DNA from: Streptantibioticus ferralitis
GTDB lineage: Bacteria; Actinomycetota; Actinomycetes; Streptomycetales; Streptomycetaceae
Length of the DNA: 35,003 nucleotides
Reading direction: 5' to 3'
Assembly (NCBI RefSeq): GCF_029223525.1
Contig: NZ_JARHTQ010000053.1
Span: forward strand, 1-35,003
The position numbers and the translations under genes are program-made. Position 1 is the stretch's first letter, and each line of letters begins with the position of its first letter. Positions 1 to 35,003 of this stretch are shown one piece after another. Under the pieces are notes generated by a model. That model searched no databases. It saw nothing but the letters and a program-made list of their open reading frames with translations, and was not told the origin of the DNA.

Positions 1-100
1 CACCGGGCTTGACCGGCGGACGGGGTATCAACATATCTGGCGTTGACTTTTGGCACGCTGTTGAGTTCTCAAGGAACGGAAGCTTCCTTCGAGACCGTTT
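1..100 (-). other. rRNA operon leader (upstream of 16S rRNA)
   Basis: Read on the minus strand, positions 88-20 carry the stretch CCTTGAGAACTCAACAGCGT followed by GCCAAAAGTCAACGCCAGAT and a GTTGATACCCCGTCC block. I recognise this as the conserved leader that precedes 16S rRNA in Streptomyces. A small inverted repeat (TCAAC at 28-32, GTTGA at 42-46) lies inside it. The 16S gene itself would begin to the left of base 1. Recognition is from memory of the leader, not from an alignment. Confidence 0.8.
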
Positions 101-135
101 CACCGGCCCCTCCGGGCTTTCCCTTCGATTTCTCC

Positions 136-410
136 AGCTTATCAGATCTTTTCCGACCCGATTCCCGCTGGCGGGATTCCTGCTCTGCCTTTCCGGCCTC
201 TCGGCCCGTCCGGCGTGTTCACTACTTTAGCGGATTTCCCTGGCGACTCATAATCGAGCCGACCGAATCGAATTCCGGCATGCCGAAATTGACCCTGAAG
301 GGAGGCCGTGCAGTAGTGGTTTGCCGCTAGGCGGCAGAAGTGGCTGCCGTTGGACCTCGTTCGGCCCGCGGCAACTGTTTGACTCTACACCAGGGCCGTA
401 TGGCCTACAA
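136..410 (-). promoter_or_regulatory. Tandem promoters of the rRNA operon
   Basis: Several -10-like boxes point left toward the rRNA leader. The best is TTGTAG (405-410), 17 bp, TAGAGT (382-387). A second is TTATGA (248-253), 18 bp, TAAAGT (224-229). A third has only a -10-like box, TAAGCT (136-141). Streptomyces rrn operons are known to use several tandem promoters, which fits. Individual assignments are uncertain because the -35 boxes are weak. Confidence 0.5.
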
Positions 411-436
411 GCCAGGCCAGTTGCTCCGCTCCGCGC

Positions 437-442
437 TACGCT
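437..442 (+). promoter_or_regulatory. -10 box of the trpS attenuator transcript
   Basis: TACGCT ends 7 nt before the ATG of the Trp leader peptide (450), so transcription would start at or next to the ATG and the leader peptide would be read from a leaderless mRNA. No good -35 is visible. A TTGACT at 379-384 is too far upstream to pair with it. Confidence 0.5.
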
Positions 443-449
443 GCCTGCC

Positions 450-491
450 ATGACTTCGCATGCGCTCACCCAGCAGTGGTGGCCCGCCTGA
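450..491 (+). CDS. Trp leader peptide (attenuator peptide) of trpS
   Basis: This 13-codon reading frame (MTSHALTQQWWPA, then TGA) has two tandem Trp codons at 477-482. It lies 115 nt upstream of trpS and directly before two mutually exclusive stem-loops. This is the classical layout of ribosome-mediated attenuation: scarcity of charged tRNA-Trp stalls the ribosome on the Trp codons and favours the antiterminator. Such control has been reported for the auxiliary trpRS1 gene of S. coelicolor. No Shine-Dalgarno sequence precedes the ATG, and a -10-like box 7 nt upstream suggests leaderless translation. Confidence 0.88.
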   Translation: MTSHALTQQWWPA

Positions 492-530
492 CGGCGGCCG
501 CCCCTCAACGCATGCAACCAACGGCCGCCG
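492..530 (+). promoter_or_regulatory. Antiterminator stem of the trpS attenuator
   Basis: CGGCGGCCG at 492-500 is perfectly complementary over 9 bp to CGGCCGCCG at 522-530. The left arm starts one base after the leader-peptide stop codon. A ribosome terminating at the stop would cover it, while one stalled at the Trp codons would leave it free. Pairing removes the 5' arm of the terminator at 520-544. Confidence 0.82.
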
Positions 531-544
531 CCTCGGCGGCCGTT
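520..544 (+). terminator. Attenuator terminator hairpin before trpS
   Basis: Perfect 10-bp inverted repeat: AACGGCCGCC (520-529), loop 530-534, GGCGGCCGTT (535-544). No U-tract follows, which is common for Streptomyces terminators. The 5' arm is shared with the antiterminator at 522-530. Confidence 0.8.
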
Positions 545-606
545 CGCGTATCTGCTCCCGCTACCGGCCCCGCGGACGGCGGCCCCGTATTTAGGGAGAC
601 AGCGAG

Positions 607-1605
607 ATGGCGCGTACCTTCAGCGGTGTCAAGCCGACCGGACACCTCACCTTGGGCAACTACCTCGGTGCCGTACGGCGGTGGGCCGAAGTGGACCAGC
701 ATCAGGCGGACGCGTTGTTCTGCGTCGTCGATCTGCACGCCCTGACCGTCGACCATGACCCCGGGCGGGTGCTGCGACTGAGCCGCCAGGCGGCCACGCT
801 GCTGCTGGCGGCCGGGCTTGACCTGGCGAAGTGCACGGTGTTCGTACAGAGCCATGTGGTCGAGCACGCTCGCCTGTCCTATCTGATGGAGTGCACGGCC
901 ACCGACGGCGAGATGCGGCGCATGATCCAGTACAAGGAGAAGGCGGCCCGCGAGCGGGAACGTGGCGGGAGCGTACGGCTGTCGCTGCTCACATATCCGG
1001 CGCTGATGGCGGCGGACATCCTGGCGTACCAGGCGGACGAGGTACCGGTCGGTGACGATCAGACGCAGCACGTCGAGCTGGCCCGTGATCTGGCCGTCCG
1101 GTTCAACCAGCGGTACGGGCACACCTTCACCGTGCCGAAGGCGGTGCGTCCGCCGGTGGCCGCACGGGTGATGGATCTGCAGGACCCGACCTCGAAGATG
1201 GGGAAGTCACATGCGGCGACGGCCGGGATCGTCTATCTGCTGGACGAGCCGGACGTGGTGCGCAAGAAGGTGATGCGCGCCGTGACGGACAGCGGCAGCG
1301 AGGTGGGGTACGCGCCGGACACCCAGCCGGGGGTGGCGAACCTGCTGGACATCCTGGCGGCGTGCACGGGGACATCCCCGCAGGCGCTGGCCGATGGCTA
1401 CGACTCGTACGGCGCTTTGAAGAAGGACACCGCGGAGGCGGTCGTCGAGTTGCTGCGGCCGTTGCGGGAGCGGCACGCCCGGCTGTGCGCCGATCCGGGC
1501 CATGTGGACCGCGTGTTGCGCGAGGGTGCCGAGCGGGCGCGGGCGCTGGCGCGCCCGACCGTTGACGCGGCGTACGCGGCGGTCGGGCTGATGCCGGCGC
1601 TGTGA
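607..1605 (+). CDS. trpS: Tryptophanyl-tRNA synthetase, TrpRS1 (indolmycin-resistant) type
   Basis: Class I aminoacyl-tRNA synthetase that charges tRNA-Trp in the cytoplasm; 332 residues, normal for the family. The HIGH-equivalent motif is GHLTLGN (12-18), and the KMSKS loop reads KMGKS (197-201). The VDLHA segment (about 41-45) and the GDDQTQHVEL segment of the tryptophan/ATP site are present. Residue 9 is Lys (FSGVKPTG), whereas ordinary bacterial enzymes have Gln there. In S. coelicolor Lys9 is what I recall as the determinant of indolmycin resistance in TrpRS1. The ATG is preceded by GGGAG. The gene sits behind a Trp-codon attenuator, as expected for the inducible auxiliary copy, so a housekeeping TrpRS2 probably exists elsewhere. 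It is convergent with proC, with 6 bp between stop codons. Confidence 0.95.
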   Translation: MARTFSGVKPTGHLTLGNYLGAVRRWAEVDQHQADALFCVVDLHALTVDHDPGRVLRLSRQAATLLLAAGLDLAKCTVFVQSHVVEHARLSYLMECTATDGEMRRMIQYKEKAARERERGGSVRLSLLTYPALMAADILAYQADEVPVGDDQTQHVELARDLAVRFNQRYGHTFTVPKAVRPPVAARVMDLQDPTSKMGKSHAATAGIVYLLDEPDVVRKKVMRAVTDSGSEVGYAPDTQPGVANLLDILAACTGTSPQALADGYDSYGALKKDTAEAVVELLRPLRERHARLCADPGHVDRVLREGAERARALARPTVDAAYAAVGLMPAL

Positions 1606-1611
1606 CAGGGG

Positions 1612-2421
1612 TCAGCCGTTCCCGGAGGCCAGTTCGCGGCTGCGGTCGCGGGCGGCCTCCAGGGCGGCGAGCAGCGCGGCCCTTACTCCGTGGTTCTCCA
1701 GCTCGCGGATGGCACTGATCGTGGTGCCCGCCGGAGAGGTGACCGCCTCGCGCAGCTTGACCGGGTGTTCGCCGCTGTCCCGGAGCATGACGGCGGCGCC
1801 GATGGCGGCCTGGACGATGAGGTCGTGTGCCTGGGCGCGCGGCAGACCGAGCAGGATGCCCGCGTCGGTCATCGCCTCGACCAGGTAGTAGAAGTAGGCG
1901 GGTCCCGAACCGGACAGCGCGGTCGCCGCGTCCTGTTGGGACTCGGGTACCCGCAGGGTCTTGCCGACCGGGTTGAAGATCTCCTCGGTACGGGCCAGGT
2001 GCGCTTCGGTGGCGTGGCTTCCGGCGGAGATGACGGACATGCCCTCGTCCACGAGGACGGGTGTGTTGGGCATGACCCGTACCACCGGGGTGCCGTCGGC
2101 GAGCCGCTGCTGGAGGAAGGCGGTGGTGATGCCCGCCGCGGCCGAGATCACCAGGCGGTCGGCCGGGACGTGCGGGGCGAGTTCCTCCAGCAGGGCGGCC
2201 ATGTCCTGCGGCTTGACGGTGAGGATGAGGGTGTCGGCGGCCTTGGCCGCTTCGGCGTTGCTGACCGCCTCGACGCCGTAGCGGGTGCGTAGTTCCGCCG
2301 CGCGGTCCGAGCGGCGCGTGGTGACCAGGAGATCACCGGGGGCCCAACCGGCCCGGATCATTCCGGAGAGCAGCGCTTCGCCGATCTTTCCGGTGCCGAG
2401 TACGGCGACTTTCTGGGTCAT
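1612..2421 (-). CDS. proC: Pyrroline-5-carboxylate reductase
   Basis: Catalyses the last step of proline synthesis, reducing 1-pyrroline-5-carboxylate with NAD(P)H. It has 269 residues, typical of ProC. The N-terminal Rossmann motif GTGKIGEALL lies at about 9-18, the middle region holds LTVKPQDM and MPNTPVLVDEGM, and the C-terminal helical dimer domain carries the family signature SGSGPAYFYYLVEAM ... SPAGTTISAIRELE. The ATG at 2421 is preceded by GAGGTGA at good spacing. It is a monocistronic-looking gene between trpS and the ABC permease, separated from the latter by 67 bp with no clear regulatory site. Confidence 0.95.
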   Translation of the reverse strand: MTQKVAVLGTGKIGEALLSGMIRAGWAPGDLLVTTRRSDRAAELRTRYGVEAVSNAEAAKAADTLILTVKPQDMAALLEELAPHVPADRLVISAAAGITTAFLQQRLADGTPVVRVMPNTPVLVDEGMSVISAGSHATEAHLARTEEIFNPVGKTLRVPESQQDAATALSGSGPAYFYYLVEAMTDAGILLGLPRAQAHDLIVQAAIGAAVMLRDSGEHPVKLREAVTSPAGTTISAIRELENHGVRAALLAALEAARDRSRELASGNG

Positions 2422-2488
2422 CGCGGTTCACCTCGCGCGTTGCGTACGTGCCCTACTACTGCGGGCCATCCTCGCACCGCGCGCCGGG

Positions 2489-3226
2489 TCAGGGCGTCCG
2501 GCGGCGGAGCGTGGCCGAGCCCAAGCCCAGGACGAGCAGCGCGCTGCCCGCGATGATGGCGAGGTCGCGGGTCAGGTCGCCGGTGACCGACGTCTCCCGG
2601 GAGACCCGGGTCATGGCGTCGACCGCGTACGACATGGGCAGCACGTCCGAGGCGTAGGACAGTGCGGTCGGCATGGCGCCGCGCGGTACGAACAGGCCGC
2701 ACAGCAGCAGCTGCGGGAAGATCACCGCGGGCATGAACTGGACGGCCTGGAACTCGCTGGCCGCGAAGGCGCTGACGAACAGCCCGAGCGCGGTGCCCAG
2801 CAGTGAGTCGAGGACGGCGACGAGCAGCAGCAGCCAGGTCGACCCGGCGAGGCTGAGGTGCAGCAGTCCTACGGCGAGGCCGGTGGCGAGCGCGGCCTGG
2901 GCGATGGCGAGCAGGCCGAAGGCGAGTGCGTAGCCGAGGATCAGATCGGCTTTGCGCAGCGGCATCGAGAGCAGCCGCTCAAGGGTTCCCGAGGTGCGCT
3001 CGCGCAGCGTGGCGATCGAGGTGACCAGGAACATCACGATCAGCGGGAAGATGCCGAGCAGTGCGGGTCCGATGTGGTCGAAGGTCTGCGGTGTGGCGTG
3101 GAACGCCCAGTAGAGCAGGGTGATCAGGGCGAGCGGAACGCCCAGCATCAGGGCGATGGTGCGCGGGTCGTGGCTGAGTTGGCGCAGGACGCGCCGGGCG
3201 GTGGCAAGGGTGCGCTGAGCGGTCAT
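2489..3226 (-). CDS. ABC-2 type transporter permease
   Basis: Membrane subunit of an ABC exporter (245 residues). After a short cytoplasmic N-terminus there are six hydrophobic segments, starting at about residues 25-45 (IALMLGVPLALITLLYWAF) and 55-75. The typical ABC-2 loop TSIATLRERTSGTLERLLSMPLR lies between helices 2 and 3. The ATG at 3226 overlaps the TGA of the ATPase gene by 4 bases (ATGA), indicating translational coupling. Substrate is unknown; the size and sequence style fit drug, lipid or antibiotic exporters. The divergent two-component system may control it. Confidence 0.88.
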   Translation of the reverse strand: MTAQRTLATARRVLRQLSHDPRTIALMLGVPLALITLLYWAFHATPQTFDHIGPALLGIFPLIVMFLVTSIATLRERTSGTLERLLSMPLRKADLILGYALAFGLLAIAQAALATGLAVGLLHLSLAGSTWLLLLVAVLDSLLGTALGLFVSAFAASEFQAVQFMPAVIFPQLLLCGLFVPRGAMPTALSYASDVLPMSYAVDAMTRVSRETSVTGDLTRDLAIIAGSALLVLGLGSATLRRRTP

Positions 3227-3984
3227 CGGGTCGCCTCCTGGCGGTGCGCGGCCTGGTCCACGAGGTGGAGGAAGGCGTCCTCGACGGTCTGGGTGCGGGT
3301 TCGGGCGCGTAGCGCCTCGGGGGTGTCGTCGGCGAGCAGCTGTCCGTCGCGTAGCAGCAGGAGCCGGTCGCAGCGTTCGGCCTCGTCCATGACGTGGCTG
3401 GAGACGAGCAGGGTGGTGCCGCGGTCGGCGGCCAGGCGGTGGAAGAGGTTCCACAGGTCGCGGCGGAGTACGGGGTCGAGACCGACGGTTGGCTCGTCCA
3501 GTACCAGCAGTTCCGGTGTGCCGAGCAGGGCCACGGCGAGGGAGGCGCGGGAGCGCTGGCCTCCGGAGAGGCGGCTGACCAGGTTGTCGGCGCGCGAGGT
3601 GAGGTCGACCTCGGCCAGCACGCGCTGCACGGTCGAGCGGCGGTCCGCGCGTGCGGTGCCCGGCTGCAGGACGCTGGCGAAGTAGTCAAGGTTCTGCCGG
3701 ACGGTCAAGTCCACGTAGACCGAGGGCGCTTGGGTCACATAGCCGACGCGGGAGCGCAGTGCGGGATGCCCGGCGGGGCGCCCCAGCACGTCGAGGTCTC
3801 CGGTGACCTTGGCCTGGGCGCCGACCACGGCGCGCATCAGCGTGGACTTCCCGCAGCCGCTGGGCCCGAGCAGGCCGGTGACCTGGCCTCGGGGGACGGT
3901 GAAGTCGAGCCCCTTGAGGACGGTACGGGCGCCGCGGGCGACGGTGAGCCCGGCGGCGCGGACGGCCGGAACATCGGAATTCAT
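3223..3984 (-). CDS. ABC transporter ATP-binding protein
   Basis: Nucleotide-binding subunit partnering the downstream permease; 253 residues. Walker A GPSGCGKST lies at about 41-49, the signature LSGGQ and Walker B LLVLDEPTVGLD at about 135-165, and the H-loop within SSHVMDEAERCD. I chose the ATG at 3984 because a promoter (TTGACG, 17 bp, CACTAT) lies just upstream. An alternative TTG at 4023 would be inside the -35 box. The ATG then lies 10 nt after the -10, so the mRNA has almost no leader, consistent with the absence of a Shine-Dalgarno site. Confidence 0.92.
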   Translation of the reverse strand: MNSDVPAVRAAGLTVARGARTVLKGLDFTVPRGQVTGLLGPSGCGKSTLMRAVVGAQAKVTGDLDVLGRPAGHPALRSRVGYVTQAPSVYVDLTVRQNLDYFASVLQPGTARADRRSTVQRVLAEVDLTSRADNLVSRLSGGQRSRASLAVALLGTPELLVLDEPTVGLDPVLRRDLWNLFHRLAADRGTTLLVSSHVMDEAERCDRLLLLRDGQLLADDTPEALRARTRTQTVEDAFLHLVDQAAHRQEATR

Positions 3985-3994
3985 CACGCGATGA

Positions 3995-4023
3995 ATAGTG
4001 CGGGCCGGCGCGCCCCACGTCAA
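3995..4023 (-). promoter_or_regulatory. Promoter of the ABC exporter operon
   Basis: -35 TTGACG (4018-4023), 17-bp spacer, -10 CACTAT (3995-4000), both read on the minus strand. It is one of the best principal-sigma promoters in the window, and the start codon follows 10 nt after the -10. Confidence 0.7.
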
Positions 4024-4100
4024 GGGGGTGGGCCTTGCCCCACCTCAGGTCGGGCGCTGAGGGCAGTGCCATCGGATCGGCGCTCGCCGAAACTGATGCC

Positions 4101-5495
4101 ATGAGGGGACACGGGCGAGAACGGCGAAGGCTCCACGACCACGAGCGCCTGGACCGGCGGCTTCGCCGGAGCCGGCGGTGGCAGGCGCTCAACCTCGGGG
4201 TGCGGATCTTCCGTAGGTCACTGGACACCGTCATGCCGCTGGCGGTGGCCATCGCCGCCACCACGCTGACGTTCTGCATGGGACTGGTCTTCCTGGCGCC
4301 GCCCGCGCTGCGGCTGACCCAGTGCATGGCCAGGCGCGAACGGCGGGCGCTGGCCGAGGAGTTCGGCATCGAGGTGCCGGAGGCGTACAGGCCCGAGGTG
4401 ACCGTGGAGACGCTGCCGGACGGGCGGTTCCGCTACGGCAGGCGCATCAAGCGCAGCATGCCGGGCCAGTGGGAGCTGGACTTCCACCGGTTCACCACCG
4501 ATCCGGCGATCTGGCGCGACCTGCGCTGGCTGTCCAGCGCCCTGGTGCTCGGGGTGCTGGCCGCGCTACCGGCCGCGATGGTGGCATACGGGCTGATCGG
4601 GCAGTTCGTGCCGCTGATCGCCTGGTGGGTACACCACCTGGGCGGAGGCGACAGCGCCGCGTACACCTGGTTCCTCGCCGCGCCCAACGGTGAGCTGGCC
4701 TGGCCCGCGCACCTCCTGCTCGGCGCGATGCTCTTCAGCGGGACCAGCTTGGCCCCGGCCTTCACGCAGATCTACGGCCGTTGGTCGGCGAACCTGCTCA
4801 CCCCTCCGCAGAACGCCCGGCTTCAGCAGCGGGTGCGGCGGCTCACCGAGACCCGGGCCGACGCCCTCGACACCCAGGCGGCCGAACTGCGCCGCATCGA
4901 ACGGGACTTGCACGACGGCGTCCAGGCACGACTGGTGGCGATGGGCCTGAACCTGGGCGCGGTCGAGCAGTTGATGGAGCACGACCCGGAGGCCGCCAAG
5001 GCGCTGCTGGCACAGTCCCGGGAGGCCTCGGCGACCGCGCTGCGCGAACTGCGCGGCCTGGTACGCGGAATCCACCCGCCGGTGCTCGCCGAGCGCGGTC
5101 TGGCCGACGCGGTCAAGGCGCTCGCCCTCGACAGCCCGCTGACCGTCGAGGTGACCGAGGACCTGCCAGGCCGGGCCGAACCGCCGGTGGAGTCCGCGGT
5201 GTACTTCGCGGTGAGCGAGTTGCTGACCAACGTCGCCCGGCACGCGTCGGCCGACCGGGTGTGGATCGATGTGCACCACACCGGCGGAGCGCTACGGGTC
5301 CAGGTCACGGACGAAGGCCGTGGCGGAGCCGATGCCTCGAAGGGCAGTGGGCTGCGCGGTATCGAGCGCAGGCTCGCTACGTTTGACGGAGTGCTGGCCC
5401 TGAGCAGTCCACAGGGCGGACCGACCATGGTGACCCTGGAGCTGCCGTGCGTGTTGTCCTCGCCGAGGACCTCTACCTCCTACGGGAAGGCCTGA
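4101..5495 (+). CDS. Two-component sensor histidine kinase (NarL/DesK-like, HisKA_3)
   Basis: Membrane sensor kinase of about 464 residues. Hydrophobic segments lie at about 44-70, 137-175 and 197-219, giving a multi-span input domain rather than a large extracellular one. The HisKA_3 motif ERDLHDGVQ places the phospho-accepting histidine at about residue 271. The HATPase domain has the N-box ELLTNVARHA (Asn about 377) and a glycine-rich GSGLRGIERRL motif. The start is uncertain: ATG 4101 was chosen, but a TTG at 4035 is open in frame and neither has a convincing ribosome site. The 3' end overlaps the response-regulator gene by 49 bp. It is divergent from the ABC exporter, a common layout for regulators of drug or envelope-stress exporters. 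Confidence 0.88.
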   Translation: MRGHGRERRRLHDHERLDRRLRRSRRWQALNLGVRIFRRSLDTVMPLAVAIAATTLTFCMGLVFLAPPALRLTQCMARRERRALAEEFGIEVPEAYRPEVTVETLPDGRFRYGRRIKRSMPGQWELDFHRFTTDPAIWRDLRWLSSALVLGVLAALPAAMVAYGLIGQFVPLIAWWVHHLGGGDSAAYTWFLAAPNGELAWPAHLLLGAMLFSGTSLAPAFTQIYGRWSANLLTPPQNARLQQRVRRLTETRADALDTQAAELRRIERDLHDGVQARLVAMGLNLGAVEQLMEHDPEAAKALLAQSREASATALRELRGLVRGIHPPVLAERGLADAVKALALDSPLTVEVTEDLPGRAEPPVESAVYFAVSELLTNVARHASADRVWIDVHHTGGALRVQVTDEGRGGADASKGSGLRGIERRLATFDGVLALSSPQGGPTMVTLELPCVLSSPRTSTSYGKA

Positions 5496-6094
5496 TCCGG
5501 CTGCTCGAAGCCCATGGCTTCGAGATCGCGGCGGCCGTGGAGACCGGCCCCGAACTACAGCGGGCGCTGGTCGAACTGCGGCCTGATGTCGCGGTGGTGG
5601 ACGTACGGCTGCCGCCGACGTTCACCGACGAGGGCCTGCAGGCGGCGCTGGCGGCCCGGCGGGCGGTCCCGGGCCTGCCGGTCCTCGTACTGTCGCAGCA
5701 CGTGGAGCAGTTGTACGCGCGCGAGTTGCTGGCCGACGGCTCCGGCGGGGTGGGCTATCTGCTCAAGGACCGGGTCTTCAACGCCGGGCAGTTCACGGAC
5801 GCGGTACGGCGGGTGGCCGCGGGCGGTACGGCGATGGACCCCGATGTCATCGCCAAGCTGCTGCGCAGCAACGCGCGTGACGAGCCGCTCGCCGCGCTCA
5901 CGCCGCGGGAACGCGAGGTGCTGGAACTCATGGCGGAGGGCCGCTCCAACACCGCTGTCGCCGGGCGGCTGTTCATCAGTGAGGGCGCGGTCAGCAAACA
6001 CACCACCAGCATCTTCGCCAAGCTGGGCCTGGCCGCCTCCGATGACGACAACCGCCGGGTGCTCGCCGTACTGGCGTACCTCAACCGGACGTGA
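5447..6094 (+). CDS. NarL/FixJ-family response regulator
   Basis: DNA-binding response regulator (215 residues) paired with the preceding kinase. The receiver domain has the acidic pair E7-D8 and phospho-acceptor Asp52 (VAVVDVRLP). The conserved Lys of KDRVFNAGQF follows at about 107. The C-terminal LuxR helix-turn-helix is LTPREREVLELMAEG plus SEGAVSKHTTSIFAKLGL. The GTG start at 5447 has GGAG upstream and lies inside the kinase gene, implying translational coupling. The likely target is the divergent ABC exporter; this is inferred from position only. Confidence 0.92.
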   Translation: MRVVLAEDLYLLREGLIRLLEAHGFEIAAAVETGPELQRALVELRPDVAVVDVRLPPTFTDEGLQAALAARRAVPGLPVLVLSQHVEQLYARELLADGSGGVGYLLKDRVFNAGQFTDAVRRVAAGGTAMDPDVIAKLLRSNARDEPLAALTPREREVLELMAEGRSNTAVAGRLFISEGAVSKHTTSIFAKLGLAASDDDNRRVLAVLAYLNRT

Positions 6095-6098
6095 CGCG

Positions 6099-6123
6099 AG
6101 CGCCGTACGCCGTCAGCGGCGCT
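6099..6123. terminator. Hairpin between convergent genes
   Basis: AGCGCCG (6099-6105) and CGGCGCT (6117-6123) form a 7-bp stem with an 11-nt loop. It spans the gap between the response regulator and the convergent small membrane protein gene and overlaps the latter's stop codon, so it could serve both strands. Confidence 0.5.
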
Positions 6124-6637
6124 TGCGCTTCTTGACGTCGGCGGGCCGGGCCGCCGGGTTGCCGGTGCGCGCGGTGCGCCGCCGCTGGTGGGCCTCGCGC
6201 GCCTGCTCGTACTCGGCGCGCCGCAGCTTCTCCCCCGGCGCCTCGCGCAGGCAGCGCAGGAAGTACGCGACCAGCGAGCCGATGAAGCCGATCAGCAGCA
6301 GCCCGCGGTTGTCCCCCTTGGCCTCGGGGCGGCGGTTGAAGCCGTCCCAGGTCTGGCGGAAGGCCAGCGCGGTGCAGACGGCGAAGGCCGCGATGAAGAG
6401 GATCTTGACGAAGCCGCCGACATCGGCGGTGTCGAAGCCCTGGTAGGCGAACCGGACCAGGAACGCACCGGCGGCCGCGGCTGCCAGCGAGCCGATCGCC
6501 AGACCGACCCGCCGCCAGCGGTAACCGCCGTCGTGGTGGACCCACGTGGTGCCGAAGAACCGGATGGGCTCCGGCCGCGGGCCGTCCTCGTCGCCGCTGT
6601 GCTGCTGCTGTGCCTCGCTCACGTGGGCAATTGTCAC
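6113..6637 (-). CDS. Small membrane protein of unknown function
   Basis: I do not recognise a named family. The 174-residue protein has a hydrophilic N-terminus, then three hydrophobic segments at about 46-64 ([22 protein letters not shown]), 75-93 ([18 protein letters not shown]) and 111-128 ([16 protein letters not shown]). The C-terminal tail is very basic ([11 protein letters not shown] ... KKRKRR) and likely cytoplasmic. GTG 6637 overlaps the ilvD stop by 4 bases (GTGA). A second GTG at 6622 (giving MSEAQQQ) is also possible. It probably shares the ilvD transcript. Confidence 0.75.
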
Positions 6638-8475
6638 CCGAGCTTGCTGATGTCCCGCACCGCGCCCTTGTCGGCGCTGGTCGCCATGGCCGCGTACGCC
6701 CTGAGCGCGGTGGAGACCTTGCGGTCGCGGTCCACCGGTCGGTACACACCGCCGAGCGCCTCGCGGCGCGCCGCCAGCTCCTGCTCGCTCACCTTGAGCT
6801 CGATGGACCGGCCCGGGATGTCGATGCGGATCAGGTCACCGTCCCTGACCAGCGCGATGGCGCCGCCGGCCGCCGCCTCCGGGGAGACATGGCCGATCGA
6901 CAGGCCGGAGGTGCCGCCGGAGAAGCGGCCGTCGGTGATCAGCGCACAGGCCTTGCCCAGGCCGCGGCCCTTGAGGAACGCGGTGGGGTAGAGCATCTCC
7001 TGCATGCCGGGGCCGCCCTTGGGGCCCTCATAGCGGACGACCACCACGTCGCCCTCCTTGACCCGCTTGTTCAAGATCGCGTCGACCGCCTGCTCCTGGG
7101 ACTCGACGACCACCGCCGGGCCCTCGAAGACCAGGATCGACTCGTCGACACCGGCGGTCTTCACGACACAGCCGTCCGGCGCGATGTTGCCGCGCAGCAC
7201 CGCCAGGCCGCCGTCGGCGGAGTAGGCGTGCGCGATGTCCCGTACACAGCCGGACTCCGCGTCGGTGTCCAGCGACTCCCACCGCTCGGACTGGGAGAAG
7301 GCGGTGGCGGAGCGGACGCACCCCGGGGCCGCGTGGAACAGCTCCACGGCCTCGGGGGACGGGGAGCCGCCCCGGATGTCCCAGCTCTTCAGCCAGTCGG
7401 CGAGGGACGCCGAGTGCACCGCGTGCACGCTCTCGTCGAGCAGCCCGGCCCGGTGCAGTTCGCCGAGGATGGCCGGGATGCCGCCCGCCCGGTGCACGTC
7501 CTCCATGTGGTACGAGCCGTTGGGCGCGACCTTGCACAGGCACGGCACGCCGCGGGAGAGCTGGTCGATGTCGGCCATCGTGAAGTCCAGCTCGGCCTCC
7601 TGGGCGGCGGCGAGCAGGTGCAGGATCGTGTTGGTCGAGCCGCCCATGGCGATGTCCATGGCCATGGCGTTCTCGAACGCCGCGCGGTTGGCGGTGGAGC
7701 GCGGCAGGACGGTCTCGTCGTCCTGCTGGTAGTACCGCTTGGTGATCTCGACGACGGTGCGTCCCGCGTCCTGGTACAGCTTCTTGCGGGCGGTGTGGGT
7801 GGCGAGCACCGAGCCGTTGCCGGGCAGCGCCAGGCCCATCGCCTCGACCAGGCAGTTCATCGAGTTGGCGGTGAACATGCCGGAACAGGAACCGCAGGTC
7901 GGACAGGCGGCTTCCTCGACGCGGGCCAGGTCCTCGTCGGAGACCGACTCCGAGACCGCGTCCGACATCGCCGAGATCAGGTCGAGGCCGGTGCGGACCG
8001 TGCCGTCCACCAGCACCGCCTTGCCGGCCTCCATCGGGCCGCCGGAGACGAAGACGGTGGGGATGTTGAGCCGCAGGGCAGCCATCAGCATGCCCGGAGT
8101 GATCTTGTCGCAGTTGGAGATGCACACCAGCGCGTCGGCGCAGTGCGCCTCGACCATGTACTCGACGGAGTCGGCGATCAGATCACGCGACGGCAGCGAG
8201 TAGAGCATTCCGCCGTGCCCCATGGCGATGCCGTCGTCCACGGCGATCGAGTTGAACTCACGGGGGATACCGCCCGCGTCCTTGATGGCGTCGGAGACGA
8301 TGCGGCCGACGGGAGCGAGGTGGGTGTGGCCGGGTACGAACTCGGTGAAGCTGTTGGCCACCGCGATGATCGGCTTGCCGAAGTCCTCGCGCGCTACGCC
8401 GGCCGCGCGCAGCAGCGCGCGTGCTCCCGCCATGTTGCGGCCGTGGGTGACCGTACGTGACCTCAGTTCGGGCAC
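6634..8475 (-). CDS. ilvD: Dihydroxy-acid dehydratase
   Basis: Converts 2,3-dihydroxy-isovalerate and its methyl homologue to the 2-oxo acids in valine and isoleucine synthesis, and feeds pantothenate synthesis. Length is 613 residues. Conserved cysteines sit in [10 protein letters not shown] (Cys122) and in [16 protein letters not shown] (about 192-207). The region FVPGHTHL (46-53) lacks the extra cysteine of the [2Fe-2S] plant-type enzymes, so this looks like the long E. coli type with an oxygen-labile [4Fe-4S] cluster. That assignment is an inference. The GTG start has GAGGT upstream. A promoter and direct repeats are seen at 8511-8560. Confidence 0.96.
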
Positions 8476-8510
8476 GGGACCTCACTCCTTGAGTTCGTGG
8501 GCGCCTTCCG

Positions 8511-8560
8511 AGAGTACGCTCCCGGTGTCGGGATGCGGACAAGGTGTCCGGGATGCGGAC
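8511..8560 (-). promoter_or_regulatory. ilvD promoter region with direct repeats
   Basis: On the minus strand a -10-like TACTCT lies at 8511-8516, 36 nt before the ilvD start. Its -35 zone is covered by two near-identical direct repeats, 8524-8540 and 8543-8560 (GGTGTC(C)GGGATGCGGAC on the plus strand), about 19 bp apart, which is nearly two helical turns. The second copy contains a small dyad (GTCCG-N5-CGGAC). These are candidate binding sites for a regulator, possibly the adjacent TetR protein. Confidence 0.45.
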
Positions 8561-8578
8561 GGCCGTTTCGGCAGCCGG

Positions 8579-9229
8579 TTATTCGGCCGCGGTCAGATAG
8601 CGCTGGATCGTCGGGGCCACATACGCGACGACCTCCTCCTCCGTCGCCGAGGCCAGCGGCTCCACCTTGAGCACGTACCGCATCAGCACGACACCCATCA
8701 TCTGCGCGGCGGCGAGCTCCGCGCGCAGCCGGGCGTCCGGCAGATCGAGCTCTCCCACCACCCTCAGCAGCAGCCTGCGCAGGACGAAGCCGCGCAGCAC
8801 CGTCGCCGCCGTCTCGTTGGTGACCGCCGAGCGCACCACGGCGAGCAGCGGAGCGCGGGTGACCGGGTTCTGCCATACCGACAGGAAGTAGCGGGCGAGC
8901 CGCTCACCGACCCCCTCCGGGCCCGCGGCCAGCAGCTCGGGCACGCTCAGCGCGGGCGCGAAGGAGACCTCGATGGCCGCCTCGAAGATCTGCTCCTTGG
9001 CGCCGAAGTAGTGGTGGACCAGGGCCGGGTCGACCTCGGCGGCCCTGGCGATGGCGCGTATCGAGGTCCGGTCGTAGCCGCGCTCGGAGAACACCGCCCG
9101 GGCGGCGGCCAGGATCCGCTCCCGGGTGCCGGAGTCACCGGCCCGCGCGCCGGTGGGGCGGCCGCGGCGGCGTTTGGGAGACGGTGTCTCCTGCGGCGCC
9201 TGCGGCTCCTGTTGTTCCTGGGGGGTCAT
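8579..9229 (-). CDS. TetR-family transcriptional regulator
   Basis: Repressor-type regulator of 216 residues. After a Gln/Pro/Lys/Arg-rich N-terminal tail (about 1-30, with KRRRGRP) comes the TetR helix-turn-helix: [46 protein letters not shown] (about 34-80). The rest is a helical ligand and dimer domain whose ligand cannot be told. The ATG at 9229 overlaps the stop of the isomerase-like gene (ATGA), so the two are co-translated. ilvD is 103 bp further downstream, with a candidate operator in between. Confidence 0.9.
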
Positions 9230-10098
9230 CGGGACCGGCCGACCCCCGCGGCGGAGGCCAGATGGAGCCGGGTGAAGGCCAGCGCCTCGGCCAGATCGGC
9301 TTCGCGTTCGGCGGCGGACATCGCGCGCCGGGTGTTGACCTCGACCACCACATGGCCGGAGAAACCGGTGGCGGCCAGCCGCTCCAGCAGGGCGGCACAC
9401 GGCTGGTTGCCACGGCCCGGGACGAGATGCTCGTCCCGGGCCGAACCGTTGCCGTCGGCGAGGTGCACATGCGCCAGCCGGTCGCCCATCCTCTCGACCA
9501 TGTCCAGCGCGTCGTTGCGCGCCGTCGCCGTGTGCGACAGATCGACCGTGAAGTGCCGGAAGTCCTCCCTGGTCGGGTCCCAGTCGGGGGCGTACGCGAG
9601 CATCTCCCGGTCGCGGTAGCGCCACGGGTACATGTTCTCCACCGCGAACCTGACATCGGTCTCGTCGGCCATCCGCCAGACGCCGCGGACGAAGTCCCGG
9701 GCATAGTTGCGCTGCCACCGGAAGGGCGGATGCACCACGACCGTGGAGGCGCCGAGCCGCTCCGCCGCGCTACGGGCCCGCTGCAGCTTGATCCACGGGT
9801 CGGTGGACCAGACCCGCTGGGTGATCAGCAGACACGGCGCGTGTACCGCCAGGATCGGCACGCCGTGGTAGTCCGAGAGGCGGCGCAGCGCCTCGATGTC
9901 CTGGCTGACCGGGTCCGTCCAGACCATGACCTCGACACCGTCGTATCCGAGCCGGGCGGCGATCTCGAAGGCGGTCGCCGTGGACTCGGGGTATACGGAC
10001 GCGGTCGACAGGGCGACCTTGGCGTCCGGCACCGTCACGGCACGGCGCTTCGCCGTGCCTCCGCGCTGCGCGCGGTCCGGGTGCGTTGGGTCAGCCAC
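9226..10098 (-). CDS. Sugar phosphate isomerase/epimerase-like TIM barrel protein
   Basis: About 290 residues of the AP-endonuclease-2/xylose-isomerase-like TIM-barrel superfamily. Likely metal ligands are the Glu in VENMYPWRY, Asp and His in [12 protein letters not shown], His in HVHLADGNG and Glu in VVVEVNTRR. The true substrate is unknown. The GTG at 10098 was chosen because TACGCT lies exactly 7 nt upstream and no Shine-Dalgarno is present, fitting a leaderless mRNA. An alternative GTG at 10038 would start just before the barrel. Confidence 0.82.
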
Positions 10099-10105
10099 GG
10101 GCAAC

Positions 10106-10111
10106 AGCGTA
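10106..10111 (-). promoter_or_regulatory. -10 box of the isomerase-TetR operon (leaderless)
   Basis: TACGCT on the minus strand ends 7 nt before the GTG at 10098. No recognisable -35. Confidence 0.45.
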
Positions 10112-10139
10112 CGGGGGCGCTGCCGCTGGGCGAGCGTGA

Positions 10140-10345
10140 TCCCCGTTACGGTGCGCTCTCGCTTGGCGCTTCTGGGTGGGGGTGTTCCCCTCCCTCCCCC
10201 CGTTGCCGTGGTCCGCATCTTGCCGTTGCGCGGGGTGGCCTCCGGCCCGGTTGCGGTTGCGGTTGCGGTTGCGGCAGGGGAATTGCCCTCCCTCCCACCC
10301 GTTGCCGTGGTCCGCGATCTTGCCGTTGCGCTCGGCCGACGTTGG
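10140..10345. repeat. Intergenic repeat, two tandem degenerate copies
   Basis: The non-coding gap 10112-10494 holds two similar blocks, 10187-10231 and 10285-10331, sharing CCGTTGCCGTGGTCCG and then ATCTTGCCGTTGCG about 100 bp apart. A related block with the same upstream context (GGTGCGCTC...GCTTGGCG) occurs at 34700-34781 near the other end of the window. No protein-coding signal was seen here. Confidence 0.6.
10249..10272. repeat. GGTTGC hexanucleotide tandem repeat
   Basis: Four perfect copies of GGTTGC lie between the two larger repeat blocks. A simple-sequence tract in non-coding DNA. Confidence 0.8.
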
Positions 10346-10477
10346 GTCGGGGGCGCGCCGCGGTGTCTCCTCACCCCAGCTGTCACTTCACAGTTGCGGT
10401 GCGTCGCGGGGTCGTTGCGGGGACACCCCGGCACACCCCCTTCCGTGAGTTTCTGCGCTCGCGGGCCGGTGAGCGGA

Positions 10478-10515
10478 AAAACGAGGGCAAAAGGGCCCCG
10501 AACCCCTGGCGGGGC
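10478..10515 (-). terminator. Terminator of the Ppx/GppA phosphatase gene
   Basis: On the minus strand GCCCCG (10510-10515) pairs with CGGGGC (10495-10500), and a T-rich run (CCCTTTTGCC ... TTTTT) follows to about 10478. The hairpin begins at the stop codon. Confidence 0.6.
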
Positions 10516-11450
10516 TAGCGGAGCGGCAGCGGCATGCGGTCCAGGCGCCGGAGGATCACGCCTTCCCTGAGCGCCCAGGGGCAGATCTCCAGCTCGTCCA
10601 GCTCGAACAGGTCCATCGCGCCCTCGGCGACCAGGGCGCCCGCCAGCAGCTGGCGGGCGCGCCCCTCGGAGACGCCCGGCAGCATGGCGCGCTCGTCGAC
10701 CGGCATCGCCGCAAGTCGCGGCACCCACTCCTCCAAGGCGCGCCGGCTCAGGGTGCGCTGGGTGTAGAGGCCCTCGGCCGAGCGGGCCGCGCCCGCGATG
10801 CGGGCGAGCTGCTTGAAGGTCTTGGAGGTGCCGACCACATGGTCGGGCGTACCGAGCCGGGCGAACTCGGCGACGGTCCGCGCGATCTGAGCCCGTACGT
10901 GCTTGCGCAGCGCCCGTACGTCCTCCGGTGACGGCGGATCGCCGGGCAGCGCGGCCGTGAGCCGACCGGCGCCCAACGGCAGCGACACGGCCGCGTCGGG
11001 CTGCTCGTCGATCCCGTAGGCGATCTCCAGCGAGCCGCCGCCGATGTCCAGCACCAGCAGCCGTCCGGCCGACCAGCCGAACCAGCGGCGGGCGGCGAGG
11101 AAGGTCAGCCGGGCCTCGTCCTCGCCGGACAGTACGCCCAGGTCGATGCCGGTCTCCTCGGCGACACGGGCGAGTACCTGCTCGCCGTTGGCCGCCTCCC
11201 GTACCGCGGAGGTGGCGAACGGCAGGACCTCCTCCACGCCCTTGTCCTCGGCGACCTGCCGGGCGTCGAGGATCTGCGCGATCAGCCGTTCGACGCCCGC
11301 GTCGTCGATCGCCCCCTCGTCGTCGAGGAGCTCGGCCAGTTTCAGCTCCACCTTGTGGGAGTACGCGGGCAGTGGCCGCGCGCCCGGATGCGCGTCTACC
11401 ACCAGCAGGTGAACGGTATTGGACCCCACATCGAGCACTCCCAGTCGCAT
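10515..11450 (-). CDS. Ppx/GppA-family phosphatase
   Basis: Actin/hexokinase-fold phosphatase (311 residues), the short single-module form found in actinobacteria. The first phosphate-binding motif is [14 protein letters not shown] (4-17). SAVREAANG at about 80 and the second glycine-rich motif [11 protein letters not shown] at about 130 follow, and LPLGAGRLT and a late LLAGALV segment complete the fold. Family members hydrolyse exopolyphosphate or pppGpp. Which applies here cannot be decided. The ATG at 11450 has TAGCGT exactly 7 nt upstream and no Shine-Dalgarno site. Confidence 0.9.
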
Positions 11451-11457
11451 AGCCAAG

Positions 11458-11463
11458 ACGCTA
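11458..11463 (-). promoter_or_regulatory. -10 box of the Ppx/GppA gene (leaderless)
   Basis: TAGCGT on the minus strand, 7 nt before ATG 11450. It lies 37 bp from the oppositely directed -10 box at 11501. Confidence 0.5.
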
Positions 11464-11500
11464 GCGCGATCCGAACAACGCGGTGACCGCGGGCAGGACC

Positions 11501-11506
11501 TACTCT
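11501..11506 (+). promoter_or_regulatory. -10 box of the cysteine-cluster protein gene (leaderless)
   Basis: TACTCT ends 7 nt before GTG 11514. No Shine-Dalgarno sequence is present in the gap. Confidence 0.5.
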
Positions 11507-11513
11507 GGACCGC

Positions 11514-12323
11514 GTGGCAAAGGCGGCAAAGGTGAAGAAGTCGAAGAAGAAGCAGCAGCAGCGGAGCGCGGGCGACGAGGTCGGGCTGGACTTTCCGCGG
11601 GCCTGGGTGGAGTTCCCCGACCCCGCGGACGACGAGCAGGTCTTCCGGTGCGATCTGACCTGGCTCACCTCCCGCTGGACGTGTGTCTTCGGCCGCGGTT
11701 GCCAGGGCATCGAGGCGGGCCGGGCCAGCGACGGCTGCTGCACCCTGGGCGCGCACTTCTCCGACGAGGACGACGAGGCCCGGGTCGCCAAGCACGCGGC
11801 CCGGCTGACGCCCGGGACCTGGCAGTTGTACGAGACCGGCACCGGGCCCGACGGCTGGGCCGAGGTCAACGAGGACGGCGACCGGCAGACCCGGCGGGTG
11901 GATGGCGCGTGCGTCTTCCTGAACCGGCCGGGGTTCGCGGGCGGCGAGGGCTGTGCGCTGCACACGCTGGCGCTGCGCGAGGGCCGCGAGCCGCTGGAGA
12001 CCAAGCCGGACGTGTGCTGGCAGCTGCCGATCCGCAGGACCTACGACTGGGTGGACCGGCCCGATGACAGCCGGGTGCTGGTGGTGTCGATCGGCGAGTA
12101 CGACCGGCGCGGCTGGGGGCCGGGCGGCCACGATCTGCACTGGTGGTGCACCGGGGCGACATCGGCGCACGGCGCCGGCGATCCGGTGTACGTCTCGTAC
12201 CGGCCGGAGCTGACCGAGCTGATGGGTGCCGCCGGGTACCGGAAGTTGGTGGAGCTGTGTGAGGCGCGGATGGCCTCGCAGCTGCCGTTGGTGGCGCCGC
12301 ATCCGGCCGATCCGGCGCCCTGA
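11514..12323 (+). CDS. Cysteine-cluster protein, YkgJ-like (putative metal-binding)
   Basis: A 269-residue soluble protein with a Lys-rich N-terminus (KVKKSKKK, 7-13). Cysteines at 46, 57, 63, 75 and 76 are followed by three more in the contexts [16 protein letters not shown] and KPDVCWQLP. This spacing, with a CC pair and a final KP..C..P, resembles the YkgJ/zinc- or iron-chelating cysteine-cluster families, so a bound metal or Fe-S cluster is plausible. The biochemical role is unknown. It is divergent from the Ppx/GppA gene with 63 bp between starts. The GTG start is supported by the -10 box 7 nt upstream. Confidence 0.8.
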
Positions 12324-12367
12324 GCGGGTGTGCCGGTTGTGCCGTTCGGCGGGGCTTGGCCGGTTGC

Positions 12368-12387
12368 GGTGGGTTCGGCACCGCCGG
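12368..12387. repeat. Dispersed 20-bp intergenic repeat, copy 1
   Basis: GGTGGGTTCGGCACCGCCGG here matches 28964-28983 at 19 of 20 positions. Both copies lie in non-coding gaps next to G/C-rich hairpins. Confidence 0.55.
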
Positions 12388-12430
12388 TCCGCGTCGTGGG
12401 GTTGCCGGCCGTCGCGGCGGGATGATCTGT

Positions 12431-12446
12431 CGGGGGCCGGCCCCCG
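12431..12446. terminator. Palindrome between convergent genes
   Basis: CGGGGGCCGGCCCCCG is a perfect 16-bp palindrome 14 bp before the stop codon of the minus-strand gene at 12460. It could terminate transcription from either side, although no T-run is present. Confidence 0.4.
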
Positions 12447-12459
12447 GCGGCCCCCGGGC

Positions 12460-14043
12460 TCAGGACGCTGATGGTTTCGGGGTCTTGGGGCTCTTCGGGG
12501 TCGGCGTCGAACTGGCCGAGGGGGTCGGGGACGGCTGTCCCTGGCCCTCGATGGTGACCGCCGCGCCGGACGGTTCGAAGACGATGCGTCCCCGCCACGG
12601 CCCGGCCGGTTCGGCGTGATGGTCCACCACGACGGTGACCGTGACGCTCCCGCCCGGCCGCAACTCCCCCGAGGTGAGGCTGAGTTGCAGCCAGGGCGCA
12701 CTGGTCGAGGCGGTCCAGTGCACCGGTGAGCCGCCGGTGTTGGTGAGCGTGAGCAGGGTGTCGGCCCCCGCCGGTTGGGCCTGGACAGTGATCCGGCCGG
12801 GTCCGGGGGATGTCGGTCCGGTGCCGCTGGGGGCGGAGGGGGACGGAGAGCCGGGTGTCCCGGGAGCGGCGGACGGGCGGCCTCCGGCGTCCGCGGACGA
12901 GCCGGTGTTGGGCAGGGCGCCGGGGCTTCCGGAGCCGCCCTTGTCCCCGCGCTGGGTGGCGAGGTTGCCCGTGCTGTCCGCCTTCTCGTACCGGTAGCCG
13001 TCGCCGCCGTCCGCCTCGGTGGCGGAGACGGTGGCGGTGTCCTGGCCCTCTCCGGTGTGCGGGGCGCTGTGGTACGCGGCCCACAGCGCCAGCGCCGGGG
13101 CCGCCACCACGGCCGCGACCACCGTGGTGGTCACCGTGCGGTGCCTGATCAGCGCGCGACGGGCGGCCCGGTCCTTGCCGTCCACCGGGAAGCCGCGCCG
13201 GTCGAAGTACGGTACGGGACGGTGTCCGCCGCCGCGCATGGCGCGCAGCGAGTGCTGCATGGCGCAGTGCGCGGCCTCACGCGGCGCCTCCAGCACGGCG
13301 AGGACGGCCGGGGTGGCGGTGCCCGGCCAAGGCCCGGCGGCGACCGCCTGCTCGGCGGTCAGACGGCAGGCCGGGCACTCGTCGACGTGCCGTACGAGTT
13401 CCCGGCGCAGCGCCGTGCCGAGCAGCACCTGGGTGTCCCCGGCGAGACGGGCGACGGCCGGGCAGCTGCCGAGTTCGACCACCGCGAGCGCGGTGCGGGT
13501 GCGCTCGATCTCGCAGGCGGCGCGGGACAGCAGGGCGCGGGCGATCTCCCGGTCCATGCCGGTGACGACGGCGATCTCGCGCTCGGAGAGCTGGTGGCGG
13601 ACGGCGAGTTCGATGGCCTCGCGCTGTTCCGGAGTGGTTCCGGCGGCCTCCGGCCAGGCGAGGGCGGCCAGTTCGCGACGGCGCTCCTGGGCGGCCTGTG
13701 TCGAGGTCTCGGGCGAGCCGACGGCCGGGCGCCCCTCGGCGAGCCGGCGCAGGCAGGCCCAGCGGGCGATGGCGTACAGCCAGGGACGGCGCAGTTCGGG
13801 GTCGCGCAATCGGCCGCGGTAGCGTTCGGCGACGGCGAGGGTGTCGCCGAGCGCCGCGATGGCGGTGTCGCGCTCGCACAGCACCGACAGGCAGTAGGTG
13901 AACAGCCCGTCCAGGTACGGCTCGTACTGCGCGGGCGGCTCCTGGGACGCAGGGCTGGGCGCGCGGCGGTTGGCGCGCGGGACCGCCCGGTGCGCGCCGG
14001 TGATGGTGTGGTGCGATCGGGGGTGTTCAGGCCTGCTCATCAC
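12460..14043 (-). CDS. Membrane protein with sigma-like, zinc-finger and BACON-like domains
   Basis: A 527-residue mosaic. Residues about 40-105 resemble sigma region 2 ([28 protein letters not shown] ... [15 protein letters not shown]). Residues about 130-195 resemble region 4 ([28 protein letters not shown]). An HxxxCxxC motif (His219, Cys223, Cys226) matches the zinc anti-sigma signature. A single membrane helix follows at about 302-322. The presumed outside part is a Ser/Pro/Gly-rich linker and a BACON-like immunoglobulin fold (about 410-505), often linked to carbohydrate or surface binding. The tail is Ser/Thr/Pro/Lys-rich. I infer a surface sensor derived from a sigma/anti-sigma pair; whether it acts on RNA polymerase is unknown. 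The start GTG 14043 (or ATG 14040) has TACCGT 6 nt upstream. Confidence 0.82.
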
Positions 14044-14049
14044 TGGGCG

Positions 14050-14055
14050 ACGGTA
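14050..14055 (-). promoter_or_regulatory. -10 box of the sigma/BACON fusion gene (leaderless)
   Basis: TACCGT on the minus strand, 6 nt before GTG 14043. Confidence 0.45.
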
Positions 14056-14202
14056 GGGCGGCGATTAGCGCCCTCCCACCCCTCATCGCAAGGTTTAACC
14101 CTTTCGGGTGCACTTCACCGGTAAAAACGGACACCGTCATCGGCCGTCTGGGTGACACACGCATCGTGCCGCCCCGCGCACTCGCGCACGCCTCCGCGGA
14201 CG

Positions 14203-14233
14203 GCTGACCGCTGTCAGCGCCCACCGCTACGGT
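14203..14233 (+). promoter_or_regulatory. radA promoter with overlapping dyad
   Basis: -35-like CTGACC (14204-14209), 18-bp spacer, -10 TACGGT (14228-14233), then 7 nt to ATG 14241. The inverted repeat GCTGAC-N4-GTCAGC (14203-14218) covers the -35 and may be an operator. Confidence 0.55.
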
Positions 14234-14240
14234 GTCCGTT

Positions 14241-15650
14241 ATGGCTGCCCGTACGCGTACCACCGCAAAGGACCGACCGTCCTACCGCTGCACCGAGTGC
14301 GGCTGGACCACCGTCAAGTGGCTCGGCCGGTGCGGGGAGTGCCAGACCTGGGGCACCGTCGAGGAGTACGGTGCCGCGCCCGCCGTGCGGACCACCGCGC
14401 CGGGCCGGGTCACCACACCGGCCAAGCCGATCGGGCAGGTCGACGGGCGGCAGGCGACCGCGCGCGGTACCGGTGTGCCCGAGCTGGACCGGGTGCTGGG
14501 CGGCGGTCTGGTGCCGGGCGCCGTGGTGCTGCTCGCGGGCGAGCCCGGGGTCGGCAAGTCGACGCTGCTGCTGGACGTGGCGGCGAAGGCGGCCAGCGGC
14601 CAGGCCAGGACGCTGTATGTGACGGGAGAGGAGTCCGCCGGGCAGGTCCGGCTGCGCGCGGACCGGATCGGGGCGATCAGCGACCATCTGTACCTGGCCG
14701 CCGAGACCGATCTGAGCGCGGTCCTGGGCCACTTGGACGACGTCAAGCCCGCGCTGCTGGTGCTGGACTCCGTGCAGACCGTGGCCTCCCCGGAGATCGA
14801 CGGTGCGCCGGGCGGGATGGCGCAGGTCCGCGAGGTGGCGGGGGCGCTGATCCGGGCCTCCAAGGAGCGGGGCATGTCGACGATCCTGGTCGGGCATGTC
14901 ACCAAGGACGGCGCGATCGCCGGTCCGCGGCTGCTGGAGCACCTGGTCGACGTGGTGCTGCACTTCGAGGGCGACCGGCACGCGCGGCTGCGGCTGATCC
15001 GCGGGGTGAAGAACCGGTACGGGGCGACTGACGAGGTCGGCTGCTTCGAGTTGCACGACGAGGGCATCACCGGCCTCGCCGACCCGTCCGGCCTGTTCCT
15101 GACCCGGCGTGACGAACCGGTGCCCGGGACCTGTCTGACCGTCACGCTGGAGGGCCGCCGCCCGCTGGTCGCCGAGGTGCAGGCGCTCACCGTGGCCTCG
15201 CAGATTCCCTCGCCTCGGCGGACCACCTCGGGCCTGGAGACCTCACGGGTGTCGATGATGCTGGCGGTGCTGGAGCAGCGCGGCCGCATCCACCAGATCG
15301 GCAAGTGCGACATCTACAGCGCGACGGTGGGCGGGGTGAAGCTCTCCGAGCCGTCCGCCGACCTGGCGGTGGCGCTCGCGCTGGCCAGTGCCGCCAGCGA
15401 CACACCGCTGCCGAAGAACCTGGTGGCGATCGGCGAGGTGGGCCTGGCGGGCGAGGTCCGGCGGGTCACCGGCGTCCAGCGGCGGCTGGCCGAGGCGGCC
15501 CGGCTGGGCTTCACGCACGCCCTGGTACCGCAGGATCCGGGCAAGACCCCGCCCGGTATGCGGGTGACCGAGGTGGCGGACGTGGGGGACGCGCTGCGGG
15601 TGCTGCCGCGCGGCTCGGCGCGCCCGGCGCGGCGGGACGATTCGGGCTAG
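14241..15650 (+). CDS. radA: DNA repair protein RadA
   Basis: RecA-related ATPase that promotes branch migration in recombinational repair; 469 residues. The N-terminal C4 zinc finger has Cys17, Cys20, Cys31 and Cys34. Walker A is GEPGVGKST (100-108), the RadA-specific KNRYG motif lies at 257-261, and the C-terminal part is a Lon-protease-like domain (SADLAVALALASAASDTPLPKNLVAIGEVGLAGEVR). The ATG at 14241 is favoured over a GTG at 14232 because the -10 box would overlap the GTG. It precedes disA in the same direction, as in other Gram-positive bacteria, where RadA and DisA interact. Confidence 0.96.
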   Translation: MAARTRTTAKDRPSYRCTECGWTTVKWLGRCGECQTWGTVEEYGAAPAVRTTAPGRVTTPAKPIGQVDGRQATARGTGVPELDRVLGGGLVPGAVVLLAGEPGVGKSTLLLDVAAKAASGQARTLYVTGEESAGQVRLRADRIGAISDHLYLAAETDLSAVLGHLDDVKPALLVLDSVQTVASPEIDGAPGGMAQVREVAGALIRASKERGMSTILVGHVTKDGAIAGPRLLEHLVDVVLHFEGDRHARLRLIRGVKNRYGATDEVGCFELHDEGITGLADPSGLFLTRRDEPVPGTCLTVTLEGRRPLVAEVQALTVASQIPSPRRTTSGLETSRVSMMLAVLEQRGRIHQIGKCDIYSATVGGVKLSEPSADLAVALALASAASDTPLPKNLVAIGEVGLAGEVRRVTGVQRRLAEAARLGFTHALVPQDPGKTPPGMRVTEVADVGDALRVLPRGSARPARRDDSG

Positions 15651-15656
15651 CACGGG

Positions 15657-15672
15657 CCCCGCCGGTGCGGGG
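15657..15672. terminator. Weak hairpin after radA
   Basis: CCCCGC and GCGGGG with a 4-nt loop, 7 bp after the radA stop. No T-run. It may only attenuate readthrough to disA. Confidence 0.3.
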
Positions 15673-15749
15673 GCGATGCCGGTGGCGGGCCGGCGGAGGC
15701 GCCTGCCCGATATCCGGTGCAGCCCCCGCGACCGCCGGAGCGACGCCGG

Positions 15750-15755
15750 TAGACT
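15750..15755 (+). promoter_or_regulatory. Possible disA promoter (-10)
   Basis: TAGACT in the 153-bp radA-disA gap would give a leader of about 40 nt containing the GGAGGA ribosome site. No good -35 is seen. Confidence 0.35.
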
Positions 15756-15803
15756 TTGCCCTGGTCTCGCCCGTCCGGGCATCCGTACGACCGGAGGAGT
15801 GCA

Positions 15804-16931
15804 GTGGCAGCCAACGACCGGGCAGCGTCTTCCGGCAGGTCCGGCAGCGGAAGTTACGGCGCCGAGCGCCTGATGCGCGCCTCGCTCAGCGCGGTCGCAC
15901 CCGGCACGGAGCTGCGGGACGGTCTGGAGCGCGTCGTGCGCGGCAACACCGGCGGCCTGATCGTGCTGGGCATGGACAAGACCGTGGAATCGCTGTGTAC
16001 CGGCGGCTTCGTGCTGGACGTGGAGTTCACCGCGACCCGGCTGCGGGAGCTGTGCAAGCTGGACGGCGCGGTGATCATGGACCGGGACATCTCCAAGATC
16101 CTTCGGGCGGGCGTCCAGTTGGTCCCCGACCCGACCATCCCCACCGAGGAGACCGGCACCCGGCACCGCACCGCGGACCGGGTCAGCAGGCAGGTGGGCT
16201 TCCCGGTGGTCTCGGTCAGCCAGTCGATGCGCCTGATCGCGCTGTACGTCGACGGTCAGCGCCGGGTGCTGGAGGATTCGGCGGCGATCCTGTCCCGCGC
16301 CAACCAGGCGCTGGCCACGCTGGAACGTTACAAGCTGCGCCTCGACGAGGTGGCGGGCACGCTGTCCGCGCTGGAGATCGAGGACCTGGTCACCGTCCGG
16401 GATGTGACGGCGGTGGCGCAGCGGCTGGAGATGGTGCGCCGGATCGCCACCGAAATCGCCGAATACGTGGTCGAGTTGGGCACCGACGGGCGGCTGCTGT
16501 CGCTCCAGCTGGACGAGTTGATCGCGGGCGTGGAGCCGGAGCGTGAGCTGGTGGTGCGGGACTACGTACCGGAGCCCACCGCGAAGCGGTCCCGTACCGT
16601 CGTCGACGCGCTGGCCGAGCTGGACTCGCTGCCGCAGAGCGAACTGATCGAACTGACCACGGTGGCCCGGGCGTTGGGCTACACCGGCTCGCCGGAGTCG
16701 CTGGACACGGCGGTCAGCCCGCGCGGCTACCGACTGCTGGCGAAGGTCCCCCGGCTGCCGAACACCGTGATAGAGCGGTTGGTCGAGCACTTCGGCGGGT
16801 TGCAGAAGCTGCTGGCGGCCAGTGTGGACGATCTGCAGACGGTGGACGGCGTCGGCGAGGCGCGGGCCCGCTCGGTCCGCGAGGGACTGTCCCGGCTGGC
16901 GGAGTCCTCGATCCTCGAACGGTACGTCTAG
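15804..16931 (+). CDS. disA: DNA integrity scanning protein / diadenylate cyclase
   Basis: Makes c-di-AMP from two ATP and scans DNA for branched structures; 375 residues. The N-terminal DAC domain has the catalytic DGA (87-89) and RHRTA (120-124) motifs. A helical spine occupies about 150-290. The C-terminal RuvA-like helix-hairpin-helix region is visible as LERLVEHFGGLQKLLAASVDDLQTVDGVGEARARSVREGL split over the last 70 residues. The GTG start has GGAGGA at good spacing. It follows radA and is followed by a very strong terminator palindrome. Confidence 0.96.
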   Translation: MAANDRAASSGRSGSGSYGAERLMRASLSAVAPGTELRDGLERVVRGNTGGLIVLGMDKTVESLCTGGFVLDVEFTATRLRELCKLDGAVIMDRDISKILRAGVQLVPDPTIPTEETGTRHRTADRVSRQVGFPVVSVSQSMRLIALYVDGQRRVLEDSAAILSRANQALATLERYKLRLDEVAGTLSALEIEDLVTVRDVTAVAQRLEMVRRIATEIAEYVVELGTDGRLLSLQLDELIAGVEPERELVVRDYVPEPTAKRSRTVVDALAELDSLPQSELIELTTVARALGYTGSPESLDTAVSPRGYRLLAKVPRLPNTVIERLVEHFGGLQKLLAASVDDLQTVDGVGEARARSVREGLSRLAESSILERYV

Positions 16932-16944
16932 CCCTCCGCCCCCG

Positions 16945-16976
16945 AACGGCGGGTCCTGACGTCAGGACCCGCCGTT
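16945..16976. terminator. Perfect 32-bp palindromic bidirectional terminator
   Basis: AACGGCGGGTCCTGAC (16945-16960) is followed directly by its exact reverse complement (16961-16976) with no spacer. GCCCTC (16931-16936) and GAGGGC (16977-16982) extend the stem across an internal loop. It lies between convergent disA and the 16962 gene, and includes the last codons and stop of the latter. Confidence 0.8.
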
Positions 16977-17750
16977 GAGGGCGAACGATGCCTGCGCCGA
17001 ACCGACTCCGCCCGCTGTCACCTTGACCTGGTACGTACCGGAAGCCGCGGTCTGCGCACCGGACGGCGAGGCGCACTGCGGAACGCTCAGGGTGCGGTCC
17101 CACTGCACGTAGAAGGTGGCCGAGCCGCCCGCCGGAACCTGCAGCGGGTACGCCTCGTGGGTGGGCGGGCAGTCATCCGACGCCCACACATGGTGACCGG
17201 AGCCGTCGACGATGGTGACCACCGCGGCGGTGCTGCCGAAGTCCACCTTGCAGGCGCTGCCACCGGAGTTGACCGCCGTCAGCTCGAACTTCGGTTTGTC
17301 GGTCAGGTCGTAGGTGTCCTTCGCGCTGCGCAGCTTCAACTGCACCTGCGAGGAAGCGCAGCCGGGCAGCGAGGAGTTCGCCGGGAGGGGCGGCGGGTTG
17401 CCGCCGGACGTACCGCCGCTGCCCGAAGCACCGGCGGAGCCGGCGCCGCCGGAGGTGTCGGCACCGCCCGCGCCGCCGGACGAGCCGGTGCCGCCGGAGG
17501 TGTCGCGACCGCCCGGCCGTGCCGTGATGCCGGTCTGGCTGCTGGTCGGGCCGGGGGTGATGGAGGGAACCGGAGTGCGGCCGCCGGGTCCGTGCGCCGA
17601 GCTCTTGTGTCCAGCAGTGCCGTCACCACCTGAGGTCAGCGTCCAGACTATGAGCCCGACGAGGAGCACGAACAGGCCCAGCACAACTGCCCGCCGCCGC
17701 CAGTAGATGGAGGAGGGCAGGGGGCCCACCGGGTTGCGCAGATTGCCCAC
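16962..17750 (-). CDS. Membrane-anchored extracytoplasmic protein of unknown function
   Basis: 262 residues with one membrane helix at about 21-40 (AVVLGLFVLLVGLIVWTL) preceded by YWRRR, so the C-terminal part should be outside. A long Gly/Ser/Thr/Pro linker (about 45-125) contains repeated GGAG/TSGG stretches. The C-terminal domain (about 128-262) is beta-rich with four cysteines (PGCASS, SACKVD, DDCPPT, PQCASP) and reads like a DUF4232-type immunoglobulin-like fold. Function is unknown. GTG 17750 has TAGAGT exactly 7 nt upstream and no ribosome site. Confidence 0.8.
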   Translation of the reverse strand: MGNLRNPVGPLPSSIYWRRRAVVLGLFVLLVGLIVWTLTSGGDGTAGHKSSAHGPGGRTPVPSITPGPTSSQTGITARPGGRDTSGGTGSSGGAGGADTSGGAGSAGASGSGGTSGGNPPPLPANSSLPGCASSQVQLKLRSAKDTYDLTDKPKFELTAVNSGGSACKVDFGSTAAVVTIVDGSGHHVWASDDCPPTHEAYPLQVPAGGSATFYVQWDRTLSVPQCASPSGAQTAASGTYQVKVTAGGVGSAQASFALNGGS

Positions 17751-17757
17751 GCCCCAA

Positions 17758-17763
17758 ACTCTA
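17758..17763 (-). promoter_or_regulatory. -10 box of the surface protein gene (leaderless)
   Basis: TAGAGT on the minus strand, 7 nt before GTG 17750. Confidence 0.5.
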
Positions 17764-17873
17764 TGGGAGATCCGCCACCGCTCTGTGCACCACCCGCCGC
17801 ACGGACCTCAACTCTTTGCAGGTCTTCATATGTTTCGCTGCCGCCGCGGCGGTGTGGAAGGATCGAAAGCGTC

Positions 17874-18782
17874 ATGACGACCGATACCGCCACCGCCGCC
17901 CGAACCGACGGCACCGCACTGCACCTGCCGGTCACCGCCTGGTTCGAGGGCAATGCCCGTGATCTGCCCTGGCGGCGCCCGGAGGCCGGTGCGTGGGGCG
18001 TCATGGTCAGCGAGTTCATGCTGCAGCAGACGCCGGTGTCGCGGGTTCTGCCGATGTACGAGCAGTGGTTGGCGCGTTGGCCGCGCCCGGCGGACCTGGC
18101 CGCGGAGCCGTCCGGCGAGGCGGTGCGGGCCTGGGGGCGGCTCGGCTATCCCCGGCGCGCGCTGCGGTTGCACGCCGCCGCGAGCGCCATCACCGAACGG
18201 CACGGCGGTGAAGTGCCCAGCGACCACGCCGAGTTGCTGGCGCTGCCGGGCGTCGGCGAGTACACCGCGGCCGCGGTCGCCTCGTTCGCCTACGGCCAAC
18301 GGCACACGGTGCTGGACACCAACGTCCGCCGGGTGTTCGCCCGTGCGGTCAGTGGCGTGCAGTACCCGCCCAACGCCACGACGGCGGCTGAACGGCGGCT
18401 GGCGCGGCGGCTGCTGCCGGATGACGAGGCCACGGCGGCGCGTTGGGCGGCGGCCACCATGGAGCTCGGCGCCCTGGTCTGCGTGGCGCGCGGTCCCGAG
18501 TGCGGGCGCTGTCCGATCGCGGAGCGGTGCGCCTGGCGGTTGGCCGGGTTCCCGGAGCACGACGGTCCGCCGCGGCGCGGCCAGTCGTACGCCGGAACCG
18601 ACCGCCAGGTACGCGGCAAACTCCTTGCCGTACTACGCGAATCCCATGAACCCGTGACACAAGCCACACTTGATGCGGTTTGGGACGAACCGGTGCAACG
18701 TGCACGCGCCTTGGACGGTTTGGTCGCCGACGGACTGGTGGAGCCCGTCGCGCAGGGTGTGTACCGGCTTCCCCTTGAGTGA
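17874..18782 (+). CDS. mutY: A/G-specific adenine glycosylase
   Basis: Removes adenine mispaired with 8-oxoguanine; 302 residues. The catalytic Glu47 lies in SEFMLQQTPV, the helix-hairpin-helix is LPGVGEYTAAAVASFAYG, and Asp148 is in VLDTNVRR. The four cysteines of the [4Fe-4S] loop are Cys203, 210, 213 and 219 (C-X6-C-X2-C-X5-C). The usual C-terminal NUDIX-like 8-oxoG recognition domain is absent. Instead a short winged-helix-like tail (about 250-302, LLAVLRESHEPVTQATLDAVW) ends the protein, as I believe is usual in Streptomyces. ATG 17874 has GGAAGGA upstream at slightly long spacing. It lies next to radA-disA in a repair neighbourhood. Confidence 0.93.
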   Translation: MTTDTATAARTDGTALHLPVTAWFEGNARDLPWRRPEAGAWGVMVSEFMLQQTPVSRVLPMYEQWLARWPRPADLAAEPSGEAVRAWGRLGYPRRALRLHAAASAITERHGGEVPSDHAELLALPGVGEYTAAAVASFAYGQRHTVLDTNVRRVFARAVSGVQYPPNATTAAERRLARRLLPDDEATAARWAAATMELGALVCVARGPECGRCPIAERCAWRLAGFPEHDGPPRRGQSYAGTDRQVRGKLLAVLRESHEPVTQATLDAVWDEPVQRARALDGLVADGLVEPVAQGVYRLPLE

Positions 18783-18848
18783 CCACGGCGTGACCGCCGA
18801 GTGACTGCGCGAGCAGATGGTTCCGGCTGTTACACAACCGACGGGTTC

Positions 18849-18905
18849 CTGTGAGGCCGCTGTGGGCTCACGGCCGGGGATTCCGCAACAGCCGGTCCCT
18901 AGCGT
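18849..18905 (+). promoter_or_regulatory. sigE promoter region with candidate CseB repeat
   Basis: A -10-like TAGCGT (18900-18905) lies 74 nt before the sigE ATG with a poor -35 (GGGATT at 18877-18882), as expected for an activator-dependent promoter. Upstream, CTGTGAGG (18849-18856) and CTGTGGGC (18860-18867) form an 11-bp-spaced direct repeat, the usual format for OmpR-family sites. In S. coelicolor the sigE promoter is known to need CseB. The exact site here is my inference. Confidence 0.42.
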
Positions 18906-18979
18906 CCTTCCCTGTCGGCCCGACCAGCCGACCGGATGCGAACTGTGACAGCACGGAAACGGGACGTTTGGAGGCGGCC

Positions 18980-19552
18980 ATGGGCGCGGACTCGGCGATC
19001 GACGGCAAGACGCTGGATTTCGAGGAGTACGTGCGAGCCCGGCAGGACTCGCTGCTCCGCAGCGCCCGCCGCCTGGTCCCGGACCCCGTCGACGCCCAGG
19101 ACCTGGTCCAGACCGCCCTGTGCCGTACGTTTCCGCGCTGGGAGCGGATAGCGGACAAGGGCCTCGCCGACGCGTACATGCGCCGGGTCATGATCAACAC
19201 CCGTACCGAGTGGTGGCGCGCCCGCAAGCTGGACGAGGTGCCCACCGACAACCTCCCCGACGCCAGCATCGACGACGGCACCGAGCAGCACGCCGACCGC
19301 GCCATGCTGCTCGGCGCTCTCGCGGTGCTCGCCCCCAAGCAGCGACAGGTCGTCGTGCTGCGGCACTGGGAGCAGATGAGCACCGAGGAGACCGCGCGGG
19401 CCCTGGGGATGTCCACCGGGACGGTCAAGAGCACCCTGCACCGCGCCCTGGCCCGGCTGCGCGAGGAGCTTGAGCGCACCACCTACGGCCGTGACGAGCA
19501 CGCCGACAGCGCCGCCGACGCGGAGCCAGGGGAGGGCGCGTGCGCCGCATAG
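18980..19552 (+). CDS. sigE: ECF sigma factor SigE (cell-envelope stress)
   Basis: Extracytoplasmic-function sigma factor directing the cell-envelope stress regulon; 190 residues. Region 2 spans about 15-85 (FEEYVRARQDSLLRSARRLVPDPVDAQDLVQTALCRTF ... MRRVMINTRTEWWR). Region 4 spans about 115-165 (LAPKQRQVVVLRHWEQMSTEETARALGMSTGTVKSTLHRALARLREEL). It matches my memory of S. coelicolor SigE closely in both. ATG 18980 has GGAGG at good spacing. No anti-sigma gene follows. Control is instead by the two-component system two genes downstream, as in the known sigE-cseABC operon. Its end overlaps cseA by 13 bp. Confidence 0.93.
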   Translation: MGADSAIDGKTLDFEEYVRARQDSLLRSARRLVPDPVDAQDLVQTALCRTFPRWERIADKGLADAYMRRVMINTRTEWWRARKLDEVPTDNLPDASIDDGTEQHADRAMLLGALAVLAPKQRQVVVLRHWEQMSTEETARALGMSTGTVKSTLHRALARLREELERTTYGRDEHADSAADAEPGEGACAA

Positions 19553-20124
19553 CCCCCTGGAGATACGCGTTTCTGACCGCCGCGCTCGCGCCTCTGGTGA
19601 TCACCACCGGCTGCGCCGAGGGCGGCGGTATGCGTGTCGAGGGGACCGCGGGCACCGCTGTGACGACGTCCTCACCCTCCGCACATCCCTCACCGCCCGC
19701 AAAGGTGGATCCGGTCGCGTTGCTCAGCAACGACCCCAAGGTGGGCACCGACATCAAGCGGAACCTCAAGCCGTGCGCTGGCCACGAATACCCCATCGAC
19801 ACCAGTTACGGGAACGTGACCGGGAACTCTGCGCCCGATGTGGTGATAAACGTCCAGACTTGCGCGGATGGCGTGGGGCTAGGTAGTTACGTCTACCGTA
19901 TGGATAACGGCGAATACACCGAGGTCTTCGGGGACGAGCAACCGCCCGTCTACATTGACATCGAGAAGGGCGACCTGCAGCTGACGCGGCAGGTCTACGG
20001 CCCCGACGACAAGGTGTGCTGTCCGTCCGGCGAGGACGTGATCACGTACCACTGGACGGGAGACCGGTTCGCCGAGACCGCCCGCACCCACAGCGACTAC
20101 GGGAAAAAGGCCGCCGATGGCTGA
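19540..20124 (+). CDS. cseA: Lipoprotein CseA, negative modulator of the SigE system
   Basis: Secreted lipoprotein of 194 residues in the sigE operon. A basic N-terminus and hydrophobic stretch (FLTAALAPLVI) lead to a lipobox-like TTGC with the lipidated cysteine at residue 25. Thr at -3 is atypical but allowed. A Ser/Thr/Pro linker follows, then a soluble domain with cysteines in KPCAGH, VQTCADG and KVCCPSG. In S. coelicolor loss of CseA raises sigE expression. The GTG start has GGGGAGGG upstream, inside sigE. Its 3' end overlaps cseB by 8 bp. It is more variable than its neighbours, as expected for an exported protein. Confidence 0.88.
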   Translation: MRRIAPWRYAFLTAALAPLVITTGCAEGGGMRVEGTAGTAVTTSSPSAHPSPPAKVDPVALLSNDPKVGTDIKRNLKPCAGHEYPIDTSYGNVTGNSAPDVVINVQTCADGVGLGSYVYRMDNGEYTEVFGDEQPPVYIDIEKGDLQLTRQVYGPDDKVCCPSGEDVITYHWTGDRFAETARTHSDYGKKAADG

Positions 20125-20812
20125 GACGCATGTCCTGTTCGTCGAGGACGACGATGTGATCCGCGAAGCGACACAGCTCGCGCTGGAACGCGACGGCTTC
20201 AAGGTGACCGCTGTCCCGGACGGGATCGTCGGCCTGGAGGCCTTCCGCGCCCGCAAGCCGGACATCGCGCTGCTGGACGTGATGGTGCCCGGACTGGACG
20301 GGGTCAGCCTCTGCCGCCGGATCCGGGACGAGTCCACGGTGCCGGTGATCATGCTGTCGGCACGTGCCGACTCGATCGACGTCGTGCTGGGCCTGGAGGC
20401 CGGGGCGGACGACTACGTCACCAAGCCGTTCGACGCCGCGGTCCTGGTCGCCCGGATCCGCGCCGTGCTGCGGCGCTTCGGCCACGCCTCGGGCGGCGCC
20501 GGAACGCAGGCGGCAGCCGAGGGCGACGGCTCCCTGCGCTTCGGCGACCTGGAGATCGACACCGACGGCATGGAGGTACGGCGCGGCGGCGAGCCGGTCT
20601 CGCTCACCCCGACCGAGATGCGGCTGCTGCTGGAGTTCTCCGCCGCACCCGGGTCCGTGCTCTCCCGCGACCGGCTGCTCACCAGCGTCTGGGACTACGA
20701 CTGGGGCGGCGACACCCGCGTCGTGGACGTCCATGTCCAGCGGCTGCGCACCAAGATCGGCCAGGATCGGATAGAGACGGTGCGCGGCTTCGGATACAAG
20801 CTCAAGGCCTGA
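20117..20812 (+). CDS. cseB: Response regulator CseB
   Basis: OmpR/PhoB-family activator of sigE transcription; 231 residues. The receiver has acidic residues at 10-13 (EDDD), phospho-acceptor Asp54 (ALLDVMVPG), LSARAD and the conserved Lys of YVTKPFD at about 104. The C-terminal winged helix ends with DTRVVDVHVQRLRTKIG and VRGFGYKL. ATG overlaps the end of cseA, and cseC follows after 6 bp. Confidence 0.95.
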   Translation: MAETHVLFVEDDDVIREATQLALERDGFKVTAVPDGIVGLEAFRARKPDIALLDVMVPGLDGVSLCRRIRDESTVPVIMLSARADSIDVVLGLEAGADDYVTKPFDAAVLVARIRAVLRRFGHASGGAGTQAAAEGDGSLRFGDLEIDTDGMEVRRGGEPVSLTPTEMRLLLEFSAAPGSVLSRDRLLTSVWDYDWGGDTRVVDVHVQRLRTKIGQDRIETVRGFGYKLKA

Positions 20813-20818
20813 GCGACC

Positions 20819-22117
20819 GTGCCTCGTCCTTTCACCCGTGCCACTCTCCGCCGAGCCGGCCTGCGCTGGCCCGGGCTTCGCTGGAAGCTGACGGTGGCGA
20901 TAGCGGCCGTCTCCGCGCTGGTCGCACTGGCCATGGCCGTGGTGGTGCACAACGCGGCCCACCTCAGCATGCTCAACAGCGCCCGGGAGCTGCAGGACCA
21001 GCGGGTACAGGTCGCGGCGCGGATCTACGAGTCCAACCACCGGCTGGTGATCTCGGCCAAGATCAACGACCCCAATCTGCCCGCACCGCTGAAGGCCGCC
21101 GCGGCGAAGGGGCTGCGGGCCACCTACATCAAGAAGGTCAGCGGGGAGCCCATCGTCTGGGCCGAGATGCCGCTGCCCAACAACAAGGTCATCTCGCTCT
21201 ACGACCGCTCCCCCGACCTCGCCCAGGTGCTCTCGGACCTCGACGGCGTACTGATCGCGGGCTCCGTCGCTGTCGTACTGGCTGGGGCGGCGCTGAGCGT
21301 GATCGTCGGCGGTCAGCTCTCCCGGCGGCTGCGCAAGGCGGCGGTGGCGGCGCGCGCGGTCGCGGGCGGCGAGCCGGACGTGCGGGTGCGGGACGCGGTG
21401 GGGCGCCGGGTGCGCGATGAGACCGACGAGCTCGCGCGGGCGGTGGATGAGATGGCCGACGCGCTGCAAAAGCGCTTGGAGGCGGAGCGGCGGGTCACCG
21501 CGGACATCGCGCATGAGCTGCGCACCCCGGTGACCGGCCTGGTCACCGCCGCCGAGCTGCTGCCGCCCGGCCGCCCCTCGGAGCTGGTACGGGACCGGGC
21601 ACAGGCGCTGCGCACGCTGGTCGAGGACGTGCTGGAAGTCGCCAGGCTGGACGGCGCGGAGGAGCGCGCCGAGCTCCAGGAGGTGGCACTGCCGGAGTTC
21701 GTCCGCCGGCGGGTGCGCGGGCTCGCGCCGGAGGCGACGGTGGAGGTGGTGCGGGACGCCTGGGTGCAGACGGACCCGCGCCGTCTGGAGCGGATCCTCG
21801 GGAACCTGCTGGCCAACGCGGTCCGGCACGGCAAGGGACCGGTCGAGGTGGTCGTGGACGGCGCGGTGCTCCGGGTGCGGGACCATGGGCCGGGCTTCCC
21901 CGAGGTGCTGCTCCGGGAGGGCCCGAGCCGCTTCCGCACCGGCAGCAGCGATCGCGCGGGCCAGGGCCACGGGCTGGGCCTGACCATCGCCACGGGCCAG
22001 GCACGGGTGCTGGGCGCCACGCTCGCCTTCCGCAACGCGGACGACGACAACGGTGGCGCCATCGCCGAACTACGGCTGCCAGAAGCCCGCCGGGACGCCT
22101 CGGAGGAGCCGCTTTAG
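20819..22117 (+). CDS. cseC: Sensor histidine kinase CseC
   Basis: Membrane kinase of 432 residues that senses cell-envelope damage and phosphorylates CseB. Membrane helices lie at about 24-44 and 142-165, flanking an external loop of roughly 95 residues without cysteines. A HAMP linker follows, then HisKA with AHELRTP (His232). The N-box is GNLLANAVRHG, and the G boxes are RDHGPGFP and GQGHGLGLTIA. The GTG start lies 6 bp after cseB. In S. coelicolor the operon responds to cell-wall antibiotics such as vancomycin. Confidence 0.94.
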   Translation: MPRPFTRATLRRAGLRWPGLRWKLTVAIAAVSALVALAMAVVVHNAAHLSMLNSARELQDQRVQVAARIYESNHRLVISAKINDPNLPAPLKAAAAKGLRATYIKKVSGEPIVWAEMPLPNNKVISLYDRSPDLAQVLSDLDGVLIAGSVAVVLAGAALSVIVGGQLSRRLRKAAVAARAVAGGEPDVRVRDAVGRRVRDETDELARAVDEMADALQKRLEAERRVTADIAHELRTPVTGLVTAAELLPPGRPSELVRDRAQALRTLVEDVLEVARLDGAEERAELQEVALPEFVRRRVRGLAPEATVEVVRDAWVQTDPRRLERILGNLLANAVRHGKGPVEVVVDGAVLRVRDHGPGFPEVLLREGPSRFRTGSSDRAGQGHGLGLTIATGQARVLGATLAFRNADDDNGGAIAELRLPEARRDASEEPL

Positions 22118-22144
22118 GCCAATCCGACGGCTGTCCCGGCCGGA

Positions 22145-22164
22145 CTGCGGCAGCTCCGCCGCAG
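22145..22164 (+). terminator. Hairpin after cseC
   Basis: CTGCGGC and GCCGCAG with a 6-nt loop, 27 bp after the cseC stop. No T-run. Confidence 0.5.
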
Positions 22165-22201
22165 CTGGCGAGGATCCGTCGGCGGCTCCCGGGGTTACGG
22201 G

Positions 22202-22207
22202 GATAAT
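22202..22207 (+). promoter_or_regulatory. Possible promoter of the small secreted protein gene
   Basis: GATAAT is a good -10 match, about 110 nt before the start, without a clear -35. A GGAAC motif at 22236-22240 resembles an ECF-type -35, but I found no convincing -10 partner. Confidence 0.3.
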
Positions 22208-22319
22208 CGTGTCCTTTGGTGAAATTTTGCTCAGCGGAACCACAACTTCCGGGCATTCCGCCTCGGTAGGCAAGGCGTATGTCCGTTGGGCCGGTTGCGC
22301 CCCCTAGTCGAGGAGTTCC

Positions 22320-22562
22320 ATGTCCCTCAAGCGTCGGATCGCCCAGGTCACCCTGCTGGCCACCGCGAGCACCCTTCCCGTGATCGCCACGGCGGGCTCC
22401 GCCAGCGCCGTCGGGGCCGACATCGGTCCGCTGGTGGAGCATGCGGCCAAGACGGCCGTCCCGCTGGCCACCGGGACGTTGAACGGCCTGCAGGGCCACG
22501 GCCCGGCGCCGCTGCACAGCGCCCTCGGCCAGGGCGCCATGGCGACGCCCGGCGGTCGGTGA
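22320..22562 (+). CDS. Small secreted protein of unknown function
   Basis: 80 residues. A typical signal peptide (MSLKRR, hydrophobic core, ATAGSASA) predicts cleavage near residue 30, leaving a mature peptide of about 50 residues rich in Ala, Gly, Leu and His (GPLVEHAAKTAVPLATGTLNG ... HGPAPLHSALGQ split). No cysteines and no chaplin signature. ATG 22320 has GAGGAG at good spacing, so it is a real gene despite its size. It follows the sigE-cseABC operon in the same direction and may belong to envelope biology; this is only inferred from position. Confidence 0.75.
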   Translation: MSLKRRIAQVTLLATASTLPVIATAGSASAVGADIGPLVEHAAKTAVPLATGTLNGLQGHGPAPLHSALGQGAMATPGGR

Positions 22563-22572
22563 CCGACGCGCA

Positions 22573-22618
22573 AAGGGCCGGCCCCGGAACCATGTGAACG
22601 GTTCCGGGGCCGACCCTT
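22573..22618. terminator. Strong bidirectional terminator before clpC end
   Basis: A 19-bp stem with one mismatch (22573-22591 with 22600-22618, 8-nt loop) separates the convergent small secreted protein gene and clpC. Confidence 0.85.
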
Positions 22619-22632
22619 GTGTGTCTGCGGGG

Positions 22633-25164
<2,532 letters not shown>

Positions 25165-25225
25165 CGTTAATCGCTCCTCAGAGCGGTCAGGCAGATCGGG
25201 GCCGGTCCCCTCCCTGTCCTTCCGC

Positions 25226-25254
25226 ATGCTAGTCCCGACGAGCGGGACAGCTCA
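25226..25254 (-). promoter_or_regulatory. clpC proximal promoter with spacer dyad
   Basis: On the minus strand TAGCAT (25226-25231) could be a -10. The 17-bp spacer 25232-25248 is exactly an inverted repeat, GTCCCG-N5-CGGGAC. The -35 position (25249-25254) reads TGAGCT, which is weak. A dyad filling the spacer would suit a repressor or a MerR-like activator. Confidence 0.4.
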
Positions 25255-25369
25255 CTTCAACCGTCGACACCCGTGAGAAGCTTCGCTGCCCTCACAGCCG
25301 ACAACAGCTCCAACCCGATGGTGCGAGACGATGTTCCCGCAGGCCAGGCGGATGAACACTTATTGCGTA

Positions 25370-25383
25370 CGCCCGTGGCGAAC
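25370..25383 (-). promoter_or_regulatory. ClgR-type operator upstream of clpC
   Basis: Minus-strand GTTCGC-CACGG-GCG matches the GTTCGC-N5-GCG motif I recall for ClgR, the activator of clp and lon genes in Streptomyces. It is about 205 bp upstream of the clpC ATG, so a distal promoter with a long leader is implied. Confidence 0.6.
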
Positions 25384-25577
25384 GCCCGCCTGTTCTGCGG
25401 TCGCGCCATCCCTCCCCACTAGGTATTTCTTACCCGCTTGCAGTGACAATCCATGCGGCGCACATCCGTCATGTCTGCTACCAGCGAACAACCTTGCGCT
25501 GGCTCAGCGCTGAATGCGCTCCGATGAGTCATCACTCTTCGTATTGCCCGTACAGCGCTCCGTAACCCTTGTGCGGG

Positions 25578-26216
25578 ATGGCAGTTGCTACGGGCATGGG
25601 ACACGGCACGCGGGACTGGTACGAACGCGAGCTGGGATGGGCCACATCCGGCCGCGCACCGGTGGAACTGCTCACCGGGCTGCGCTTCGACGTCATCGAC
25701 GTGCCCGCCGCCGCGGGGCTCGCGGTGCTGCGCAGGGTCGCCCGCACCGGCCCGGTCGCCCTGGCGGGCAAAAGGCTCCTGCTGCTGGTGGCGGCGGGCA
25801 GCGCGCAGGAGGTGCCGGGGCTGCTCGACTGGCTGGAATGGGGCGGCATCGAACTGGACCTGGCGGTACGGGGAACGGGCGGAAGCATCCCCGCACCCGC
25901 CGTCCCGGGGGAGGCCGCATACGGGCCGGGTACGGCCACGTGTACGGCGGCCGCTGATGACCGGCACCGCCCGGTGTGGCTACGGCCTCCCGAACCGGGG
26001 TGTGAGGTGGAGCCGACACTGCCGTCGCTGACTGTGTGCGCGGACGGCCACGTGGTCAACGGCACCGGCCCTGCGGGTCTGGTGCCGTTGGTGGGGGCGG
26101 TGGCCACCGAGTGCCACCGAACCCGGATCTTCTCAGCGCGGACGAATCAGCCGTGCGCCTTCTCGTACGCCTCGCGGATGGTGGCGGGGACCCGGCCGCG
26201 GTCGTTGACCTCGTAG
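25578..26216 (+). CDS. SCO3374-family protein of unknown function
   Basis: About 212 residues, matching in position and style the Streptomyces SCO3374 family next to lsr2 and clpC. The N-terminal part (RDWYERELGWATSGRAPVELLTGLRFDVIDVPAAAGLAVLRRV split) resembles the first half of bifunctional primase-polymerase proteins, but the catalytic part is not evident. Its function is unknown. The start is uncertain: ATG 25578 or ATG 25596. The last 70 bp overlap the end of the convergent lsr2 gene, so the true C-terminus may be shorter in related strains. Confidence 0.65.
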   Translation: MAVATGMGHGTRDWYERELGWATSGRAPVELLTGLRFDVIDVPAAAGLAVLRRVARTGPVALAGKRLLLLVAAGSAQEVPGLLDWLEWGGIELDLAVRGTGGSIPAPAVPGEAAYGPGTATCTAAADDRHRPVWLRPPEPGCEVEPTLPSLTVCADGHVVNGTGPAGLVPLVGAVATECHRTRIFSARTNQPCAFSYASRMVAGTRPRSLTS

Positions 26217-26482
26217 CCGTTCTCCTTCGCCCAGGCGCGGATCTTGGCGGTGTCCTGGCTGCTGGCGGCAGCGGTGCGCACGGTCCGGCCGCGGCCACGG
26301 CTGCGGCCACCGGTCTTCCGGCCCGCGTCCACGTACTCGGCGAGCAGGCCACGCAGCTTGTCCGCGTTCTCCGTGGTGAGGTCGATCTCGTACGTCGCGC
26401 CGTCGAGGGCGAACGTCACGGTCTCGTCAGCCTCGCCACCGGTGATGTCGTCAACGAGAAGGACCTGGACCTTCTGTGCCAC
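26147..26482 (-). CDS. lsr2: Nucleoid-associated protein Lsr2
   Basis: Histone-like silencer that binds AT-rich DNA, often foreign or specialised-metabolite genes; 111 residues. The N-terminal dimerisation/oligomerisation part (QVLLVDDITGGEADETVTFALDG) and the C-terminal DNA-binding domain with the RGR clamp (Arg95-Gly96-Arg97, NDRGRVPATIREAYEKAH) are intact. The GTG at 26482 has AAAGGGAAG upstream; an in-frame ATG at 26497 would overlap that ribosome site. Two perfect dyads lie just upstream. Confidence 0.95.
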   Translation of the reverse strand: MAQKVQVLLVDDITGGEADETVTFALDGATYEIDLTTENADKLRGLLAEYVDAGRKTGGRSRGRGRTVRTAAASSQDTAKIRAWAKENGYEVNDRGRVPATIREAYEKAHG

Positions 26483-26507
26483 GGGCTTCCCTTTCATCGA
26501 TATGGCT

Positions 26508-26558
26508 CCGGGGACTCCCCGGGATAAAGCAGTACGAGAAAAGGAAACCGCTTTTCTC
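26508..26558 (-). promoter_or_regulatory. Two perfect dyads upstream of lsr2
   Basis: CCGGGGA-C-TCCCCGG (26508-26522) and GAGAAAAG-N7-CTTTTCTC (26536-26558) lie 25-76 bp before the lsr2 start. The second is in an AT-rich island. They could be operators, perhaps for autoregulation by Lsr2. The second might also end readthrough from the upstream acetyltransferase gene. The rest of 26559-26707 shows nothing clear. Confidence 0.45.
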
Positions 26559-26707
26559 CGAAAAACTCAAACCCTTGGACGGTGGCCGACCGCGCACCAG
26601 TACGGAGGTACCACGTTCCGCATGGCGCGATTCGGACATACCCGTACCCGGAGCAGGGTCATGCCGGTGGCAACATCTAGCGGAAAATACTGCTCAGGGT
26701 GCGGCGA

Positions 26708-27259
26708 TCACAGATGCAAGAGCATCCGGCTGTTGCCCAGGGTGTTCGGCTTCACTCGTTCGAGACCGAGGAACTCCGCGACGCCCTCGTCATAGGAACG
26801 CAGCAGCTCGCTGTAGACATCGCCGTCCACCGGAGTCTCGCCGATCTCGACGAAGCCGTGCTTCGTGAAGAAGTCGACTTCGAAGGTGAGGCAGAAAATA
26901 CGGCGCACTCCCAGCCAGCGCGCGGTCTGCAACAGCTTGCCGAGCACCTGGTGTCCCACGCCTTTGCCGTGCAGGTCCGGGCGTACCGCGAGAGTTCGCA
27001 CCTCGGCGAGATCCTCCCACATCACGTGGAGCGCGCCGCAGCCCACGACCTCCGCGTCCGCGTCGCGTTCGGCCACCCAGAACTCCTGGATGTCCTCGTA
27101 AAGGGTCACGGTGGGCTTGTCGAGCAGGATGCGTTCATGTACATAGCCGTCGAGCAACTGCCGGATCGCGGCCACATCACTCGTCCTGGCCCGGCGGATG
27201 GTCACCTCATTTGCGATGAGAGGTGTCGAGGACGAAGACGGCGAAGAGGCTGAGGACAT
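26708..27259 (-). CDS. GNAT acetyltransferase, amino-acid N-acetyltransferase-like
   Basis: 183 residues with a Ser-rich N-terminal tail (1-15). A GNAT fold follows: VTIRRARTSDVAAIRQLL, VVGCGALHVMWEDLAEVRTLAV, and the acetyl-CoA loop RPDLHGKGVGHQVLGKLL. The FTKHGFVEIGE end is typical of the short single-domain N-acetylglutamate synthases of actinobacteria, so a role in arginine synthesis is plausible. ATG 27259 has TAGCGT 6 nt upstream and lies 9 bp after the BlaI gene, without a ribosome site. It may have its own leaderless promoter inside the end of that gene. Confidence 0.85.
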   Translation of the reverse strand: MSSASSPSSSSTPLIANEVTIRRARTSDVAAIRQLLDGYVHERILLDKPTVTLYEDIQEFWVAERDADAEVVGCGALHVMWEDLAEVRTLAVRPDLHGKGVGHQVLGKLLQTARWLGVRRIFCLTFEVDFFTKHGFVEIGETPVDGDVYSELLRSYDEGVAEFLGLERVKPNTLGNSRMLLHL

Positions 27260-27265
27260 AGCCGG

Positions 27266-27271
27266 ACGCTA
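27266..27271 (-). promoter_or_regulatory. -10 box of the acetyltransferase gene (leaderless)
   Basis: TAGCGT on the minus strand, 6 nt before ATG 27259, overlapping the stop codon of the BlaI-family gene. Confidence 0.4.
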
Positions 27272-27676
27272 TCGCCCGGGCGCTTCCCGGGTACCGGCGG
27301 GTTCGCCGGGTGGCGCTTCCGGCTGGACGATCCGGGAGGCGTCCCGCAGGGCTTCGCGTTGTTCCGGCGACATCATGCTGAAGAACTGCACGAGAGCGGC
27401 GGCCGGGTTCTCGCTGGCGGCCCATCCTTCGTGCATCAGTGCGGCCGAGTACGCATCACGGGTGGAAACCGCCTCATAGCGATAGGCACGCCCTTCGTGT
27501 TCCCGGCGGAGCATGCCCTTCTGATGCAGGTTGTCCATTACCGTCATCACCGTCGTGTAGGCGATGGACCGTTCCTGCTGCAAGTCTTCCAGCACTTCGC
27601 GGACCGTGACCGGGCGGTTCCGGTGCCACACCCTGGTCATGACCGCGTCTTCGAGATCACCCAATCGACGTGCCAC
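27269..27676 (-). CDS. BlaI/MecI-family transcriptional regulator
   Basis: 135-residue winged-helix repressor. LGDLEDAVMTRVWHRNRPVTVREVLEDL and IAYTTVMTVMDNLHQKGMLRREHEGRAYRYE are diagnostic of the family (about 5-70). The C-terminal helix SALMHEGWAASENPAAALVQFF serves dimerisation. No BlaR-type protease gene is next to it. GTG 27676 has TACTAT 6 nt upstream (27683-27688) and no ribosome site. BlaI proteins often bind TACTAC-like dyads, and the -10 region itself (ACTACTATT) may be an autoregulatory site. Confidence 0.92.
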   Translation of the reverse strand: MARRLGDLEDAVMTRVWHRNRPVTVREVLEDLQQERSIAYTTVMTVMDNLHQKGMLRREHEGRAYRYEAVSTRDAYSAALMHEGWAASENPAAALVQFFSMMSPEQREALRDASRIVQPEAPPGEPAGTREAPGR

Positions 27677-27682
27677 AGCAGA

Positions 27683-27688
27683 ATAGTA
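27683..27688 (-). promoter_or_regulatory. -10 box of the BlaI-family gene (leaderless)
   Basis: TACTAT on the minus strand, 6 nt before GTG 27676, within an ACTACTATT stretch. Confidence 0.5.
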
Positions 27689-27728
27689 GTGGCAAATGTC
27701 TCTGATGCGGCATTTTCAGGGCCGCTCA

Positions 27729-27756
27729 GAGCCCCGAAGTATTAACTTTGGGGCTC
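27729..27756. terminator. Terminator of the small membrane protein gene
   Basis: 12-bp stem with one G-U-type mismatch (GAGCCCCGAAGT 27729-27740 and ACTTTGGGGCTC 27745-27756) and a 4-nt loop that contains the stop codon of the minus-strand gene. Confidence 0.75.
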
Positions 27757-27936
27757 CGCGGAAGCGGTCGTGGAAGCGGCGCGGCCGGTCGCCTCGGCGC
27801 GCGCGAGTGCCGCGTCGACGGCGGCGTCCTCCTTGGCCTTGTTGGCGCCGCCCTGGTTCTTGATGATCGTCACCACGAGGAACGTGAAGGCCACCGCCAT
27901 TACCACCGGCGGAACCAGCGCGGAGACGTAGTCCAC
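27742..27936 (-). CDS. Small single-pass membrane protein
   Basis: 64 residues. One membrane helix (about 5-25, LVPPVVMAVAFTFLVVTIIK) is followed by a charged, Ala-rich helical tail (GGANKAKEDAAVDAALARAEATGR split), probably cytoplasmic. GTG 27936 has GGAGTGAGG at good spacing. A -10-like TACTCT (27979-27984, minus) lies about 42 nt upstream. Function unknown. Synteny with Streptomyces suggests a conserved gene. Confidence 0.75.
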   Translation of the reverse strand: MDYVSALVPPVVMAVAFTFLVVTIIKNQGGANKAKEDAAVDAALARAEATGRAASTTASAEPQS

Positions 27937-28024
27937 GATTGCCTCACTCCTTCTGAAGGAAACCCTGTCAAGGCTCCCAGAGTAGGCCAGTGGGTTATCG
28001 CGCTCGGCTCCGAGGTGGGATAGG

Positions 28025-28870
28025 TCAGCCGATGGCGCGTCGTTCCTGCGGAGGTGCGGTGTCACGGCGGCGCGGCGGCCAGATTTCCGCCGGGGTGGGG
28101 ACACGCCGCTCGGGCTCCGGGGATTGCGGTGGCTGCGGCGGTTCGGCGATCGGCCCGGAATCGGAGGCCGGGCGAGCGCTCCCGGAGGCAGGGACCGGAA
28201 TCAGCACGTCCAGGACCCGTCCCCCCGGCCCGCCGCCCTCGCAGCGGCCGCCGGGCAGCGCCAGCAGCCCCTTGCGGTCGGCGGGCCGGGCGGGCCCCCA
28301 TTCCGCGGGCCTCGGGCGCGGCGTACGGCGGTCAAGCCGGGCGCGTACGGCAAGCTCGGCGAGGTCTTCACAACGTCGGCGCATACCTTCCCTCCGGTAC
28401 GACTCAGCGGGTCCGCACGGCAGTCGGCGCAACTCCCTCAGCGCGGCGAGGTCTTCGGGCGTCGGCAGATAGCCGCCGTCCAACGCCTCGCCGAGCAGCT
28501 CCAGATAGTCCGCCGCGGTACCGGGCAGGGCCTCCCGGTAGCGCGCCAGGTCGGCGCGGAGAAAGGACCGCAGACGGTCGCTCTCGCGGACCGCCTCGTC
28601 CAGCGCTTCGGCGAGCCGCAGATACTCATGGACGTCGCCCGGCTCACGCGCCGTACCTGTGGGCGCGTGAGCGGTGCTCGGCCTGACCGCCCGGCGGGCG
28701 GACTCGACCGGGGGCGCGGCCGAGCGGCTGCGTGGCATCTCGGCCGAGGCGCGCTCCGCAAGAGCCGCGCTGGGTGCGGTCAGAAGGGCCTCGGCGAGGG
28801 CGCGCCGGAGCACCCGCAGCTCGTCCGCGCTGAACGCCATGCCGCCTCGGGACCCGTGTGGCGTGGGCAT
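28025..28870 (-). CDS. Hypothetical protein
   Basis: 281 residues, no family recognised. The N-terminal half is helical (FSADELRVLRRALAEALL; later EYLRLAEALDEAVRESDRLRSFLRADLARYREALPG split), with coiled-coil character at about 75-130. The C-terminal third is Pro/Arg-rich and probably disordered (EPPQPPQSPEPERR). The start is either ATG 28870, with TAAAGT 6 nt upstream (leaderless), or ATG 28840, with GAGG upstream. A perfect 25-bp dyad lies just upstream. The codon bias is typical of the region, so it is a real gene. Confidence 0.72.
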   Translation of the reverse strand: MPTPHGSRGGMAFSADELRVLRRALAEALLTAPSAALAERASAEMPRSRSAAPPVESARRAVRPSTAHAPTGTAREPGDVHEYLRLAEALDEAVRESDRLRSFLRADLARYREALPGTAADYLELLGEALDGGYLPTPEDLAALRELRRLPCGPAESYRREGMRRRCEDLAELAVRARLDRRTPRPRPAEWGPARPADRKGLLALPGGRCEGGGPGGRVLDVLIPVPASGSARPASDSGPIAEPPQPPQSPEPERRVPTPAEIWPPRRRDTAPPQERRAIG

Positions 28871-28876
28871 GGCCTG

Positions 28877-28882
28877 ACTTTA
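28877..28882 (-). promoter_or_regulatory. -10 box of the hypothetical gene at 28025 (leaderless)
   Basis: TAAAGT on the minus strand, 6 nt before ATG 28870. The -35 position falls inside the dyad at 28892-28916. Confidence 0.45.
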
Positions 28883-28891
28883 CGTACTTAA

Positions 28892-28916
28892 CGGACAAAT
28901 GCGCAGCATTTGTCCG
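28892..28916. promoter_or_regulatory. Perfect 25-bp dyad, candidate operator
   Basis: CGGACAAATGC-GCA-GCATTTGTCCG has two exact 11-bp arms and a 3-bp centre. It spans the -35 position of the leaderless promoter of the hypothetical gene. It is AT-richer than its surroundings. I cannot name a regulator. Confidence 0.6.
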
Positions 28917-28963
28917 TGACGGCGCGGCGGACTGCCCTTCGGGCGGATTCGCGGGTGGGTACC

Positions 28964-28983
28964 GGTGGGTTCGACACCGCCGG
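28964..28983. repeat. Dispersed 20-bp intergenic repeat, copy 2
   Basis: GGTGGGTTCGACACCGCCGG matches 12368-12387 at 19 of 20 positions. Both copies are followed by a GTTG-rich stretch. Confidence 0.55.
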
Positions 28984-29024
28984 ACTCCACCGTTGTGGTT
29001 GCTCACCGTTGCGGCGGATCTTTA

Positions 29025-29042
29025 TTGGGGGCAAGCCCCCAA
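29025..29042. terminator. Hairpin downstream of coaX (second)
   Basis: TTGGGGGC and GCCCCCAA with a 2-nt loop. It follows the stronger hairpin at 29064-29086 for minus-strand transcription. Confidence 0.5.
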
Positions 29043-29063
29043 ACCCCCCGTGGTTCGGCGGTT

Positions 29064-29086
29064 CGGGGGCTTGCGGCAAGCCCCCG
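29064..29086. terminator. Terminator hairpin of the cofactor operon
   Basis: CGGGGGCTTG and CAAGCCCCCG with a 3-nt loop, a perfect 10-bp stem about 70 bp after the coaX stop. It shares the GGCAAGCCCCC element with the hairpin at 29025-29042, suggesting duplication. Confidence 0.65.
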
Positions 29087-29154
29087 TACCAGCGAGCCGC
29101 CACGAAGCCCGGCCGTGCCGAACCGCGCCGTACCCCGAAAGCCCGCCCGAAGGG

Positions 29155-29952
29155 CTACATCACCGACACGTTGCGTTCGTAGACCAGGCGCAGACCGATC
29201 AGGGTCAGCCAGGGCTCGTGGGCGTCGATGATGGAGGCCTCGCCCAGCACCAGGGGGGCGAGGCCGCCCGTGGCGATGACCGTCACGTCGTCCGGGTCGT
29301 CGGCCAGTTCGCGGGCCATCCGCTCGCCGATGCCGTCCACCTGGCCGGCGAAGCCGTACAGGATGCCGGACTGCATCGCCTCGACCGTGTTCTTGCCGAC
29401 GACGCTGCGCGGCCGGGCCAGCTCGATCTTGCGCAGTTGCGCACCGCGCACCCCGAGCGCGTCCACCGAGATCTCGATGCCGGGTGCGATCGCGCCGCCC
29501 AGGTACTCACCGCGCGCGGAGACCGCGTCGAAGGTGGTGGCGGTGCCGAAGTCGACCACGATGCACGGGCCGCCGTAGAGATGGACCGCGGCCAGCGCGT
29601 TGATGATGCGGTCGGCGCCGACCTCCTTGGGGTTGTCCGCCAGCACCGGCACCCCGGTCTTCACGCCCGGTTCCACCAGCACCGAGGGCACGTCCCCGTA
29701 GTAACGCCGGGTCACCTCGCGCAGCTCGTGCAGCACCGAGGGGACGGTCGAGCAGATCGAGATGCCGTCGATCCCGTCGCCCAGGTCGTCGCCGAGCAGC
29801 GGGTGCATGCCCATCAGCCCCTGCAGCAGTACCGCCAACTCGTCGGCGGTGCGCCGCGCGTCGGTGGAGATCCGCCAGTGCTCGACGATCTCCTCGCCGT
29901 CGAACAGGCCGAGGACGGTATGGGTGTTGCCGACGTCGATGGTGAGCAGCAT
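29155..29952 (-). CDS. coaX: Type III pantothenate kinase
   Basis: Phosphorylates pantothenate in the first committed step of CoA synthesis; 265 residues. The ASKHA-fold phosphate motifs are TIDVGNTHTVLG (starting at Asp6) and DFGTATTFDAV. KEVGADRIINALAA and GGAIAPGIEISVDAL are further type III signatures. The ATG shares its A with the TGA of nadC (TGATG), so translation is coupled. It is the last gene of the operon and uses pantothenate made by PanC in the same transcript. Confidence 0.95.
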   Translation of the reverse strand: MLLTIDVGNTHTVLGLFDGEEIVEHWRISTDARRTADELAVLLQGLMGMHPLLGDDLGDGIDGISICSTVPSVLHELREVTRRYYGDVPSVLVEPGVKTGVPVLADNPKEVGADRIINALAAVHLYGGPCIVVDFGTATTFDAVSARGEYLGGAIAPGIEISVDALGVRGAQLRKIELARPRSVVGKNTVEAMQSGILYGFAGQVDGIGERMARELADDPDDVTVIATGGLAPLVLGEASIIDAHEPWLTLIGLRLVYERNVSVM

Positions 29953-30971
29953 CAGCTCTGCTCCGCCCTGAAGTCCAGGCCGATGTCGAGGATCGGCGAG
30001 GAGTGGGTGAGCGCGCCGACCGCGAGGTAGTCCACGCCGGTCTCGGCGTACGCGCGGGCGTTCTCCAGCGTCAGACGGCCGGAGGACTCCAGGAGGGCGC
30101 GGCCCGCGACGATCGCGACCGCCTCCTCGGTCTCCACGGGAGTGAAGTTGTCCAACAGGATCAAGTCGGCCCCGGCGTCCAGGACTTCACGCAGCTGGTG
30201 GAGGGTGTCGACCTCGACCTCGATGGCCAGCTCGGGGAACTCCGCGCGCACCGCCCGGAACGCCTCGGCGACGCCTCCGGCCGCGACCACGTGGTTGTCC
30301 TTGACCAGCGCCGCGTCGGAGAGCGACATCCGGTGGTTGACGCCGCCGCCGCAGCGCACCGCGTACTTCTCCAACGCCCGCAGCCCGGGAGTGGTCTTGC
30401 GGGTGTCGCGGACCTTCGCCTTGGTGCCTTCCAGCGCGTCGGCCCAGGCGCGGGTGGCGGTGGCGATGCCGGACAGCCGGCACAGCAGGTTGAGCGCGCT
30501 GCGCTCGCCGGTGAGCAGATCACGGGTGCGGGTGCGTACGGTCAGCAGCACCTGGCCCGCCTCGACCCGGTCGCCGTCCTCGACGTGCCGCTCGACCTCG
30601 AACTCGTCGGTGCAGACCACGGAAAGGACCGCCTCGGCGATCCGCAGACCCGCCACCGTACCCGCCTCGCGGGCGGTGAAGTCGGCCACCGACATGGCGT
30701 CTTCGGGCACCGTCGCCACCGTCGTCACGTCCACGCCGTTGTCGAGGTCCTCCTCGATGGCCATGTGCGCGATGTCCTCGACCTGCACCGGGTCGAGTCC
30801 GGCGGCGGCGAGCAGCTCGGCAAGGTCGGGGTCGAGACCGCACTCCAGCGGATCGATGTCGTACACCTCGGATTCGCCGCAGCCGCAGGCGTCACCGCAG
30901 CCTCCCCCCGAGTCGGCCGGTACTTGGCCCGGGCGGCCGATCTGGAGGAGGGGAAGGTCGGGCGTGCTCAT
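29952..30971 (-). CDS. nadC: Nicotinate-nucleotide pyrophosphorylase (quinolinate phosphoribosyltransferase)
   Basis: Converts quinolinate and PRPP to nicotinate mononucleotide, CO2 and PPi; 339 residues. Catalytic motifs include RKTTPGLRALEKYAVRCGGGVNHRM and VKDNHV, then EVEVDTL, LLDNF and TLENARAYAETGVDYLAVGALTHS split over the C-terminal barrel. Compared with the usual 280-290 residues there is an N-terminal extension of about 50 residues with four cysteines (Cys25, 29, 31, 44; GGGCGDACGCGES), which could bind a metal. The ATG overlaps the nadB stop (ATGA). Confidence 0.95.
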   Translation of the reverse strand: MSTPDLPLLQIGRPGQVPADSGGGCGDACGCGESEVYDIDPLECGLDPDLAELLAAAGLDPVQVEDIAHMAIEEDLDNGVDVTTVATVPEDAMSVADFTAREAGTVAGLRIAEAVLSVVCTDEFEVERHVEDGDRVEAGQVLLTVRTRTRDLLTGERSALNLLCRLSGIATATRAWADALEGTKAKVRDTRKTTPGLRALEKYAVRCGGGVNHRMSLSDAALVKDNHVVAAGGVAEAFRAVRAEFPELAIEVEVDTLHQLREVLDAGADLILLDNFTPVETEEAVAIVAGRALLESSGRLTLENARAYAETGVDYLAVGALTHSSPILDIGLDFRAEQS

Positions 30972-32857
30972 GAGCGGGGCTCCCTGTTGCTGCGGTGGAC
31001 GGGCGGGAAGTCTGCGGTCGCGGTGGGCGAAACGGACAGGGTCCGCTCGGGGGTCAGGCGAACGACCAGGTGGCGGCGCCAGTTGAGGTCGTCGCGGTCA
31101 GGGCGGTCCTCGCGCCAGTGGCAGCCGCGGGTCTCCTCACGGCGGCGGGCCGCGGCGACCAGCACGCGGGCGACCAGGTTGAGGTTGGTGGCCTCCCAGG
31201 TCTCCACGCAGGGCTCGGCGGTCTTGTGGTCGCGCTCCAGGTCCTCGACCGCCTGGGTGTGGATGCGCTCCAGCTCGGCGGCGGCTCGCGCCAGGCTCTC
31301 GGCGCTGCGCAGGACGCCCGCGCCCCGCGTCATCACGCGTTGGATCTCGTAGCGCGCGGAGTGCTCGAGCAGCGGATCACCGGAGGGGCCGGGCACGACC
31401 GGCGCACCGGCCGCCGGAGGGTTGGCCAGGATGTCGTCGGCGATGCGCTCGGCGAACACCAGGCCTTCCAGCAGCGAGTTGGAGGCCAGCCGGTTGGCTC
31501 CGTGCACACCGGTGCAGGCGACCTCTCCGCACGCGTACAGGCCGGGCACGGTGGTACGGCCGTGCAGATCGGTCCGTACGCCACCGGAGGCGTAGTGCGC
31601 GGCGGGCGCGACCGGGATCGGCTCGGTCACCGGGTCGATGCCGTTGGCGCGGCAGGCGGCGAGGATCGTCGGGAAGCGGCGGGCCCACATCTCGGCGCCG
31701 AAGTGCCGGGCGTCGAGGTACATGTGCTCGGCGCCGGTCTGCTGCATACGGCGCATGATGCCCTTGGCGACGATGTCGCGGGGGGCCAACTCGGCCAGCT
31801 CGTGCTGGCCCTGCATGAACCGCACGCCGTCGGCGTCGACGAGATGGGCGCCCTCTCCCCGTACCGCCTCGGAGACCAGCGGCTGCTGGCCCTCGGCCTC
31901 CGGGCCGAGCCACAGCACGGTCGGGTGGAACTGGACGAACTCCAGGTCGGAGACCTCGGCCCCGGCCCGCAGGGCCAGCGCGACACCGTCACCGGTGGAG
32001 ACGGCGGGGTTGGTGGTGGCCGAGAAGACCTGGCCCATGCCGCCGGTGGCCAGTACGACGGCGGGCGCGTGCACGGCGCCCACGCCGTCGCGCTGCCCCT
32101 CGCCCATCACATGCAGCGTGACACCGGCGGTACGGCCCCGCGTGTCGGTGAGCAGATCCAGCACGAGCGCGTTCTCGATCGTCTCGATCCTCCCCTGGCC
32201 TTCGGCATGGGGGACCCCGCGGCCTTCGGCATGGGGAACCCCGGGGCCTTCGGCATGGGGAACCCCGGGGCCTTCGGCATGGGGGACCCCGGGGCCCTCG
32301 GCATGGGGAACCCCGGGGCCCTCGGCATGGGGAACCCCGGGGCCCTCGGCATGGGGAACCCCGGTGCCCTCGGCATGGGGGACCCCGACGCGCACCGCCT
32401 CGACCAGCGCGCGGGAGACCTCGGCCCCGGTCGCGTCGCCGCCCGCGTGCGCTATCCGGCTGCGGTGGTGGCCGCCCTCGCGGGTCAGCAGGATCTCGCC
32501 GGTCGCCTCGGAGGTGTCGAACCGCGCACCGGAGGCGATCAACCGCCGTACCGCGTCCGGGCCTTCGGTGACCAGGGTGCGTACCGCGGGCTCGTCGCAC
32601 AGCCCGGCGCCCGCGACCAGCGTGTCGTCCAGATGCTGCTGCGGGGTGTCGCCGTCACCCAGCGCGGCGGCGATGCCGCCCTGCGCCCAGCGGGTCGAGC
32701 CGTCGTCCAGCTTCGCCTTGGTGACGACGGTGACCTTGGCCCCCGCGGCGGCGCAGCGCAGCGCGGTCGTCAGCCCCGCGACGCCGGAGCCGACGACGAC
32801 CACATCGGCCTCGATGGCCCAGCCGGGCGCCGGGGCGAGCAGCCGTATGTCGCTCAT
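30968..32857 (-). CDS. nadB: L-aspartate oxidase with an octapeptide-repeat insertion
   Basis: FAD enzyme oxidising L-aspartate to iminoaspartate, the first step of NAD synthesis; 629 residues. The dinucleotide motif is [17 protein letters not shown] (19-35). [47 protein letters not shown] and [14 protein letters not shown] are family signatures, so the reading frame is intact. The oddity is residues 157-220: eight copies of GVPHAEG plus one variable residue (T, P or R, Q) inserted between the helix ending ALVEAVR and the strand [13 protein letters not shown]. Other Streptomyces enzymes, as I recall, have only a few residues there. The insertion is a 24-bp minisatellite and keeps frame. It overlaps panC and nadC by 4 bp each. 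Confidence 0.95.
32197..32388. repeat. 8 x 24-bp tandem minisatellite inside nadB
   Basis: Eight adjacent 24-bp units, plus-strand core GGCCTTCGGCATGGGGAACC then CCGG. Units 1-4 carry CCTTCGG and units 5-8 CCCTCGG. Units 1, 4 and 8 have GGGGGACCCC, the others GGGGAACCCC. Unit 8 begins with T, and units 1 and 8 differ at the end (C and A). The unit contains a GGGG-TT-CCCC mini-hairpin. Because 24 is a multiple of 3, all six frames stay open across the array. Confidence 0.97.
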
Positions 32858-33708
32858 GAGCGGGCTCCGAACTCCAGGGGAAGGTTGTCGATCAGCCGGG
32901 TGGTGCCGACCCTGGCCGCGACGGCGAGGACCGCCGGGCCGGTGTGGCCGGGCGCGGCCTCGGTGAAGTCCGCCGGGTCGACCAGGGCAAGGTAGTCCAC
33001 GGCCATGCCGTCGGACGCGTCGAGTACGGAGCGAGCCGCCTCGCGGACCGCCTCGGGGCCGTCGGCGAGCGCGTCCCGCCCGGCGAACAGGGCGCGGGAC
33101 AGCGCGAGGGCGGTGCGCCGCTCGTCCTCGGACAGATAGCGGTTCCGGCTGGACAGCGCGAGGCCGTCGGATTCGCGGACGGTGGGCACCCCGACGACTT
33201 CCACACCGAAGTTGAGGTCGGCCACCATGCGGCGGATCAGCGAGAGTTGCTGGGCGTCCTTCTGGCCGTAGAAGGCGACGTCCGGCCGGGTGAGGTGGAG
33301 CAGCTTGGCGACGACGGTGAGCATGCCGTCGAAGTGGCCGGGGCGACAGGCGCCTTCGTAGCGCTCGCCCATCGGCCCCGCGGTGATCCGGACCTGGGGT
33401 TCGCCTCCCGGGTAGACCTCGTCGGTGCCGGGCGCGAAGACGATGTCGGCGCCGGCCTGTTCGGCGATCTTCAGATCCGCGTCCAACGTGCGCGGATAGC
33501 GGTCGAGGTCCTCGTTCGGGCCGAACTGCAGGGGGTTGACGAACACGGTGACCATGACCCGGCCGTCGCCCACCCGCTCCCTGGCGGTACGGATCAGCGT
33601 GGCGTGTCCTTCGTGCAGCGCGCCCATCGTCATCACCACGGCGAGCCGGCCGGACGCGCCGGCCACCAGCGCGTCCAGTTCACCCGAGGTGTGCACCAGC
33701 TCCGTCAT
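32854..33708 (-). CDS. panC: Pantoate--beta-alanine ligase
   Basis: Joins pantoate and beta-alanine with ATP to make pantothenate; 284 residues. It has the cytidylyltransferase-like motif MGALHEGH (His32, His35), [18 protein letters not shown], the [15 protein letters not shown] segment, FYGQKDAQQ and the KMSKS-like ALSSRNRYL. The ATG overlaps the stop of the DUF2520 gene, and its own stop overlaps the nadB start (both ATGA). Confidence 0.96.
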
Positions 33709-34619
33709 GCGTTCCCTCCGTCGGCGAGGACGCCCAACAGCGCCTCGGCCTGCTCCGCCTTCAACATCCCGTTGGCCATCGCCCGGTCGGCGGTCGCCCG
33801 GGCCATCGCCAGGTACGAGTTGACGGCGCCGGGAGCGGCCTTGCGCAGCTCGGCGACATGGGCGGCGACGGTGCCGGCGTCGCCGCGCGCGACCGGGCCG
33901 GTGAGCGCCTGGTCGCCGGAGCGCAGCGCGTTGTCCAGGGAGGCGCCCAGCAGCGGGCCGAGCATCCGGCCGGGGTTCTGCACCCCGGCCACCGTGAGCA
34001 GCTCGCGGGCCTGGGCGACCAGGGTGACCAGATGGTTGGAGCCGATGGCGAGCGCCGCGTGGTAGAGCGGACGGGCCTCTTCAGCGATCCACTCCGGCTC
34101 GCCGCCCATCTCCACCACCAGCGCCTCCGCGGCCAGCCGCAGCTGCTCGGGCGCGGTGACACCGAACGGGCATCCGGCCAGCCGCTGTACGTCCACGCTG
34201 GTACCGGTGAAGGTCATCGCCGGGTGCAGCGCGAGCGGCAGCGCACCGGCGCGCAGCGCGGGGTCGAGTACGGCGGTTCCGTACCGTCCCGAGGTGTGCA
34301 CCAGCAGCTGCCCGGGGCGGATGGCACCGGTCTCGGCCAGCCCGGCGACCAGGCCGGGCAGCACATCGTCCGGCACCGTCAGCAGTACGAGGTCGGCGCG
34401 GGCCAGCACCTCGTCGGGCTCGACCAGCGGCACGCCGGGCAGCAGGGCCTCGGCGCGGCGGCGTGAGGCGTCGGAGACGCCGGAGACGGCGACCGGCCGG
34501 TGCCCGGCCAGCTGAAGCGCGGCGCCGAGGGCCGGGCCGACCCGGCCGGCCCCGACCACACCTACGGAGAGCCGCGCCGGGCGGGACTCGGCGGACTCGG
34601 TGATTCGGTGGGTGTTCAC
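33705..34619 (-). CDS. Rossmann-fold DUF2520 protein
   Basis: 304 residues. The N-terminal NAD(P)-binding domain has [14 protein letters not shown] (about 19-32) and LLTVPDDVL. The C-terminal DUF2520 helical domain includes [27 protein letters not shown] and [12 protein letters not shown], and recalls the dimer domain of 6-phosphogluconate or ketopantoate reductases. As first gene of a panC operon it could reduce ketopantoate to pantoate, but that is inference. GTG 34619 has GAAGG upstream. Confidence 0.88.
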
Positions 34620-34667
34620 TCGGCAGTGGCCTTCCGTTCCAGTCCTCGGGGGGTACCGGACCCTCCA

Positions 34668-34673
34668 ATGCTA
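34668..34673 (-). promoter_or_regulatory. Possible promoter of the pan/nad/coaX operon
   Basis: TAGCAT on the minus strand, 48 nt before the GTG at 34619; the -35 region is weak. It is the only -10-like box in the gap upstream of this five-gene operon. Confidence 0.35.
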
Positions 34674-34699
34674 CGCGAGGCCCATTCTGAGGCTTCCCC

Positions 34700-34990
34700 T
34701 TACGGGTGCGCTCGCGCTGGCGTTTGGGGGTTCGCCCGCCCGCCCACCCGTTGCCGTGTTCCGTATCGCGCCGTCCCGCCCGACCCGCGCCCGACCGGCC
34801 GCGGGTCGGGGCCGCGGGGGGGGGTCTACGCGGGGGGGGGCCCCCCCCCGCTACCGATCCAGCTGGGGAGGTTGGTCCCCACCCGGCGGGGACACCCCCC
34901 CACGTCCCCAGCGGGCTCCTGCGCGCGGCGGCGTGGGGGGTTTCGGGGCCCCCGCGAACCCCTACGCGCCCCCCGCGCCGACGCGTGCCC
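34700..34990. repeat. Intergenic repeat related to 10.14-10.45 kb, and G/C homopolymer tract
   Basis: 34700-34781 repeats the arrangement seen at 10147-10231 (GGTGCGCTCGCGCTGGCG, then CCACCCGTTGCCGTGTTCCG). 34885-34925 parallels 10419-10470 (GGGGACACCCC, then a C-run and CTGCGCGCG). Inside lies a G9 tract (34816-34824) and a G9C9 palindrome (34832-34849). No gene-like coding was seen in 34680-35003. Confidence 0.5.
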
Positions 34991-35003
34991 TGACGGACTC
35001 CAG

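Follow-up and report, generated by a model that had tools for sequence, protein, structure and literature searches.

A dispersed 27-bp palindrome-like element and its in-frame tandem array in nadB of Streptantibioticus ferralitis

The nadB gene and its tandem array

The window analysed here is a stretch of 35,003 nucleotides that forms an entire contig (G000:C59) of the Streptantibioticus ferralitis genome (G000), a draft of 8.8 Mb in 110 contigs. It contains nadB, which encodes L-aspartate oxidase and overlaps panC at its start and nadC, the next gene of the pathway, at its end (Table 1). No tRNA or tmRNA genes are present in the window. Elsewhere in it, a 45-bp tandem repeat of 2.6 copies (17400-17515) falls in a Ser/Gly-rich part of a minus-strand open frame, and an inverted poly-G/poly-C stretch (34810-34850) is found close to the contig end.

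Table 1. Features of the nadB region (window coordinates)
Feature	Position	Strand	Basis
nadC, next pathway gene, overlaps nadB end	29952..30971	-	ORF; TIGR00078, E 5.1e-93
nadB, L-aspartate oxidase, 629 aa, array-bearing	30968..32857	-	ORF, NCBIfam, Pfam, PDB match 1chu/1knp
Array, eight 24-bp units, (GVPHAEGx)8, residues 158-221	32195..32386	-	Unit listing in coding phase
Sub-block 1, units 1-4, Glu codon GAG; units 2-4 identical	32291..32386	-	Unit listing
Sub-block 2, units 5-8, Glu codon GAA	32195..32290	-	Unit listing
Eighth unit as full 27-mer GGGGTCCCCCATGCCGAAGGCCAGGGG	32192..32218	-	Last unit extends to 32192
panC, upstream neighbour, overlaps nadB start	32854..33708	-	ORF; TIGR00018, E 1.1e-81

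An earlier note on this DNA, made from the sequence alone, had described an in-frame octapeptide array within an otherwise intact NadB, and both parts of the description hold. The nadB frame is open throughout despite the array, and the protein scores above the NCBIfam cut-offs, with 842.7 against 639 bits for PRK07804 and 535.7 against 452.75 bits for TIGR00551, the latter match falling in two stretches. Judged by its sequence, nadB is a normal L-aspartate oxidase gene apart from the array. The note had also called the enzyme 'essential', which overstates the case, since cells depend on NadB only if NAD salvage falls short.

Tandem Repeats Finder places the array at 32197-32387, in another phase, with a period of 24, 8.0 copies and 95% matches; its score of 319 is the highest of the 19 rows returned for the window. 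Identity at period 24 over the best 168 bp is 0.95, compared with a maximum of 0.45 in 20 base shuffles of the window. The sole variable residue is the eighth of each unit, which reads T, P, P, P, P, P, R and Q from unit 1 to unit 8, and the differences in Val and Glu codons between units are synonymous. The Glu codon separates the two sub-blocks that had been noticed before. GTC is the Val codon in units 1, 5 and 8, a recurrence that duplication of a three- or four-unit block would produce. Exact direct repeats within the array reach only 55 bp, so that an assembler could resolve it, and its presence in frame within nadB is confirmed. Folding of the array RNA is no better than that of shuffles (z -0.18).

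In an AlphaFold2 model (38 sequences, mean pLDDT 71.6) the array lies between a helix (141-157) and a strand (224-227), as the earlier note had anticipated, with residues 161-220 below a pLDDT of 50. On this model, a disordered surface extension of 64 aa is the most fitting description of the array.

A 27-bp element dispersed in the Streptomycetaceae

The 24-bp unit forms the core of a 27-bp palindrome-like sequence, GGGGTYCCCCATGCCGRAGGCCAGGGG, the longer common core being seen from the flanks of copies. The earlier note had proposed that the unit be sought in its own and other genomes. A comparison of the array with its own genome gave one further exact 22-bp match on a different contig, and exact 24-mers of the array are also present in G001, a genome of the same genus. 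When up to two mismatches are allowed, GGGGTYCCCCATGCCGRAGGCCAGGGG is found 77 times, in 31 of the 394 Streptomycetaceae genomes searched; four of these matches overlap array units, and the reversed pattern used as a control has 0 in the same 394 genomes. S. ferralitis itself has an exact single 27-mer at C22:359237, and matches also occur in 30 further genomes. The eighth-unit 27-mer, GGGGTCCCCCATGCCGAAGGCCAGGGG, is identical to dispersed copies in G009, G035, G235, G103 and G284.

A relaxed pattern, consisting of the GGGGT palindrome with some stem positions left open, was applied to 14 genomes. It has 16 matches in S. ferralitis (array units included), 34 in G103, 44 in G008, 56 in G141 and 226 in G034, the highest count, with 0-2 matches per genome for the controls. 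Adjacent copies were found in three of the 394 genomes, S. ferralitis with seven junctions and G136 and G380 with one each, by a pattern with zero mismatches outside the open positions, which more diverged arrays would escape. Within the 27-bp family, no array more expanded than that in the NadB of S. ferralitis was found.

The unpaired end of the element is GGGGT, and a direct reading of all six frames shows no stop codon in the element. How palindromic is it? A nine-pair hairpin was scored for covariation in 23 hand-picked variants and compared with shuffles. In these, 84.5% of cells are paired (78.3% when shuffled) and the covariation score is 0.166 (0.082 when shuffled). Double-sided changes are seen in one of the nine pairs, whereas shuffles average 2.7 such pairs; the shuffles also have more pair types (7.9, compared with 6 in the variants). 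The signal comes from the single position 14-20 (CG in 10, GC in 6 and AU in 5 of the 23 variants), and the structure shifted by one column (+1) still scores 0.130. The nadB subtype of the element, in which the predicted hairpin has an internal loop, folds no better than its own shuffles (z -0.18 and 0.60). Since this subtype folds like shuffles and the covariation as a whole is weak, the evidence for the palindromic nature of the element is moderate.

The edges of insertions are blurred by microhomology, and no target duplication was noticed by eye. In G407 an inverted pair of copies approximately 1 kb apart was considered as the ends of an IS; the flanks share a longer repeat. Likewise, some intergenic-looking 27-mers in G001 (L003-L005), G407 (L244-L247) and G310 (L249) are within longer conserved repeats with shared flanks. 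These longer repeats are possibly a larger parent element.

Occupied and insert-free sites in NadB and other proteins

The segment that follows GGDATG was obtained from 111 of 144 NadB loci, a redundant set. GVPHAEG is absent from 103 of these, most of which have a segment of 73 or 74 residues. The eight that contain it comprise the window itself (five), G001 (two) and G034 (one). G001 and G034 have one unit, in segments of 81 and 82 residues, compared with eight units and 137 residues in the window, while the NadB of G002, also of the same genus, is without the insert. The G034 gene differs by 27 bp from the VRAARIEF type of G044, and insert-free nadB genes have nothing similar to the unit at the site. 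The alignment of NadB orthologues, which the earlier note had suggested, gives a unit number of zero, one or eight rather than a uniform one.

In a NadB tree of 35 rows, built with the loop left out, G034 groups with the insert-free L069 (97/91). The clade of S. ferralitis, G001, G002, G009, G017 and G040 (97/97) contains four members without the insert and two, S. ferralitis and G001, with it. Because G034 stands apart from that clade and groups with an insert-free sequence, the sequences are most simply explained by separate insertions at one loop, for which repeated loss or gene exchange may be an alternative. Other extra residues are found at the same place in five Streptomyces loci (L065, L072, L141, L093 and L098) and in G008, which suggests that the loop tolerates insertions. 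The Glu codon GAG is present in four of the eight array units and in G001, but in only 1 of 57 copies outside nadB; its enrichment in nadB copies points to synonymous drift within the NadB frame.

Copies in other genes were sought by a GC-frame test, based on the GC content of each codon position (GC3) in both flanks of a copy within one open frame. It was applied to 77 distinct fetched copies, a different set from the 77 pattern matches in 31 genomes. Twenty copies pass, in 18 gene copies, in four frames and both orientations: nadB in three genomes and 15 others. The 57 that fail include two of the four window units tested, which makes the test a strict one; the remaining 55 mostly look intergenic, like known REPs. 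Besides NadB, the families hit are MurD, homoserine dehydrogenase (hom), IspE, alpha-glucan phosphorylase, a P-type ATPase, a BTAD/NB-ARC regulator, a carboxyl transferase, HrpA, a DinG/YoaA-like helicase, two zinc dehydrogenases, an FAD reductase, an AAA/LuxR-type regulator, a helicase-C protein and NadA, the pathway partner of NadB.

Orthologues free of the 27-mer were read for 11 genes, NadB included. They are all of those compared for NadA (4/4), CopA-like (3/3), HrpA (3/3) and IspE (8/8). All readable relatives are likewise without the 27-mer for DinG-like (3 of 4), FAD reductase (2 of 4) and PccB-like (3 of 5), these counts omitting one, two and two unreadable relatives, respectively. 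The gain is 27 bp in IspE, DinG-like and the NadB of G034, and 24 bp in NadA, CopA-like, HrpA, FAD reductase and, relative to G009, PccB-like. The cleanest case is NadA, in which four of four relatives have RFAPEGKE where G310 (L189, G310:C20) reads RFAPGLRHGEPQEGKE, a net gain of eight residues in frame. The IspE of G034 has nine residues more than relatives such as those of G007 and G017. Structure alignments are gapped at the inserts in MurD (209-238, 3lk7) and in the phosphorylase (481-510, 9l6i), and in G136 the copy within the phosphorylase gene comprises three tandem units at a 27-bp period. Several relatives have different inserts at the same gene sites.

Origin of the array and related repeats

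The array is very probably a dispersed, REP/RPE-like element of 27 bp that was inserted in frame in the helix-strand loop of NadB and then amplified to eight units. Dispersed copies, NadB with zero, one and eight units, and in-frame copies elsewhere with insert-free orthologues are all directly observed. A palindromic element would have entered the loop that joins the helix following GGDATG to the next strand, moving as a unit, and slippage or unequal exchange would then have amplified it in tandem to eight 24-bp units. That insertion came first and amplification second is suggested by the zero, one and eight series together with the single copies elsewhere. The frame would be kept since both lengths, 24 and 27, are divisible by three, and since the element is stop-free in six frames. 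The insertion may have been near-neutral, with a loop that tolerates the flexible GVPHAEGx peptide and selection purging damaging insertions. Weighing against this origin are the failure to find a mover, the folding and covariation results, the blurred insertion edges, the 57 fetched copies that fail the GC-frame test and the different inserts of several relatives. The array, its sub-blocks, its loop and its local expansion, read from the tandem units and their sub-blocks, were recognized in the earlier note; that the unit is a dispersed element, also in frame in unrelated genes, was overlooked.

Two classes of repeats are comparable. In the available text of two papers, the RPEs are short palindrome-forming repeats of about 105-150 bp, fused in frame into genes of conserved proteins and tolerated there (PMC2229807, PMC10969869). 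In that of a third, GTAG/CGTC REPs are imperfect palindromes of 20-40 bp with an unpaired tag, dispersed and mostly intergenic, with some in frame; intragenic clusters encode 43-82 aa, REPs lie at about the same recB site in two Xanthomonas species, and RPE-4 and RPE-6 are short CGTC REPs (PMC3733652). The 27-mer resembles RPEs and, going by a reference title, the protein-coding palindromic repeats of Wolbachia in being in frame in conserved genes, 18 gene copies by the GC-frame test with 27-mer-free orthologues for 11 genes. It differs from RPEs in its 27 bp, its GC-richness and its Streptomycetaceae hosts, the comparison being one of descriptions rather than of sequences. Its size and many dispersed copies are those of a REP (20-40 bp), but its tag is GGGGT, its host belongs to the Actinomycetota and it has no relation to Y1 transposase genes. 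By analogy, the element would work like REPs or RPEs, without necessarily belonging to either class. The available text of the REP paper has 0 occurrences of 'actinobacteri' (PMC3733652), and a stem-loop survey (PMC1590033) names Streptomyces only in its reference list. Among the literature matches listed, which covered few subscription papers, there is no report of such an element for Streptomyces, which is weak evidence of absence. The MIRU-VNTR minisatellites of mycobacteria also have a dispersed unit that is found either singly or as tandem arrays, in some cases within coding sequence, as is the 27-mer; the unit here is smaller and palindrome-like.

How does a 27-bp element move without an evident transposase? 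One answer is that the copies are GTAG/CGTC-type REPs mobilized by a RAYT (Y1/HUH) transposase. The imperfect palindrome of 27 bp, whose 5' end is unpaired, the high copy number in some genomes and the intragenic copies, as described for REPs in the available text (PMC3733652), all fit this. However, the end is GGGGT instead of GTAG or CGTC. PF01797, whose match is a RAYT or another IS200-type gene, was found in 5 of 12 genomes and is absent from seven, including S. ferralitis, G001, G009 and the copy-rich G008 and G141. G034 has 18 Y1 transposase matches, yet over the 12 genomes the presence of PF01797 does not follow the copy number of the element, and a Y1/RAYT mover was rejected. This origin is unlikely, although RAYT movers may formerly have been present and since been lost. 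Carriage by phage was also rejected, the exact 27-mer pattern having 0 matches in viral contigs.

The array could instead be a selected functional module, a putative His/Glu/Pro-rich segment that binds metal or tunes length and alters the activity, partner binding or stability of NadB. Eight His and eight Glu are regularly spaced, and only at the eighth residue do the units differ non-synonymously. This is improbable, given that unrelated proteins contain the identical peptide or the element read in other frames, that the region is predicted to be disordered and that G002, of the same genus, has a NadB without the array.

GC-rich DNA is prone to slippage, and a 24-bp unit born in this way from the sequence of NadB itself would also give a tandem, homogenized array with sub-blocks. 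Such a purely local minisatellite is strongly disfavoured by the dispersed copies, one of which is an exact 27-mer on another contig of S. ferralitis, with further matches in 30 other genomes. In addition, insert-free nadB has no similar sequence at the site, and the same peptide is in frame in unrelated genes.

An assembly artefact is scarcely credible even in a draft of 110 contigs with the array about 2.6 kb from a contig end, as the units differ from one another, their longest exact repeat is 55 bp, the frame is maintained across all eight, and single-unit NadB is present in G001 and G034, which does not confirm the number eight.

The insertion of a dispersed element followed by amplification would mean that short, selfish-looking DNA supplies new protein segments to housekeeping enzymes, for which no report was found in this bacterial group. 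Since extant relatives show NadB with no copy, one copy and eight copies, it offers a test bed for the tolerance of enzymes to inserted peptides. Annotators should also bear in mind that unusual stretches of streptomycete proteins can be repeats that were inserted, not domains.

A second dispersed repeat, GCCTCSGTTGAGGGTGGNGGNGGGCGACGGGCGGG, has two in-frame tandem copies 54 bp apart in the murD of S. ferralitis (G000:C99:248137-248225, L258). Allowing three mismatches at most, it is matched at 41 places in S. ferralitis, many of them 53-57 bp apart, at 27 in G001 and at 13 in G002, and at none in 3 of 12 genomes; the control for this pattern has zero matches. The core is 35 bp, and neighbouring copies are often spaced 48-57 bp apart. 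On balance, we lean towards a wider reading, in which the Streptomycetaceae would harbour two or more unrelated families of very short dispersed repeats (27 bp, and a 35-bp core at a spacing of about 48-57 bp) that keep writing new in-frame peptides into core metabolic and cell-wall enzymes. They would repeatedly enter the same permissive loops (those of NadB, MurD and homoserine dehydrogenase), nest in each other and expand in tandem, moved by machinery other than the known REP transposases. The 27-mer is nested inside the second-family repeat in murD and hom of G009. In Streptomyces sp. GESEQ-35 (L072), the NadB loop that corresponds to the 27-mer site of the window contains a piece of the second family, GGGTGGTGGTGGGCGACGGGCGGG.
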